Shown piece after piece: positions 1 to 64,000 of a stretch of DNA of 64,000 nt. The notes beneath the pieces are model-generated. The model saw nothing but the letters and a program-made list of their open reading frames with translations, searched no databases and had not been told where the DNA came from. Both the position numbers and the translations under genes were made by a program. Location: contig CASDUO010000009.1 in assembly GCA_949284065.1 (NCBI GenBank), positions 1 through 64,000 of the forward strand, in the 5' to 3' direction. The DNA comes from an uncultured Bacillota bacterium (GTDB lineage: Bacteria; Bacillota; Clostridia; Peptostreptococcales; Anaerovoracaceae). Each line of letters begins with the position of its first letter. Position 1 is the first letter of the stretch.

Positions 1-1
1 C

Positions 2-1012
2 GAGCTGGCAGACGGTTATGCCAGTTTCCTGGACAGGGAACTCAAGGACCTTGACGGTGAGATAACTCACCAACTCAACAAAAATAAGTATTCCCTGAAT
101 AATATCCTGGGGATCTCCCCGGCCGTGACCAAACTGAAGGAAGAAATACAAAACGCTGCGAAGACCGATTCCCCCATACTTGTGTACGGCGAGACCGGCA
201 CCGGTAAAGAACTGGTCGCCCATGCCATACACGGCTTGAGCAGACGTTCCAAAAACAACTTTATCAAAATAAACGCCGCCAACCTTCCGGAAAACCTGGC
301 AGAGTCAGAACTTTTCGGATATGAACCGGGCACCTTCACCGGGGCCCGTAAAGAGGGCAAGAGCGGGAAGTTCCAGCTCGCCGATAAAGGCACGCTTTTT
401 ATTGATGAAATGAACCAGATGCCTCTCAGTATACAGCCCAAACTCCTCAGGGTCCTCCAGGAAGGAGAGGTGGAAAAACTGGGAAGCGAAGAGAACATAC
501 CTATAGATACCAGGATAATCGTAACCACGAACCAGGACATGCGTGAGCTTGTAAAGCTCGGCAAGTTCCGCGAGGATCTTTTTTACAGGCTCCACGTCAT
601 CCCCATCATGATCCCTCCCCTTTTCACAGAAGCTTACGGCAAACTGATGAAAAAACCCAATGTTACCATAACCGACGGAGTTTATGACAAACTTTCCCAA
701 TACGACTGGCCGGGAAATGTCCGTGAACTCCAAAACGTCATAGAACGCGCCCTTGCCTTCTCCAAAGACGGTGTCCTGAAAGCGTCTGACATATACATCC
801 CCGATGCCAACGGCGTGATCCTTGACGAGACTCTGTCCAACCCCATAGAGGACGCAAAACATGCTCTTGAAAGGAAACTCATCTTACAGGCTCTTGAGCG
901 AAGCGGCGGGAACAAGGCAAAAGCCGCAGAGATGCTCAAGATCTCGCGCCCTCTTCTATATCAGAAAATGGATCGTTTGGGCATGAATACCCACGGCAAA
1001 AAACATCCGTAA
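2..1012 (+). CDS. Sigma-54-dependent transcriptional activator (enhancer-binding protein), 5'-truncated
   Basis: Activates RNA polymerase carrying sigma-54 by ATP hydrolysis. The reading frame is open to the window edge, so the N-terminal sensory part is missing; the GTG at 125 is internal, not the start. Visible: Walker A GETGTGKE, a GAFTGA loop in the variant form GTFTGA, Walker B TLFIDEMNQ, the YDWPGNVREL segment and a C-terminal Fis-type helix-turn-helix (NKAKAAEMLKISRPLLYQK). Odd: after IPPL the conserved LRER..DI stretch of the AAA+ lid is absent and about 15-18 residues appear deleted in frame. It lies directly upstream of a sigma-54 promoter and repeated palindromes, so control of the downstream antiporter is a strong inference. 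The effector is unknown; RocR-like regulators of amino-acid catabolism share this layout. Confidence 0.93.
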   Translation, partial: ELADGYASFLDRELKDLDGEITHQLNKNKYSLNNILGISPAVTKLKEEIQNAAKTDSPILVYGETGTGKELVAHAIHGLSRRSKNNFIKINAANLPENLAESELFGYEPGTFTGARKEGKSGKFQLADKGTLFIDEMNQMPLSIQPKLLRVLQEGEVEKLGSEENIPIDTRIIVTTNQDMRELVKLGKFREDLFYRLHVIPIMIPPLFTEAYGKLMKKPNVTITDGVYDKLSQYDWPGNVRELQNVIERALAFSKDGVLKASDIYIPDANGVILDETLSNPIEDAKHALERKLILQALERSGGNKAKAAEMLKISRPLLYQKMDRLGMNTHGKKHP

Positions 1013-1112
1013 GTTTTTGCTTACACAGTTCGTGTAAACTTACACCTCTTTAACTTGCTAAAATTTTCTGGGATTTTCAAACTCTTTGCCATCAGTGTAA
1101 GTTATCGCTTAC
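1009..1112. promoter_or_regulatory. Palindromic enhancer (UAS) sites for the sigma-54 activator
   Basis: Three palindromes lie 56-160 bp upstream of the -24 element. Sites at 1009-1024 and 1097-1112 share the form GTAAGTTNTNGCTTAC (arms GTAAG/CTTAC). Site 1032-1045 has arms GTGTAA/TTACAC around two bases. The first overlaps the activator stop codon. Repeated dyads at this distance from a -24/-12 promoter are the usual binding sites of Fis-HTH enhancer-binding proteins; assignment to the adjacent gene is inference. Confidence 0.7.
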
Positions 1113-1167
1113 ATAACTTTTTACTCAAATTTTCTTGAAAGCGTTGAATTTTTAAACTTTTTTGAAA

Positions 1168-1183
1168 TGGCACGCCTCTTGCT
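1168..1183 (+). promoter_or_regulatory. Sigma-54 (-24/-12) promoter of the antiporter gene
   Basis: TGGCAC-N5-TTGCT matches the sigma-54 consensus fully, with the GG and GC dinucleotides 12 bp apart. Predicted transcription start is near 1194, giving a leader of about 55 nt to the ATG at 1250. Confidence 0.9.
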
Positions 1184-1249
1184 TTTACCCTCGTTGTAAA
1201 ACTTATTGTTTTAACTGTCTTATTCACTATTGTATTTTAGGAGGTTATT

Positions 1250-2599
1250 ATGGAATCTTATGGAATCATCAGTTTGCTTCCTGTTATATGCACCATAGTA
1301 GTCGCTATAGTAACGAAGCGAACCGTTGAACCTCTGATCGTAGGCGGCCTTTTGGGTTACCTTATCGCTTTCAAAGGTTCATTCTTCATCGAATACCTCA
1401 ATGGACTTTCCACAGTCGTTTCGGAAAACGCCTGGTTCATTCTGGTTTTCGGATTCTTTGGAATGGTTGTTGCCGTTCTGGAAAAATCCGGCGGTGCCCT
1501 CGGTTTCTCATCATGGGGCGCTAAAGTGGCGAAATCCAGAGGCTCCACCATACTCATCACATGGATCTTAGGTATTTTGGTATTCATCGACGACTACCTC
1601 AACAACCTGGCTGTGGGAGCTGCCATGAGAGAGATCGGCGATAAAAACAAGATCCCCAGAGAGCTCATGGCTTATGCCATAAACTCCACAGGAGCTACCG
1701 TATGCGTACTGGTGCCCGTATCATCCTGGGCTATACTCATGCAGGGCCTCTATGAGGAAAACGGTATCGCAGCAGAGGGTCAGGGCCTCAGCGCCTATGT
1801 GGACACACTGCCCTTCCTGTTCTACGCCTGGGCAGCTGTATTAATAGTTCCCCTTATCGGTTACAAGATTATCCCTACATGGGGCCCTATGAGAGCGGCA
1901 GAAAAAAGAGCCGAAGCCGGCGATGTTTTCTCCCCCAACTATCACAAGACCCATGAGCAGACAGAAGGTTATCAGGACGTCGAGGCAAGCAGCCCCTGGT
2001 TCTTCATCGTACCTATGGGTATAATAATCGCTCTGACCATATGGCTGGGCGACATCCTCGTTGGAATGGCCGTCGGTTTTGCCGCATGTCTCATAATGTA
2101 TGTGCCTGCAAAGAAGATGACTATTACCGAGTTCTGTGATGCATCCATCGAAGGATTCAAAGACATGGTCCCTGTAACAGCCATCGTGCTTTGCGCTTAT
2201 GTCCTCCAGGCAGCCAACGCTGAACTGGGCATGACCGAGTATGTTATAGGTGTTGCAGAACCAGTTCTGAGCGCGAACCTTGTACCGGTCATCTCCTTCG
2301 TAATCTGTGGAGCCATAGCTATGTCTACCGGAAGCTTCTGGGGCACCATGACCATAGCTGCTCCCATACTCCTGCCTCTGGCGGTGACTCTGGGAGGCAA
2401 TCCCCTCATCGTCGGCGGTGCAATAGTATCTGCCGGAGCATTCGGAAGCCACGCCTGCTTCTACGGAGACGCAGCGACCCTGGCAGCTACAGTTACAGGA
2501 TGCAGCAACCACGAGTACATGAAGACCACACTACCTATACTGGTGCTGCCTGTAGTCATAGCCATAGTCATGTTCACGATCGCAGGATTCGTTTGGTAA
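1250..2599 (+). CDS. NhaC-family sodium/proton (cation or amino-acid) antiporter
   Basis: Polytopic membrane protein of 449 residues, about 11-12 hydrophobic segments, of the NhaC (PF03553) family. The intramembrane FIDDYLNNL motif and the C-terminal FGSHACFYGDA motif are family hallmarks. Start ATG follows a strong AGGAGG site at 1240-1245. Transcribed from a sigma-54 promoter and followed by a strong terminator, so it is a monocistronic unit apparently controlled by the upstream activator. NhaC members include Na+/H+ antiporters and organic-anion or amino-acid exchangers; the substrate cannot be read from sequence. Control by an amino-acid-type activator and proximity to nitrogen genes make an amino-acid or amine exchanger plausible. 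A paralogue lies at 31162-32658. Confidence 0.85.
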   Translation: MESYGIISLLPVICTIVVAIVTKRTVEPLIVGGLLGYLIAFKGSFFIEYLNGLSTVVSENAWFILVFGFFGMVVAVLEKSGGALGFSSWGAKVAKSRGSTILITWILGILVFIDDYLNNLAVGAAMREIGDKNKIPRELMAYAINSTGATVCVLVPVSSWAILMQGLYEENGIAAEGQGLSAYVDTLPFLFYAWAAVLIVPLIGYKIIPTWGPMRAAEKRAEAGDVFSPNYHKTHEQTEGYQDVEASSPWFFIVPMGIIIALTIWLGDILVGMAVGFAACLIMYVPAKKMTITEFCDASIEGFKDMVPVTAIVLCAYVLQAANAELGMTEYVIGVAEPVLSANLVPVISFVICGAIAMSTGSFWGTMTIAAPILLPLAVTLGGNPLIVGGAIVSAGAFGSHACFYGDAATLAATVTGCSNHEYMKTTLPILVLPVVIAIVMFTIAGFVW

Positions 2600-2642
2600 C
2601 GTAAACAACAACGATCCGACAGTAATATAACCGATCAACAGA

Positions 2643-2673
2643 AGAAAAGGCCTGTCCGTTGCAGGCCTTTTCT
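2643..2673 (+). terminator. Rho-independent terminator after the antiporter gene
   Basis: A 12-bp perfect stem (2643-2654 with 2662-2673) with a 7-nt loop. It is A/T-flanked and so could work in both orientations. It separates the antiporter from the urease operon. Confidence 0.85.
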
Positions 2674-2747
2674 AAAGAATAAACATCAACGATCCGGCAT
2701 CTGCCCTGTCTGAGGCCGATGTTGGAACAGCGAGGAGGCACAGCACC

Positions 2748-3104
2748 ATGAAACTTACCGTTAAAGAACAGGAACGTCTCTTGATATACAGCACTGCAGA
2801 TCTTGCAAGGAAGAGGTGGAAAAGAGGCGTAAAACTGAACTATGTTGAAGCCATCGCCATAATCTGCGATGAGCTTTTGGAAAGAGCAAGGGACGGAAAA
2901 AGCTCTCTGGAAGATCTCATAGACGCCGGATCCAAGATCATAACTTTGGAAGATGTTATGGAGGGAACACCGAGCCTCATGCCGGTCATAAGGATTGAGG
3001 TCCTCCTTCCTGATGGAAACAAACTCCTTTCCGTCCAAGATCCCGTACGACTTGAAAAACGCCAGGATGCCATCCCTTGGGATGAGCTCGTATCCATGAG
3101 TTGA
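2748..3104 (+). CDS. ureA: Urease subunit gamma
   Basis: Small structural subunit of nickel urease (urea + H2O to ammonia and carbamate). 118 residues, somewhat longer than the usual 100 owing to a C-terminal extension after the VQDPV segment. The family pattern of LT..E.ERLLI, a VEAIAII..ELLE helix and the VMEG.P.L.P.I.VE region is clear. ATG at 2748 has GAGGAGG at 2732-2738. First gene of ureABCEFGD; ureB starts 15 nt after the stop. No convincing promoter is visible in the 74 nt between the upstream terminator and the start. Confidence 0.95.
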   Translation: MKLTVKEQERLLIYSTADLARKRWKRGVKLNYVEAIAIICDELLERARDGKSSLEDLIDAGSKIITLEDVMEGTPSLMPVIRIEVLLPDGNKLLSVQDPVRLEKRQDAIPWDELVSMS

Positions 3105-3118
3105 TTGGAGGGATAAAT

Positions 3119-3499
3119 ATGAAATACGAGATCGGTCAGGTCATATTGAAAGATGAACCTGTAACTATAAACAAAGGTAAAGAAGCGATAGAGATCACCG
3201 TGACCAACACCGGCGATCGCTGTATCCAGGTATGTTCCCATTACCATTTTTTCGAGGCTAACCCCGCCCTGAAATTCGACCGGGAAAAGGCTTTCGGCAG
3301 ACGCCTTGACGTTCCGTCAGGCACAGCTGTAAGGTTCGAGCCCGGTGAAGACAGGAAAGTCAGTCTCATACCCTATGCCGGAGAACGTAAAGCATTCGGT
3401 TTCAGAGGCTGGACTATGGGAGACACCACAGACGAATCTGTGAAAAAAGCCGCCCTTGCGGCTGCAGAGGCCGAGCTGGGATCAGGAGGTGACAAATAA
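3119..3499 (+). CDS. ureB: Urease subunit beta
   Basis: 126-residue beta subunit packing against UreC. Contains PVTINKGKEAIEI, the SHYHFFEANPAL motif and RFEPGE. The TTG at 3101 is rejected as start because the GGAGGG at 3107-3112 lies inside that extension and is correctly placed for ATG 3119. The stop TAA overlaps the ureC ATG by one base (TAATG), so the two are translationally coupled. Confidence 0.95.
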   Translation: MKYEIGQVILKDEPVTINKGKEAIEITVTNTGDRCIQVCSHYHFFEANPALKFDREKAFGRRLDVPSGTAVRFEPGEDRKVSLIPYAGERKAFGFRGWTMGDTTDESVKKAALAAAEAELGSGGDK

Positions 3500-5223
3500 T
3501 GGCATTTGAAATATCAAGACAGGAATACTGCGATCTGTGCGGTCCCACTACCGGTGACAAGATACATTTGGCTGATACGGGACTGGTGATCGAGATAGAA
3601 AAAGATTATTCCGCCGATACATACGGCAACGAGATATTCTTCGGTGGCGGAAAAAGTTTTCGTGACGGCATGGGACAACAATCCGGCAAGACTGTGAAAG
3701 ATGACGGCATATTGGATGTGTGCATCACCAACGCCGTGATAATAGACCCGGTCCTTGGCATAGTCAAAGGTGACATAGGCATAAAAGACGGAAAGATCGT
3801 CGGCGTAGGCAAGTCCGGGAATCCTGATACCATGGACATCACTCCCGGTATGGCTCTGGGAGCAGGTACAGAGATAGTTCCTGTGGAGGGTATGATAGTG
3901 ACTGCAGGCGGTATAGACGGTCACGTACACTTTGAATCACCGGCACAGGTCTGGGAAGCCATGGCCAACGGACTCACCACCATGATAGGCGGCGGTACCG
4001 GTACCAAGGTCATGAGCGTGGAAACTCCCGGCCCTCTCCACCTTTATGACATGATAGAGTCCCACGAGACCCTTCCGGTGAACGCAGGGTTCCTGGGAAG
4101 AGGGAATTCCAGCAAACCGGAAGCCATAGTGGAGCAGGCTCTTTACGGCGCCATAGGCATGAAGATACACGAAGACTTTGCGGCGACTCCTGCAGTCATA
4201 AGATCATGTCTGGACGTTGCCGATGAATACGACTTCCAGGTGCAGATACACACTGATACTCTCAACGAGGCCGGTTTCGTGGAAAGCACCATAGGTGCCA
4301 TAGGCAGCCAGACCATCCACGCATATCATGCGGAAGGCGCAGGCGGAGGCCATGCACCCGATATCATAAAGGTATGCGGAGTGCCTAACATACTCACCTC
4401 CTCCACCAACCCCACGAATCCGTATACCGTAAATGTGGTGGCAGAGCATCTGGACATGATAATGGCTGTCCACAATCTCAACCCCAAGGTCCCCGAAGAC
4501 GTAGCATTTGCTGACTCCCGTATAAGAGGCGAGACCATCGCTGCTGAGGACGTCCTCCATGACATGGGCGCTATTTCCATGATGGGTTCTGACTCACAGG
4601 GAATGGGAAGAGTGGGAGAATCCATATTGAGGTGCTGGCAGCTGGCCTCAAAGATGAAACAGCAGAGAGGTCCCCTGCCTGAAGAAAAAGGAGATAATGA
4701 TAACGAAAGAGTGTTGAGGTATATCGCGAAATATACCATCAATCCGGCTATCACCTATGGTATAGACGAATATATAGGATCCATAGAGCCCGGAAAGATG
4801 GCTGATCTGGTTCTCTGGGATCCCGCATTCTTCGGAGCGAAGGCCGCAATGGTCTTCAAAGACGGACTCATTCTCTACTCCCCTTCAGGAGATGTGAATG
4901 CTTCCATCGAGATAGCCGAACCCATGATCTACAGAGCACAGTATGCCACTACTTCGGCCAGCGCTATTTCCAGACACTGCAAGATATTCGTGACCCAGGC
5001 TGCCATAGATAACGGTATCGCTAAGGATATCCCCGGATCCGCCAAGAAATTTCTTCCGGTGAAAAACACACGACATCTATTGAAAAAAGATATGATAAGG
5101 AACGACTACTGTCCGGAGATAACAGTGGACCCGGAGACATACAAGGTATATATAAACGGAGAGCATATCACATGCGAGCCTTTTACCGAGTTGCCGCTGG
5201 CTCAAAAATACTTTTTCAGATAG
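3499..5223 (+). CDS. ureC: Urease subunit alpha (catalytic), with a divergent active-site flap
   Basis: 574-residue amidohydrolase carrying the bis-nickel site. All metal ligands are present: His142 and His144, carbamylated Lys222, His251, His277 and Asp365. Substrate-site His224, flap His325 and Arg341 are also kept (Klebsiella numbering 134, 136, 217, 246, 272, 360, 219, 320, 336). The mobile flap is unusual: the family sequence VCHHLD reads AVHNLN here, so the near-invariant flap cysteine is Val324 and the second histidine is Asn326. HEDWGATP is HEDFAATP and DTHIH is DGHVH. The protein is otherwise full length and collinear, so an active but divergent urease is likely. Confidence 0.96.
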   Translation: MAFEISRQEYCDLCGPTTGDKIHLADTGLVIEIEKDYSADTYGNEIFFGGGKSFRDGMGQQSGKTVKDDGILDVCITNAVIIDPVLGIVKGDIGIKDGKIVGVGKSGNPDTMDITPGMALGAGTEIVPVEGMIVTAGGIDGHVHFESPAQVWEAMANGLTTMIGGGTGTKVMSVETPGPLHLYDMIESHETLPVNAGFLGRGNSSKPEAIVEQALYGAIGMKIHEDFAATPAVIRSCLDVADEYDFQVQIHTDTLNEAGFVESTIGAIGSQTIHAYHAEGAGGGHAPDIIKVCGVPNILTSSTNPTNPYTVNVVAEHLDMIMAVHNLNPKVPEDVAFADSRIRGETIAAEDVLHDMGAISMMGSDSQGMGRVGESILRCWQLASKMKQQRGPLPEEKGDNDNERVLRYIAKYTINPAITYGIDEYIGSIEPGKMADLVLWDPAFFGAKAAMVFKDGLILYSPSGDVNASIEIAEPMIYRAQYATTSASAISRHCKIFVTQAAIDNGIAKDIPGSAKKFLPVKNTRHLLKKDMIRNDYCPEITVDPETYKVYINGEHITCEPFTELPLAQKYFFR

Positions 5224-5289
5224 ATATGCTGGTTGCATATAGGGGAGTTACAGTTTGACTCGATTTGTTTTGAAAGGTATGATGAGCAC

Positions 5290-5763
5290 ATGATAATAGT
5301 GGAAAGAATACTCGGCAAACTGTCCGATATGGAATTTGATCAACTCAAAACAGAATGGGTGATATTAGACCACGAGGCCATGTCACGGCCGCACCAAAAA
5401 CTTACCACAGAAGAGGGCACATCGCTGGCCGTGTCACTTCCTCACGGCCAGCACATGCACCCTATGGATGTGCTGTACAAAGATGAGGATAAGATCATCG
5501 TCGTCGACCTTGCAGAAGAAGATGCTTTGGAGATACGGCCCTCGGGAAACAGGCAGTGGGCGAAAGCCGCTTTCAATATAGGCAATATGCACCACCCTGC
5601 TTATATCCACGATGACTGCATAGTAGTACCCTACTCTGCAGCTATCGAAAAAATAATCGAAGGTATCGGAGTCGGATACAAAAGGTGCGACCGAAAACTT
5701 GACGGCGAAAGAGCATCTCATTCCACCGGACATCACAGTCACAGCCATGATCATCATGGTTGA
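5290..5763 (+). CDS. ureE: Urease accessory protein UreE (nickel metallochaperone)
   Basis: 157 residues if started at ATG 5290 (MIIVERILGKL), which matches the UreE N-terminus better than the longer frame from TTG 5233. The site AAAGG at 5273-5277 precedes it. It delivers nickel to the UreDFG complex. The C-terminus is histidine-rich (HHSHSHDHHG), the typical nickel-binding tail. The central GQHMHPMDVL region corresponds to the conserved metal-site segment. The stop lies 17 nt before the ureF ATG. Confidence 0.93.
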   Translation: MIIVERILGKLSDMEFDQLKTEWVILDHEAMSRPHQKLTTEEGTSLAVSLPHGQHMHPMDVLYKDEDKIIVVDLAEEDALEIRPSGNRQWAKAAFNIGNMHHPAYIHDDCIVVPYSAAIEKIIEGIGVGYKRCDRKLDGERASHSTGHHSHSHDHHG

Positions 5764-5780
5764 AGCTACAGGAGCAAATT

Positions 5781-6464
5781 ATGTCGGACTCAAAATTATT
5801 TTATCTTATGCAGATCGCCGGAGGGACTTTTCCCTCCGGTGGGTTTACGCAGTCCTGCGGACTCGAAACTTATGTTTCCAACGGAAAGGTCCGCGATGAA
5901 GATTCCTTCAGGGATTTTCTCTACACCTATCTGGGATCGACGATCTCTTCCTGTGAAGGACCTGTGGTATGCAGAGCATACGAACTTGCTTCTTCCGATG
6001 ATATGGAAGATATGATGACCCTCGAGGAACTGAGCACTGCTTCGAAAGTCACAAAAGAAAGCAGGGAATCTTCACTGAGGATGGGAAAAGCCTTTCTCAG
6101 GATAGCAGCGGAAATCATTGACGACAGCTATTTGACGGATCTTTTCAGGATATATAAAACCGACGGCATATCATATCCCGTCGCTTACGGCGCCGTGTGC
6201 CGGCGCTTGGATATACCCCTCAAAGACTCTGTGGAGGCTTTCGTATTCGGGGCAGTCAACATTCTGGCACAAAGTGCCGTAAAACTCATACCTTTAGGCA
6301 ATACCCAGGCCCAGAAGATACTCATGGACATACGGCCGCAAATGACACAGGCGGCCGAAAAAAGCATGATGACACCTGTCGAAGAAATGACAAATTTTGC
6401 GCCTGGACTCGATATAGCAAGCATACAACACGAGAACCTGCCGGTAAGACTGTATATGTCGTGA
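5781..6464 (+). CDS. ureF: Urease accessory protein UreF
   Basis: 227-residue helical GTPase regulator of the urease activation complex. The N-terminus LMQIAGGTFPSGGFTQSCGLE is the standard UreF signature (LQL.D..FP.G.F..S.GLE). ATG 5781 is chosen over an upstream in-frame TTG because CAGGAG at 5769-5774 is correctly spaced. The C-terminal part contains the QS.VKLIPLGQ-like helix as QSAVKLIPLGN. Sits between ureE and ureG, in the standard order. Confidence 0.93.
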   Translation: MSDSKLFYLMQIAGGTFPSGGFTQSCGLETYVSNGKVRDEDSFRDFLYTYLGSTISSCEGPVVCRAYELASSDDMEDMMTLEELSTASKVTKESRESSLRMGKAFLRIAAEIIDDSYLTDLFRIYKTDGISYPVAYGAVCRRLDIPLKDSVEAFVFGAVNILAQSAVKLIPLGNTQAQKILMDIRPQMTQAAEKSMMTPVEEMTNFAPGLDIASIQHENLPVRLYMS

Positions 6465-6511
6465 ACCGGCGGCCGAGTGACCCTATTTCATACATATGAG
6501 GAGGATATCTT

Positions 6512-7126
6512 ATGAGAAAGCCTGTAAGAATAGGCGTAGGCGGACCTGTAGGTTCAGGAAAGACCGCACTTATAGAGAAGATTTGTAAAGAAATGCGCGA
6601 TGACTATGAGATCGCAGTCATCACCAATGATATATTCACCAAAGAGGACGCCCTTATCCTGACCAGGGCCCAGGCCCTGCCGGAAGATCGTATACTGGGC
6701 GTCGAAACCGGCGGATGTCCTCATACCGCCGTCCGTGAAGACATATCCATGAACCTGGATGCTATAGACACGATGCTCTCCCGTTTTGACGATCTCGACA
6801 TCATATTCGTCGAAAGCGGAGGCGACAATCTGGCAGCCACATTCAGCCCGGAATTGGTAGACGGCCTCATATTCGTCATAGACGTAGGTGAAGGTGAAAA
6901 GATCCCGAGAAAAGGCGGCCCCGGGATAACCAAATCGGATCTTCTGGTGATCAACAAGATAGACATAGCTCCCTATGTCCACAGCGACCTGGGCGTGATG
7001 GAGAGGGACACCAAGGCTCAAAGAGGCGACAAGCCCTTTGTCTTTACCGACCTTTTCAAAGGCACAGGACTCGACCGGGTCATAAAGTGGATACGTGAAG
7101 ATATGCTTTTTGAGGATACTGAGTGA
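6512..7126 (+). CDS. ureG: Urease accessory GTPase UreG
   Basis: 204-residue SIMIBI-class GTPase that powers nickel insertion. P-loop GGPVGSGKT, the nickel-binding CPH motif (GGCPHTA), [15 protein letters not shown] and the NKID guanine-specificity motif are all present. ATG 6512 follows GAGGAGG. Length is normal. Followed by an 82-90 nt gap before ureD without an evident terminator, so the operon probably continues. Confidence 0.96.
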
Positions 7127-7217
7127 TTACGGTCAAAACCGATCCGAACTATATCATCACAACTTGACCGTGGTGATCATATAACAGCCATTTCAACAGA
7201 TGTAACAGGTGCAGAAC

Positions 7218-8039
7218 ATGTCGGGAGCAACAGGAAAACTTTCCCTGGTATTCAGAAAAAGAGACGACGGCGTCACATATATGGCAAAACAGTATTACAA
7301 GCTGCCTCTCCAGGTACTCAGACCTCATTATCAGGACGATGACGGTACGGCTTTCGTTTATATGCTCAATCCCAGCGGCGGGGTACTTCAAAACGACAAG
7401 CTGTATACCGATATCGTTGTGGAACCCAATGCCCGCGCACTGGTCACGACCCCCTCTTCCACCAAATTCTATAAATCCGATGAGGGACATTCTGAAATAT
7501 CCAACAGGGCAGAACTCCATTCGGGGTCGGTGCTGGAATATATCCCTGAACACAACGTGCCCTACGGCGGCTCCAGGACATATCAGGAAAACGAGTTCCA
7601 CCTGTGTAAAGACAGCACTCTCATAGCTTTTGACATGTCTACGGCCGGGAGAGTTTCCATGGGTGAAGTCTTCCGGTACGACATCTATTCTTCTCTTACT
7701 AAGATATATGTAGACGGAAAATTGAAACTGTACGATCGTGCCTGTATCGAACCCCACAAGCTCGATCTGTCAAAACCGGGTCTGATGGAAGGGTTCCTGA
7801 GTAACGGCACCATATATGCCCACGCTCCTTCCATACCTGATGGCCTTATAGATGATCTCAACTCGATGGGACACAGCGGAGAGATCAATTTCGCCGCAGG
7901 GATCATGGATGACAACATCATCGTAACAAGATTTCTCGGCAGCGACATAATAGTCCTCAAAGACACCGTCAACGCCGTATGGGACAGACTGCGCAGAGCT
8001 CTCTTGGACAAACCCGCCGTCAAGATACGCAAATTCTGA
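7218..8039 (+). CDS. ureD: Urease accessory protein UreD/UreH
   Basis: About 273 residues. UreD scaffolds UreF and UreG on apo-urease. Recognisable features are PLQVLRP, the LNPSGGVLQNDKL segment, TPSSTKFYKS and EYIPEHNVPYGGS. Start taken at ATG 7218 with AGGTG at 7207-7211; an in-frame GTG at 7209 is an alternative. Last gene of the operon. No urea channel or nickel transporter gene is found in the window. The stop is only 9 nt from the stop of the convergent ureohydrolase gene. Confidence 0.92.
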   Translation: MSGATGKLSLVFRKRDDGVTYMAKQYYKLPLQVLRPHYQDDDGTAFVYMLNPSGGVLQNDKLYTDIVVEPNARALVTTPSSTKFYKSDEGHSEISNRAELHSGSVLEYIPEHNVPYGGSRTYQENEFHLCKDSTLIAFDMSTAGRVSMGEVFRYDIYSSLTKIYVDGKLKLYDRACIEPHKLDLSKPGLMEGFLSNGTIYAHAPSIPDGLIDDLNSMGHSGEINFAAGIMDDNIIVTRFLGSDIIVLKDTVNAVWDRLRRALLDKPAVKIRKF

Positions 8040-8048
8040 TATACAGGC

Positions 8049-8993
8049 TCATATCGAACCATCCGCTCTTTTTACCTTGCCGGTCTTCTTTCCGTAAAAA
8101 CCCCATACTTCGGTTATTATTTTCCTTGCGGCAAACATGGCTGTATGAGCCGGCGCGTCTAAGGGAGGTGCCACTTCCACCACATCAAAGCCTATGACAT
8201 CAAGCCGTTCAAAGAGTATTTCGAGGATCCTCAACACTTGGCGGGGATACAGTCCTCCGAACTGAGGTGTTCCTGTTCCCGGTGCGAACCCTACTTCAAG
8301 GCAGTCGATATCGAGTGTTATGTAAACTTTATCGAATCGTTCCATATGCTCTGCCACTTTTCCGGCTATTTCCTCAGGGTCTTTTTCATGACAGGCTTTC
8401 GCATTGAAAACATTTACCTTATTCTTGCTTTTGAACTGATATTCATCAGGTTCGATAGACCTTATGCCTATAAAATACAGATTATCTGTGCTGCCTACAT
8501 TATCCAGCTCAATGGCTCTTCTCTCCGTGGAACCGTGGGACAACTCGTCTCCCCCAAGTTCATCGCAAAGATCGAAATGGGCGTCTATGTGGATTATGCC
8601 GAATTCCTCATCCAAAGCATCGTCGATGCCTTTATGCACCGGTATGGTCACAGAGTGATCGCCACCTACCATAGTGAAAAACTTCCCTTCCCTCACCAGC
8701 ATCTCCGTATATTCTTCCACTTCGGGAAATATCTCATCTCTGGTCCCTTTGAAATCTCCTCCGTCGTGGACTTTCAACTCTGTCAGGGATTCAAAGTCTT
8801 CTGTGTATGGTGTCGATGAAAAAGTGTTTTCTCTCAGGGTAGAAGGTCCCATGTTTGCCCCTGACCTGTAGGAGACGCCTTCATCGAAAGGTATGCCGAA
8901 TATCACGATATCGGCCTCCTTTTCCTCTATATCAGGCCTGTTCAGAGCACACCAAGCTCCCTTATCCTTTGCATACCCGTCTCTTACCCTCAT
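8049..8993 (-). CDS. speB: Agmatinase/arginase-family ureohydrolase
   Basis: 314-residue manganese-type ureohydrolase that releases urea from a guanidino compound. Metal-binding motifs are present in order: GGDHSV, DAHFD, the SHGS substrate loop, DID and APGTGTP. The usual DIDxxDP reads DIDCLEV, a departure from the agmatinase norm. Agmatine is the likeliest substrate, but guanidinobutyrate or other guanidines cannot be excluded. The ATG overlaps the stop of the transketolase C-terminal gene (TAATG), so it is the last gene of a minus-strand operon. It ends tail to tail with the urease operon: one gene makes urea, the other set consumes it. Confidence 0.85.
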   Translation of the reverse strand: MRVRDGYAKDKGAWCALNRPDIEEKEADIVIFGIPFDEGVSYRSGANMGPSTLRENTFSSTPYTEDFESLTELKVHDGGDFKGTRDEIFPEVEEYTEMLVREGKFFTMVGGDHSVTIPVHKGIDDALDEEFGIIHIDAHFDLCDELGGDELSHGSTERRAIELDNVGSTDNLYFIGIRSIEPDEYQFKSKNKVNVFNAKACHEKDPEEIAGKVAEHMERFDKVYITLDIDCLEVGFAPGTGTPQFGGLYPRQVLRILEILFERLDVIGFDVVEVAPPLDAPAHTAMFAARKIITEVWGFYGKKTGKVKRADGSI

Positions 8994-9925
8994 TATCCTG
9001 CCAACTCCTTAGTCTTTGATACTATATCCTCTGCGGTCATGTGGTACATGCTGAGCAGCTGGTCGGGCTTCCCGGATCTGCCGTAACAGTCCTGCTGCCC
9101 TATGAAAGCCGCCTTTACAGGCATCTCCCGGATCAGCAGGTCGGCAACGGCGCTCCCGAGGCCGCCTATGACTGAATGTTCTTCTGCGACCAGGATCCTT
9201 CCCGTCTTTCCGGCCTCTTCCAGAACTGCTTCCTCATCCAGAGGTTTCACCGTATGCATATCCGTCACCGAAGCCTCTATACCGTCTGCTTTCAGCATTT
9301 CGGCAGCCTTCAGACCTTCGTTCACCATTATGCCGTCGGCGATTATGGACAAGTCCTTCCCCTCTCTGAGTTTGTTGGCTTTACCTATGGATATATTTTC
9401 ACTGCCGTCGTACACCACAGGTATCTTGGATCTTCCCAGCCTCATATACACTGGTCCGTCCATGGCAACGGCTGCTTTTACCAGTTTGTCAGCAGACACG
9501 CCGTCTCCGGGGACTATTACAGTCATGCCGGGCACTGTCCTCATGAGAGCTATGTCCTCGAACGTCTGGTGGCTCGCTCCGTCCTCTCCTACGGTTATGC
9601 CGCCGTGAGTGGCGCATATCTTCACATTCGCGCCTGTATATCCTATTGAATTCCTTATTATTTCAAATGCCCTGCCGCTTGCGAACATGGCGAAAGTGCT
9701 GGCGCACACTCTCTTGCCCGTCAAAGCTATCCCCGCCGCAGCTCCATAGAGGTTCTGCTCCGCTATACCCATATTGAAGAACCTGTCCGGATAAACTTTG
9801 GCAAATTCTTTTGTTTTCGTGGAACCTGAAAGGTCGCCGTCCATAACTATGAGATCGGTATAGGTTTCTCCCAGTTCTACCAGCGCTTTCCCATATGCAT
9901 CTCTGGTCGCTATCATTTCCGTCAT
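8993..9925 (-). CDS. Transketolase, C-terminal subunit (split enzyme)
   Basis: 310 residues covering the pyrimidine-binding and C-terminal domains of thiamine-diphosphate transketolase. Visible: MDGDLSGSTKT, the catalytic Glu region RFFNMGIAEQNLYG, and GITVGEDGASHQTFEDIALMR. It pairs with the N-terminal subunit encoded immediately upstream; the two overlap by 4 nt (ATGA), which suits equimolar synthesis. Split transketolase is common in Clostridia and some archaea. Confidence 0.93.
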   Translation of the reverse strand: MTEMIATRDAYGKALVELGETYTDLIVMDGDLSGSTKTKEFAKVYPDRFFNMGIAEQNLYGAAAGIALTGKRVCASTFAMFASGRAFEIIRNSIGYTGANVKICATHGGITVGEDGASHQTFEDIALMRTVPGMTVIVPGDGVSADKLVKAAVAMDGPVYMRLGRSKIPVVYDGSENISIGKANKLREGKDLSIIADGIMVNEGLKAAEMLKADGIEASVTDMHTVKPLDEEAVLEEAGKTGRILVAEEHSVIGGLGSAVADLLIREMPVKAAFIGQQDCYGRSGKPDQLLSMYHMTAEDIVSKTKELAG

Positions 9926-10749
9926 GACTGCACCCCCTGTCCTTCCAATTCTTCCATCGCTTTTGTGAATTCATCATCGTTTGGCGCCTTACCATGCCAG
10001 CCTGCCTGATTTTCCATGAAGGATATGCCCTTTCCCTTCACAGTGGCCGCTATTACGACCGTAGGCTTCCCTTTGCATTTTTTCGCCTCTTCACAGGCAT
10101 CTATTATCTCCTGCATATCATGCCCATCTATGCTCAGCACATTCCATCCAAAGGCCGCGAATTTTTCCCCTATTGGGGCTACCTTCATGACATCTTCGTT
10201 TTTCCCGTCTATCTGGAGCCCGTTCCAGTCCACGAAAGCTGTCAGGTTGTCGAGGCCGTAGTGTCCGGCAGACATGGCCGCTTCCCACACTATGCCTTCC
10301 TGGAGTTCTCCGTCTCCCAATATTGCATATACTCTGTTTTCTGAACCTTCTGCCCTGAGCCCCATGGCCATTCCTCCCGCAACGGAAAATCCCTGTCCCA
10401 AAGATCCTGTGGACATATCGACACCGGGCACCTTTCTCATGTCCGGGTGCCCCTGGAAATCACTGTCGGGTTTTCGCAAGGTGAGGACCTTTTCTCTGGA
10501 AAAATAACCTCTTTCGGCCAAAACAGCATACAGAGCCGGCGCGCCGTGTCCCTTGGAGAGCACCAGCCTGTCTCTGTCTTTTTTGTCAGGTGCTTCCGGA
10601 TCTATATCCATGACTTGAAAATACAGGGCAGTAAGTATATCCGCAGCAGAAAGGGATCCGCCGGGATGTCCCGATCCTGCGTTATATATGGCCTCTATAA
10701 TTGTCTTCCTCACATCGTTCGCCGTTGTCTCAAGTTCTCTGACGTTCAT
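9922..10749 (-). CDS. Transketolase, N-terminal subunit (split enzyme)
   Basis: 275 residues forming the pyrophosphate-binding half: GHPGGSLSAAD, SKGHGAPALYA, GSLGQGFSVAGGMA and the thiamine-diphosphate GDGELQEG...N motif. The longer frame to 10797 is rejected because AAAGGAG lies just upstream of the ATG at 10749 and the extension overlaps nnrD. Acts with the downstream subunit in the non-oxidative pentose phosphate pathway. Confidence 0.92.
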   Translation of the reverse strand: MNVRELETTANDVRKTIIEAIYNAGSGHPGGSLSAADILTALYFQVMDIDPEAPDKKDRDRLVLSKGHGAPALYAVLAERGYFSREKVLTLRKPDSDFQGHPDMRKVPGVDMSTGSLGQGFSVAGGMAMGLRAEGSENRVYAILGDGELQEGIVWEAAMSAGHYGLDNLTAFVDWNGLQIDGKNEDVMKVAPIGEKFAAFGWNVLSIDGHDMQEIIDACEEAKKCKGKPTVVIAATVKGKGISFMENQAGWHGKAPNDDEFTKAMEELEGQGVQS

Positions 10750-10760
10750 ATCGACTCCTT

Positions 10761-11606
10761 TCACCTGGTCATCTGCATGAATGCGTATGGCAGACAATCC
10801 AGTATATCCATGGCTGTCATGGATATTTCACCGAACCTGTCTGCAGCAATATCTCCTGCCAGGCCGTGTATATACACTGCCGCCCGGACTGCGTCTATCG
10901 TGTCATATCCCTGCCCCAAAAGGCCTGCTATCATACCGGCGAGTATATCTCCGCTGCCTCCTGTCGCCATGCCCGGATTCCCCGTACCGTTGACATATAC
11001 TCCTCCCCTTTGGTCGGCTATGATCGTTCCTGCCCCCTTCAGGACCACAGTAGCTCCGAACTTTTCGGCCAGCCGGACAGCCGTATTTTCTCTCTCCTCT
11101 ATCCTTTGGCCTTCTTTGCGGCTGTATCCCCAAAGGAGCCCGGCCGCTTCTCCCGGGTGAGGCGTCATGATGATCGACGCCCCGGAAGATTTTACCTGAT
11201 CCTCCATGCCGAATCTCCATATATCGTTCAGGCCGTCTGCATCTATGACGAGACCTCCTTCATATGTCTCCAATATACAGTTCATCATCCTGACATCGTT
11301 CTTTTCTTCACCCAGGCCTGGGCCTATGACCATGGCGCTGTATTTCTCCTTTGCCCTTTTCACATCCCGCAGCACACATGTTGCCTCAGGCACCGCCGTC
11401 TGAAGCTCGGTCCAGATCTCCACGGGAGCAGCGAACCTCACCAGTCCTGCACCCGATTTGAGACAGGCCTTGCCGCACATGACAGCGGCTCCCGCCATAC
11501 CGTGAGAACCGGCTACGATCAGGTCTTTCCCATAATCGCCCTTATGGCCGTCTCTGGCCCTCGGCCTCAGTATTTTCTTTATTTCCTCGCCCTTTATCTC
11601 CTTCAT
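10761..11606 (-). CDS. nnrD: ADP-dependent (S)-NAD(P)H-hydrate dehydratase, stand-alone
   Basis: 281-residue ribokinase-fold repair enzyme that dehydrates damaged NAD(P)H hydrates. Motifs: KGDYGKDLIVAGS near the N-terminus, VIGPGLG, DADGLN, MTPHPGE, VLKGAGT and the C-terminal GNPGMATGGSGDILAG catalytic loop. The NnrE epimerase domain often fused in bacteria is not present here. Lies 16 nt downstream of mgtE in the same operon. Confidence 0.92.
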   Translation of the reverse strand: MKEIKGEEIKKILRPRARDGHKGDYGKDLIVAGSHGMAGAAVMCGKACLKSGAGLVRFAAPVEIWTELQTAVPEATCVLRDVKRAKEKYSAMVIGPGLGEEKNDVRMMNCILETYEGGLVIDADGLNDIWRFGMEDQVKSSGASIIMTPHPGEAAGLLWGYSRKEGQRIEERENTAVRLAEKFGATVVLKGAGTIIADQRGGVYVNGTGNPGMATGGSGDILAGMIAGLLGQGYDTIDAVRAAVYIHGLAGDIAADRFGEISMTAMDILDCLPYAFMQMTR

Positions 11607-11622
11607 ATCACACTCGTTCCCA

Positions 11623-12999
11623 TCATATGTCCAGTATGACCATAGCGACGATCAGATATATGGTCACGGAGAACATATCCGTTATCGAAGAGATCATGGG
11701 ATTGGCCATCAATGCCGGGTCTATGCCTATACGCTTGGCTGCCAGAGGCAGCATCCCGCCCAGAGCTTTTGCGAAAACCACGATCACCAGCATGGTCAGA
11801 CACACTGTGACCGCTATCATCGATCCCTCTCCATCTATGAAAATTATCTTCAGGAAATTGAGAGTGCTCAGTATGAGCCCTATGGTTATGCTCACCCTGA
11901 ATTCCTTCCAAAGCACCCTCAGCGCGTCTTTCGTATCTATATCCCCCACTGCAAGTCCTCTTATCATGAGCGTAGACGTCTGGGAACCTGTATTCCCTCC
12001 TGTGCCCATAAGCAAAGGCAGATATGATACGAGGACGAATACCTTCGCAAGAGTGGCTTCAAAATGAGTTATTATGGCTCCGGTTATCATGGATGAAACC
12101 ATCAGGAATATGAGCCACGGCAGCCTGCTCTTCACATGCTGCAGAACAGGCGTATCCATGTAATCCCTGTCGGTGCTGTCCACTACTCCGGCAAGACGCT
12201 CGAAGTCCTCCGTAGTCTCCTCCTCGATTACGTCGAATATATCGTCTACGGTGATTATACCCACCAGTCTTCTTTCATTATCCACTACAGGAATGGCCAT
12301 GTATCCGTATTTCTGGAATTTTTCCGCGACTTCTTCCTGATCCTCATACACGTTTATGGACACGAAGTCCTCATGCATTATATCCTTTATGATAACATCG
12401 TCGTCCTGTATCACCAGATTCCTCAGGGATACTATACCCTCTAACCTTCTGGTCTCATCCTTCACATAGCATGTGTAGACTGTTTCCGAGTCCAGCCCTT
12501 CAGCTTTTATATGAGCAAGGGCTTCTCCCACCGTCATCGACTGCTTGAGGCTTATATAATCCGGTGTCATGAGGGATCCGGCAGAATCTTCGGGATAATT
12601 CAAAAAGGTGTTTATCTGCTTCCTTTCCGCTTTAGGCGTATGTTCAAGGATCTTGTTGACCACATTGGCCGGAAGCTCTTCCAGCACGTCGATCATATCG
12701 TCAAAGTCCAGCTCATCTATGATATAATTTATCTCCCTGTCGGTTATCCCGTCTATTATCCTGACCTGATCCTCAGCAGGCAGATATGAAAACACTTCCA
12801 CCGCCACATCTTTCGGAAGAGTCCTGAACATGATCACAGTGCTTTCTATATCCACCTCGTCCATGATCTCCTCGAGGACTTCGGCTATATCCGCTTCATT
12901 GTACGCTAAAATCACATCACGGGCTTTGAGATAGTGCTTTTCCTCTACAAGCTCTATGACTTCTTCTATCATTTTGTCGAATTCGTTGATTTTTTCCAT
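11623..12999 (-). CDS. mgtE: Magnesium transporter MgtE
   Basis: 458 residues. Cytoplasmic N domain (about 1-130) with HTPKAERKQI and the LMTPDYI segment, then paired CBS domains (about 135-255; DEEGIV-type SLRNL and VVDNERRLVGIITVDD), then about five membrane helices (about 285-455) including PLLMGTGGNTGSQTSTLMIRG, the conserved pore region. The gap to the upstream aminotransferase is only about 67 nt, too small for an M-box riboswitch, so control is probably by the operon promoter and Mg2+ gating of the protein. Confidence 0.95.
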   Translation of the reverse strand: MEKINEFDKMIEEVIELVEEKHYLKARDVILAYNEADIAEVLEEIMDEVDIESTVIMFRTLPKDVAVEVFSYLPAEDQVRIIDGITDREINYIIDELDFDDMIDVLEELPANVVNKILEHTPKAERKQINTFLNYPEDSAGSLMTPDYISLKQSMTVGEALAHIKAEGLDSETVYTCYVKDETRRLEGIVSLRNLVIQDDDVIIKDIMHEDFVSINVYEDQEEVAEKFQKYGYMAIPVVDNERRLVGIITVDDIFDVIEEETTEDFERLAGVVDSTDRDYMDTPVLQHVKSRLPWLIFLMVSSMITGAIITHFEATLAKVFVLVSYLPLLMGTGGNTGSQTSTLMIRGLAVGDIDTKDALRVLWKEFRVSITIGLILSTLNFLKIIFIDGEGSMIAVTVCLTMLVIVVFAKALGGMLPLAAKRIGIDPALMANPMISSITDMFSVTIYLIVAMVILDI

Positions 13000-13066
13000 T
13001 TCCGGTCCGCCTTTTCGAAGAAGTTACGCCCGGGAAGCGCCCCGCGCCTACTTAATTATAACGGCT

Positions 13067-14221
13067 TTATCCTCTCATGTATACATCGTTTTTTCCCTTT
13101 TCCAGGTCACGGAAATACCCGCTCATGGCCTTGAGTCCGTCTGCCAGCACCTGTCTGTCTGCAGCATATCCTATCCTCAAGCTTCCCGGTTCCTCGAAAC
13201 AATCTCCCGGGGTCACGAAAACTCCCCGGCTGTGATACATGTCCCTGCAAAGCTCCACCGACGGGATGTCATAGTCATAGTGCAAAAGAGCCGTGGTGCC
13301 TCCGCCGGGTCTTGTATATCGCACGTGTTCCTCTTTCTCTACCCATCTATGGAGCATCCTCAGATTCTCCCTTACGATCCCCTTGTTCCTCGCAAGTATG
13401 ACGTCGCCGTGAGCAAGGGCCAAAGACGCCACCGCCTCATCGAACATGCCGCAACTCACCAGATCATAATCGCGGTGAGAAAGGAATGATCTTATGAGGT
13501 CCTTGTCCCGTGTCGCCATCCATCCTATACGAAGACCTGCCATGGAGAAGACTTTTGACATACTGCCTACGGATATGCCCTTATCATACAGATCGGCGAC
13601 TGAATCCTGCCACCGGTCTTCCTGTGTCAAATGCCTGTAGACTTCGTCGCACAATATATAGGCGCCGGCTCTCTCTGCCACAGCAACGATCTCTTCCAGC
13701 ACATCGTTGCCCATCAGGGCCCCCGTGGGATTGTTGGGGTTGTTTATACATATCATTTTCGTGTCCGGCGTCACCAGCTTTTTCAATTCTTTCAGGTCAG
13801 GTATATATCCGTCTTCATTTTTCAGCCGCAGCATGTGGACATGGGCTCCGTACGATTCGGGTATGGAGTAAAGCTGCTGATATGTGGGCATTATGCTCAC
13901 GACCCGGTCTCCCGGTTCCAGGATGGAATAAAATACATGATGGTTCGCTCCAGCCGCCCCGTGTGACGGAACTATGTTCTCCTCTCCGAGGGTCTTATAC
14001 AATCTGCATACTCCGCGGCGAAAAGACGGCAGACCTTCTATATCTCCGTATGTGAGTCTCCTGTCACAAAATTCTCTCAGGAACTTTTCTTTGTCCTCTC
14101 CCGTAAGTTCGAACAGCTCGTTCATCGAAATGGAATCTACGCATGTTTCGGCTATGTTATACTTTGCTCCGGTTTCATATTCGTTCATCCACTCTTCCAC
14201 CAAAAATGGCTTTATCCTCAT
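13067..14221 (-). CDS. PLP-dependent aminotransferase, class I/II fold
   Basis: 384 residues. PLP-binding pattern: NNPNNPTG, DEVYRHL, and the Schiff-base lysine in SMSKVFSMAGLRIGW; C-terminal Arg in GSLRIGYA. Start ATG 14221 follows GGAGGAGGT; the longer frame would place this site inside the protein. The N-terminus (PFLVEEWM..YE) and the HRDYDLVSCG region recall the capreomycidine-synthase (VioD)-like subgroup acting on arginine derivatives, but this is recollection without alignment. It heads the mgtE-nnrD-transketolase-ureohydrolase operon, so an arginine-related substrate would fit. Confidence 0.8.
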   Translation of the reverse strand: MRIKPFLVEEWMNEYETGAKYNIAETCVDSISMNELFELTGEDKEKFLREFCDRRLTYGDIEGLPSFRRGVCRLYKTLGEENIVPSHGAAGANHHVFYSILEPGDRVVSIMPTYQQLYSIPESYGAHVHMLRLKNEDGYIPDLKELKKLVTPDTKMICINNPNNPTGALMGNDVLEEIVAVAERAGAYILCDEVYRHLTQEDRWQDSVADLYDKGISVGSMSKVFSMAGLRIGWMATRDKDLIRSFLSHRDYDLVSCGMFDEAVASLALAHGDVILARNKGIVRENLRMLHRWVEKEEHVRYTRPGGGTTALLHYDYDIPSVELCRDMYHSRGVFVTPGDCFEEPGSLRIGYAADRQVLADGLKAMSGYFRDLEKGKNDVYMRG

Positions 14222-14388
14222 TATTCTTACCTCCTCCGTCATCGAAAAAAACATCCAGCCCGCTGCCTTATGGCACATCATGGGATATGCCGTACCTACG
14301 GCAGGCGGTTGAATGCCTGTGGACGCCATTACCCGGTGATAATGGCAGGTTTTCTCTATGATTTTTTCTATGTCCTTCCCTCAAGTCG

Positions 14389-14417
14389 ATACTAACACAC
14401 AGCCCTTCGGGTTTCAA
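14389..14417 (-). promoter_or_regulatory. Sigma-A-type promoter for the aminotransferase operon
   Basis: On the minus strand TTGAAA, 17 bp, TAGTAT. Transcription would start near 14382, giving an untranslated leader of about 160 nt. The leader contains a TGCCGT/ACGGCA hairpin and, just before the ribosome site, a run of seven T, so attenuation is possible. Confidence 0.5.
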
Positions 14418-14495
14418 GGCAGTTTTGCTGAAACGACGGCTGTTTTCAGGTAAAAACATTACCTTGCCTTTTGCCCATGATATGTCCTGGAATCA

Positions 14496-14525
14496 TTGAC
14501 GCTAATACCCTTTATATGGTATATT
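14496..14525 (+). promoter_or_regulatory. Sigma-A-type promoter of gdhA
   Basis: TTGACG, 18 bp, TATATT; predicted start near 14532, about 50 nt before the gdhA ATG, whose ribosome site is AAGGAG. Confidence 0.65.
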
Positions 14526-14536
14526 ATTGGACGTGA

Positions 14537-15919
<1,383 letters not shown>

Positions 15920-15959
15920 GATCACGGTCTTATACACAGCCAGTATATACGTTTATCAG

Positions 15960-15991
15960 GAGAGGTGCTTCTTCGGAAGCTCCTCTCTTTT
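15960..15991 (+). terminator. Rho-independent terminator of gdhA
   Basis: 12-bp stem with one T-T mismatch closed by a cTTCGg tetraloop, followed by TTTT. Confidence 0.85.
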
Positions 15992-16051
15992 CACAAGTAC
16001 CCGACCAAACACACGGATCTTCGGGATCTATGTCACAACGGAGGTATAGAT

Positions 16052-16429
16052 ATGGATAAGAAAATAATAAAAACAGACAATGCTCCGCCGGCGGTGGGAA
16101 AATATTCACAGGGCGTAATGGCAAACGGCATCCTGTTCGTTTCCGGCCAGGTGCCCCTGGATCCTGCTGACGGCAAGCTCGTCGAAGGTATAGAGGCCCA
16201 GGCGAGACGTTCTATGGAAAATGTCAAAGGTATCGTTGAAGAAGCCGGACTTGAAATGTCCAACATAGTGAAAACCACTATTTTACTGGCCGACATCAAT
16301 GATTTTTCAGTCGTCAATGAGATCTACTCGGGATATTTCGATGAGGATCCCCCTGCGAGAGCATGTTTTGCCGTAAAGGACATCCCCAAGGGAGCTATGA
16401 TAGAAATAGAAGCCATAGCAGTAAAATAA
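16052..16429 (+). CDS. ridA: RidA-family enamine/imine deaminase
   Basis: 125-residue trimeric YjgF/RidA protein that hydrolyses reactive 2-aminoacrylate-type enamines produced by PLP enzymes. Typical elements: GKYSQGV..NG..FVSGQVPLDP, ENVKGIVEEAGL, and the catalytic Arg in PARACFAV near the C-terminus. ATG 16052 follows GGAGG at 16040-16044; the longer upstream frame runs through the gdhA terminator and is rejected. Ends 4 nt before the convergent addA stop. Confidence 0.92.
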   Translation: MDKKIIKTDNAPPAVGKYSQGVMANGILFVSGQVPLDPADGKLVEGIEAQARRSMENVKGIVEEAGLEMSNIVKTTILLADINDFSVVNEIYSGYFDEDPPARACFAVKDIPKGAMIEIEAIAVK

Positions 16430-16433
16430 GTAA

Positions 16434-19400
16434 TTATATGACTTTTTCGGCTGTGCCGTTTTCAAACAGATACAGGTACGCGCTTTTGACTTCCCTGCCC
16501 GTTGCCTTTCTGAGGGCTTCTGCGTAAAGTCTTATTTGCTTTCCGTATTTTTCCGTCATATTGCTCGTATCTTTATCTGTCTTGAAATCTATAAGCACTA
16601 TGCCCTGATCTGTTTCGAAATAGCAGTCGATTATGCCCTGTACCATCATGTTTTCACCATCCTCTTCATGGAGCATGGTGAATCTTTTTTCCTTGTGGAG
16701 ATTTCCGGTCATATCGGCTGAAACGGCCTGCTTCCCTATTTCAGTAGAAAAGAATCCCCGTATTTTTCCGGCATCCACCATGGACCGCTGGGTCTCGTCG
16801 ATGATCTTATCCTCTACCATCTGCTCTAATGTGGATCCCAAAGTCTGCTCCGGCGAATCACACATTTTTCGGAACGGTATATGCTCCATGACCAAATGTA
16901 CCAATGTTCCCAGCTCTGCACCGGTTTTCACCTTTTCCTCTATGAACACGGGGACTTTCAGCTGTTCCCTCACTTTGCCTTTGCCTGACAGCTCCGATAC
17001 GGAGACTTTCGATTTTTGTACCAGCTGCTCCTCATAAGGATATTTATAATCTAATCTTCGGCACACTTCATCCGAGATGTCCGGTTTCGCCGCATCTGTG
17101 AAAATATCACCCTTTTCAGATCCCATATCCGTATATTCGTTTTCCGGTGTCGTTTTCCATATGTCCTCTGCCCTGTGCCGAATGATATCTTCCCTGTTGA
17201 AAGCGTCATAGACCATTTCCACCAAAGTTTTTTTCTCAAAGGATGATCTGAGTTTGTCTTCACTGTCTACAGTGGCCAGTATCCTCAGATCGTCACATGC
17301 CCGGGTAAGAGCAACATATAGGATACGCTCTTCTTCCCTTTGCTCCCTTTCGGTCTTTTTTATCTTTATGGCCCTTTTCACCGCCGTATCGGCTTTCCAC
17401 TTTTCCCGGATGTCGACATACGTCATGCCGAAACCCAGATCTTTGTCCAGATCCCACCAGTTTGCTTTGTCTCTTCTGCCTTGCTTTTCCCGACCTGCAT
17501 CACATAGGAGCACCATGGGGAACTCCAGTCCCTTGCTTTTATGTATGCTCATTATCCGCACTGCATCCATGCCCTCTGATACCATTTTCGTCTGAGGGAT
17601 CTTTATATCATCCTTTTCTATCAACATCTCTATATATCTGAGGAACCCTCCCAGGCTGCTGTCCCCTTTTTTCTCAAAAGCCGCTGCCCTGTCAGCATAA
17701 GTCCTCAGATTGGCCTGCCTCTGGTCACCACCGGGCAGCGCTCCTGCATACAGGTAATATCCGGTGTCCTCCATGAGTTTCCAGATCAGCCTGCTTACCG
17801 CCGTCACACGGGCATCCTCTTTCCAATCTCTGATCCTCTTTAAGGTCCGGTCGATCTTTTCACGCAGTATCTCATCCTGTCCATTTTCTCCATATGATCG
17901 GAACCTTTCGTGGAAGGCGCCTTTGTCAGTCCCGATCTTTATCTCTGCCAGCTCGTTGACGGTAAAACCGAAAATACCCGATCTCAAGACAGAAAGAAGC
18001 GGTATATCCCTCTTTTCATTGTCTATCACCCTCAATAAATCTGTGAAAGTCGAAACTTCCATCTTATCGAAATATCCGCTGTTGTCATCCACATAAGCGT
18101 CTATCCCTTTGTTCATGAGTGCTTCATAGTACTTTTCGCCCCTTCCTTTGAAAGTTCTCAAAAGTATGGCTATATCCCTTTTTTCCAGCGGTCTTCTCAA
18201 ACCGTTTTTCCTGTCATATATCTCCACTTTTCCTATGCTGTCGCCTATTATACCGGCGGCAAGCTCAGCCTCTGTCTCCACTTTGCCCGGTTTCTCTTTT
18301 CTGTCCGCAGGATCGTCTTCCCGAGGAGCCCCTTCCCTGTTCCCTGTCTCTATCAAATAAAGTTTAGGACTGTAGGATATATCGTTTTCATTTTCTACCC
18401 CCAGCTTGAGAGCGCCTTTTTCATATCCTTCCATCAAGTCGCTGAACACTCTGTTCACAAATCCTATTATCCCATTTTTGCTTCTGAAATTACTGTTCAG
18501 ATCTATGGTCCTTCCCTCTTCGCCATGGGAATATTTTTCGTACTTTTCTTTGAATATGTCCGGCTCCGCCATGCGAAAACCATAGATGCTCTGTTTCAGA
18601 TCACCTACCATAAAAACATTGTTTCCCGAGCTTATTGCCTTTATCATGCTCTCTTGTAGATAATTGCTGTCCTGATACTCATCTACCAGTATGTATTTAT
18701 ATTTTTCTCTTATCTCCCGGCGCACATGATCATTTTTGAGGATCTCAAGAGCGTAATGCTCGCTGTCGGAAAAATCCATGACTTTCCTTTCCTTTTTGAG
18801 GTCTCTATAGTGATTTTCCAATGAGATCAATATCTCTTTTACGGTCTCTCCCCGGTCTCCCAGCTCATCCCTCATATGTCCATCTTCGGTCGGTCCTACC
18901 TCACTGATATATTCTGACCTTTTACCGGTTATCAGGGATTTACCGTTGTTCCGCAAAGCCTGCACTTCACCTTTACGTGATTCGTACTCTTCCTTCGTAG
19001 ATCCCTTGCCGCTTATGGTTTCTTTGTATTTAGCATAACCTGTAAACCGAAGACTGGAAAATTCTATGTTTTCCAGTATTTTCCCATATTCCTCAACAGA
19101 TCCTGCATACAGCAGGCTCTTCACTTTTTCTCCTTCTTCCAATATATGTTCTCTCTCTTCGAACCCGTACTCTTCCGCCTTTTCGGCAGCCGCCCCGAAC
19201 TGTCTGTAAGCTTTTTCTGCAAGTTTCAGCAACCGGGCCAACATGTATTTTTCTGCGTCATCGTTCCTGCCGCTACGGACATCATCTATCATGGCAGAGA
19301 AACTTTCCCAGTAATCCGGCATATTCCTTATTGCTTTGTACAGTTCTATGAGATCTTTTTTTATAGTCTTGTCGCTTTTGGGAGAGCTGTAACTCTTGAG

Positions 19401-19877
19401 GAAGTCCGTGAACCCCTTATGATCTTCGGCAAAAAATTCCGCAAAAGTGGCTTCCATGGCCCCGGACATGAGCAGTTCCGCCTCAGCTTCATCGCAAAAC
19501 TTCAGTCCCGGCTCCAGGCGGAGTATGTGAAAATACTCTCCCACGATCTTTGCCGCGAAAGAATGGAAAGTCGATATCTGAGCTCTGTGAAGGTCATTGA
19601 TCTGTTTCTTCAGGAAGACTCTTTTTTCCCCATGGTCTTCCATTTCCTTCAGAAGAGCCTCTCTTATCTTTGCCTTCATTTCCGATGCAGCCGCATTGGT
19701 GAAAGTAACGACCAGAAAATCCGTGACATCGGCTCCCTCTTCGATTATCTGTCTCTTTATCCTCTCTACCAAAACGGCAGTCTTCCCCGCCCCGGCTGAA
19801 GCGGATACCAACAGATCAGTGTCCCGTATCTCTATAGAGTCTTTTTGTTCTTCTGTCCAATCCATCTTTTTTTCCAT
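16434..19877 (-). CDS. addA: ATP-dependent helicase/nuclease subunit A (AddA)
   Basis: 1147-residue UvrD-type helicase with C-terminal RecB-type nuclease, part of the AddAB double-strand-break resection enzyme. Walker A SASAGAGKTAVL, VTFTNAAASEMK, DEYQDSN (Walker B), GDLKQSIYGFR, SIHKSKGLEFP, and a nuclease site GIIDCYFE..IVLIDFKTDK. The usual partner addB, normally just upstream, is not in this window; gpmI diverges instead. No ribosome-binding site precedes ATG 19877, and an extended -10 box places +1 on the A of that ATG. MDWTEEQ, four codons in, is an alternative start. Confidence 0.94.
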   Translation of the reverse strand: MEKKMDWTEEQKDSIEIRDTDLLVSASAGAGKTAVLVERIKRQIIEEGADVTDFLVVTFTNAAASEMKAKIREALLKEMEDHGEKRVFLKKQINDLHRAQISTFHSFAAKIVGEYFHILRLEPGLKFCDEAEAELLMSGAMEATFAEFFAEDHKGFTDFLKSYSSPKSDKTIKKDLIELYKAIRNMPDYWESFSAMIDDVRSGRNDDAEKYMLARLLKLAEKAYRQFGAAAEKAEEYGFEEREHILEEGEKVKSLLYAGSVEEYGKILENIEFSSLRFTGYAKYKETISGKGSTKEEYESRKGEVQALRNNGKSLITGKRSEYISEVGPTEDGHMRDELGDRGETVKEILISLENHYRDLKKERKVMDFSDSEHYALEILKNDHVRREIREKYKYILVDEYQDSNYLQESMIKAISSGNNVFMVGDLKQSIYGFRMAEPDIFKEKYEKYSHGEEGRTIDLNSNFRSKNGIIGFVNRVFSDLMEGYEKGALKLGVENENDISYSPKLYLIETGNREGAPREDDPADRKEKPGKVETEAELAAGIIGDSIGKVEIYDRKNGLRRPLEKRDIAILLRTFKGRGEKYYEALMNKGIDAYVDDNSGYFDKMEVSTFTDLLRVIDNEKRDIPLLSVLRSGIFGFTVNELAEIKIGTDKGAFHERFRSYGENGQDEILREKIDRTLKRIRDWKEDARVTAVSRLIWKLMEDTGYYLYAGALPGGDQRQANLRTYADRAAAFEKKGDSSLGGFLRYIEMLIEKDDIKIPQTKMVSEGMDAVRIMSIHKSKGLEFPMVLLCDAGREKQGRRDKANWWDLDKDLGFGMTYVDIREKWKADTAVKRAIKIKKTEREQREEERILYVALTRACDDLRILATVDSEDKLRSSFEKKTLVEMVYDAFNREDIIRHRAEDIWKTTPENEYTDMGSEKGDIFTDAAKPDISDEVCRRLDYKYPYEEQLVQKSKVSVSELSGKGKVREQLKVPVFIEEKVKTGAELGTLVHLVMEHIPFRKMCDSPEQTLGSTLEQMVEDKIIDETQRSMVDAGKIRGFFSTEIGKQAVSADMTGNLHKEKRFTMLHEEDGENMMVQGIIDCYFETDQGIVLIDFKTDKDTSNMTEKYGKQIRLYAEALRKATGREVKSAYLYLFENGTAEKVI

Positions 19878-19883
19878 AACCGG

Positions 19884-19892
19884 ATTATACCA
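19884..19892 (-). promoter_or_regulatory. addA: Extended -10 promoter of addA (leaderless layout)
   Basis: Minus strand TGGTATAAT, then six bases (CCGGTT), then the addA ATG. The predicted transcription start coincides with the start codon and no Shine-Dalgarno is present. The -35 region is poor, as expected for an extended -10. Confidence 0.55.
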
Positions 19893-19907
19893 TGAAGGCG
19901 ATTACTG

Positions 19908-19916
19908 TGCTATAAT
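19908..19916 (+). promoter_or_regulatory. Extended -10 promoter of gpmI
   Basis: TGCTATAAT, divergent from the addA promoter; predicted start near 19923, with AAGGAG at 19949-19954 before the gpmI ATG. Confidence 0.55.
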
Positions 19917-19962
19917 CCTATATGAAATCAGATCTTGAAAAACGATCCAAGGAGACTCGATT

Positions 19963-21480
19963 ATGAAAAAACCTACCATGCTCATGATACTGGACGGATT
20001 CGGACTTTCGAAAAAGGATGAGGGCAATGCCATAGCCGCGGCAAAAAAGCCCAACATCGACAGGATATTCAGACAATACCCGATGACCACTCTTTCGGCC
20101 TCGGGCACAGACGTGGGTCTTCCTCCGGGGCAAATGGGCAATTCTGAAGTAGGACATCTCAACATAGGAGGCGGGCGCATCGTATATCAGGATCTCCTTC
20201 TCATATCGAACTCCATAAAGGACGGTTCTTTTTTCTCCAACGATGTCCTGAAAAAGGGTATCGAACATGCTGTGAAAAACGATTCCGCACTACACATACA
20301 CGGCCTCGTCAGCGACGGTGGCGTCCACTCTCACATGGACCATATCTTCGCTCTCATAGATATGGCAAAGAAAAACGGCGTCAAGAAACTTTTCGTCCAC
20401 TGTTACACCGACGGCAGGGACACTCCCCCGGAAAGCGGCATAAATTATATCAGACAGCTCGAGGACTATATGAAAAACACCGGTCTCGGTACCATAGGTG
20501 TGGTATCCGGCAGATACTATGCCATGGATAGAGATAAAAGATGGGACAGACTGGAAAAGGCATACGATGCTTTGACTCTCGGCGAAGGCCTGCACGCTCC
20601 CACGGCCTCCGATGCCGTGCTGTCTTCCTACGAAAGAGGCGATACCGACGAGTTCATACTCCCCACCGTTGTGGATCCGGACTGTAGGGTGAAAGACAGC
20701 GACTCCGTCATAATGTTCAATTTCAGGCCGGACCGGGCAAGAGAGATCACCAGGGCATTCGTAGATGAGGACTTTTGCGGTTTCCAGCGAAAAAAGACTG
20801 TCAAAAATATAAACTATGTATGTATGACTCTCTACGATGCAGATATAAAGGATGTAAGCGTCGCTTTTCCTCCCAAAGAGATAAAAAACACCTTGGGCGA
20901 ATACATATCGTCACTGGGTATGAGACAGCTGCGCATAGCCGAAACTGAGAAATACGCCCATGTGACTTTCTTTTTCAACGGAGGGGTGGAGGCCCCGGTG
21001 AAAGACGAAGAAAGGATATTGATACCGTCTCCCAAAGTTGCTACTTACAATATGAAACCGGAGATGAGCGCCTTTGAAGTCACCTATGAAGTGATACGTC
21101 AAATCGGATCAGGGAAATTCGATTTCATCGTCCTGAACTACGCCAACGCTGATATGGTGGGACACACCGGCGATTTCGATGCAGCCGTAAAGGCCATAGA
21201 AGCTCTCGATGAATGTGTCGGGAAGGTTACAGACAAGGTCCTTGCATCCGGCGGGCAGGTCCTGCTCACTGCAGACCACGGGAACGCAGATACGATGATC
21301 GGTCCTGACGGAGAACCTATGACGGCTCATTCCGTGAATCCTGTCCCCCTTGTGAACATCTCTTCAGCTCCCCGCGGGCTTTCATCCGGAGGGAGGCTAT
21401 GTGATATCGCGCCTACCATCCTCGAACTTATGGACATCAAAAGACCTGCCGAGATGACAGGCCACAGTCTGTTGGAATAG
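19963..21480 (+). CDS. gpmI: 2,3-bisphosphoglycerate-independent phosphoglycerate mutase
   Basis: 505-residue Mn-dependent alkaline-phosphatase-fold enzyme of glycolysis (3-phosphoglycerate to 2-phosphoglycerate). Catalytic Ser in MGNSEVGHLNIG, metal-site DGFG near the N-terminus, HTDGRDT-like CYTDGRDTPP, and C-terminal NYANADMVGHTG and TADHGNAD. Single gene with its own promoter, convergent with the DMT transporter gene (stops 4 nt apart). Confidence 0.96.
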   Translation: MKKPTMLMILDGFGLSKKDEGNAIAAAKKPNIDRIFRQYPMTTLSASGTDVGLPPGQMGNSEVGHLNIGGGRIVYQDLLLISNSIKDGSFFSNDVLKKGIEHAVKNDSALHIHGLVSDGGVHSHMDHIFALIDMAKKNGVKKLFVHCYTDGRDTPPESGINYIRQLEDYMKNTGLGTIGVVSGRYYAMDRDKRWDRLEKAYDALTLGEGLHAPTASDAVLSSYERGDTDEFILPTVVDPDCRVKDSDSVIMFNFRPDRAREITRAFVDEDFCGFQRKKTVKNINYVCMTLYDADIKDVSVAFPPKEIKNTLGEYISSLGMRQLRIAETEKYAHVTFFFNGGVEAPVKDEERILIPSPKVATYNMKPEMSAFEVTYEVIRQIGSGKFDFIVLNYANADMVGHTGDFDAAVKAIEALDECVGKVTDKVLASGGQVLLTADHGNADTMIGPDGEPMTAHSVNPVPLVNISSAPRGLSSGGRLCDIAPTILELMDIKRPAEMTGHSLLE

Positions 21481-21484
21481 CGGT

Positions 21485-22402
21485 TCAGCCCGTCTGATTT
21501 TCTTTTTCCGCGATTTTCTTTTTCCCGCCGTCTGAAGATGACGGAAGATTTGAGATCAACACGGCGAGTACTACCATGGCTCCGCCTATTATCATGTTTC
21601 TCGTGATTTCGTCGCCCACCAGAAGGAACCCGAAAATACAAGCGAACACCGGCTCGAAGGTGTTTATTATCCCTGCATTGCTCGGACCTATGAGTTTGAC
21701 GCCGTGGCAGAAAAACAGTATGGCAAAGAATGCACATACGATAGCAAGGAGCACTATATATATCCACTGCTGGGCCCCACTTACCATGAGGGGCTGTCCT
21801 GCCGCTACACATCTTACGAAATTGAACACTGCCGATGTCACAAGGACATATCCGGCTATGGCTATGGAATTCATATCGTCCATGGATTTTGCCGATATAC
21901 CCATAGTGTATACCACATAACACAGGGCGCACATCAAAGCGAATATGATCCCCAGAGTGCTCGCCTCAAGATCGGGAGACCACACTATGAGCACCAGTCC
22001 TCCCATGGATATCACCACTGCGAATATCTTCAACATCTTCACCGGCTCCCTTCCGGTGATCATTTCGATCGCTACGATCATTGCCGGGAAGGTGAACGAG
22101 ATTATAGTTGCGAGAGACCCGCTTATATACTCGAACGAAAGATAAAGAGTCGTGGCTATACCGATATATGCCACACATATGGCCGTGAGCATAGGCAGGT
22201 TCTTTTTCGTCGGCTTGTATTCTATTTTTTTGATGAATATATAGGCCCACATCAAAATCGCAGCTATGAAGAACTTGTTGAAAAGCAGCGTCTCAGTCTC
22301 CATCCCCACCCTGAAGGCCAGGAATGAAAAAGACGGCACAAGTCCATAACATATAGTAGTTCCTATTATGCACAAAGTTCCTATAAGTTTTTTACTGCTC
22401 AT
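21485..22402 (-). CDS. EamA/DMT-superfamily transporter
   Basis: 305 residues with about ten hydrophobic helices in two repeated EamA halves; the second half contains IGPSNAGIINTFEPVFACIFGFLLVGD, a typical DMT signature. Charged C-terminal tail (GGKKKIAEKENQ). Probably an exporter of amino acids or metabolites; substrate unknown. Its start overlaps the stop of the upstream flavoprotein gene by 4 nt, placing it last in a three-gene operon. Confidence 0.85.
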   Translation of the reverse strand: MSSKKLIGTLCIIGTTICYGLVPSFSFLAFRVGMETETLLFNKFFIAAILMWAYIFIKKIEYKPTKKNLPMLTAICVAYIGIATTLYLSFEYISGSLATIISFTFPAMIVAIEMITGREPVKMLKIFAVVISMGGLVLIVWSPDLEASTLGIIFALMCALCYVVYTMGISAKSMDDMNSIAIAGYVLVTSAVFNFVRCVAAGQPLMVSGAQQWIYIVLLAIVCAFFAILFFCHGVKLIGPSNAGIINTFEPVFACIFGFLLVGDEITRNMIIGGAMVVLAVLISNLPSSSDGGKKKIAEKENQTG

Positions 22403-23934
22403 TTTCTCCCCCTGTACTTTACAGCTATCGCTTCCGCTATCCTTATTCCGTCAACAGCAGCGCTGGCGATACCTCCTGCATATCCGGCTCCTTCTCCTCC
22501 CGGATACAGACCTTTGATCTTACTCTGGCGATTTTCCCCTCTCAATATCCTCACGGGGGAAGAGCTTCCCGTTTCCACTGCTTTCAATACTGCCCGGGGA
22601 TCATCGAAGCCCTTCAGTTTCTTTCCGAAATAAGGGATCGCCTCCTCTATTGCCCGGGCTGCAAAATCCGGCAGGCATCTTTCCACGTCCGATCCCCGAA
22701 AATCTTTCCACAAGACCTGAGGGATCTCATATCCTCCTGAGATGTCATAGGCAGCTTTTTCAAATCTCTCTCTGAATAAGAATCCCGATATGGGATCGTC
22801 TGTGCCCATGTCCTCCGGCCTTACATCTACAAGCACTCCGCTGTTGGCATATTTCCCGCCGCGGGAATGATAACTCATCCCGTTCGTGACCACTGTTTCT
22901 TTTTCGCATGACGAGCATATGACCTCCCCTCCGGGACACATGCAGAATGTGTATACTCCTCTTCCGTTTTTCGCTTTGTATGAAAGTTTATACTCCGCCG
23001 GTCCCAGCCGCTTTGCCAGCTTAGGATCACCATACTGGGCTTTATCTATCGCCTCCTGTAAATGCTCTATCCTGACGCCTATGGAGAAGGGTTTCCTCTC
23101 CATGGGCACATCTGACTCCTTCAGCATTTTTACAGTATCTGCAGCGCCATGGCCTATGGCGACGACCACGTCGTCTGTCTCCACGACCTCCATATCATGT
23201 CCTTTCCTGATCTCAACGGATCTGACCGCTCCCTGTAAAATGTTGAGTTTCTCCAATCTGGCGGAAAACCATATTTCTCCCCCTTCTCTTATTATCTCCT
23301 CTCTCAATGCCTTTACCACGATGCACAGTCTGTCTGTGCCTATATGAGGCTTTTGCTTATACAATATCTCCCGGCCGCCGCCTGCCTGAGCCAGCTCCTC
23401 CAGGACCTGCCTGACTCTTTTGTCCTTTATGCCCGTAGTTAGCTTCCCGTCGGAAAAAGTCCCTGCTCCTCCTTCGCCGAAGCGGACATTGGATTCTTCG
23501 TCCAGGTTCCCGGTCTCCCAGAATTCTTTTACATCTCTCACCCTGTCTTCAACAGGTTTCCCTCTCTCTATGAGCAAGGGAGAAAATCCCATCCTTGCCA
23601 GATACAGAGCTGCAAACATGCCGCAGGGCCCCATTCCCACGATCACCGGCCTGTGAACCGGGATCTTCTCCATCAGATGAAAATTTTCTTTCGTTACCGC
23701 GTACTCGTAAGTCGTATCGGGCGGGACCGGAAGATCCAGTTCATCATCACAGGAAAAATCCACCGTATACACCAACCTTATATTCTCCTTGTTCCTGGCA
23801 TCTACAGACTCCTTGACTATGGTATGGTCCTTTATGACCATATCCTTCCTGCCAAGCCTGCCTTTTATCTTTTCCGGGATCCTCTCTGTCCCTTCTTCCG
23901 GTTTCAGCTTTATCTGACTTATTCTGTATATCAT
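22399..23934 (-). CDS. FAD-dependent oxidoreductase (COG2509-type)
   Basis: 511 residues. An N-terminal region of about 90 residues precedes the FAD-binding GMGPCGMFAALYLAR motif (about residue 100). Later elements are ESNVRFGEGGAGTFSDGKLTT, a PGGEVICSSCEKE cysteine segment and a C-terminal LYPGGEGAGYAGGIASAAVDG flavin-binding stretch. This matches uncharacterised FAD-dependent dehydrogenases widespread in Clostridia. Function unknown. Overlaps both neighbours by 4 nt. Confidence 0.85.
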   Translation of the reverse strand: MIYRISQIKLKPEEGTERIPEKIKGRLGRKDMVIKDHTIVKESVDARNKENIRLVYTVDFSCDDELDLPVPPDTTYEYAVTKENFHLMEKIPVHRPVIVGMGPCGMFAALYLARMGFSPLLIERGKPVEDRVRDVKEFWETGNLDEESNVRFGEGGAGTFSDGKLTTGIKDKRVRQVLEELAQAGGGREILYKQKPHIGTDRLCIVVKALREEIIREGGEIWFSARLEKLNILQGAVRSVEIRKGHDMEVVETDDVVVAIGHGAADTVKMLKESDVPMERKPFSIGVRIEHLQEAIDKAQYGDPKLAKRLGPAEYKLSYKAKNGRGVYTFCMCPGGEVICSSCEKETVVTNGMSYHSRGGKYANSGVLVDVRPEDMGTDDPISGFLFRERFEKAAYDISGGYEIPQVLWKDFRGSDVERCLPDFAARAIEEAIPYFGKKLKGFDDPRAVLKAVETGSSSPVRILRGENRQSKIKGLYPGGEGAGYAGGIASAAVDGIRIAEAIAVKYRGRK

Positions 23935-25094
23935 TTGAGGGCACCTGCCATGTCTTCTCCCGCTTTCAGTCCTGAAAGAAAGGCAAAATTCAGATTATAT
24001 CCCCCGCACTTTTCTCCGTGATCCAGTATTTCCCCTCCAAAATACAGGCCGCTGACCAATTTGGATTCTCCCGTATCTTCCCGTATCTCATCCAGGGCCA
24101 CTCCTCCCCCTGTACATTGTGCCTGCCTGTATCCCTTCACTCCCGAGACCCGGAATACAAGGGATTTAAGGGCTCCGGCTATTGAAGCAAGCTCCCCGTC
24201 ATCAGCGTCGGCAATGGCTTTTTCTCCGTCTATGGAAAGCCTTTCGGCAATATGTCCGGCGATTTGGGCCGTTACGAAGGATCTCGCTCCGTCGCGAAGC
24301 GTGCCCGAACTTTTTTTCATTATATCAACGATCCCGGACTCATCCAGATCCGGCACCAGATCCAGCTCCAGACGATAGTCCCCAAAGGTCTTTCCGCCTT
24401 CCAGAACTATCCTTCTGCTCAGATCGAATATGCATATGCCGGAAAGTCCGTCCTTGGTAAACTGTACTTCTCCTCTTTCCTGCTCCAGGACTCCGCCGGA
24501 GTCCCACAGAGTCACTGAGCACCCGGCCCTGCTTCCCGCCAGACCGTGCACATCTTCAGACTCCAGAGGTGCCAATATGGGATATATCCTGGTGACATTG
24601 TGTCCGTTCTCCCTTGCGATCCTGTATCCGTCCCCCGTGGTGCCGTATTGGGGACCGGCCTTGCCCCCTGTGGCTATAAGGACTTTGCCGGCCTTTATGG
24701 TGCTTCCGTCGTCCATTCCAACGTGAAAACAGTCTCCGATCTTCTTTACGGACCTTGCAGTTGTGTTTACATAATACTTTATATTGTAATTTTTTAGCCG
24801 TGAAATCATCCCAAACAGGATGTCCTCCGCCCTGTTGGATCCCGGCCAGTAACGTCCCTGCTCGTCCTTTTTCAAATATATCCCCAGGCCACGGAAAAAA
24901 TCCAGAACTCTCTGGTGTTCCGGTGCGTTCTCATTAGTGACATTACACCTGCCGTTGCCCGTTGCAAGTATTTTTTTCCCTAAATCACTGTTTTTTTCTA
25001 CGATCGCAAGAGAAATATCCTCATCCTTCGACAGCGCTGCCAATGCCGCCGCAATGCCGCATGCCCCGCCGCCTATTATGCAGATCTGAAACAT
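23931..25094 (-). CDS. HI0933/YhiN (BaiN-like) family flavoprotein
   Basis: 387-residue NAD(P)/FAD oxidoreductase-fold protein. N-terminal IIGGGACGIAAALAA dinucleotide motif, KILATGNGRCNVTNEN (family signature), VLIATGGKAGPQYGTTGDGY, and C-terminal AQCTGGGVALDEI and GLYFGGEILDHGEKCGGYNL. Family members are poorly characterised flavoproteins; some reduce bile-acid intermediates, but that role should not be assumed. First gene of the operon with an extended -10 promoter about 64 nt upstream. Confidence 0.87.
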   Translation of the reverse strand: MFQICIIGGGACGIAAALAALSKDEDISLAIVEKNSDLGKKILATGNGRCNVTNENAPEHQRVLDFFRGLGIYLKKDEQGRYWPGSNRAEDILFGMISRLKNYNIKYYVNTTARSVKKIGDCFHVGMDDGSTIKAGKVLIATGGKAGPQYGTTGDGYRIARENGHNVTRIYPILAPLESEDVHGLAGSRAGCSVTLWDSGGVLEQERGEVQFTKDGLSGICIFDLSRRIVLEGGKTFGDYRLELDLVPDLDESGIVDIMKKSSGTLRDGARSFVTAQIAGHIAERLSIDGEKAIADADDGELASIAGALKSLVFRVSGVKGYRQAQCTGGGVALDEIREDTGESKLVSGLYFGGEILDHGEKCGGYNLNFAFLSGLKAGEDMAGALK

Positions 25095-25157
25095 TTACCG
25101 TGCTCCCTGTATCTGCGGTCCTCATCACAGATTCCCGCCTGATTTAGCCACAGGTGT

Positions 25158-25166
25158 ATTATACCA
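25158..25166 (-). promoter_or_regulatory. Extended -10 promoter of the flavoprotein operon
   Basis: Minus strand TGGTATAAT, the same nine bases as at addA, but here with a normal leader of roughly 55-60 nt before the ATG at 25094. Confidence 0.5.
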
Positions 25167-25258
25167 TAGTTTTGGCTTCCTATCATCCCCAGCTCGCCGG
25201 AACATATCCTGTACCGGTGTCATAAAAAATCCCACATTGTGAAAAAAACGGTTTTCCG

Positions 25259-25287
25259 TTGATAGCCGGTGGTTTTGGTGGTATCAT
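25259..25287 (+). promoter_or_regulatory. Sigma-A-type promoter of the phosphoesterase gene
   Basis: TTGATA, 17 bp, TATCAT; predicted start near 25294, immediately ahead of the GGAGGA ribosome site at 25296-25301 region. Confidence 0.6.
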
Positions 25288-25306
25288 CATCACCGGAGGA
25301 AATGAT

Positions 25307-26146
25307 GTGAAAAAGCTTTTCAGGACCTTAGTCGTATTTATATTCCTGCTTATACTGGCAGCAGCAGCCCTTTTTGCTTATGCCAAATATATAGAACCCC
25401 ACAGACTGACTTCGGAGACTGTCACCGTCTCATCTCCAAAAATAAGTGAAGATACGAAGATCGCAGTCATCGCCGACACCCATTTCGGCTTTTTCTACGA
25501 TCTTGAGGACTTTGACAAAGTCATAGAAGAGCTGGATTCCCAAAATCCTGACATATTGCTTTTCCTCGGTGATCTGTTCGATAATCTCGACCACTATACG
25601 GGTGATATGTCTGCCGTTTCTAACGCTCTTTCTGAACTGACTCCCTATGCGGAAAAATATGCTGTTTTCGGCAACCATGATTACGGTGGGGGAGCTCAGT
25701 GGCATTACGAGGACATAATGGAAGGAGGAGGTTTCACCGTCTTGGTCAATGAGTCCGTGGACCTTGGTGACATAAGACTGACCGGCCTCGATGACTTTCT
25801 CATCGGATACGGTGATACATCCGCCGCATACAACACATCATCCGAGAGATTCAATCTACTCATATGTCACGAACCTGATGTGGCGGATATGGTATCCGAC
25901 AGCGAAAACGACCTTATGATAGGTGCCCACAGCCACGGAGGTCAGGTGGATATCCCCTATTTCACCGAGGAGTTTTTGACCACATTAGGAGAGAAATATG
26001 TGCAGGGTCTTAATTATGCCGGAGATCTTCCCATATACACCAATATAGGTCTCGGCACTACAAAAATCAAAGCCCGCCTTTTCGCTCCCCCTACCATAAC
26101 ATATTTCGATCTCAGCTACGGCGATACATTTTCCATCAGCGGCTGA
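25307..26146 (+). CDS. Membrane-anchored metallophosphoesterase (YaeI/YkuE-like)
   Basis: 279 residues from GTG 25307, chosen because a GGAGGA site lies 6-7 nt upstream. One N-terminal hydrophobic segment (VVFIFLLILAAAALFAY) anchors it. The calcineurin-like metal motifs are in order: DTHFG, GDLFDN, GNHDYGGG, CHEPD and GAHSHGGQ. Homologues cleave phospholipid- or nucleotide-derived phosphoesters at the membrane; the substrate is unknown. It precedes but is not part of the riboflavin operon. Confidence 0.88.
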   Translation: MKKLFRTLVVFIFLLILAAAALFAYAKYIEPHRLTSETVTVSSPKISEDTKIAVIADTHFGFFYDLEDFDKVIEELDSQNPDILLFLGDLFDNLDHYTGDMSAVSNALSELTPYAEKYAVFGNHDYGGGAQWHYEDIMEGGGFTVLVNESVDLGDIRLTGLDDFLIGYGDTSAAYNTSSERFNLLICHEPDVADMVSDSENDLMIGAHSHGGQVDIPYFTEEFLTTLGEKYVQGLNYAGDLPIYTNIGLGTTKIKARLFAPPTITYFDLSYGDTFSISG

Positions 26147-26165
26147 TCGCCATGATACGATTTTC

Positions 26166-26194
26166 TTGACACATATTCCCGGCGAGAGTATACT
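26166..26194 (+). promoter_or_regulatory. Sigma-A promoter of the riboflavin operon
   Basis: TTGACA, 17 bp, TATACT, a near-consensus promoter; predicted start around 26201, a few bases before the FMN riboswitch. Confidence 0.85.
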
Positions 26195-26212
26195 CGTTCT
26201 TGTAAAAAGAAT

Positions 26213-26324
26213 ATATCTTCAGGGCAGGGTGCGATTCCCGACCGGTGGTACAGCCCACTAACCGAAAGGAACGATTCGGTGAAACTCCGAAGCCGACGGT
26301 ATAGTCCGGATGGAAGAAGATGAT
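26213..26324 (+). ncRNA. FMN riboswitch (RFN element)
   Basis: Conserved RFN blocks are present in order: ATCTTCAGGGCAGGGTG at the 5' side, CCCGACCGG.GGT, AGCCCAC, the GATTCGGTGAAACTCCGAAGC-type segment (26274-26293), GACGGT, AGTCCGGATG and a closing GAAGAAGAT that pairs with ATCTTC. It senses flavin mononucleotide and controls ribD-ribE-ribBA-ribH. Downstream, alternative pairings 26327-26334/26351-26358 could compete with the terminator. Confidence 0.95.
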
Positions 26325-26369
26325 CGGATGCAGATGCTTTTTTGTGTGTTTCTGCATCTGTAAGGACCG

Positions 26370-26398
26370 CTCTGGAGTGTTTCATTCCGGAGTTTTAT
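26370..26398 (+). terminator. Riboswitch-controlled terminator 1
   Basis: CTCTGGAGT pairs with ATTCCGGAG (two G-U pairs) followed by TTTTATTC. Position just after the aptamer and the alternative helix fits the expression platform. Confidence 0.75.
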
Positions 26399-26446
26399 TC
26401 TTTATACGGCAGGATCTTGTCGTTCTGTTGTATAGTGTGGAAAGAC

Positions 26447-26478
26447 GCCCTGAACATCATGTTCGGGGCTTTTATTTT
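26447..26478 (+). terminator. Second terminator-like hairpin, abutting the ribD ribosome site
   Basis: 11-nt arms 26447-26457 and 26459-26469 (GCCCTGAACAT / ATGTTCGGGGC) then TTTTATTTT, immediately followed by the GGAGGA of ribD. Tandem terminators under one riboswitch, or a remnant of duplication, are both possible. Confidence 0.6.
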
Positions 26479-26489
26479 GGAGGATCGAA

Positions 26490-27605
26490 TTGACTGTTTC
26501 AGACGATAAAAAATATATGAAAATGGCTTTAGAGCTTGCGGAAAAAGGCCGGGGTTCCACCTCCCCCAACCCTATGGTGGGAGCCGTCATAGTGAAATCC
26601 GGCGCCGTGATCGGCCGGGGCCGTCACGAAAAGTACGGCGGCCCCCATGCCGAACGTAACGCCCTTGCCTCCTGCTCCATATCTCCCGCAGGCGGGACCA
26701 TGTATGTCACTTTGGAACCGTGCTGCCATTACGGGAAACAGCCTCCCTGTGTGGATGCCATACTCCGGTCCGGCATCAGCCGCGTGGTCATAGGATCTGC
26801 CGATCCCAATCCTCTCGTCAGGGGCAAAGGCATGGAGATACTCAAAAGCCACGGTGTGGACGTCACTGAAGGCATATGCAGCGACGAATGTCATGAGCTG
26901 AATCATGTATTTTTCCACTATATCACTACCCGCCGCCCTTTCGTTGCCATGAAGTACGCCATGACGTCAGACGGCAAGATCACGGCATACACGGGAAGAT
27001 CCAAATGGATAACCGGAAAAAAGGCCAGAGAACACGCACACGAACTTCGACACCGATACACAGGGATAATGGTCGGCATAGGTACAGTGCTGAGAGACGA
27101 CCCCCTTCTCACATGCCGCATAGAGGGCGGCAGAGATCCCATAAGGATAATTTGCGATTCCGGTCTCAGGACACCTCTCGATTCACAGATAATGAAAACA
27201 GCCGGAAATATCCCCACCATCATAGCTTCCTGCTGTGGTGACCGGGACAGGATAGCTGACTACGAAAAAGCCGGCTGCCGCATCCTTGACATCCGCCGGA
27301 AAGGAGACCACATAGATCCGGAGGAACTGATGATAAAACTCGCCGCAGAAAATATAGACAGCATACTCCTTGAAGGCGGCGGCACCCTCAACTGGTCTGC
27401 CCTCAACAGCGGCATAGTCCAAAGAGTATATACGTACATGGCACCTAAGATACTGGGCGGGGCCGACGCAAAAACTCCTGTGGAGGGTCCGGGTGTCACC
27501 GGCCCTGACCTGGGTTTCCGTCTCAAATTCATGAACATGACCCGGCTCGACGAAGATATTTTGATAGAAAGCGAGGTGATCGATGATGTTCACGGGGATC
27601 GTTGA
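26490..27605 (+). CDS. ribD: Bifunctional pyrimidine deaminase/reductase RibD
   Basis: 371 residues from TTG 26490, with GGAGGA at 26479-26484. N-terminal zinc deaminase (GGPHAERNAL and PCCHYGKQPPC, about residues 1-145) and C-terminal reductase (KYAMTSDGKI, GIGTVLRDDPLLTCR, LLEGGGTLNWSAL). Carries out steps two and three of riboflavin synthesis from the GTP cyclohydrolase II product. Overlaps ribE by about 20 nt. Confidence 0.95.
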   Translation: MTVSDDKKYMKMALELAEKGRGSTSPNPMVGAVIVKSGAVIGRGRHEKYGGPHAERNALASCSISPAGGTMYVTLEPCCHYGKQPPCVDAILRSGISRVVIGSADPNPLVRGKGMEILKSHGVDVTEGICSDECHELNHVFFHYITTRRPFVAMKYAMTSDGKITAYTGRSKWITGKKAREHAHELRHRYTGIMVGIGTVLRDDPLLTCRIEGGRDPIRIICDSGLRTPLDSQIMKTAGNIPTIIASCCGDRDRIADYEKAGCRILDIRRKGDHIDPEELMIKLAAENIDSILLEGGGTLNWSALNSGIVQRVYTYMAPKILGGADAKTPVEGPGVTGPDLGFRLKFMNMTRLDEDILIESEVIDDVHGDR

Positions 27606-28239
27606 AGAAATAGGCCGTGTAGAAACCATAAGGCGGGGAGCCCGTTCCGCAATACTTACCGTAAAGGCAAACAAAGTGCTGGAAGGCACTCATGTAGGTG
27701 ACAGTATAGCAGTCAATGGGGTGTGCCTCACAGTCACCTCCCTCAAAGACGACTGCTTCACCGCTGATGTGATGCATGAAACGCTGGACCGGTCCTCTCT
27801 TTCCACCGCAGTGCGGAACTCCCCGGTCAATCTTGAACGTGCTATGGCTGCAGACGGCCGTTTCGGCGGTCATATAGTTTCCGGCCACGTAGACGGCACG
27901 GGACTCATCGCCGGTATAGAGCGCGATGACACGGCCATCAGGTTCACTGTAAAAGCAGCTCCGAAAATAATGAAATACCTGGTGGAAAAAGGCTCTGTGG
28001 CCATAGACGGCATAAGCCTTACAGTCGCAGAGGTCCGGGAGGAAGACTTCTCCATATCGGCCATACCCCACACTGTCGACCAAACCATACTCAAATACCG
28101 CGATCGGGGAGACAAAGTCAACCTTGAGGTCGACATCATAGGCAAATATGTGGAAAGGCTTTTATCCTTTGACCATGACAGCTCCGGCAAAAAAGATAAC
28201 GATATAACCAGAGAATTCTTGACCCGCTGCGGGTTTTAG
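27583..28239 (+). CDS. ribE: Riboflavin synthase alpha chain
   Basis: 218 residues with two tandem lumazine-binding repeats: MFTGIVEEIG...SIAVNGVCLTV and, in the second half, HIVSGHVDGTG...VAIDGISLTV. Dismutates two 6,7-dimethyl-8-ribityllumazine molecules to riboflavin. Start ATG 27583 (or 27586) preceded by GAGGTG inside ribD. Confidence 0.95.
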   Translation: MMFTGIVEEIGRVETIRRGARSAILTVKANKVLEGTHVGDSIAVNGVCLTVTSLKDDCFTADVMHETLDRSSLSTAVRNSPVNLERAMAADGRFGGHIVSGHVDGTGLIAGIERDDTAIRFTVKAAPKIMKYLVEKGSVAIDGISLTVAEVREEDFSISAIPHTVDQTILKYRDRGDKVNLEVDIIGKYVERLLSFDHDSSGKKDNDITREFLTRCGF

Positions 28240-28251
28240 GAGGTGACCGAA

Positions 28252-29451
28252 ATGATAAGATTCAATACTATCGAAGAAGCTCTCGAAGATCTGAGACAGG
28301 GAAAGATCATACTTGTGACTGATGACCCAGACCGGGAAAACGAAGGTGACTTCATATGCGCGGCCCAGTTTGCCACCACAGAGAATGTGAATTTCATGGC
28401 TACTCACGGAAAGGGGCTCATATGCATGCCCATGTCCCGTGAATACATCGAAAGACTCAAAATACCCCAAATGGTGAACCGAAATACAGACAACCACGAA
28501 ACGGCCTTTACCGTTTCCATAGACCATATAAATACCACCACGGGCATATCCGCTGCCGAGCGATCTGTCACCGCTCAAGCCTGCGTAGATGAAAACGCGA
28601 AACCTGAAGACTTCAGAAGGCCGGGCCATATGTTCCCTCTTCTGGCAAAAGAAAAGGGTGTCCTGGAGCGTAACGGTCATACCGAGGCCACAGTGGATCT
28701 GTGTCGTCTTGCCGGACTCAAGGAATGCGGTCTGTGCTGCGAGGTCATGGGCGACGACGGGACCATGATGAGGACTCCCGAACTTTCCCGGCTTGCAGAG
28801 TTCTGGGGGATAAAATTCATAACCATAAAAGATCTTCAAAACTATCGAAAATGTCGTGAAAAGCTGGTAGACCGCGTAGTATCAGTCAGCATGCCTACGA
28901 AACACGGCAGTTTCATAGCCCACGGCTTCGTAAACCGCCTCAATGGCGAACATCACATAGCTTTGGTAAAGGGCGATATAGGTGACGGTAAAAATGTGCT
29001 CTGCCGCGTACATTCCGAATGTCTCACAGGAGATACCTTCGGCTCTCTCCGCTGTGACTGCGGCCAGCAGCTGGCCTCCGCCATGGAGCAGATAGAAAAA
29101 GAAGGACGAGGGGTCCTGCTCTATATGCGACAGGAAGGACGAGGCATAGGGCTCATAAACAAACTGAGGGCATATGAGCTCCAGGAGCAGGGCATGGATA
29201 CACTGGACGCCAATCTGGCCCTGGGATTCCGGGGTGATGAACGTGAATACTATATAGGTGCCCAGATACTCAGAGAACTGGGAGTAAAGGACATACGTCT
29301 CCTCACCAACAACCCGGACAAAGTATATCAGCTTTCCGAATTCGGTCTGGAAATAAGCGAGCGTGTCCCCATACAGATGGAAGCCACGGCTCACGATCTT
29401 TCCTATCTGAAGGCCAAACAGGAACGCATGGGGCACTTTCTGGAGTATTGA
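28252..29451 (+). CDS. ribBA: Bifunctional DHBP synthase / GTP cyclohydrolase II
   Basis: 399 residues from ATG 28252; the AGGAGGTGA at 28238-28246 decides against the overlapping GTG at 28243. N-terminal Rib[46 protein letters not shown]-terminal RibA: zinc-binding [20 protein letters not shown] and [11 protein letters not shown]. Supplies both entry precursors of riboflavin synthesis. Third gene of the operon, about 60 nt before ribH. Confidence 0.95.
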
Positions 29452-29510
29452 TATAGATCTTGCCTGACCTTACAAAACATATAACAAAATTATTGAGAAA
29501 GGAAACAGTC

Positions 29511-29978
29511 ATGAAAACTTTTGAAGGAAAATTAGTATCTGAAAAGATCAGGGTCGGTATCGTCGCTGCACGTTTTGACGAATTCATAACATCGAAGCTG
29601 TTGAGCGGAGCCCTTGACGGCCTGGTACGCCATGATGTAAGAGAAGACGATATCCATGTAGCTTGGGTCCCGGGGGCCTTTGAGATCCCCCTGATAGCAT
29701 CCAAGATGGCCAACAGCGGCAAATACGATGCGATAATATGTCTCGGCTCTGTTATCCGGGGAGCAACGAGCCATTATGACTACGTCTGCAACGAAGTATC
29801 AAAAGGCATCGCCGCTGTATCTTTAGAAAGCGGTATACCTGTGATGTTCGGGGTCCTCACTACAGAAAACATAGAACAGGCCATAGAAAGAGCCGGCACC
29901 AAGTCCGGCAATAAAGGCTATGACTGCGCCCTCGCTGCCATAGAAATGGTCAATCTGATCAGAGAGGTGGAGGCTTGA
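29511..29978 (+). CDS. ribH: 6,7-dimethyl-8-ribityllumazine synthase
   Basis: 155 residues, normal length. [13 protein letters not shown] at the substrate-binding N-terminus, [23 protein letters not shown] with the catalytic histidine, and [22 protein letters not shown]-type C-terminal segment. ATG 29511 has GAAAGGA at 29497-29503; the longer frame from 29460 lacks a ribosome site. Last gene of the FMN-controlled operon. Confidence 0.95.
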
Positions 29979-29998
29979 TGATATCTGCTTGAAAACTT

Positions 29999-30048
29999 AT
30001 GACCGGCTGCTGTGATGATCTGGGTAACGTGACCCGGCATCCGGTCAT
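29999..30048. terminator. Long hairpin after ribH, possible bidirectional terminator
   Basis: ATGACCGG pairs with CCGGTCAT across 34 nt that contain an inner GGGT/ACCC helix. No clear T-run follows, so termination is uncertain. It lies between convergent ribH and the Usp-like gene. Confidence 0.35.
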
Positions 30049-30072
30049 ATGATATACACCTGTGAGCGGTAT

Positions 30073-30456
30073 TTACGGAACTACTATCAGTTCTATGTCT
30101 TTGCTTCTCAGTTTGTCTTTTACCACATCCACCATATTGGCGCTGTTTTTATAATTTTTGGTTTCCCCTATCACTACGGTGGTGACTTCGTTCTTTTCGG
30201 CAGTATCGATCAGAGTCTGCACCACGTTGTTGGACCTTACTACAGTAAGGTTGGCATCATGCTCGAGAGCTTTTTGGTATAAATATTCAAGAGCATCGCC
30301 TTCACTGCTTTTTCCAAGAAATTTAAAATCGTAATGCGCTATATGAACTATCAATAGTTCCCCATTTTCTTCCGAATCTTCCAGCAGTCCGCTTCCGTAT
30401 TTTATAAGCCTGTCACAATTCTTCTGTTGTGTGACACAAACCATGACTTTCTTCAT
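30073..30456 (-). CDS. Universal-stress-protein-like (UspA fold) protein
   Basis: About 127 residues from ATG 30456, preceded by GGGAG; an upstream ATG 24 nt earlier is less likely. The beta-alpha pattern KKVMVCVTQQKNCDRLIKYGS resembles the Usp domain of KdpD-type proteins, with VVIGET near the position of the usual G-2x-G nucleotide loop but without a full GxxG(S/T) motif, so ATP binding is doubtful. Downstream of a hypothetical membrane protein with 39 nt between stop and start. Function unknown. Confidence 0.65.
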   Translation of the reverse strand: MKKVMVCVTQQKNCDRLIKYGSGLLEDSEENGELLIVHIAHYDFKFLGKSSEGDALEYLYQKALEHDANLTVVRSNNVVQTLIDTAEKNEVTTVVIGETKNYKNSANMVDVVKDKLRSKDIELIVVP

Positions 30457-30495
30457 TTCACTTTTCTCCCCGTTGATCATGTACTGTCTCTTTGA

Positions 30496-30933
30496 TCAAA
30501 GTATGTTGCGTCTCCTCGGTCTCACCCTCCGGATCTCCATTCCGGGATTGGCCTTCATGGCCATTTCCACCACCTTCTCCCCTTCCTGCGCATCGAACTT
30601 CAGCTTGATTATGCTGTTCGGCCTAACAAAATGTATCTTCATATCCCTCAACTGGGGAAGCTCCGCCGACAGTCCGACCATGTCTTTATACAAATATGAA
30701 TAGGAATGTTTATGGAAAAAAACTTTTGTATAAGTGTGCAGCCCGTTTTTATCGGCTACCACATCTGTGTTGTAAAATGCCACTATCACCAGCAAAACAC
30801 CGAAACAACCGTATATGATGTTGCCCTGTGTGATGCTCATATACAATATGGCTGCCCCCACAAGGGCCGTTATGACCTTTACATACGACCGATCAGCCCA
30901 TTTTTTCAAGGCTTTATAATATACCTCTGCCAT
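30496..30933 (-). CDS. Hypothetical membrane protein with two N-terminal helices
   Basis: 145 residues. Two adjacent hydrophobic segments at about 18-36 and 40-54 are followed by a soluble basic domain of about 85 residues ending in RRVRPRRRNIL. The layout resembles small PH-like-domain membrane proteins, but no family is recognised. The basic tail could contact membrane or nucleic acid. Likely co-transcribed with the Usp-like gene. Confidence 0.6.
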   Translation of the reverse strand: MAEVYYKALKKWADRSYVKVITALVGAAILYMSITQGNIIYGCFGVLLVIVAFYNTDVVADKNGLHTYTKVFFHKHSYSYLYKDMVGLSAELPQLRDMKIHFVRPNSIIKLKFDAQEGEKVVEMAMKANPGMEIRRVRPRRRNIL

Positions 30934-31085
30934 TTTCTGTTCTTCTCCCGGTCAATGACCATTTCAGTTTATTCTTGTCCCGATGCAGTTCTCCCGCAGA
31001 CTGTACCTTGAAATGAGTCTTTCTGCACCGCACATACTCACGTTACCCTATATTTTACCTTTATTTCGGTAAAAAATAAAGCTAT

Positions 31086-31125
31086 TTAAAAAAGGCGGCA
31101 GACCGCCCGGCGATCCGCCACCTTT
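31086..31125 (-). terminator. Terminator of the second NhaC gene
   Basis: On the minus strand AAAGGTGGCGG pairs with CTGCCGCCTTT (two wobble pairs) around an inner GCC/GGT helix, followed by TTTAAATA; begins 36 nt after the stop codon. Confidence 0.8.
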
Positions 31126-31161
31126 ATCATATCTGATTGTCGTCATGATACATACATGTTT

Positions 31162-32658
31162 TTATGCCATGGCAAAGCCAAGTACCAGATAAGCCAATGC
31201 AGCTACTATAGCGGCTATTATACCGTACGGCAGCTGTGACATTGCGTGGTCATAGTTGTTACATCCGCATGCTGCAGATGTGAGCAGTGTCGCATCTGAG
31301 TAGAAGCAGATATGGCTTCCGAATACTCCTGCGGAAATCATAGCTCCTATTGCCAGTGAGGGATCGCATCCCACCTGGATGGCGACGGGATAGACTATGG
31401 GCGTTGCGATTATATACATGCCCCAGTTGCTTCCGGAAATGAATTCGGTGATAGCCAGTGCCACGAATATCATTATAGGCAACGAGGCCGGCGTAGCTAT
31501 GTTTGCAACAGCCTCTATGACATACGCGGTGAAGTGGATGCCTTCCAAAACTATGCCGAAGTTGTACATGAGGAACATGAACAGTATGGGCAGAAGCATG
31601 TTTTTGAGCCCTTCTATCAGTTCATCGAAGAATTCTTCGGCAGACATTACTTTCTGAGGCAGATAAGTTACGAACTGGTATGCCACAGCAGCTATGACGC
31701 CGTACATGAGTTCGATGTCATATATCATCGTGACTATGATCATCACTGCTATGGGGCCTATGAAATTGATCATCCTGGGCTCTTTTCTCAGTTCTATCTC
31801 GTTTTTGCCGCCCCTTATATCGATCTTCTCGGACCCGGGAGGCCACAGTTCACCGCCTGCAGCCACACGGTCCTCTGCCTTCTTCATCCTGCCTATAGGC
31901 TTTATCACTCCTATACACACAAGAGGTACGAGTATCATTGCCGCCCATGCATAGATGTTATAGGGTATGGTCGTCGTAAAGAATGCCAGTCCTTCTCCCT
32001 GCGCCACGAATTCATTGCTTTCGAGGTTCGACGCAAGGAACGCAGCCCAGGTGGTGACCGGTACCAGCACGCACATAGGAGCAGCGGTGGAATCCACCAC
32101 GTAGGACAGCATCTCTCTGGAAACTCTGTATTTATCAGTAAGAGGTCTCATGCAGGAGCCGATGGTCAGGGAGTTCATATAATCATCTATAAAAATCAAT
32201 ATTCCTAAAATATAACTCCATATCAAAGCCGACTTTCTGCCTTTTGCCCTCTTGGCGGCCCAATTACCGAAAGCTCTGGCTCCGCCTGCCTTGTCCATGA
32301 TACATACTACGCTCCCCATAGTGCCGCAGACTATGAGCAACCATACAGAGTCTTCATCCATCATGACTTCCAGCATACCGTCACCAAAAGCGAGGAGTGC
32401 CCCTTTTCCGACATACATGCCATATCCAAAGAGACATGTTATGATGATGGCTTCTCCCATCCTCTTTGTGGCAAATACATATGCCAACAAGAAAGCAGCC
32501 GGTAACAGCGTTATGGGTCCCCAATCGGCCGGATCTGCCGGCAACACATAATGGAGCCCCATGCCTACAGCTACAGAGACCACAGCCGCTATTACTGCTC
32601 TTGTGGGATTTCCGATATCATCGACCAGCTTTTTGCTGTTATCAATATTATCACTCAT
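31162..32658 (-). CDS. NhaC-family antiporter, second paralogue
   Basis: 498 residues with about 12 membrane segments and the same hallmarks as the protein at 1250-2599: FIDDYMNSLTIGSCMR and FGSHICFYSDATLL. It is about 50 residues longer, with an N-terminal helical extension and a larger cytoplasmic loop (REELRK-type, about 275-305). It has its own sigma-A promoter rather than sigma-54 control, so the two paralogues are expressed under different conditions. Substrate not determinable. Confidence 0.85.
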   Translation of the reverse strand: MSDNIDNSKKLVDDIGNPTRAVIAAVVSVAVGMGLHYVLPADPADWGPITLLPAAFLLAYVFATKRMGEAIIITCLFGYGMYVGKGALLAFGDGMLEVMMDEDSVWLLIVCGTMGSVVCIMDKAGGARAFGNWAAKRAKGRKSALIWSYILGILIFIDDYMNSLTIGSCMRPLTDKYRVSREMLSYVVDSTAAPMCVLVPVTTWAAFLASNLESNEFVAQGEGLAFFTTTIPYNIYAWAAMILVPLVCIGVIKPIGRMKKAEDRVAAGGELWPPGSEKIDIRGGKNEIELRKEPRMINFIGPIAVMIIVTMIYDIELMYGVIAAVAYQFVTYLPQKVMSAEEFFDELIEGLKNMLLPILFMFLMYNFGIVLEGIHFTAYVIEAVANIATPASLPIMIFVALAITEFISGSNWGMYIIATPIVYPVAIQVGCDPSLAIGAMISAGVFGSHICFYSDATLLTSAACGCNNYDHAMSQLPYGIIAAIVAALAYLVLGFAMA

Positions 32659-32724
32659 AAACCTCTCCTTTCCATTAACGTGTAGATTTGCAATAACTTA
32701 CTGAACGACAATCAATACTTTATG

Positions 32725-32753
32725 ATGATAATGTGAGAAAGAGCAAATGTCAA
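32725..32753 (-). promoter_or_regulatory. Sigma-A promoter of the second NhaC gene
   Basis: Minus strand TTGACA, 17 bp, TATCAT. Predicted start near 32718 gives a 60-nt leader to the ATG at 32658. Confidence 0.75.
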
Positions 32754-32848
32754 TAATTTGTCAGAAAATTGTTAAATTTTTCATATTTTCGTTATATTCC
32801 CCAAAAAAACGCTGACGAGGCCCTGTTACACGGCGTTTTTCCCGCGAC

Positions 32849-32877
32849 TTGCGCAAACATACGTTTGCCTATATAAT
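32849..32877 (+). promoter_or_regulatory. dinB: SOS promoter of dinB with LexA operator between -35 and -10
   Basis: TTGCGC, 17 bp, TATAAT. The palindrome CAAACATACGTTTG at 32854-32867 fills the spacer and fits the Gram-positive LexA consensus CGAAC-N4-GTTYG with one change per half-site. The ATG begins six bases after the -10 box, with no Shine-Dalgarno, so the transcript is predicted to be leaderless. Confidence 0.8.
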
Positions 32878-32883
32878 CTCCAT

Positions 32884-34098
32884 ATGGACAGGACTATTCT
32901 TCACTGTGATATGAATAACTTCTACGCCTCCGTAGAACTGCTGGAACACCCGGAGCTGCTGGATGTTCCCGTCGTCATCTGCGGAAATCCGGAAAACCGC
33001 CACGGCATAGTGCTTGCCAAGAACCAGCCTGCGAAAAAAATGGGGATCGTCACTGCAGAGACTCTGTGGCAGGCCCGTAAAAAATGCCCCGGGCTGGTGA
33101 CCCTGCCGCCTCACATGGGAAAATACAAATGGTTCTCAAAGCAGATCAACGATATATACAGCAGGTATACCGACATGGTAGAGCCTTTCAGCATCGATGA
33201 GTCATGGCTGGATGTGACCCACAGTAAAGACCTTTTCGGAAGCGGTACGCAAATCGCCGACGAAATAAGGGAAACGGTAAAAGAAAGTCTCGGCCTCACT
33301 CTCTCCGTGGGAGTCTCCTTCAACAAGATCTTCGCGAAAATGGGCAGTGAATACAAGAAGCCCGACGCCACCGTCCTCATATCCAGAGAAAATTTCAAAG
33401 ATGTACTCTGGCCTTTGGACATATCAGAGATGTTTTTCGTAGGCGATGCTTCGACCAAAACACTCAGAGAACATAATATAAATACCATAGGGGATCTGGC
33501 AAAAAGCGATCGCTCATTTTTGATAGATCTTTTGGGTAGATCGGGGCAGATGTTGTACGACTACGCCAACGGCTTGGATGACTCTCCCGTGCTCAGATTT
33601 TCCGAGCGTGAAAAAATAAAATCCGTAGGTCATGGGATGACTTTTCGACGGAATCTCATCTCTTCAAACGACATAATGGTCGGAGTCACAGGTCTGTCAG
33701 AGAGAGTCGCCTTCCGTCTCCGCAAATATGAGCTCAAGGCTTCCGGCGTAAAGGTAGAGATAAAGGGCACAGATCTCAGATCCATATCGAGACAAAAGCA
33801 ACTTTCAAAATTTACAGATCTGAGTGAAGAGATAAAAACTGCAGCGCTGGAGCTCATAAAAAGCTCCTGGCCTGCCGGCAAACCCATACGGCTCCTTTCC
33901 GTCACCGCCATAAACCTTCACGACAGCTCCGACGAAGAAGAACAGCTGGACTTTCTCTCTGTAGATGACGGCAGCCGTTCAAAACTCCGGAATATAGAGC
34001 GTACCGTGGACCATATAAGGGCGAGATACGGAAGCGGCTCCATACAGACGGGCCGTCTCCTGAACAACGATCTGGGTATGGACATCGACGATGATTAG
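32884..34098 (+). CDS. dinB: DNA polymerase IV-type Y-family polymerase
   Basis: 404 residues. Palm motifs: LHCDMNNFYASVE with the metal-binding Asp, the YSRYTDMVEPFSIDESWLDVT segment with the catalytic SIDE, and SVGVSFNKIFAKMGSEYKKPD. The helix-hairpin-helix (EHNINTIGDLAKSD) and little-finger domain follow. Performs translesion synthesis. Control by a LexA operator in the promoter is strongly suggested. Lacks an obvious C-terminal beta-clamp QxxLF motif, although EEEQLDFLS near residue 350 is a candidate. Confidence 0.93.
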   Translation: MDRTILHCDMNNFYASVELLEHPELLDVPVVICGNPENRHGIVLAKNQPAKKMGIVTAETLWQARKKCPGLVTLPPHMGKYKWFSKQINDIYSRYTDMVEPFSIDESWLDVTHSKDLFGSGTQIADEIRETVKESLGLTLSVGVSFNKIFAKMGSEYKKPDATVLISRENFKDVLWPLDISEMFFVGDASTKTLREHNINTIGDLAKSDRSFLIDLLGRSGQMLYDYANGLDDSPVLRFSEREKIKSVGHGMTFRRNLISSNDIMVGVTGLSERVAFRLRKYELKASGVKVEIKGTDLRSISRQKQLSKFTDLSEEIKTAALELIKSSWPAGKPIRLLSVTAINLHDSSDEEEQLDFLSVDDGSRSKLRNIERTVDHIRARYGSGSIQTGRLLNNDLGMDIDDD

Positions 34099-34107
34099 TG
34101 CCACGCT

Positions 34108-34791
34108 CTATAGCCTGAGACTTTTCAGATGCGTCTTTTGCTCCGATGTGATACGTCTGCTTTCCACCGATTTTTGTATGGTTCTGTTGTGAGTCCACGG
34201 ATCGAGCTGCCGGTTTTCGATCACCGGCAATACGGAGTCATACTGTTTTGCAAGAGCTGTCGCGAAATACCATGCTCTCATCATATTGACATAGTACTCC
34301 CCGGACCTTATCCCTATAACGATCTCGGGGTATTCCGTGCTGAAGTCCTCATCCAGAAAATGTCTCATAAGCATCCCTATGCCGAACCTCACAGTATAAG
34401 TATGGTCTGAATCCACCCATTTCCTGATATTCCCAAGGAGTTCCCGCTTGTGCTTTTGGAAAACCCTCGGAGACATCTGGTCACACGTCGCCCAGTTATC
34501 CACGTAGGGCAAAAACTCGCATACCCTCCGTATGCATATCGCATATTCTTTTATTTCCGAAACTATAAATGCGTGGAGCTGGTTTTCATCGTAATAGCGA
34601 TGGGGAAGCTCATCGAGAAACAGCTCTGTATCCTCCCTTTTTATCAGCTCTTTTGCATACTTCCTAAGCTCCGGTGTCCTGACGCCCATAATATCAGCGG
34701 GATCAACTGTGGGTATCAGTTTAGAGTTGAAATCTCGGTACTGCTCATCTGCCATACTGTGCAATCTTGTTCTTATTTCTTCAGAGATCAT
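34108..34791 (-). CDS. DNA alkylation repair protein (AlkD-like HEAT-repeat glycosylase)
   Basis: 227 residues from ATG 34791 with GGAGGG upstream. Helical protein with MGVRTPELRKYAK, VDNWATCDQMSP and VRFGIGMLMRHFLD, the characteristic AlkD segments; the WATCD aspartate corresponds to the catalytic-cleft Asp. Excises alkylated purines. Convergent with dinB (stops 9 nt apart); not preceded by a LexA-like site. Probably the last host-type gene before the A+T-rich defence island. Confidence 0.88.
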   Translation of the reverse strand: MISEEIRTRLHSMADEQYRDFNSKLIPTVDPADIMGVRTPELRKYAKELIKREDTELFLDELPHRYYDENQLHAFIVSEIKEYAICIRRVCEFLPYVDNWATCDQMSPRVFQKHKRELLGNIRKWVDSDHTYTVRFGIGMLMRHFLDEDFSTEYPEIVIGIRSGEYYVNMMRAWYFATALAKQYDSVLPVIENRQLDPWTHNRTIQKSVESRRITSEQKTHLKSLRL

Positions 34792-34867
34792 GATCACCCT
34801 CCGGGTTTGAACACCCTTGCCCCCTTCAGGGGCCTTTCCATTTATCGATTCGACGATCTGAGTATGA

Positions 34868-36610
34868 CTATTTACGATCGGGCCTTCTTTTCACTTTCAA
34901 CAGCTTCATATAATCATCGAATTCAGAAGTGTCAGTCGGCTCGAACATGACCCATTTCCCATCGCCATAGGTTTTCGCTTCGTCATAGCGCCTGCAGACG
35001 GAATCAGAAAGCGCATTTCTTATATCTTCAAATTTTGTTCTTTCGTATTTGCCGAAAATAATCATAGATCCTACGCAATTTTCTCTTGCATACAGCGCAC
35101 ACAGCGTTTTGCCGCCTCTGCGGTACTTATATTCGTAAGTCCAGTTCTTACCGCCTGTGTTCCATAACTTTTCCATATCGTACTTTTCATCAACGGCCGC
35201 ACACAACTCCTGCCAAACATTGCTGGTAATCTTCATATCGAAAACCAAGCAACACTCATCCATATGTGAACGAGCGTAATCTGTCAAATCAAGACGACCT
35301 TCCTCATCATGATGAACATACAGAGGAGCGTTATAGACAAAATGGTTATCAACAAACAAATAATCACCATTGGCTGTTTTCTCTCGCAATTCCATGTTTA
35401 CAAAACGCTGAACCGCAGCATCCTGCGCACTAATGATAAATGTTTGATTAATCTTTATGGCACCTCTGCTAAAGCCATGCGGTTTTACATAGTGGCCATC
35501 AACATAATTAAACGTACCTATGGCTTCTTCAAATCCAAGTTCCACTAAACGGATTTTAGCTGCTTGCCTTGAAACACCAAAATCTCGTGCCAATGCTCTA
35601 ATTACCATTTCCATGACATCAACTGTATGCTTTGCATTGGTTTGCTTCATAAAATATGCTACATATTCTTTTGCCTTTATGGTGAAGGGGGCTTTGGGCA
35701 TTTGAATTCTCGGCGTAAGCTGATTGGCCTGTCTTTCCATATATCTTGCAGATTTCATGGGAATTCTAGAATCAACTTCTCCCAACACCTCACAGCTTAT
35801 ATGGGATGCCTCGGCATTGAAAAGTTGTTCTAATTTAAAGGCTTTTCTGTGTTTATACCAATGAACACACTCATGGATGATAGTATTGTTGATTGAACCA
35901 AGGTTACGGAGCAGATACATCTGCGGATCTACAACAATCGTCCCTCTTTTGATATGAGTAGGAACATTCTCATCTGCATTGACATCATACATCTCCGTAT
36001 CTGTATCATCGAAATAAATCTGTCCGAATACGGAAGCATCCTTACGGATGCGTTGGTTCATGACGGTAAGTTCCATTTTACTAGCGATTGCCATAGGGTC
36101 GACCCATACCGGTACCTGGTCTTTTGCCGAAGTACTAAGTGCCTCTGGAAAATTATCGCGCAAAAACTCGGTGGCCACGTCTTCTAACCTTTCATATGGA
36201 ATGATAGGAACAAGTGAATCGTCCATCGGTTCTTTTACTCGGCTTTTACCGTTATACTTCGACACACTTAAAATCTCAAAATCATTAAGATTACAGTCAA
36301 GGTCTCCACGGCAGTGTACCATGATCCATACAATGTTCTCATCATAGTTATCGTAGTGATAATCACCCTCTTGGACTTCAAACCATATAGACACGGCTAC
36401 ATCAAAGTGTATCTCCATACCCGGTTTATCATCAACCCATACGTGCTCTACATTAACCTCTGAAATTTCTGTTTCTCCAGCACGGCGAACTCTCTTAAGT
36501 TCAATACCAAGAGAGCCAAAGTTTTCATTCAGGTAGCTCTCGGCAGTTATCCAAAAATCGTTGTCAAATCTATATTTTACATATTCAGTAAATGAACGAT
36601 GCGCTACCAT
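34868..36610 (-). CDS. ImmA/IrrE-family metallopeptidase fused to a DUF3788 domain
   Basis: 580 residues. The central domain carries zinc-peptidase motif HECVH at 246-250 followed by a long helix, the ImmA/IrrE (DUF955) pattern; a helix-turn-helix-like stretch (ALARDFGVSRQAAKIRLVEL) follows near 345. The last about 120 residues match DUF3788 (WTYEYKYRRGGKTLCALY, then YDEAKTYGDGKWVMFEP). The N-terminal about 130 residues are unassigned. ImmA/IrrE proteins usually cleave or sequester DNA-binding repressors. It is the last gene of the restriction-modification operon, 19 nt after the LlaJI-type gene and with AGGAGG, so an island-linked regulatory or effector role is inferred. Confidence 0.85.
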   Translation of the reverse strand: MVAHRSFTEYVKYRFDNDFWITAESYLNENFGSLGIELKRVRRAGETEISEVNVEHVWVDDKPGMEIHFDVAVSIWFEVQEGDYHYDNYDENIVWIMVHCRGDLDCNLNDFEILSVSKYNGKSRVKEPMDDSLVPIIPYERLEDVATEFLRDNFPEALSTSAKDQVPVWVDPMAIASKMELTVMNQRIRKDASVFGQIYFDDTDTEMYDVNADENVPTHIKRGTIVVDPQMYLLRNLGSINNTIIHECVHWYKHRKAFKLEQLFNAEASHISCEVLGEVDSRIPMKSARYMERQANQLTPRIQMPKAPFTIKAKEYVAYFMKQTNAKHTVDVMEMVIRALARDFGVSRQAAKIRLVELGFEEAIGTFNYVDGHYVKPHGFSRGAIKINQTFIISAQDAAVQRFVNMELREKTANGDYLFVDNHFVYNAPLYVHHDEEGRLDLTDYARSHMDECCLVFDMKITSNVWQELCAAVDEKYDMEKLWNTGGKNWTYEYKYRRGGKTLCALYARENCVGSMIIFGKYERTKFEDIRNALSDSVCRRYDEAKTYGDGKWVMFEPTDTSEFDDYMKLLKVKRRPDRK

Positions 36611-36629
36611 AGATTTACCTCCTCGGATT

Positions 36630-38075
36630 TTAAAGATTTAGCAGGGAGACATCAAGTTTTCTTCCTGCTAAATAGTTGTCGTACGCTAATTTAGCAGGAA
36701 GGAACCGAACTTTAATACTTTCCAATCCAAGTTTAGAAAGCATCTGTAAAGAAACCTCTTCCTTATCTAACACAGCATTAGCTTCTGTCGGCAATATAAA
36801 ACAATTCTTGACAGAAGAAAATTTATGCTCATCTATAAATTCCTGGTATGCTAATTGATACAAATACTGCTTTGTTACAGATTCAATACCTGGCTGTGCC
36901 TTAGGGGGCATACTTGGTTCCAACTTAGCGTTATAATATTTTGCATCAAAAATAACAAATTGCCATTCTCCATTAACTACAGAAACAGAAACAATATCCG
37001 GTATCAATGTGTCCGTTGCTGTTTTTCCAGTTACTGTCCATAAAGGCTTTTCAATTATTTCGATCAACTTTGTCTGCTTGCTATATTTATCCTTTAATGG
37101 AATAGGCAATCTCAATGCTCCTAATCGTGTATCAAGTTGATTGTTCATGATTTCTGCACAAATTTTTTCCCACACTAAGTTGAAGCTATTCGTTCCAAAA
37201 AGTGACAAACAATCTATGTCATAGAGGCTTCCGCTATGGTCAATATAGGTATAGATTGTCTTTAAGACAAGCTGTTTTCTTGTGTTAAACTGGGTGCTTA
37301 ATTCCTTTTCTATATTATATAGAATAACTTCTTTATCACCAAAGTCATCCAAAGTTTCCTCTGTAAGGTCAACACCAACAAGTTCAAATAAATTCAGCAG
37401 TCCAGCATCCTCAAGTTCATTTGATGCAATCGTAAGTACACATTCGTGTAGACGTTTAAAATAGTCGTGGTCATCAGTAATTCTTTTCCTAGTTTGTAAA
37501 TCCACATAATACGGACGATTATTAGTAATCATTGCAAAAGTCTCATTAATCGTCTTATCCCAAATTATCTCACCAGAGCCGTTACTTTCGACTATATTAT
37601 CCGTATTTTCATATATACCATTCTCGTAATAATCTTGCATCAAAAACAGAAGCACGGCCAACAGATTAAATGACCTGCTTTCGCTGCTATCATTAAACAT
37701 CCGAATAATCTGTTCTTTCGAATTATATTTCTCTAGAACCTTAATAACCTGTGTTAATTCCCTCTCTGGATGTGTTGAAGTTAACAAATATTTAGGATAG
37801 CATTTCAAAACAATCCCTGATACAACGATGATTCCCACATAGGTAAAAACATAAAGGTATTCGTTTTCTCCGATTTCAACGTCAGAAACTTCTATATCTT
37901 CATCGACAAGTTCTGACATATCTCGCTGTTTTTCTTCTGCTTTTACAGCCTTTAAGACTCCGAATTCCTTGAGTTTACGGATAATTGAAACCGTTTTATC
38001 TTCTGAACAAGAAAAAACTTTACAAAGTTCTTTCTGCGTGTACCTTCTTTGTTCTCTTACAAATTCAGAGTGCAT
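36630..38075 (-). CDS. LlaJI-family restriction endonuclease subunit (R2-like)
   Basis: 481 residues. N-terminal winged helix (TQKELCKVFSCSEDKTVSIIRKL) and a C-terminal PD-(D/E)xK nuclease: Pro359-Asp360, then Asp377-Ala-Lys379 in FDAKYYN. This matches the LlaJI restriction family (PF09563), the McrC-like nuclease partner of a McrB-like GTPase. It follows the GTPase gene by 14 nt. In LlaJI systems both restriction subunits are needed to cut unmodified DNA. A+T-rich like the rest of the island. Confidence 0.88.
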   Translation of the reverse strand: MHSEFVREQRRYTQKELCKVFSCSEDKTVSIIRKLKEFGVLKAVKAEEKQRDMSELVDEDIEVSDVEIGENEYLYVFTYVGIIVVSGIVLKCYPKYLLTSTHPERELTQVIKVLEKYNSKEQIIRMFNDSSESRSFNLLAVLLFLMQDYYENGIYENTDNIVESNGSGEIIWDKTINETFAMITNNRPYYVDLQTRKRITDDHDYFKRLHECVLTIASNELEDAGLLNLFELVGVDLTEETLDDFGDKEVILYNIEKELSTQFNTRKQLVLKTIYTYIDHSGSLYDIDCLSLFGTNSFNLVWEKICAEIMNNQLDTRLGALRLPIPLKDKYSKQTKLIEIIEKPLWTVTGKTATDTLIPDIVSVSVVNGEWQFVIFDAKYYNAKLEPSMPPKAQPGIESVTKQYLYQLAYQEFIDEHKFSSVKNCFILPTEANAVLDKEEVSLQMLSKLGLESIKVRFLPAKLAYDNYLAGRKLDVSLLNL

Positions 38076-38089
38076 TTATGTACCTCCCT

Positions 38090-40027
38090 TTACTCGTCAC
38101 CTGCAGGAGATGTATCAGTCAAGTTTTCCGGAGCAGCTTCAAGCTGAATGTCGTGATGGAAAATTCCAATTCCTTTTTTTTCGAATTCTTGACAGATTTC
38201 CGAATAACGACTGCTGTTTTCAAAACAACCTTCAAACAATTTTGGGCGTTTTTGCTTTGCTGCATCTTCAAACAAGTACATAATTACCTTGCTCTTAAAT
38301 GTATGGATAAATTTCTCGTTATCTAGTTCCTCTCCTTCTTTTGGAACGACAATATTTCTTGCGATAAAGTAAGGACCCAATTGTTTATCTTCATTAATCT
38401 TCTCTTTTGCCAGGAAATTATTAATAGCCTTTCGTAGTTTATTCCATTCCACTTTATGCCTAGTGTTTCCGGTTCCAAGAACGACTGTCTTGCCAATCAA
38501 ATCCTTTTCGCTATCATCAATGCCTAAATATGTGAAATCCCATCTACGCTTAAAAGCAGTATCCATCGGAAAAACACCCTGGTCAGCACTATTCATCGTA
38601 GCCCAAATAAACATATTATCTGGGATTTTTATTTTGTTGTAATCATTTGGCTCTCCACCCAACTCTTTCGCAAGGTATTTTTTAATATCCTCTGTTGCTT
38701 GAATTGGATATTCACTAACGAAATCGTCATCTCTATCAAGTAGCTGGAATACCTCTCCAAAAACAGCAGCTACATTAGCACGATTGATTTCTTCGATTAT
38801 CAATAAATGTGGTTTCGGATTTCCCGTCCGAGCATTTTTCAATGCGCTTATGTATACACGCATAAAAGGGCCCGGCACATATTCATAAGCAATATCACTA
38901 GTTTTTTCCTTACCAGTAAGTAAACTTACATATTTTCTTACTGCTTTCCCGTGGTTTCTTTCCACGCTGTTGTCACCAACGGCATCACTTCCATCCTGTT
39001 TTCGGGTTTTAAATGTTTCATCTGTATAAAGCCCCAATAAAACAGGAAGTCTTGTCAACCCTTCATCTTTAAATTTGTCGAATAACAAATCATATTTTTC
39101 CTGAGCAGATTTGCCTTGATCTGTAAGAACTGATATGACATGCTGTGTGTCTTTATCCAATTGTTTTGAACTGGGATGTGTAACCATTACAGGTTTATAT
39201 GTTCCTACAAAATTCGCATACGAATAATCGGGATGAAAAGTCACACGTTCATAATCACTCTCGTTGTTCTTGCCAAGTAAATCCTTGCGTTGCTGATTAA
39301 GTGTAAAGCTTTTACCTGTTCCAGGAGCGCCAAAAATAATCCTATTTCGAGGATACTTGGATTGTAATCCAGTATTAAACATAATTTCTGTCGAGACATC
39401 ATTCAACTCAACATCTTCTTTCTCCGGAGGAGTATGTTCTGCAAGTTCGTTGATTGTGCCAGTATGTAACCAGTCGCTGTTTTTTAGGTAAAAGTACAAG
39501 AATTCCGGCTTAAAAGCGCATGCATATTCACCACGGCCTTTATCGTGCTGAACAAATCCCTCCTGCATTGCTTTGGCAATACTGTCTATTTTAATTTGTT
39601 TTGAAATCGGTGTTTCTGGAGACGCCGCATTTGACTGTATTACTTTCCATGTACAAAAAACAGTCTGCCCATCTCTGGAATATACTCCAAGGAAGACGCC
39701 TTTTTTGCCTTCTACCTGCCTGTCATAAACATAGTTTAAATACTTGGCTTTAGGCTGAATTCTTTGCTCGTCTTTGAGACCTTGTCGTCCTCCAGGCGTA
39801 GTTCCTTTTCCGCAAATATAAATATCTCCGAATCCATATTCCTCCTGATATGTAACATGGAATACGTCTTCAAAATTATCCACTTGGTTGATTTCAACCG
39901 TATACGGGAAAAGCTTAAAAGCATCCTCTAAGCTTTTCAAAACTTGTTCTGCAGAGAGGTATGTGTTTCTATTGTAATCTTCGGTTACGATTGAGCCACC
40001 CCTATTTGCAAACTGATATTCTGGCAT
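38090..40027 (-). CDS. McrB-like AAA+ GTPase restriction subunit (LlaJI R1-like)
   Basis: 645 residues. AAA+ core: Walker A GAPGTGKS at 233-240, Walker B LLIIEEINRAN near 410, and the McrB signature MNSADQG (MNTADRS in most members) followed by FKRRW. The N-terminal about 210 residues are a separate domain containing GGRQGLKDEQRIQ and VFLGVYSRDGQTVF..W, which recur in the HNH protein at 42589-43644. In LlaJI R1 proteins the N-domain reads the target DNA (to my knowledge a B3-like fold in a Helicobacter homologue). The motor would drive cleavage by the downstream LlaJI-type subunit. Confidence 0.9.
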   Translation of the reverse strand: MPEYQFANRGGSIVTEDYNRNTYLSAEQVLKSLEDAFKLFPYTVEINQVDNFEDVFHVTYQEEYGFGDIYICGKGTTPGGRQGLKDEQRIQPKAKYLNYVYDRQVEGKKGVFLGVYSRDGQTVFCTWKVIQSNAASPETPISKQIKIDSIAKAMQEGFVQHDKGRGEYACAFKPEFLYFYLKNSDWLHTGTINELAEHTPPEKEDVELNDVSTEIMFNTGLQSKYPRNRIIFGAPGTGKSFTLNQQRKDLLGKNNESDYERVTFHPDYSYANFVGTYKPVMVTHPSSKQLDKDTQHVISVLTDQGKSAQEKYDLLFDKFKDEGLTRLPVLLGLYTDETFKTRKQDGSDAVGDNSVERNHGKAVRKYVSLLTGKEKTSDIAYEYVPGPFMRVYISALKNARTGNPKPHLLIIEEINRANVAAVFGEVFQLLDRDDDFVSEYPIQATEDIKKYLAKELGGEPNDYNKIKIPDNMFIWATMNSADQGVFPMDTAFKRRWDFTYLGIDDSEKDLIGKTVVLGTGNTRHKVEWNKLRKAINNFLAKEKINEDKQLGPYFIARNIVVPKEGEELDNEKFIHTFKSKVIMYLFEDAAKQKRPKLFEGCFENSSRYSEICQEFEKKGIGIFHHDIQLEAAPENLTDTSPAGDE

Positions 40028-40040
40028 TTATCCCGCCTCC

Positions 40041-41108
40041 TTACTTTTTTTCATCTATGAAATACTGTCTACGTATTTCATTTGCTACTATCTGCGCCAT
40101 TTTTACGGGAACAGCGTTTCCAACCTGCCTCCATTGTTCCCTAAAGTCTCCACATAACTCATAATCGTCATCAAATGTCTGAATCCGTTTAATCTCATTT
40201 ATGCGAAGAAATCGATTCTTCCAATGGAAAGGTCCCATATTATTTGAAAAGCTGGCCTGAATAGTCCATGATGGACGATTTGGTGAAAGCTTCAATAGAA
40301 AAGACCAGTATCTTGACCGCCATTTGAAAATTGGATTCGGATACCCCCTCTCAGCGGTAAAATAAAGATAGTTGTCCCCAGGAGGAACAAGTTTCAACAA
40401 ATCTTTATGCTTTGATCCTGCTTGCATTTCCGCATCTTCTGGGAGATCATAGTCAATGTCACCAATAGCATCACCACAAGTTACCCACGGTTTTTTATCT
40501 CCACGATCAGCTTCAGCAACTTTCTCTGGGTCGCAATGCGTCTCTTCTGGGAAAACAAATCGCTCCCCTTCGCCACGTTTTATGCCAACGCAAATAAAAC
40601 GTTCCCGCGTTTGAGGAATACCATAATTCGCTGTGTTTACAACCTTGTATGTAATATCATACCCATATTCATCTGCTCGTTCTTTCAACAAATCAAAAGC
40701 TGCTTGATGTGGCTTATACACAAAGCCAAAAACATTTTCAAAAAAGAAAACTTTAGGCCTTATTTCGTCAAGGGCACGAAAGTATTCATATAGCGTGAAG
40801 GAACTTTCATCTTCTAGAGCCCGTTTCTTATCTGTACGATAAAATCGTGATTTTGAATACGCAGGGCAAGGAGGACCTCCTACTAAAACATCTATGTCAG
40901 TTTTCTTCATCCCTATTTTAGCAAGGCAAGCATCATAATCAATATTACGTATGTCATCGCACACAACCAACTTCCCAACCTTATTCTTCTCAAGCGTGTC
41001 GCACGCCGGTTTCCAAAAATCTGTCGAAAAGCAAATATCAAATCCCGCCTTTTTAAAACCGCAATCTATGCCTCCCCCACCAGAGAATATACTTAAAACA
41101 TTAGGCAT
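40041..41108 (-). CDS. C5-cytosine DNA methyltransferase 2 of the LlaJI-type system
   Basis: 355 residues from ATG 41108, which overlaps the stop of the first methyltransferase (TAATG); AAGGAG lies upstream. Motif I SIFSGGGGIDCGF, motif IV GGPPCPAYS with the catalytic Cys, motif VI ENVFGF, motif VIII QTRERFICVG and motif X QVGNAVP. It shares the target-region block (YPNPIFKWRSRYWSFLLKLSP) with its neighbour, pointing to tandem duplication. Two methyltransferases suit an asymmetric target, one per strand (LlaJI itself uses 5'-GACGC-3'). Confidence 0.92.
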   Translation of the reverse strand: MPNVLSIFSGGGGIDCGFKKAGFDICFSTDFWKPACDTLEKNKVGKLVVCDDIRNIDYDACLAKIGMKKTDIDVLVGGPPCPAYSKSRFYRTDKKRALEDESSFTLYEYFRALDEIRPKVFFFENVFGFVYKPHQAAFDLLKERADEYGYDITYKVVNTANYGIPQTRERFICVGIKRGEGERFVFPEETHCDPEKVAEADRGDKKPWVTCGDAIGDIDYDLPEDAEMQAGSKHKDLLKLVPPGDNYLYFTAERGYPNPIFKWRSRYWSFLLKLSPNRPSWTIQASFSNNMGPFHWKNRFLRINEIKRIQTFDDDYELCGDFREQWRQVGNAVPVKMAQIVANEIRRQYFIDEKK

Positions 41109-42169
41109 TATTCTAAACTCTCCTTTACAAACTCTATCATTGCCTTTCCCATTAAACAAGGAACCGCATTGCCTATCTGTTTTTGCACAGAACGCCGGCT
41201 TCCGCAGAACTTGTATCCACGGGGAAAAGTTTGAATAGCGGCAGCTTCCGGTACTCTCAGTCTACGGTTATCCCAATGGAAAGGCCCAACCCAAGGGCCT
41301 GGTTGAGCAGTTATTGTCCATGAAGGCATATCTGGAGATAACTTAAGTAAAAAACTCCAAAAGCGCTTATCAGCCACAAATTTTGGATTGGGATACCCTG
41401 CCCATGCAGTTAATGCTTTATAATTCTGTCCCGGTGGAACTTCACACAAATCTTCATAGTAGGTACCACCTTTAGTGACTTCATATTCCTCGAAATACTC
41501 ATCGCCTCCAAATCCCTCAAGGAACGGCCCCACAGTTGCGTATGGTTTTAATCCCGTCAACGCACATGTCTCTGGATTGCCATGTGTTTTAATTGGTTCA
41601 TTCCGCTTGAGTTCGCCCTTTGTTCCTATAATAAACAAGCGCTTTCTTTTTTGTGGCACTCCATAATCGAGTGCATTGGCTCTAACTATTTTATATTTGT
41701 ATCCGTTTTCTTCAATAATCTCAATAAACTTGTCAACAATCGATTTGTTTGTAGGATGCAACAAGCTTTCGACATTCTCAAAAACAAAACCGTCTGGATG
41801 AATATCTGTAACCACACGCAGATATTCGTCAACAAGTGTTGCTCGCGGATCATTTATGCCCTTTCGCGTATTATTTCCAACCCAATAACCTGCTTTAGAA
41901 AAGGGTTGACACGGTGCACCACCAATCACGATAAACTTTTTGTGCTCATGTTGATTAACAATATCCATAAATACACTGCTGTCAATCTGATGAAGGTCTC
42001 CCTCAATAATTTGCGTCTGTCCAAACAAATCCCTATTGGCTTTCAGAGTCTGAATGCAGTCTGCATCAAAATCTGTGCTGGATACCACAGGTACTCCAGC
42101 CATAAAGCTTGCTATATCCAATCCGCCCGCCCCAGAAAATAGACTGACGGCAATAATTTCTTTGTTCAT
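41108..42169 (-). CDS. C5-cytosine DNA methyltransferase 1 of the LlaJI-type system
   Basis: 353 residues. Motif I SLFSGAGGLDIASF, motif IV GGAPCQPFS, motif VI FENVESLL, motif VIII QKRKRLFIIG and motif X QIGNAVP. The target-recognition stretch YPNPKFVADKRFWSFLLKLSP then PSWTI resembles that of the second methyltransferase. AGGAGT precedes the ATG at 42169. Located 29 nt after the small HTH gene, so methylation capacity is transcribed before the restriction subunits. Confidence 0.93.
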   Translation of the reverse strand: MNKEIIAVSLFSGAGGLDIASFMAGVPVVSSTDFDADCIQTLKANRDLFGQTQIIEGDLHQIDSSVFMDIVNQHEHKKFIVIGGAPCQPFSKAGYWVGNNTRKGINDPRATLVDEYLRVVTDIHPDGFVFENVESLLHPTNKSIVDKFIEIIEENGYKYKIVRANALDYGVPQKRKRLFIIGTKGELKRNEPIKTHGNPETCALTGLKPYATVGPFLEGFGGDEYFEEYEVTKGGTYYEDLCEVPPGQNYKALTAWAGYPNPKFVADKRFWSFLLKLSPDMPSWTITAQPGPWVGPFHWDNRRLRVPEAAAIQTFPRGYKFCGSRRSVQKQIGNAVPCLMGKAMIEFVKESLE

Positions 42170-42198
42170 AAATTACTCCTGTTTCGTTATTTTTTACA

Positions 42199-42387
42199 TT
42201 ACATTGCGCTTTTCCCACTTTTGACCCATTCATCAACCTCAGACAGTTTGAATTTCCATTGCCGGCCAATTTTATGTGCTGGAATATCTGTTTTCTTTAT
42301 CCAATTTCTGATTGTATCCTTATTCACACCTAAATATGTCGCAACCTCTTCCAAGCTTGCCCAAGGTTCATTCATCAATTGTTCCAT
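42199..42387 (-). CDS. Excisionase/MerR-type helix-turn-helix protein, putative R-M controller
   Basis: 62 residues: WASLEEVATYLGVNKDTIRNWIKKTDIPAHKIGRQWKF, the classic HTH_17 (excisionase-family) fold. Ribosome site AAGGAGGTG is strong. First gene of the methyltransferase-restriction operon, with a promoter about 30-50 bp upstream that is overlapped by an inverted repeat, so it may act as a controller protein for the system. Not a phage excisionase by context: no integrase is nearby. Confidence 0.8.
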   Translation of the reverse strand: MEQLMNEPWASLEEVATYLGVNKDTIRNWIKKTDIPAHKIGRQWKFKLSEVDEWVKSGKSAM

Positions 42388-42414
42388 GATGCACCTCCTT
42401 ATTAATCCTCATCT

Positions 42415-42443
42415 ATTATATTCATTTCAGCATGAATAAGCAA
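42415..42443 (-). promoter_or_regulatory. Promoter of the R-M operon with overlapping operator
   Basis: Minus strand TTGCTT, 17 bp, TATAAT. The spacer is covered by the inverted repeat TATTCAT-N6-ATGAATA at 42419-42438. The 11-mer ATGAATAAGCA occurs at 42432-42442 and again at 42473-42483, exactly 41 bp apart, followed by another ATGAAT half-site. The arrangement suggests cooperative binding of a small repressor. Confidence 0.65.
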
Positions 42444-42548
42444 GATTTAGCTCTATTTTAATTGGTTTTAATATGAATAAGCATGAATTTTTGTATTTCT
42501 TATGATTTTAAAATAATGAACCCGGACATGTGTATTTCGGTATGGATG

Positions 42549-42557
42549 TGATATACT
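42549..42557 (+). promoter_or_regulatory. Extended -10 promoter of the HNH nuclease gene
   Basis: TGATATACT with a weak -35 region; predicted start about 42564 and GGAGG at 42577-42581 before ATG 42589. Divergent from the R-M operon promoter, sharing a 130-bp control region. Confidence 0.45.
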
Positions 42558-42588
42558 GGAACGTCATTAGAGAATGGAGGAAATACCT

Positions 42589-43644
42589 ATGCCCTATAAT
42601 CAAATAGCTAAAGACGGAACTATCGCTCTTGGTCCTGACCCTTTAGGTCCTACTGGCAAAGAAATAAGAGACATCATTGAAGCCACACTAAACTCTGATG
42701 GTTTCACATTTTCCTGGTCATCGCGGAAACGTCAGCCTTACGAAGGAACGCTCGATACTGGGGTTTCTACCATCAACCTATATATTTATGCATGGCGAAT
42801 CGGAAACGGAGGACGAGCAAATTTGCCTTCTGAAAAACGCATTCAAATTCAACAAGGCGTAGATAACGTTGGATTTCACCGTCCTATAACCGCACATGAG
42901 AAGACACTTTTATTGGGTGTGTACGATAGTCCCTCTGGAACTCCTATCTTTGCCGCATGGGATGCAGCCGCCAACGCCTCTCACACCCAAAAGTCGTGCC
43001 AAGTACAAGTTGAGGATTTACAAGCAGCAATAAGCGAGAATATACACCAATGCACTGACAGCCGAGGCAACATCATTTATACTTTCTTGCCTAATTCTCT
43101 AGGTGATTATATTGAGCTTGTTTCCAAAGGAAATATTCTTACATTTCCTACTGGTACTACTGGTACGCTTGCCACTAAAGTCAAAGCCGCTACACTCCCC
43201 ACCAGGAAAAAACGCACCATTAAATCTACAGAGAAGATTTTGCAACAAATTCAGGATCTATCTTCTACAGAAAAGAAAGGCATCACCAAACAACGAGTAG
43301 GACAGGGGCTTTTCAAAGACCTGTTAATGAACAAGTATAACGGCAAGTGTGCTTTATGCGGAATTAAAACTGAGCAGATGCTTATCGGTAGCCATATAAA
43401 ATCATGGAAAGACAGTTCTGCTAAGGAGAAGTTAGATGAGAACAACGGTATCTTGCTGTGTGCACATCACGATGCCTTGTTCGACAAACACTTAATATCC
43501 TTTGAGGATAACGGAAATCTTATTGTTTCAACAACGCTAAGTATCAGTGAACAAGCAGAACTTCAAATAGACAGAATACCCCCGATTAAGGTCACTCCGG
43601 GTATGAAGCCATATTTAGCTGACCACCGCTCAAAATTAAAGTGA
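42589..43644 (+). CDS. HNH endonuclease with an N-terminal domain shared with the McrB-like subunit
   Basis: 351 residues from ATG 42589 (GGAGG 8 nt upstream; the ATG at 42574 would contain this site). C-terminal HNH domain from about 254: zinc-knuckle CALCG, GSHIKSW, then ENNGILLCAHHDALFDKHLISF. The N-terminal half carries GGRANLPSEKRIQ and LLLGVYDSPSGTPIF..W, the same blocks in the same order as in the McrB-like protein (GGRQGLKDEQRIQ, VFLGVYSRDGQTVF..W). It is probably a site-specific nuclease using the same kind of DNA-reading module. Transcribed divergently from the R-M operon. Confidence 0.85.
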   Translation: MPYNQIAKDGTIALGPDPLGPTGKEIRDIIEATLNSDGFTFSWSSRKRQPYEGTLDTGVSTINLYIYAWRIGNGGRANLPSEKRIQIQQGVDNVGFHRPITAHEKTLLLGVYDSPSGTPIFAAWDAAANASHTQKSCQVQVEDLQAAISENIHQCTDSRGNIIYTFLPNSLGDYIELVSKGNILTFPTGTTGTLATKVKAATLPTRKKRTIKSTEKILQQIQDLSSTEKKGITKQRVGQGLFKDLLMNKYNGKCALCGIKTEQMLIGSHIKSWKDSSAKEKLDENNGILLCAHHDALFDKHLISFEDNGNLIVSTTLSISEQAELQIDRIPPIKVTPGMKPYLADHRSKLK

Positions 43645-44008
43645 CGGAGTTATCTACTATGAAGCATTTGCCGCAAAACGGGAACCACCGGACACCATTT
43701 TAATGATGATAAAAAAAGCCTTCTGCACACCCTCCACGGTGTTAGAAAGAGCGGTGATTCCTATCATCTTGAAACTGTAACTTTAAGGTTGCACGATAAC
43801 ATCATAGTCCTTTAGATAGAAAAACGTTTTTAAGTACTTCGACAGTAGTTCTATGCACTCAACACCCCAAAAAGTAGTTTCTGAACTCCGCCCTACCTAT
43901 AATCGAACTACAGAACTACTGTCACCTTCAATAAAAAGGGATTCTGGCAGACTCCCCCGTTCAGGGAAATCTCTCGGAACCTCCTGATTTCAGCCACTTT
44001 CGGCCTTC
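43645..44008. other. Intergenic region at the right edge of the defence island
   Basis: No convincing gene. Two overlapping plus-strand frames of about 40-50 codons at 43645-43815 (one ending GDSYHLETVTLRLHDN) have no start codon and may be gene debris. An inverted repeat and several GTAGTT words follow (separate entry). Confidence 0.4.
43841..43923. repeat. 12-bp perfect inverted repeat, 59-bp spacer
   Basis: GACAGTAGTTCT at 43841-43852 and its exact complement AGAACTACTGTC at 43912-43923. Inside, AGTAGTTTCT and TCGAACTAC are further related words. Could be the end of a lost mobile element, a recombination site or a long hairpin; it lies between the island and the decayed methyltransferase gene. 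Confidence 0.6.
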
Positions 44009-45122
44009 TTATTTGTCTTTTCTTGACAGCAGTACTATCGTCTCCACATGCTTGGTACAGGGAAAATTGTCATATGCTTTGAGGCTTTCCACCCGGTATC
44101 CGTGATGGGTGAAATAGTCCAGATTCGCCACAAGGGTTTTTGGGAGGATCCACCACTATCACATCCGGCTTCTCTCCTATATCGGGCAGCACCTTGAAAA
44201 CATCTCCAGCGATGAAACGGCAGTTATCCAGTCCGTTGAGTCTCGCATTTTCTTCGGCCGCCTCGACAGCCTCTTCCACCAGTTCCACTCCCGTCACATA
44301 TTTGGCTTTCCGGGCCAGTATCTGGGTTATGGTGCCGGTACCGCAAAAAAGGTCCCACACCCTTTTGTCATCATAACCGTCTATAAGGTCCAGGGCCTGC
44401 AGGTACAGTCTTTCCGCCGCCTCTACATTCGTCTGGAAAAAAGAAAAAGGCCCTACTTTGAACTTGAGTCCCGCGATCTCCTCCGTATAATGATCGTCTC
44501 CCCAGAGCACTTTGAGCTCATCACAGTTAACAGCATCAGCAAGACCATCGTTTATGGTCCTCAATATGCCTGTCACATGGTTCTCCAGCTCCAAGCTCCT
44601 TATCATTTCCACGAAAGCCTTTTCATCAAAAAACTCTCCGGAACTGTGATCGCTGGCGGTAACTATGTTGACCAGGATATCTCCCGTTCGTATCCCCCGT
44701 CTGAGGACCAGATGCCGCATAAGTCCCTTGTGGCTTTTCTTATTGTACTTGCTGTAACCCTTTTCTTTTGAAAACTCCAAGACCGCTTTCAGGATGATAT
44801 TGAAGTCCTCATGAACGAGCATACATCTGTCCACTGTGATGATTGACATGAATTTTCCACGCTGATGCATACCCAACGTCATGGGGCCGTCTTTGACCAT
44901 ATCGCCGAAGGTGTATTCCATCTTGTTGCGATAATGCCATTGAGACGGGCTTCCTTCTATAGGTTCCCTCTCCCGGGGCACGATCTTTCTCTCCCTGAGG
45001 GATCCATCCACCTGCTCTTCCTTGGTCCTCAACTGTTCCTCATAGGATCTGCCCTGATACATGCACCCGCCGCAAAGCTCCTTATGAGGACATTCCTTTG
45101 TGTATTTTTCCGCGTTTTCCAT
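44009..45122 (-). pseudogene. 23S rRNA (uracil-5-)-methyltransferase RlmCD/RumA-type, decayed
   Basis: The frame from ATG 45122 shows the iron-sulfur cysteines (CPHKELCGGC), the SAM-binding DLFCGTGTITQILA and DVIVVDPPK. Then it shifts: around the AAAAA run at 44137-44141 the true C-terminus continues in another frame (TLVANLDYFTHHGY to VETIVLLSRKDK, stop at 44009-44011). The family stretch between DPPR and NPKTL, about 25-30 residues including the catalytic cysteine of the SCNP motif, is missing altogether. Deletion plus frameshift implies loss of function unless a second copy exists. It is the host gene nearest the right side of the defence island. Confidence 0.88.
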
Positions 45123-45160
45123 GCCGTCTCCATTTTATATATCTGATGCTGATACATCTT

Positions 45161-47379
<2,219 letters not shown>

Positions 47380-47458
47380 TGACCCTTTCCTTATATTTAC
47401 AAGGCGGATCCGACCGCAAAGCAGTCCGGTCCGCCATCCTTTTACAGCTGTTGATTTT

Positions 47459-48502
47459 CTAAGTATCCAGGTCCAGGCTTTCCTGACGTTCCCGGCCCTC
47501 TTCCTCATAAGGTCTGCCCAGATGCTCGTAAGCCAGCTTTGAAGCCATCCTTCCTTTCATGGTCCTGTACAGGAATCCCTTTTGGATCAGATAGGGCTCA
47601 TAAACATCCTCTATGGTGACCCTCTCTTCTCCTATGGACGCGGATATGGTATCTATACCTACCGGTCCTCCTCCGAACCTGTCGATTATGGTAGCCAGTA
47701 TCTCTCTGTCCAGATTCTCAAGTCCCATGGGATCCACCCCGAGAGCGTTGAAGGCTTCTTCCGCCATGTCCGTGTTTATGACCCCTTCCCCTTTGACTTG
47801 CGAAAAATCTCTCACTCGTTTCAAAAGTCTGTTGGCGACTCGCGGAGTTCCTCTGGACCGTCCGGCAAGTTCTTTCAAAGCGGCCCTTTCCACCTTTACA
47901 TCCAGCATCCTTGCCGACCGCAGTATTATCTCTTCCAGTTCCTCTTCTGTATAGGGTTCGAATTTGCTCATCACACCAAATCTGTCCCTGAGCGGCGCAC
48001 TCAGGCTTCCCGCTCTGGTAGTCGCTCCTATGAGTGTGAATCTGGCCAGGTCCAGCCTTATGGATCTTGCAGATGGCCCTTTCCCTATTATTATATCCAG
48101 GGCATAATCCTCCATGGCCGAATAAAGTACTTCCTCCACGGAACGATTGAGCCTGTGTATCTCGTCTATGAAAAGCACATCGTTCTCATTGAGATTGGTG
48201 AGGATGGCGGCCAGGTCCCCCGCTCTTTCTATAGCAGGTCCGCTGGTTATCCTTATGTCCACGCCCAATTCCTTTGCGATTATTGCAGCCAAAGTGGTCT
48301 TTCCAAGACCCGGCGGACCATAAAACAATACGTGATCAAGAGGCTCTCCCCTTCCCCTCGCTGCTTCTATAAAAATTTTTAGATTGTCCGTAACTGCTTT
48401 CTGCCCTATATAATCTTCCAAAGTCTGGGGACGAAGGCTCATTTCTCCCGTTCTTTCCTCTGACTGGGCCTGGGCCATAGTTACTCTTTCTTCATTGCTC
48501 AT
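47459..48502 (-). CDS. ruvB: Holliday junction branch-migration helicase RuvB
   Basis: 347-residue AAA+ motor. [13 protein letters not shown], Walker [10 protein letters not shown], Walker [11 protein letters not shown], sensor [18 protein letters not shown], and the C-terminal winged helix ending in [13 protein letters not shown]. The operon ruvC-ruvA-ruvB is transcribed from an SOS-type promoter ahead of ruvC; 31 nt separate ruvA and ruvB. Confidence 0.97.
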
Positions 48503-48533
48503 CTATACTCCTCGTTTTTTGAAGGTCCTGCAT

Positions 48534-49127
48534 CTATATGTTTCGTAAAGCCCGTTTTATATATTCCTCAGTCGACAGCTCTCCTTCCGTTTCAAAATCG
48601 AGCATTTGCACGGCTTCCATCCTTGAATATCCCAATTCCACAAGAGCAGCGACTGCCTGGCCCTTTTCTCCTGCACCGGCCACATCCCCGCCCGATTTCC
48701 CGGAGGCTGCCGATATCTCGTCCGCCTGTCCCACTTTGTCTTTCAACTCCAATATTATTTTCTGTGCCGTCTTTTTCCCGAGGCCTTTTGCCCTGCACAA
48801 CATGGCCGGATCATCGAATATTATGGCTCTGGTTATCTCGTCGGGGGCCATGGCTGAGAAAATACCCATGGCCATTTTAGCCCCTACGCCGCTGACGCTT
48901 ATGAGCCTCTTGAAAAGTTCTTTATCTTTTGCCGAATGGAATCCGTAAAGCTTTACTTCTTCATCCTTTATTATCATCTCGACATATATGACGACAGGCT
49001 CACCCTCGGCCGCACTGTGTATCTTTCCGCCCGGGGGCACCCAGATCTCATAACCCATACCCTGGGTTTCCACAGTGACCGTATCGCTGTTTTTTTCCGT
49101 AAGGATTCCCTTTATATACTGGATCAT
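48534..49127 (-). CDS. ruvA: Holliday junction DNA-binding protein RuvA
   Basis: 197 residues. Domain I beta-barrel with YIKGILTEK and GYEIWVP, domain II helix-hairpin-helix pairs (LISVSGVGAKMAMGIFSAM and KGLGKKTAQKIILELKDK), then a Gly/Ala-rich linker and domain III (ALVELGYSRMEAVQ). Tetramer that loads RuvB on junctions. Starts 3 nt after the ruvC stop. Confidence 0.95.
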   Translation of the reverse strand: MIQYIKGILTEKNSDTVTVETQGMGYEIWVPPGGKIHSAAEGEPVVIYVEMIIKDEEVKLYGFHSAKDKELFKRLISVSGVGAKMAMGIFSAMAPDEITRAIIFDDPAMLCRAKGLGKKTAQKIILELKDKVGQADEISAASGKSGGDVAGAGEKGQAVAALVELGYSRMEAVQMLDFETEGELSTEEYIKRALRNI

Positions 49128-49130
49128 TTT

Positions 49131-49634
49131 CTAAAGTCCTTCTCTTATAGTAACTTTTCTTCCGCCGCTGCCCCAATGTCCGTGACATATTGCCGCTGCC
49201 AGAGCATCAGCCGCATCGTCAGGTTTAGGGATCTTGTCCAAGTTCAAAATGGTCTTGACCATCATCTGTATCTGCTTTTTATCGGCCCGCCCGTATCCGG
49301 TCAACGCCTGCTTTATCTGCAGCGGTGTATATTCGTGCACCGGCAGGCCGCTGTTGCTGCACGCTAAAATGGCGACACCTCTGGCCTGTCCCACCAATAT
49401 GGCAGTTCTGGTATTAGTATTGAAAAACAATTCCTCAACAGCTGCCTCATCAGGTTCATGATGAGATATTATCTCCATCAGCTCTGAATACAGAGCTTTG
49501 AGTCTGTCGGGCATTGCCATCGAAGCTTCCGTAGTGATGACGCCGTGATCGACAGGGGTAAAATGATTGCCCCGCATCTCTATCACGCCATATCCCATTA
49601 TCCCATATCCGGGATCTATTCCCAATATCTTCAT
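49131..49634 (-). CDS. ruvC: Holliday junction resolvase RuvC
   Basis: 167 residues. Catalytic acidic residues in [14 protein letters not shown] (Asp7), [10 protein letters not shown] (Glu) and [13 protein letters not shown] (Asp pair near 140). The start ATG has no Shine-Dalgarno; it lies six bases after a TAAAAT box in an SOS promoter, so a leaderless messenger is predicted. First gene of ruvCAB-queA-tgt. Confidence 0.95.
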
Positions 49635-49640
49635 GGTCGT

Positions 49641-49669
49641 ATTTTAACACGCGAACAAATGTTTGTAAA
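49641..49669 (-). promoter_or_regulatory. SOS promoter of ruvCAB with LexA operator
   Basis: Minus strand TTTACA, 17 bp, TAAAAT, then six bases and the ruvC ATG. The spacer holds a LexA box; on the plus strand it reads CGAACAAATGTTTG at 49652-49665, a full match to CGAAC-N4-GTTYG. Confidence 0.85.
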
Positions 49670-49730
49670 TAAAATGAGTGTCTGCCGAGGGCTGCAAAGG
49701 TCTCATGAAACGAATATTATTCCGTCACAG

Positions 49731-49760
49731 TTGAATTGCACTGAACACAAATGTTATAAT
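49731..49760 (+). promoter_or_regulatory. Sigma-A promoter of argR-recN
   Basis: TTGAAT, 18 bp, TATAAT; predicted start near 49767, about 53 nt before the argR ATG. A TATTCAT word at 49773-49779 resembles an ARG half-site, so autoregulation is possible but not shown. Confidence 0.6.
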
Positions 49761-49819
49761 CAAGTGTCCGGATATTCATCCGGCTCGGTTGCGGTACATG
49801 GATAAATTGTGAGGGAAAC

Positions 49820-50266
49820 ATGAGATATTCAAGACAAAACATGGTTCTGGAACTTATAGATAAATACGAGGTGGAAACTCAGGAAATGCTCTGCCAGTTG
49901 CTCAGAGATGCCGGTTATGATGTCACGCAGGCCACCGTTTCCCGGGATGTTAAGGATCTCCAGCTCATAAAGCAGCTTACACCGTCGGGCAAATACAAAT
50001 ATGCCACCGGAACGAAGGAAGGCCCCATAACTGACAGGTTCCGCAAAATATTCAAGGAGACCATAAAATCGGTCGATGGCGCGGGAAACATAATCGTGGT
50101 GAAAACTCTTTCCGGCTGTGCTCCTGCTGCAGGCGAAGCTCTGGATACTTTGAACCTTCCCCATATCGTGGGCTCTGTTGCCGGTGACAACACTATAATG
50201 ATAGTAGTGGATTCTCCTGAGAATCTGGAACCCACCATTGCTGCTTACAAATCCCTATTGGAATAA
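49820..50266 (+). CDS. argR: Arginine repressor ArgR/AhrC
   Basis: 148 residues. N-terminal winged helix (RQNMVLELIDKYEVETQEMLCQLLRDAGYDVTQATVSRDVKDL) with the recognition helix ATVSRD, and a C-terminal hexamerisation/arginine-binding domain with the GCAPAAGEALD and GSVAGDNTIMIVV segments. It couples arginine level to transcription of biosynthetic and catabolic genes. The argR-recN gene pair is a classic Firmicute arrangement; recN begins 13 nt after the stop. Confidence 0.94.
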   Translation: MRYSRQNMVLELIDKYEVETQEMLCQLLRDAGYDVTQATVSRDVKDLQLIKQLTPSGKYKYATGTKEGPITDRFRKIFKETIKSVDGAGNIIVVKTLSGCAPAAGEALDTLNLPHIVGSVAGDNTIMIVVDSPENLEPTIAAYKSLLE

Positions 50267-50279
50267 AGGTGACTGTTAT

Positions 50280-51902
50280 ATGATCAACTACATCAAAATC
50301 AAAAACTTTGCAACTATAAAAGATACGGAAGTACAGTTCAATAACGGCATGAATGCCATCACCGGGGAGACAGGCTCCGGGAAATCCGTTGTGGTGGAAG
50401 CTATGAGCCTGGCTTTAGGCGCTCGTGCTGACAGCACTTTCGTCAGGACCGGAGAAGATAAGGCCATTATACAGATGCAGGCTGACCTCGACGAAAACGA
50501 ATACGTCATTACGAGAGAGATCTCGTCCTCCGGCAAGAATCTGTGTAAGATCGACGACAGGATCGTCAGTCTGAGCGAACTGTACTCCCTCTGTGAAAAG
50601 CTGGCTGACATACACGGACAGTACGACAACCAGTACCTTCTCAAACCCGAAAATCATATAGGGTTGGTGGACATTTACGACAGAGATGCCATAAAACCCG
50701 CAAAGGAAAGAGTAGAGAATTACTACGACGAATATGTGCACGTATCAAAAGCTCTGGCTGATCTGGAGGCAAAATACCAGGAAAAAGAAGCAAGGAAAGA
50801 GATGCTCCTCTATTCCATGAAAGAGATACAGGATGCAAACCTATTTTCGGAAAATGAAGACGAGCAGATAAAAGAACAGATCGGCGAGATGAAACGATAT
50901 GAAGATATTTCCTCTGCATATGAAAGGACCTACGATATCGCATACAGTGCCGATGACTCTGTATATTCCGGTTTCAACAGGGTTTTGGAGTCGATAAGAT
51001 CCGCATCTGAAATCTCTAAAGAAGCCGCCGCCTTTGAAGATGAGCTCACCGATATGTACTACCGTTTTGAGGACATATGCGGCGAGCTGTCCAGGGCAAA
51101 GGACAGGACTCCCTACTCTCAGGACGAAATGGATCAGCTGATCGAACGTCTCGACCTCATCGAGGACCTGAAGCGTAAATACGGAGACTCCATAACGGCG
51201 GTCATGCTCAAATGTGAAGAGATACAAAAGGAACTTGATATGATATCCAATGCTACCAATGACATCGAAAGCATGGAATTGGAGAAAAGGCGCATTGAGG
51301 AGTTGCTCAAGGACGCCACGGAAAGGCTGTCGGGATTGAGGAAACAGGCCGCTTCCCACCTTGAGGGGAACATAGCAGATGTGCTCCAAAAACTCAACTT
51401 CAACGATGTGGAATTGGACATACATTTCGAGAAGCTCCCTTCATACACCGCCAATGGCAACGATAAGGTGGAATTCCTCATAAGCCCCAACAGGGGGGAG
51501 GCCATGAAGCCTCTGGCAAAGATCGCCTCAGGCGGGGAAATGTCCAGGATAATGCTGGCATTCAAAAAAGTGTTCGCCGATTATGATAATATCCCTACTC
51601 TCATCTTTGACGAGATAGATTCGGGCATAAGCGGTGAGACCGCTTCTGTGGTCGGCAAGGTATTGGGCGAGATCGCAGAGAACAGACAGCTCATAGTCAT
51701 AACCCATCTGCCTCAAATAGCCTCCCTGGCAAATCATAATTACAAGATAGAGAAAACGTCTGATGACGAGAAAACATACACCACCATAAAAGAACTGTCC
51801 CCTCAGGAAAAGATCAGCGAGATCGCCCGTCTCCTGAGCGGTCTGGATGTTTCCGACATAACTTTGGAAAGCGCTCGCGAGATGATCAGCAAGAGTGTTT
51901 GA
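50280..51902 (+). CDS. recN: DNA repair ATPase RecN
   Basis: 540 residues from ATG 50280 with AAAGGTGA at 50265-50272; the longer frame overlaps argR. SMC-like: Walker A GETGSGKSVVVEA near the N-terminus, two coiled-coil arms (about 150-370), and a C-terminal SGGEMSRIMLAFK signature with Walker B PTLIFDEIDSGISGETA and ITHLPQIASLA. Bridges DNA ends in break repair. No LexA-like box is seen before it. Confidence 0.95.
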   Translation: MINYIKIKNFATIKDTEVQFNNGMNAITGETGSGKSVVVEAMSLALGARADSTFVRTGEDKAIIQMQADLDENEYVITREISSSGKNLCKIDDRIVSLSELYSLCEKLADIHGQYDNQYLLKPENHIGLVDIYDRDAIKPAKERVENYYDEYVHVSKALADLEAKYQEKEARKEMLLYSMKEIQDANLFSENEDEQIKEQIGEMKRYEDISSAYERTYDIAYSADDSVYSGFNRVLESIRSASEISKEAAAFEDELTDMYYRFEDICGELSRAKDRTPYSQDEMDQLIERLDLIEDLKRKYGDSITAVMLKCEEIQKELDMISNATNDIESMELEKRRIEELLKDATERLSGLRKQAASHLEGNIADVLQKLNFNDVELDIHFEKLPSYTANGNDKVEFLISPNRGEAMKPLAKIASGGEMSRIMLAFKKVFADYDNIPTLIFDEIDSGISGETASVVGKVLGEIAENRQLIVITHLPQIASLANHNYKIEKTSDDEKTYTTIKELSPQEKISEIARLLSGLDVSDITLESAREMISKSV

Positions 51903-51967
51903 CCGCTCGTCACAGCGGTTTTGTGATCGACGATGCTCTCCGCAGGGACCGCTTATAACCTAAGATA

Positions 51968-51996
51968 AAAAACGAAGGCATGATGCCTTCGTTTTT
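51968..51996. terminator. Bidirectional terminator between recN and the IspH-S1 gene
   Basis: AAAAACGAAGGCA and TGCCTTCGTTTTT (13-nt arms) around a 3-nt loop; A- and T-runs on both sides serve both convergent genes. Confidence 0.9.
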
Positions 51997-52029
51997 GATT
52001 TCTTTGAATATCGTTTGCAGCCATCCTCT

Positions 52030-54066
52030 CTATTCCGGCTTTTCCTCACTTTCATCAGCAGGAGCCTCGGGGGCTACTTCCTCTGCAGGAGCCTCAGGGG
52101 CTGCTTCCTCTGCAGGAGCCTCAGGAGCTGACTGTCTCTCTCTTTCCTCAGCAGGATCTATAGTCTCCTTTATACTCAGGCTGATCCTTTTCCTGTCCTT
52201 GTCTATCTCAAGTATCTTCGCCTCAACTTCCTGTCCTACAGAGACTTCTTCGTTTATGTCATTCACTCTCCTGTGGCTTATCTGAGAAATATGCACAAGT
52301 CCGTCAAGTCCCGGCTCCAGTTCCACAAAGCAACCGTATTCTTTGATTTGGAGCACCTTGCCCTTCACTACCTGACCGACTTCGTACTTCTCCTCTATAA
52401 CTGACCACGGTTCCGGCTGTGTCTGCTTCAGTCCCAGAGACACTTTGCCCTTCTCAGCGTTCATGGAGAGTATCTTCACATTGATCTCTTCGCCGATGGA
52501 AAGTACTTCCTGAGGGTGTTTGAGTTTGCCCCAGGATATCTCAGATATGTGGAGCAATCCATCGATACCGCCGATATCTACAAAAGCACCGTAATCTGTG
52601 AATCTCATCACTTTTCCCTTTACGATATCATCCACATGGATGTTTTCCCAAATCTTTTCCAGTGCCTTTTGCTTTTCTTCATTAAGATACATCTTGCGGG
52701 AGAAAATCGCTTTTCCCCTTCTGGGATCCACTCTGGAAACTTTTACCTTCAATGTCTGTCCGACAAACTCAGAGGAATCTTCCACGAATCTGTCGCTGAG
52801 CTGTGAAAGAGGAATGAATCCGGATACTTCCTTGTACATGGCTATGACTCCGCCGTTTACCTGGCGTACCACGTCCACCTCGATCAGCTCTTTTTCTTCC
52901 AAAGCCTTGTTGATCTCTTCCCAGTGTTCACCCGCTTCCAGCTTCTTTTTGGAAAGCAGGATGGTACCGTCGCCGTCATCGGTCTTAAGTACCTTTGCTT
53001 GGATCTCATCGCCTTCGCTGTACAAATCGGTGAGCTTCTGATCTCCTTCAATAGTTATTTCGTTGAGCGGAATAACTCCGTCTTTTTTACATCCGAGGTT
53101 CACTATGATCTCCTCGTCTGTAACCTGATGAACTTTGCCTGTTACCAACTCCCCGCTGCGCGGAAGTCTCAACGACTTGTCGATATCATCCATAAAATCA
53201 GCCATGCTCATCGTCTGTTCAGTGTTTTTGTCACTCATGCTTGCAGCAACCTCCTTAATAGCAATTTCGGGCGTAGATGCGCCCGCTGCAATCCCTATTT
53301 TATTATATTTTTCTATCTCTTTCAATGGTAAATCTCTTAAGTTTTCAATAAAAAAGGTGTTTTTACAGACTTTTTTTGCTATTTCGAAGAGTTTTCTCGT
53401 ATTGGAACTGCTCCTGTCTCCCACTATGAGCATAAGGTCCACCTTACGAGCCGTTTCAAGACATCCTTTTTGCCGCTGCTCGGTGGCACTGCAGATCGTG
53501 TTGACGACCTCCACACGTCCAGCGAATTTTTCCTCTATCTTAGAAGTAACAGACGTAAAAAGGTCTTTAGATATGGTCGTCTGAGCCACTACCAAGGCAC
53601 TTTCCCCTTCCGGCAGCACTATGTTTCCCGCTTCCTCATCGCTCCCCACTACGATGGCCTTACAACCGCACCAACCGTTTATGCCTATGACCTCCGGATG
53701 ATATTTGTCCCCAACTATGATCACCTGCCTGCCGTCATCATAAGCATCTTTTACCAGATCGTGTATCCTCTCCACAAAGGGGCAGGTGGCATCCAGCACC
53801 TCCATATCCATGGCCTTTGCCCTTGCATAAAAATCTCTTCCCTCACCATGTGACCTTACGACTATGACCGAGCCCCTCTCTCCTTCTTCGGGGCTTTCCA
53901 CTATGCCTATGCCACGCTCCGAAAGTTCATCGGTGACCCTCCTATTATGTATTATCGGACCACATGTGTTCACAGTCCTGCCGTCTGTATCCTTCGGTAT
54001 CATCTCCAGAGCTCTCTTTACACCGAAGCAAAATCCCGAATGAGGAGAGTATATTATTTCCTTCAT
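52030..54066 (-). CDS. ispH: IspH (HMBPP reductase) fused to S1 RNA-binding domains
   Basis: About 678 residues from ATG 54066, 2 nt after the rarA stop. IspH part (1-280): iron-sulfur cysteines in SGFCFGVKRA, DATCPF and TICSATEQRQ, plus GPIIHN, RSHGEG, DKYHPEV and SSNTRKL. It reduces HMBPP to isoprenoid precursors. Then four S1 domains (from about 310; VNLGCKKDGVIPL, VSGFIPLSQL, DYGAFVDIGGIDGLLHIS, EYGCFVELEPGLDGLVHIS). The acidic tail repeats APEAPAEE, encoded by 27-bp tandem DNA repeats. This fusion is known in Clostridia, where it substitutes for separate ispH and rpsA genes. Confidence 0.95.
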   Translation of the reverse strand: MKEIIYSPHSGFCFGVKRALEMIPKDTDGRTVNTCGPIIHNRRVTDELSERGIGIVESPEEGERGSVIVVRSHGEGRDFYARAKAMDMEVLDATCPFVERIHDLVKDAYDDGRQVIIVGDKYHPEVIGINGWCGCKAIVVGSDEEAGNIVLPEGESALVVAQTTISKDLFTSVTSKIEEKFAGRVEVVNTICSATEQRQKGCLETARKVDLMLIVGDRSSSNTRKLFEIAKKVCKNTFFIENLRDLPLKEIEKYNKIGIAAGASTPEIAIKEVAASMSDKNTEQTMSMADFMDDIDKSLRLPRSGELVTGKVHQVTDEEIIVNLGCKKDGVIPLNEITIEGDQKLTDLYSEGDEIQAKVLKTDDGDGTILLSKKKLEAGEHWEEINKALEEKELIEVDVVRQVNGGVIAMYKEVSGFIPLSQLSDRFVEDSSEFVGQTLKVKVSRVDPRRGKAIFSRKMYLNEEKQKALEKIWENIHVDDIVKGKVMRFTDYGAFVDIGGIDGLLHISEISWGKLKHPQEVLSIGEEINVKILSMNAEKGKVSLGLKQTQPEPWSVIEEKYEVGQVVKGKVLQIKEYGCFVELEPGLDGLVHISQISHRRVNDINEEVSVGQEVEAKILEIDKDRKRISLSIKETIDPAEERERQSAPEAPAEEAAPEAPAEEVAPEAPADESEEKPE
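52058..52134. repeat. 27-bp tandem repeat (2.8 units) in the IspH-S1 C-terminal tail
   Basis: Units 52058-52084, 52085-52111 and a partial 52112-52134 differ by one to three bases. They encode nine-residue APEAPAEEx units; copy number may vary between strains. Confidence 0.85.
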
Positions 54067-54068
54067 TT

Positions 54069-55364
54069 TCACTCATCCTTACCGCTTTTCTTTTTCATAT
54101 CCTCGATCCTGTCCAGATACTTCTTGAAGGAACTTTCGCTCCCGTTCTCTGTAGGCTCGTAATACTTGACGTCTTCTCTGTACAAGTCATCGGGAAGATA
54201 CTGCTGTTCCACCCATCCACCATGATCGTGGGGATATTTATATCCTATGCCCAGACCTCTGTCCTTTGCACCGCTGTAATGACTATCCTTCAAATGATCC
54301 GGCACATCGTCTGTCCCTCTTTTTTTCAGATCGGCCTGTGCGGCGTAAAGAGCCATACAGGATCTGTTGGATTTTGGCGATGAGGCCAAAAGTATCACAG
54401 CCTGAGCAAGATTTATCTGTGCCTCAGGATACCCTACCATCATCGCTGCCTGTACGCAGGAAGTCACTATCGATATGGCCGACGGGTATGCCATCCCGAT
54501 ATCCTCACTTGCCATGACCAGAAGTCTCCGGCCGATCATCTGGATATCCGCACCACCTTCTATAAGGCGTGCCAGATAATGCACTGCCGCATGGGGGTCG
54601 GAGCCCCTTACGGACTTTTGCAATGCGCTCAGCAGATTATACCTGTCCTCACTTTTATGGTAAAAGACCGTCCTCTGCTGCATGGCCTCCTCTATGAGTT
54701 CTCTGTCCACAGGTCTGCCGGCCTCCGAATTGTCGGCTATGAATCCCAATGTGTCCAAAGCTATCCTCGCATCACCGCTGCTCATATCGGCAAGCATGTC
54801 GAGACATCCCTCCCGGAATTTTATATCCAGGGCTCCCAGTCCCCTTTCCCTGTCCTCTAACGCTCTTTCAAGAATCTTTTTTATTTCTGGAGCCGTCAGC
54901 TTTTTGAACTCGTATATGCTCCTTACCCTGCTTATTATCGCATTGTTCACTGCAAAATACGGGTTCTCGGTAGTGCTCCCTATGAACCTGATCACACCCT
55001 CCTCGAGGGCTTTCAGCAACGAGTCCTGCTGCAGCTTGTTCCATCTGTGGAATTCATCCACGTATACATATGTGGTCCTATTCTCCAAACCGTAAAACCT
55101 GGCCTGTGCGCTCTCTATCAGCGCTTTCAACTCTTTGGTACCTGCTGCAGATGCGTTTATCTCGACGAATTCCGCATCCATTTCCCTTGCCGCGATCCTT
55201 GCCAATGTGGTCTTTCCCGTACCGCTGGGGCCGAAAAAGATGGCCGAATCGAAGGTCTTGTTTTTTATGGCATTGTAAAGAAGGGAGCCTTTATACATAA
55301 AATGGCTCTGTCCCACGAACTCATCTAAATTTTGGGGTCTCATTTTCGTTGAAAGAGGTATCAT
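54069..55364 (-). CDS. rarA: Replication-associated recombination protein RarA (MgsA)
   Basis: 431-residue AAA+ ATPase related to clamp loaders and RuvB. MRPQNLDEFVGQ, Walker A GPSGTGKTTLARI, VDEFHRW (Walker B), GSTTENPYFAVN sensor, and a C-terminal MaoC/tetramerisation region with SGDARIALDTLG and HYLARLIEGGADIQMIGRRL. Acts at stalled forks. The start at 55364 has no clear ribosome site; it lies 11 nt downstream of a hairpin that ends the previous gene. Confidence 0.93.
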   Translation of the reverse strand: MIPLSTKMRPQNLDEFVGQSHFMYKGSLLYNAIKNKTFDSAIFFGPSGTGKTTLARIAAREMDAEFVEINASAAGTKELKALIESAQARFYGLENRTTYVYVDEFHRWNKLQQDSLLKALEEGVIRFIGSTTENPYFAVNNAIISRVRSIYEFKKLTAPEIKKILERALEDRERGLGALDIKFREGCLDMLADMSSGDARIALDTLGFIADNSEAGRPVDRELIEEAMQQRTVFYHKSEDRYNLLSALQKSVRGSDPHAAVHYLARLIEGGADIQMIGRRLLVMASEDIGMAYPSAISIVTSCVQAAMMVGYPEAQINLAQAVILLASSPKSNRSCMALYAAQADLKKRGTDDVPDHLKDSHYSGAKDRGLGIGYKYPHDHGGWVEQQYLPDDLYREDVKYYEPTENGSESSFKKYLDRIEDMKKKSGKDE

Positions 55365-55374
55365 CTATAAATAC

Positions 55375-55394
55375 GGGTCCGCTCATGCGGACCC
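55375..55394 (-). terminator. Hairpin between the DUF308 gene and rarA
   Basis: GGGTCCGC and GCGGACCC around a 4-nt loop, followed on the minus strand by GTATTTATAG. The T-run is poor, so it may be a weak terminator or an RNA-stability element. Confidence 0.45.
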
Positions 55395-55415
55395 TGTCCT
55401 TTCTCTTATTCTTGT

Positions 55416-55940
55416 TTACAGGTCATGGAACATAACTCCCGAAAGTATGATCATGATCCCCGCACATATGGCATATATGCCTGTGAATATTATTATATCC
55501 AGCATGGTCACGAAACAGTTGGATATCATACAGCACCCGAAAAGCAGCTGTATTATGCCGAACAGCACTGTAGGGCCGTACCTTTCTCCGGATCTTTTTC
55601 TCATCTTAGCGACGCCGAATCTTTCAAAGGCCATGAAGAAAGCCATCACTCCCACGAATATCCCTACTGTGAACAGGGTTATGCCCTGATAGATCAGCAC
55701 GATAGCCGACAGCACCACGAGCACTATACCCGGCACCAGATTCCACATGAGGCCTTCTTCTTTCCTCCGTGAAAATGCTCTGAAACACTGCCCTATCCCA
55801 GCAACGAGGAGTGAACACCCTATGACCCAGATCATGAACTCCATCACCATTGCAGGCCTGGCTATGCACAGTACGCCCAGTGCCACCAGGAGCACACCCA
55901 CTATTATACCGAAACGTCTGAGCTTCTTGGTCACATCCAT
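55416..55940 (-). CDS. DUF308/HdeD-family membrane protein
   Basis: 174 residues from ATG 55940, preceded by AAGGAG; the longer frame adds an unlikely leader. Six hydrophobic segments in three helical pairs (GIIVGVLLVALGVLCI, FMIWVIGCSLLVAGI, LVPGIVLVVLSAIVLI and so on), the DUF308 pattern. HdeD in enterobacteria is an acid-resistance membrane protein; whether that role applies here is unknown. Confidence 0.75.
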   Translation of the reverse strand: MDVTKKLRRFGIIVGVLLVALGVLCIARPAMVMEFMIWVIGCSLLVAGIGQCFRAFSRRKEEGLMWNLVPGIVLVVLSAIVLIYQGITLFTVGIFVGVMAFFMAFERFGVAKMRKRSGERYGPTVLFGIIQLLFGCCMISNCFVTMLDIIIFTGIYAICAGIMIILSGVMFHDL

Positions 55941-56301
55941 CCCTATCTCCTTATTTGATTTCTCGCTCTGTAACTTCGTTTTTTGATTATACTCCAAATA
56001 TCGGGACCGTTGCAAGGGCGTTCATGAGCCGCTCCTTTCGGACTGCAGCTTTACAACAGATGTGAGACCCTCATGGCAGAAAAAAACGATCAAGTCCGTT
56101 AGAGACGACTTGCAGGAGCAGATGGGAAGGTGCATGCGTCGATCTAACAGGATCCCGATGGCTGTGCTTAGCTGGATATCGCCCTTAGAGAAACTCTCGC
56201 AGCTTGGAGCATAGTATCCGGCTCATATTCGATATAAGTATTTTTGGCCATCCATTTTGATGATACCTCATGACCTTTTTCTTTACGGATCAGGTCTCAC
56301 A

Positions 56302-56496
56302 TCATTGACTGATGTACATCGTAGGGTATAAGGCAGTATCTGTATGCTCCTTTGTAATAATTTCTATCTGACAAAATTGGTTGTGCGCACACTTTCCTTT
56401 CTCGGCGATCCCAGCTCCTTTTTCCCTATTTCTATGCTTTTCATAAGAAATATCATTAGATAAGTCATAAAATAAAATCGTTGTCGCCCCCGTCAC
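56302..56496 (-). pseudogene. Possible IS1634/IS4-type transposase fragment
   Basis: Open frame of 64 codons reading TTILFYDLSND then EKGAGIAEKGK then a TDTALYPTMY stretch. These recall the YDxTN, AxKGKxK and LPLxxxxYxGN blocks around the first catalytic Asp of IS1634-like transposases. No ends, second Asp or Glu are found, so at most an internal remnant. Identification by eye only. Confidence 0.4.
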
Positions 56497-56596
56497 TATC
56501 TACACTCCATCCCTAAAATGCCAAAATGATGATGAGTAAAGGGATTGGGTTTAGATTTGTTTTTCACTGCAATAGTCCAAAGATGGATCGAATTTT

Positions 56597-56739
56597 CTAT
56601 AGTCTACCATACTCTTCATATGATACAGGTCCGCACCATTGGGTCGATACATCTTCCCCATCTATCTCCACGACAAGATGGCCCATCCATGGATCCCCGG
56701 CCGCACCATTCCCATTTTTGACACAGAATCTTCAATTAT
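56597..56739 (-). pseudogene. Short coding remnant without start codon
   Basis: Minus-strand frame of about 45 codons beginning straight after a stop and containing GAAGDPWMGHLVVEIDGEDV and TQWCGPVSYEEYGRL. The composition looks protein-like, but no family is recognised and no start exists. Confidence 0.3.
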
Positions 56740-56749
56740 GTTAGCATGA

Positions 56750-56781
56750 TGTGGATTTACAGTTCATACACTTTATCCACA
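56750..56781. promoter_or_regulatory. Inverted pair of DnaA-box-like sequences upstream of nrdG
   Basis: TTATCCACA at 56773-56781 is a consensus DnaA box; TGTGGATTT at 56750-56758 is a near match in the opposite orientation, forming TGTGGAT...ATCCACA. DnaA is known to regulate nrd genes in some bacteria; relevance here is inference. Confidence 0.5.
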
Positions 56782-56893
56782 AAGTATTATATGGATATGT
56801 ATGACGAGGTGGATATCCCGCCTACAGCCGTCATGAACAAATCAACGCTGTCCGTATCAAATCACTGAAAAATATGAATGCAAAAGGTGAAAA

Positions 56894-57646
56894 ATGACTT
56901 TTGAGATCTGTAAAACAGGCATACAAGGCCTGGAAAAAATGAGCCTGGTGGACTGGCCCGGTAAGATCGTGGCCGTTGCTTTTCTCGGCGGCTGCGATTT
57001 CCGCTGTCCTTTTTGTCATAACAGCTCTCTCATCCCCATCCCCCGCAGCTCCTCATGTGATGAAGATCCCGCCCTTTCATCCCCATGGCCGGACGGATCC
57101 ATGGCCGTGAAGGATTTTATGGATTTCCTGCAAAGGCGAAAAGGCCTGCTTGACGGTGTCTGCATCTCCGGCGGCGAACCTTTGCTGAGGACAGATATAG
57201 AAGATCTCCTTGATGATATACACGCTGTCGGACTGCCTGTGAAAATCGACACCAACGGCAACCATCCGGAGGTCCTTCGCTCTGTCATTGAGAACAGACT
57301 TGCCGATCATGTCGCAATGGACGTCAAAAACAGCCGCGAAAAATATTCTTCCACTGCTGGTGTCCCCGTAGACCTTTCCCGCATAGACCAAAGCATATCT
57401 CTGCTCATGGAAGGCAGCATACCTTATGAGTTCAGGACCACAGTCGTAGAGCAGTTCCACGAACCGGAAGACATAGAAAATGTTTGCCGATGGATAGAAG
57501 GTGCGGAAAATTATTACATACAGTCATTCGTTCCAAAAGAATCCGTGCTCTGCCCGAGCCTGACCCCTCCCTCCGAGGACATGCTCGGACATTTCCTTGC
57601 CATGGCCCGAGTATACGTGAAAAATGCGGCTTTGAGAGGTATCTGA
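56894..57646 (+). CDS. nrdG: Anaerobic ribonucleotide-reductase activating protein (radical SAM)
   Basis: 250 residues. Radical-SAM cluster motif CDFRCPFC (CxxxCxxC) at about 35-42, GLEKMSLVDWPGK N-terminus and CISGGEPLL glycine-rich SAM site; MDVKN corresponds to a later SAM-binding strand. This is the longer COG1180-type activase rather than the 155-residue E. coli form. It generates the glycyl radical on NrdD, encoded next. ATG 56894 has AAAGGTG upstream. Confidence 0.9.
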   Translation: MTFEICKTGIQGLEKMSLVDWPGKIVAVAFLGGCDFRCPFCHNSSLIPIPRSSSCDEDPALSSPWPDGSMAVKDFMDFLQRRKGLLDGVCISGGEPLLRTDIEDLLDDIHAVGLPVKIDTNGNHPEVLRSVIENRLADHVAMDVKNSREKYSSTAGVPVDLSRIDQSISLLMEGSIPYEFRTTVVEQFHEPEDIENVCRWIEGAENYYIQSFVPKESVLCPSLTPPSEDMLGHFLAMARVYVKNAALRGI

Positions 57647-57676
57647 CTCTTTTGGGGCATTTCCCCGCTTCTTAGG

Positions 57677-57727
57677 ACACTCCTATATATAGTGGTTGCA
57701 CATTTCAAAAATACCATATATTGCGAA
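57677..57727. promoter_or_regulatory. Paired NrdR-box-like sites upstream of nrdD
   Basis: Box 1 ACACTCCTATATATAGTG (57677-57694) and box 2 TACCATATATTGCGAA (57712-57727) resemble the ACACWATATATWGTGT consensus. Their centres (57687.5 and 57718.5) are 31 bp apart, three helical turns, the usual spacing of cooperative NrdR sites. A TTGACT -35 element follows at 57734. Confidence 0.7.
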
Positions 57728-57733
57728 TTTCTC

Positions 57734-57762
57734 TTGACTTGAACATCCTCCTGTGGTAGTCT
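57734..57762 (+). promoter_or_regulatory. Possible promoter of nrdD
   Basis: TTGACT, 17 bp, TAGTCT; -10 weak. Lies just downstream of the NrdR-like pair. It would give nrdD a promoter separate from nrdG. Confidence 0.4.
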
Positions 57763-57837
57763 CGTTTTATCTTTTAATTGTCACAAATTTTTTTACGATC
57801 GTTATTCTACACATATATCGGGGAAGAAGGTGTTCAC

Positions 57838-60207
57838 ATGTATGAAGTAACAAAGAGAGACGGCAGTACTGCTCCTTTTGAAATAAGCAAAATAAGCGAT
57901 GCCATGACCAAGGCCTTTCTGGCTCTGGATAAACAGTTCCATCCGGGTGTCATAGACCTTTTGGCTCTGAGAGTCACCGCCCATTTTGAACCCAAGATAA
58001 AGAACGGTTATATTTCCGTCGAAGATATACAGGACAGCGTAGAGGAGATCCTGAGCGACGCCGGTTATGCAGACGTGGCAAAGGCATATATACTCTATAG
58101 AAAGCAAAGAGAAAAGGTGCGAAACATAAATTCCACTCTTCTCAACTACAAAGACCTGGTAGATGATTATCTCCATATCAATGACTGGCGCGTAAAAGAA
58201 AATTCCACCGTCACATATTCCGTGGGAGGACTCATACTGTCTAACTCCGGCTCCATCACGGCCAACTACTGGCTCAGCGAGATATATGACGAGGAAATAG
58301 CACAAGCCCACAGGAATGCAGATATACATCTCCACGATCTTTCCATGCTCACCGGGTATTGTGCGGGCTGGTCCCTGAGGCAGCTCATAGAAGAAGGCCT
58401 CGGCGGTGTTCCGGGGAAAATAACATCCTCTCCCGCCGCACATCTTTCAACTCTCTGCAATCAGATGGTCAATTTCCTCGGCATAATGCAGAATGAGTGG
58501 GCCGGCGCCCAGGCCTTTTCGTCCTTCGATACATATCTCGCTCCTTTCGTAAGAGTCGATGATCTTTCACAAAAGGAAGTCAAACAGTGCATACAATCAT
58601 TTGTGTACGGGGTGAACACACCCAGCAGGTGGGGTACCCAGGCACCTTTTTCCAATATCACTTTAGACTGGAAAGTCCCCTCGGATCTGGCTCCCCTTCC
58701 CGCCATAGTCGCAGGAAAGAAAATGGATTTCACATACGGAGACTGTCAGAAAGAAATGGATATGATCAACAAGGCCTTCATCGAAGTCATGACTGAAGGT
58801 GATGCCAACGGACGAGGCTTCCAATATCCCATCCCCACATATTCCATAACCAGTGACTTTGACTGGAGTGATTCTGAAAACAACAGGCTCCTCTTTGAGA
58901 TGACCGCCAAATACGGCACACCCTATTTTTCAAACTATGTGAATAGCGATATGGAACCTTCTGACATAAGATCCATGTGCTGCAGGCTCAGGCTGGATCT
59001 CAGAGAACTCCGCAAAAAATCCGGAGGGTTTTTCGGTTCGGGAGAGTCCACGGGAAGCGTCGGTGTAGTGACCATAAACTTACCACGCATAGCATACCTG
59101 GCTGAAAGCGAGGCCGATTTTTACGCTCATCTGGATAAGATGATGGATATCGCCGCAAGGAGCCTCGACACCAAAAGGACCGTCATAACCAGACTCATGG
59201 ATGCCGGTCTCTACCCGTATACCAAAAGATACCTTGGGAATTTCGACAACCATTTCTCGACCATCGGCCTTATCGGTATGAACGAAGCGGGCCTAAACGC
59301 CAAATGGCTCAAAAAAGATCTGACTCATACGGAAACCCAGGAATTCGCCCGGGAAGTCCTCAATCATATGCGTGAAAAACTGAGTGGCTATCAGGAAAAA
59401 TACGGTAACCTATATAATCTGGAAGCTACACCTGCCGAGTCCACCACATATCGACTTGCAAAACATGACAAGGAAAGATATCCCGATATAATAACGGCAA
59501 ATGAAAATGGCACGCCTTATTATACCAACTCATCCCACCTTCCCGTGGGATATACGGATGATATTTTCTCCGCCCTGGATATACAGGACGAATTACAGAC
59601 CCTGTACACTTCAGGTACGGTATTCCATGCTTTCCTCGGCCAAAAGCTCCCTGACTGGCACTCCACAGCATCTTTGGTCAAAAAGATCGCTGAAAACTAC
59701 AGGCTGCCCTATTACACCATATCTCCCACATACTCTGTATGTAAAGATCACGGTTACCTTACGGGAGAACAACCTGTATGTCCGACTTGCGGCAACCGGG
59801 CCGAGGTATACAGCAGGATCACCGGATACTACAGGCCGGTACAGAACTGGAACAACGGCAAGTCTCAGGAGTTCAAAGACAGGAAAGTATATGATCCCTC
59901 TGCGTCTTCTGAACCTCACGGCATAAACCGTTGCGATGCCCCTGTTTCATCCGTGAAAGACATGGGGAGCAATATCATTTTGTTCACTACCGGCACATGT
60001 CCCAATTGTCATGAGGCGGAAGCCATGCTTCAAAAAGCCCATATATCTTACAAAAAGATACTTGCTGACGAGGATCCCGATTCGGCGATGAAGTTCGACA
60101 TCGAACTGGCCCCCACCCTTGTGATAACTGACAGCGATGGACCTGTCAAAGTGGCCGGACTCGGTCCCGTGAAAGAGTTCATCGAAAGCAGATCAAATAT
60201 GAATTGA
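57838..60207 (+). CDS. nrdD: Anaerobic ribonucleoside-triphosphate reductase with fused redoxin domain
   Basis: 789 residues from ATG 57838 (GGGAAGAAGG upstream). N-terminal ATP-cone (about 1-90, VTKRDGSTAPFEISKISDAM), glycyl-radical barrel with the active-site Cys region SMCCRLRLDLRELRK (381-382), zinc site CKDH...CPTCG and radical glycine 663 in RITGYYRPVQNWN. After the normal C-terminus a redoxin-like domain follows (about 712-789) with CPNC at 721-724 and a cis-Pro-like APTLVI. Fusion of a glutaredoxin/NrdH-type domain suggests that the enzyme takes electrons from this dithiol rather than formate. Confidence 0.94.
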   Translation: MYEVTKRDGSTAPFEISKISDAMTKAFLALDKQFHPGVIDLLALRVTAHFEPKIKNGYISVEDIQDSVEEILSDAGYADVAKAYILYRKQREKVRNINSTLLNYKDLVDDYLHINDWRVKENSTVTYSVGGLILSNSGSITANYWLSEIYDEEIAQAHRNADIHLHDLSMLTGYCAGWSLRQLIEEGLGGVPGKITSSPAAHLSTLCNQMVNFLGIMQNEWAGAQAFSSFDTYLAPFVRVDDLSQKEVKQCIQSFVYGVNTPSRWGTQAPFSNITLDWKVPSDLAPLPAIVAGKKMDFTYGDCQKEMDMINKAFIEVMTEGDANGRGFQYPIPTYSITSDFDWSDSENNRLLFEMTAKYGTPYFSNYVNSDMEPSDIRSMCCRLRLDLRELRKKSGGFFGSGESTGSVGVVTINLPRIAYLAESEADFYAHLDKMMDIAARSLDTKRTVITRLMDAGLYPYTKRYLGNFDNHFSTIGLIGMNEAGLNAKWLKKDLTHTETQEFAREVLNHMREKLSGYQEKYGNLYNLEATPAESTTYRLAKHDKERYPDIITANENGTPYYTNSSHLPVGYTDDIFSALDIQDELQTLYTSGTVFHAFLGQKLPDWHSTASLVKKIAENYRLPYYTISPTYSVCKDHGYLTGEQPVCPTCGNRAEVYSRITGYYRPVQNWNNGKSQEFKDRKVYDPSASSEPHGINRCDAPVSSVKDMGSNIILFTTGTCPNCHEAEAMLQKAHISYKKILADEDPDSAMKFDIELAPTLVITDSDGPVKVAGLGPVKEFIESRSNMN

Positions 60208-60255
60208 CCTGTGGCAGACCGGTTTTCCGGGAAGACGATGTAAGTTTCTATAAAA

Positions 60256-60287
60256 AGTCCTTATGGAAATACCACAAGGACTTTTTT
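60256..60287 (+). terminator. Terminator of nrdD
   Basis: AGTCCTTATGG pairs with CCACAAGGACT (one mismatch) around a short loop, followed by TTTTTT. Confidence 0.88.
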
Positions 60288-60332
60288 GCGTGAACGATCA
60301 AATATATACGATGCACCTATATCATACAGCGA

Positions 60333-62033
60333 TCATACATACTTTGTCATAGCCTCATCTATGTCTCCCGGCTCTTCCGGCAAAGGCTTGTCCATCTTGT
60401 ATCCTACGATCATCAGTACGACCCCCAGAGCCAGCAGGGCAAGGCCTCCCCATTGTAATATATCGAGCATCTGAGGCACATAGTTAGCGAACATGTCATA
60501 ATCTCCGGTTCCCCACTCGCCGTAATCTATCTCATACCACTGGAGCCAGAACTGTCCCAGGAAAGATACTCCGCCGAGGCACACGAAGAACACTCCTATC
60601 CTCACAAGGTCTCCCACTGCCATCCTGGTTTTTTCATTGATGGGATATCTCTCAGGATCCTTTCTGTAAAGACCGCCCTTGAATATCTTGAAGAGTATAT
60701 ATGATACGGGACCGGTTATTATGCCCACCACGCCTACCATGAAGTAGTCCGTACCATTTATCAAAAGGGCGAAAATGGATATGGCTATAGGCAGTATCGT
60801 AAAGAAATACAAGCCGAATTTTCCACCGGGCATCACGTAAAGATTTCTCTTCTTTCTCTCCTCCACAGGATATTTCTTTCTCAGTTTTATGGTGCATAGA
60901 GGAAGTATGATGTACAGAGCCAGTATGAATACTACTTCCATATTCACCAATGTGGAGAAATCGAAATTGGCCAGTATGAGCGTCACGGCAGAAAGGGAAA
61001 GTATACCTATATAAGGAGTTCCCCATCTCTTGCTGTTTTTGACCAATGCCTTAGGGAAAAGATAATCGTCAGCCATTACAAAGAATCCTCTGGAGCCTGA
61101 TGCCAGATAGGTATTGAATATAGCACACTGTGATATTATCGCTATGAACAGGAATATATATCCCCACACAGGACCCAGGTATTGTGTAAGTACTGTGGCA
61201 TATCCCACAGTGCTGCCGTCAAACCCGCCGTCAGTCGACCAGTTTTCCCAATTGCCTACTGAAGCCAGTCCACCCAGGGTGGGAAGCACATATGTGAGGG
61301 CTATGAGAGGCATGGCGATCAAAAGACCTTTCGGTATCACCTGTGGATTTTTTACCTCGCCCGCAACAGTGGAGATGCACTCGTATCCGCAGTACATCCA
61401 AACAGCTATACATATACCTCCGCTTATACCATCCAGATAGTTATAATCCGGAGGCAACATAGGTTCCATGGGATTTTGGTTCCAGTTGATCAGACCAACT
61501 ACGGCAACGAGGGCGAACGCCAACACGATAAGAACAGAAAACACAGTGCTGGCCTTACTCACTTCCCTTATACCCAAAAGATTTATAACTGTGAAGATCA
61601 CTATCATCAGGACCTTCAAAACGAATGCCATGGTGTCTGACATAGGTATGAACTGTCTTACATAACCTACCACCAATGCCACGTATACCCCGTTGGTGAT
61701 ATAGATGGACATGGTGTTGTACCATCCCAACTGGTAGCCCCAGAATTCTCCGTAGGCTTCCTGTCCCCATATGTACACTCCTCCTTCTGCAGGCAGTACC
61801 GAACCCATTTCCGCACATATGTTGCTTATGGGCCATGCCCATATTATGGGAAATACCACCAGAAGTATTATGGTCATCCCGGGCCCGGCTTCAGGTATCA
61901 TCTCCTCGATGCCAAACGCTCCGGCCGCAACCAAGCAATAAATCAGAAATACGACGCCGCTTGTTTTGATATCATGCTTTTTCAATCCCGCAACGCCGTC
62001 TATAGCTTTTTGCTGCTGGATATTGTCGCTCAT
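60333..62033 (-). CDS. APC-superfamily amino-acid permease
   Basis: 566 residues with about 12-14 membrane segments. First helix contains AAGAFGIEEMIPEAGPG, the unwound substrate-binding region; SVLPAEGGVYIWGQEAYGEFWGYQLGW and the YCGYECISTVAGEVKNPQVIPKG region mark the APC (COG0531) family. Longer than usual, with a C-terminal helix pair and the acidic tail EEPGDIDEAMTKYV. Good AAAGGAGGG ribosome site. The substrate is probably an amino acid or polyamine; not determinable. Confidence 0.87.
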   Translation of the reverse strand: MSDNIQQQKAIDGVAGLKKHDIKTSGVVFLIYCLVAAGAFGIEEMIPEAGPGMTIILLVVFPIIWAWPISNICAEMGSVLPAEGGVYIWGQEAYGEFWGYQLGWYNTMSIYITNGVYVALVVGYVRQFIPMSDTMAFVLKVLMIVIFTVINLLGIREVSKASTVFSVLIVLAFALVAVVGLINWNQNPMEPMLPPDYNYLDGISGGICIAVWMYCGYECISTVAGEVKNPQVIPKGLLIAMPLIALTYVLPTLGGLASVGNWENWSTDGGFDGSTVGYATVLTQYLGPVWGYIFLFIAIISQCAIFNTYLASGSRGFFVMADDYLFPKALVKNSKRWGTPYIGILSLSAVTLILANFDFSTLVNMEVVFILALYIILPLCTIKLRKKYPVEERKKRNLYVMPGGKFGLYFFTILPIAISIFALLINGTDYFMVGVVGIITGPVSYILFKIFKGGLYRKDPERYPINEKTRMAVGDLVRIGVFFVCLGGVSFLGQFWLQWYEIDYGEWGTGDYDMFANYVPQMLDILQWGGLALLALGVVLMIVGYKMDKPLPEEPGDIDEAMTKYV

Positions 62034-62150
62034 CGCTCATCCCTCCTTTGTCGGTTTTCATGCCCGGGAAAATATATGATGATTGCCTTTATTCCTTACT
62101 GCCGGACATGTATCGATGAATTGGATTTTACCACAACAAACCGCCACTTT

Positions 62151-62187
62151 CAAACAAAGCCTGTCACAAATATGCTGCAACAGGCTT
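62151..62187 (-). terminator. Terminator of the P-type ATPase gene
   Basis: Minus strand AAGCCTGT ... ACAGGCTT (8-bp perfect arms, 15-nt loop) followed by TGTTTG, 45 nt after the ATPase stop codon. Confidence 0.65.
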
Positions 62188-62231
62188 ATAAATTTGCTTT
62201 ATTTTATTTTTCAGGCTTTTTTATCGATCAC

Positions 62232-64000
62232 TCACCCTGTTTTCATCGCTCTCATCGAATTCAGTATGGCTATGACGGCGACGCCCACATCTGCAAAAAC
62301 AGCTTCCCACATATTGGCGACGCCAAATGCACCCATGATCATGACTACGGCTTTCACAGAAAGGGCAAATACCACGTTCTGTTTCGCTATCCTTATGGTG
62401 CTTTTGGCTATATCGATCACCTTTGAGATTTTTGAGAGGTCATCGTCCATTATTATTATATCCGCCGCCTCGATGGCTGCGTCAGAACCGAGGACTCCCA
62501 TGGCTATGCCTACATCGGCACGGGCGAGTGTGGGAGCGTCATTGATCCCGTCGCCTACGAAAACTACATGGCCTTTGGATTTTTCTGCCTCGCTATCATC
62601 TATGATATTTTCTGCAAGTTCAAGCTTGTCCCCGGGCAAAAGCTCACTATATACTCTATCCACACCTACCTCTTCCGCTACTTTCTCTGCCACTGATCTC
62701 CTGTCTCCCGTCAGCATGATCGTATTCCTTACTCCGCTGTTTTCGAGAGCTTTTATGGAAGATCCGGAATTTTCCTTGACGGTGTCTGTTATGGAAATAC
62801 ATCCAAGGTATCTCTCCTCATCGGCCACATATATGGCTGTCGAAGCAGATCCCTCCGGAAGGTCTTCATATCCCAATTCCCTCATGAGCCTGCCGTTGCC
62901 CACATATACTGTACGTCCCCCGATGTCAGCGCGGATCCCCTTACCTGCCAGTTCCGTCACGTCCTCCACCCTGCTCTTATCTATATCCTTACCGTATGCT
63001 TCCTTTATCGACATAGATATGGGATGGTCAGAATAGCTTTCCACGTAAGCTGCCAATTCAAGCACCTCTCCTTCGCCCATGTCAACAGGCGACACTTTCT
63101 CCACCTTGAATTTCCCCGTGGTGATGGTCCCGGTCTTGTCGAATATGACCGTGTCCACGTCTGCCATGGCCTCAAGGAATGCCGTTCCTTTCACCAGTAT
63201 CCCTTTCCTGGATGCGCCTCCCACACCCCCGAAAAATGCCAGGGGCACCGATATCACAAGAGCGCAAGGACATGAAATTACCAGAAAGATCAGAGCCCTT
63301 GATATCCAGTCCGAAAAGCTCTCGCCGGGGAACGATAAGGGCGGTAACAGAGCCATTACGGCGGCAGATATAACTACCACCGGAGTGTAATACCTTGCAA
63401 ATTTGGTTATGAATTTTTCCACCCTGGCCTTTCTGTTCCCGGCATTTTCCACCATATCTAAGACCTTAGCCACTGTGGAATCCTCATACTCTCCCGACAC
63501 TCTGACCTTGAGCATACCTGTCATATTCAGGCAACCGCTGTTTATCCCGTCGCCTGTTCCCACATCTACGGGCATGGACTCACCTGTGAGAGAAGACGTG
63601 TCCACAGATGAATATCCCTCTATTATCTCACCGTCAAGAGGTATTCTTTCTCCCGGCTTTATTATTATGACATCATCCTTTTTCACATCATATGGATCCA
63701 CTTTCATCTCTTTGCCATCCTTTATGAGATTGGCATGATCCGGCCTTATATCCATCAGCTCGCTTATGGAATTTCTGGATCTGTTGACCGCATAGTTCTC
63801 AAAGGTTTCTCCTATAAGATAAAACAGCATGACGAATACCGCCTCAGAATGATCCCCCAGTCCGATGGCCCCTATGGTGGCTATGGCCATAAGGAAGTTC
63901 TCATCGAAGATCTGGCCCCTCCTTATATTCATCACCGCCTCAAGCAAAGTGTCGTATCCGGCGACGAGATATGCGCTCATAAACACTGCTACGGGCAGGA
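62232..64000 (-). CDS. Heavy-metal-translocating P-type ATPase (Zn/Cd type), 5'-truncated
   Basis: At least 589 residues; the frame is open to the window edge, so the N-terminal metal-binding domain and first helices are missing. FDENFLMAIATIGA, SLTGESMPV phosphatase motif, SCPCALVISVPLAFFGG metal site, DKTGTIT with the phosphorylated Asp, SDHPIS (HP locus), GDGINDAP and the C-terminal helices. CPC followed by SVPL is typical of zinc/cadmium/lead exporters (ZntA/CadA) rather than copper pumps. An efflux role is likely. Confidence 0.93.
   Translation of the reverse strand, partial: LPVAVFMSAYLVAGYDTLLEAVMNIRRGQIFDENFLMAIATIGAIGLGDHSEAVFVMLFYLIGETFENYAVNRSRNSISELMDIRPDHANLIKDGKEMKVDPYDVKKDDVIIIKPGERIPLDGEIIEGYSSVDTSSLTGESMPVDVGTGDGINSGCLNMTGMLKVRVSGEYEDSTVAKVLDMVENAGNRKARVEKFITKFARYYTPVVVISAAVMALLPPLSFPGESFSDWISRALIFLVISCPCALVISVPLAFFGGVGGASRKGILVKGTAFLEAMADVDTVIFDKTGTITTGKFKVEKVSPVDMGEGEVLELAAYVESYSDHPISMSIKEAYGKDIDKSRVEDVTELAGKGIRADIGGRTVYVGNGRLMRELGYEDLPEGSASTAIYVADEERYLGCISITDTVKENSGSSIKALENSGVRNTIMLTGDRRSVAEKVAEEVGVDRVYSELLPGDKLELAENIIDDSEAEKSKGHVVFVGDGINDAPTLARADVGIAMGVLGSDAAIEAADIIIMDDDLSKISKVIDIAKSTIRIAKQNVVFALSVKAVVMIMGAFGVANMWEAVFADVGVAVIAILNSMRAMKTG

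Follow-up and report, generated by a model that had tools for sequence, protein, structure and literature searches.

Restriction-modification (R-M) systems usually join one methylation code to one restriction machine. In the LlaJI system of Lactococcus lactis pNP40, the genes are ordered M1-M2-R1-R2 and encode two 5-methylcytosine (5mC) methyltransferases, a McrB-like R1 and a McrC/LlaJI-like R2, with R1.LlaJI acting on unmethylated DNA as the sole specificity subunit (PMC1459862). The LlaJI R1 uses a B3 DNA-binding domain (PMC12707154), and a domain of this type is also described for its Helicobacter relative. Within the 12.6 kb that surround the pNP40 operon, no HNH gene is annotated. McrBC-like type II systems such as PcaI also combine a McrB-like motor with a McrC-like nuclease; the same Pectobacterium carotovorum genome encodes PcaII, an HNH nuclease of the VcaM4I/TagI type that is unlinked to PcaI, has an unrelated N-terminal domain and targets methylated DNA (PMC8989522). 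VcaM4I (EVE-HNH) and TagI (SRA-HNH) are encoded alone. The MTaX1 domain is only mentioned in the literature that we searched, where it is proposed as a putative discriminator of modified DNA in R-M systems and Dnd-related neighbourhoods (PMC10853773), and we found there no description of its fold or of a twin-nuclease arrangement.

A LlaJI-type cassette with a divergent HNH nuclease gene

The window that we analyzed, a 64,000-nucleotide stretch of DNA from an uncultured Bacillota bacterium, contains a cassette with this gene order and a further nuclease gene beside it. On the reverse strand, a 62-aa HTH_17 regulator (42199-42387, E 3.6e-17) is the first gene of an operon that continues with the 5mC methyltransferases M1 (41108-42169) and M2 (40041-41159), both assigned by family matches; with R1 (38090-40027, 645 aa), which Pfam and further family searches divide into an MTaX1 module and a McrB-like AAA+ motor; and with R2 (36630-38075), the LlaJI-family (McrC-like) nuclease subunit (RE_LlaJI, E 6e-50; PDLC03447, E 1e-166). 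Two 5mC methyltransferases followed by a McrB-like R1 and then by a LlaJI R2 is the gene content by which we call a locus LlaJI-type. Unlike R1.LlaJI of pNP40, however, the R1 of the window has MTaX1.

Divergent from this operon, on the forward strand, lies the HNH nuclease gene (42589-43644). Residue 6 of the surrounding open reading frame (42574-43644, 356 aa) is an 'MPYNQ' start conserved in an alignment of ten relatives, and GGAGG stands 7 nt upstream of it, so we take 42589 as the true start of a 351-aa protein with an N-terminal MTaX1 module and a C-terminal HNH_2 catalytic domain (43348-43506, forward strand; Pfam E 1.4e-12). The protein has the H...N...H motif of His-Me finger nucleases, with H274, N291 and H298/H299 invariant in 10 HNH sequences and C259, C262 and C296 likewise (numbering of the 356-aa frame), and the nearest solved relative of its HNH part is VcaM4I (6yex; E 2.9e-21 over residues 224-325). 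MTaX1 is the sole Pfam match in the N-terminal part, the NCBIfam matches are confined to the HNH part, and neither collection finds an SRA, EVE, SBD or NEco-type domain. The cassette enzyme thus has its HNH domain in common with VcaM4I and TagI, but has MTaX1 where they have EVE or SRA and is encoded with two methyltransferases; and whereas PcaI and PcaII are unlinked and differ in their N-terminal domains, the cassette genes are linked and have a module in common. Purifying selection acts on the N- and C-terminal halves of the HNH protein alike (dN/dS about 0.2 in each, window versus L003; related loci are given L numbers throughout). What is new here is a LlaJI-type R-M system together with a second nuclease that has a reading module in common with it.

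An earlier sequence-only reading of this DNA had the two nuclease genes diverge from one control region. The divergent arrangement is conserved, but an extra gene intervenes: the HTH_17 gene, detected because a supposed intergenic alignment had codon-like conservation, sits on the reverse strand between M1 and the HNH gene, is kept in related cassettes, and leaves a control region of 201 bp. Between the divergent promoters lies a 16-bp operator-like box, TATGAATAAGCATGAA (42472-42487), which in seven loci keeps a constant distance to the start of the regulator gene (84/96 matches, compared with 70-72 in shuffles). An extended -10 promoter element of the HNH gene, TGTGATATACT (42547-42557, forward strand), was identified by eye from the alignment, and a similar element precedes the HNH gene in other cassettes as well as in a solitary copy (L015); a simple consensus promoter scan picked out neither TGTGATATACT nor TATGAATAAGCATGAA. 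It is plausible that the HNH gene and the M1-M2-R1-R2 operon are co-regulated.

Several features of the surroundings were also recorded. A Peptidase_M78-like/DUF3788 protein is encoded 3' of R2 (34868-36610, reverse strand; Pfam and family matches), and on viral contigs many LlaJI-type loci have a relative of it (34-78% identity) after R2, so that it may be a standard, undescribed LlaJI companion. At the other end, a 23S rRNA uridine methyltransferase gene (RlmD/rumA family) is convergent to the HNH gene, a few hundred bases past it, in five loci from different genera (window 43645-45122, L004:11510-12886, L006:11400-12779, L007:11420-12790 and L009:1029-2396), and is apparently a recurrent insertion site of the cassette; the window copy looks broken near 44140, with a stretch lost and the frame shifted. 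The G+C content of 0.36-0.41 at window positions 35000-44000, compared with about 0.48 around, is in line with horizontal gain.

Homology and predicted fold of the MTaX1 module

The sequence-only reading had proposed that the HNH protein and R1 carry homologous N-terminal modules in front of unrelated effectors, and both parts of this proposal are borne out. PF20296 (MTaX1) is matched by residues 68-180 of the HNH protein (E 9e-24, 84.6 bits; 42775-43113, forward strand) and by residues 68-181 of R1 (E 4.1e-23, 82.5 bits; 39485-39826, reverse strand), both far above the curated cut-off of 25 bits, and is followed by HNH_2 in the former and by AAA_5 in the latter. The two proteins also align directly in BLASTP (E 1e-9 over residues 68-200), and profiles built separately from ten HNH proteins (A1) and nine R1 modules (A3) match each other with 99.2% probability (E 9.1e-20, 175 columns, 21% identity). 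This likeness is not a matter of chance. Because the profile alignment covers 175 columns, from the first residues ('YNQI..GTI' in the HNH family and 'YQFA..GSI' in the R1 family) to about residue 184, the homologous region starts at the N-terminus and exceeds the Pfam core, corresponding to 42595-43125 of the HNH gene (hhalign span). Among the ordered sequence blocks that had been listed as common to both proteins, E.RIQ, LG.Y and the W that follows F/I are broadly conserved, whereas GGR is not universal in the HNH family, being replaced by 'PAYR' in the HNH proteins of L007, L008 and L016 and absent from that of L010. A search of PDB sequences with the R1 module profile gave no significant match.

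AlphaFold2 models of the HNH and R1 modules, made from separate alignments, both reached a pLDDT around 90 across most of the module. The best structural matches of the R1 module are the archaeal Hje (1ob9) and Hjc (Z 8.4-8.3, 3.1-3.5 Å, 111-112 residues), with RecU and the SPARDA nuclease matched as well, and those of the HNH module are I-Ssp6803I (Z 7.0), Hje/Hjc and SPARDA. Considered together, both models match Hjc/Hje, RecU, I-Ssp6803I and the SPARDA nuclease at Z 6-8, values at which a similar arrangement without kinship is possible. These values are moderate, and we therefore regard a PD-(D/E)XK-like fold as a likely but not a certain assignment for MTaX1. The D...(D/E)xK catalytic residues are missing, the expected strand reading CxK or RxK in R1 and YAW in the HNH protein, and judging from the models the module probably has a PD-(D/E)XK-like fold that has lost catalysis, and is best regarded as a retired nuclease that reads DNA. 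The GGR/E.RIQ blocks fall in a predicted strand-loop-strand insertion ahead of the second core helix, which is plausibly a candidate DNA-reading hairpin.

The B3-like fold that had been suggested for the module is not what the models favour: both modules model best as PD-(D/E)XK-like, and R1.LlaJI of pNP40, a B3-type system, is without MTaX1. No B3 entry is listed in either fold search, an absence that does not by itself exclude B3 in the R1 of the window. Also set aside was a special relationship to NhoI/Eco15I of the BisI family, which scored Z 4.8-4.9, under the plain PD-(D/E)XK matches, and did not appear in the R1 list. A search of a viral fold library with the module returned weak matches only.

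Recurrence and evolution of the pairing

One scan of genome contigs, together with scans of viral contigs, yielded full-length relatives of the HNH protein at 41-87% identity. In seven loci (the window, L004, L005, L006, L007, L008 and L016), the HNH gene is divergent from M1-M2-R1-R2 with the same geometry. These cassettes come from Lachnospiraceae, other Clostridia, Oceanobacillus and prophages, which often carry them, and span at least two families (Lachnospiraceae and Bacillaceae). Genomes or records with the whole cassette have exactly two MTaX1 proteins each, namely the adjacent pair. MTaX1 is otherwise very rare, and random samples of about 800 further genomes from two phyla (about 397-398 from that of the window and about the same number from that of L007) contained no MTaX1 elsewhere. 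Because the loci were found through the HNH protein, the count of seven is biased, and a search based on R1, considering MTaX1-R1 proteins with visible upstream DNA, is the fairer test of co-occurrence. This search found the HNH gene in L018 (same contig as L004) and L019 (same contig as L016), and returned L021, which appears to be the same genome as the HNH-bearing L007; L030 is without the HNH gene, and L020 and L046 are cut. In L003 and L009, the HNH gene lies at the edge of its contig, and the rest of these bins yielded neither a close relative of M1 nor an R1, so these loci are either uninformative or orphan. No MTaX1-HNH gene occurs in roughly thirty LlaJI-type viral loci whose R1 is without MTaX1. 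With a divergent HNH gene in seven loci and the MTaX1 pairs adjacent, the co-occurrence with LlaJI-type operons is supported.

The module is also found in other arrangements, such as an R-M operon on one strand of L010 (L010:639-4163, family matches), which encodes, co-directionally and in this order, an MTaX1 restriction enzyme, a single 5mC methyltransferase and an MTaX1-HNH protein. The restriction enzyme (399 aa) matches the PADLOC type II REase family PDLC03409 along almost its entire length (E 1e-54). Its C-terminal half shows a D..DLK nuclease motif, identified by eye, and searches of plasmid, phage and viral-contig collections brought up no relatives of the enzyme. The pairing of an MTaX1 main enzyme with MTaX1-HNH therefore occurs also with another methyltransferase and another main enzyme. 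L030 keeps M1-M2-R1-R2, with MTaX1 in R1; an Mrr_cat nuclease gene (L030:8636-9988) lies between its M2 and R1, as though one accessory nuclease could be exchanged for another. The HNH gene of L015 is solitary among phage tail genes, in opposite orientation to them, and no methyltransferase is present in the 12.4 kb of viral contig seen. We attempted to read a recognition site from words avoided in L015, but CCAGG/CCTGG, which is depleted in it (1 versus 18 expected), shows the same depletion in L026 and L038, which are free of the gene; GACGC, the LlaJI site, shows no strong depletion in L015 (19 versus 25.6). Separately, L036 contains a LlaJI-type locus (L036:2761-5233) whose R1 is without MTaX1. 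Ahead of this locus are encoded a different HNH protein, whose N-terminal part is unrelated, and an NgoFVII-like restriction enzyme that combines a PLD nuclease domain with a B3-like domain at its C-terminus.

In a tree of the modules, those of HNH proteins and those of R1 form two separate groups, and module identity is 21.5% within a locus compared with 20.9% between loci; the two module trees are separate and old. Since the modules group separately and partners within a locus do not resemble each other more than those of different loci do, the pairing predates the spread of these cassettes. The same separation, together with the 21% identity, means that identical specificity is not readable from sequence, and a test for co-evolution of HNH and R1 modules from the same locus gave no signal. 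For the R1 module of L006, whose first third is a little closer to HNH modules (27% versus 21%), gene conversion toward the HNH type was considered and dismissed, as the tree keeps it among the R1 modules.

M1 and M2 show 72-94% identity, and their target-recognition regions hardly vary among loci in which both enzymes are retained, so that all these loci probably protect the same site; this near-invariance is compatible with one site common to both nucleases, without proving it. In L008 (L008:4640-7445), the AAA+ motor of R1 is 34% identical and the intact R2 belongs to another clade, while the MTaX1 module of R1 (52%) and the methyltransferases (81-85%) are retained: MTaX1 follows methylation specificity and not the motor. 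In L008, nature has thus exchanged the effector while keeping the reading module, and L016 is a mosaic with R1-R2 near those of the window and M1-M2-HNH nearer those of L008.

Possible roles of the second nuclease

These observations describe a cassette that is real, conserved and probably functional, and the recurrent pairing suggests one DNA-methylation password for two different weapons. With moderate confidence, we interpret it as a dual-effector R-M cassette whose single methylation code gives protection from R1-R2 and from the HNH enzyme alike. M1 and M2 would mark host sites by 5mC methylation, and R1-R2 and the HNH nuclease, each with its own diverged copy of MTaX1, would attack incoming unmarked DNA, the former through GTP-driven translocation by its McrBC-like motor and the latter by cutting directly, motor-free. 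The HTH_17 protein would control both promoters, timing the two divergent transcripts through the common operator box. As the HNH module is homologous to that of R1 and belongs to the same cassette, and as R1.LlaJI acts on unmethylated DNA, the HNH module would most simply target unmethylated DNA also; both enzymes would then recognize the same site in the same state, and methylation would block the HNH enzyme. Counting for this interpretation are the module homology, the seven-locus geometry, the adjacent MTaX1 pairs, the near-invariant methyltransferases, L008, L010 and the intact HNH domain, and counting against it are the low identity of the two modules with their separate, old trees, the kinship of the HNH domain to the modification-dependent VcaM4I, the lack of an HNH gene in L030 and the presence of one in L015 with no visible methyltransferase.

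The main rival, which we regard as doubtful, starts from this kinship and takes the HNH protein to be a modification-dependent (type IV/IIM-like) enzyme whose MTaX1 recognizes the site when it is modified, be it by hmC, by methylation of one strand or by 5mC in a different context. Both VcaM4I and TagI, the closest relatives of the domain, are modification-dependent, the published proposal for MTaX1 points the same way (PMC10853773), and solitary carriage by a phage, as in L015, is easier to accommodate. M1 and M2 methylate the host constantly, however, so that the enzyme would have to be silent or harmless there, e.g., through promoter methylation or the HTH protein, for which the 5mC-dependent PcaII, with a promoter repressed by the methyltransferase of the McrBC-like system in the same cell, offers a precedent (PMC8989522); the HNH enzyme could then add a second line of defence against modified phages, or kill cells from which the cassette has been lost. 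Against such a role stand the presence of the same module in R1, a subunit that has to leave methylated DNA intact in a LlaJI-type system, the conservation of the gene inside a cassette to which it is not antagonistic, and the lack of any SRA, EVE, SBD or NEco-type domain in Pfam and NCBIfam searches. An intermediate version, which we consider unlikely, has one site in two states, with R1-R2 cutting it unmethylated and the HNH enzyme cutting it with a foreign or incomplete mark (hmC or one-strand methylation), the head of both being the retired PD-(D/E)XK nuclease. If this were true, neither the lack of the mark nor a change to it would let a phage escape, and the retired head would have been reused in at least three effectors, namely an AAA+ motor, an HNH enzyme and a PD-(D/E)XK enzyme.

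The conserved linkage and the common control region could instead mean that the HNH protein is no independent restriction enzyme but assists the LlaJI complex, e.g., as a nickase or second cutter that works with R1-R2 at the bound site, but we find this quite unlikely: the pNP40 system restricts by R1 and R2 alone (PMC1459862), the gene is missing in L030 and alone in L015, and L008 keeps it despite a motor and R2 from another clade, so there is no strict matching to one motor. Very unlikely, in our judgement, is a mobile hitch-hiker (a homing-type gene or phage moron) with an unrelated target of its own that became linked to the cassette; the inverted, solitary copy between the tail genes of L015 and the many cassettes on prophages would fit such an origin, yet the same geometry recurs in seven cassettes from at least two families, the regulator and operator box are conserved, the module is homologous to that of R1, and L010 shows an independent pairing.

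On the dual-effector interpretation, a complex motor nuclease would be backed up by a simple one at no extra methylation cost. A recurrent two-nuclease cassette with a common module would show that specificity modules are reused across effectors, and MTaX1, hitherto only named and suspected of reading modified DNA, would gain a likely fold and a testable role.
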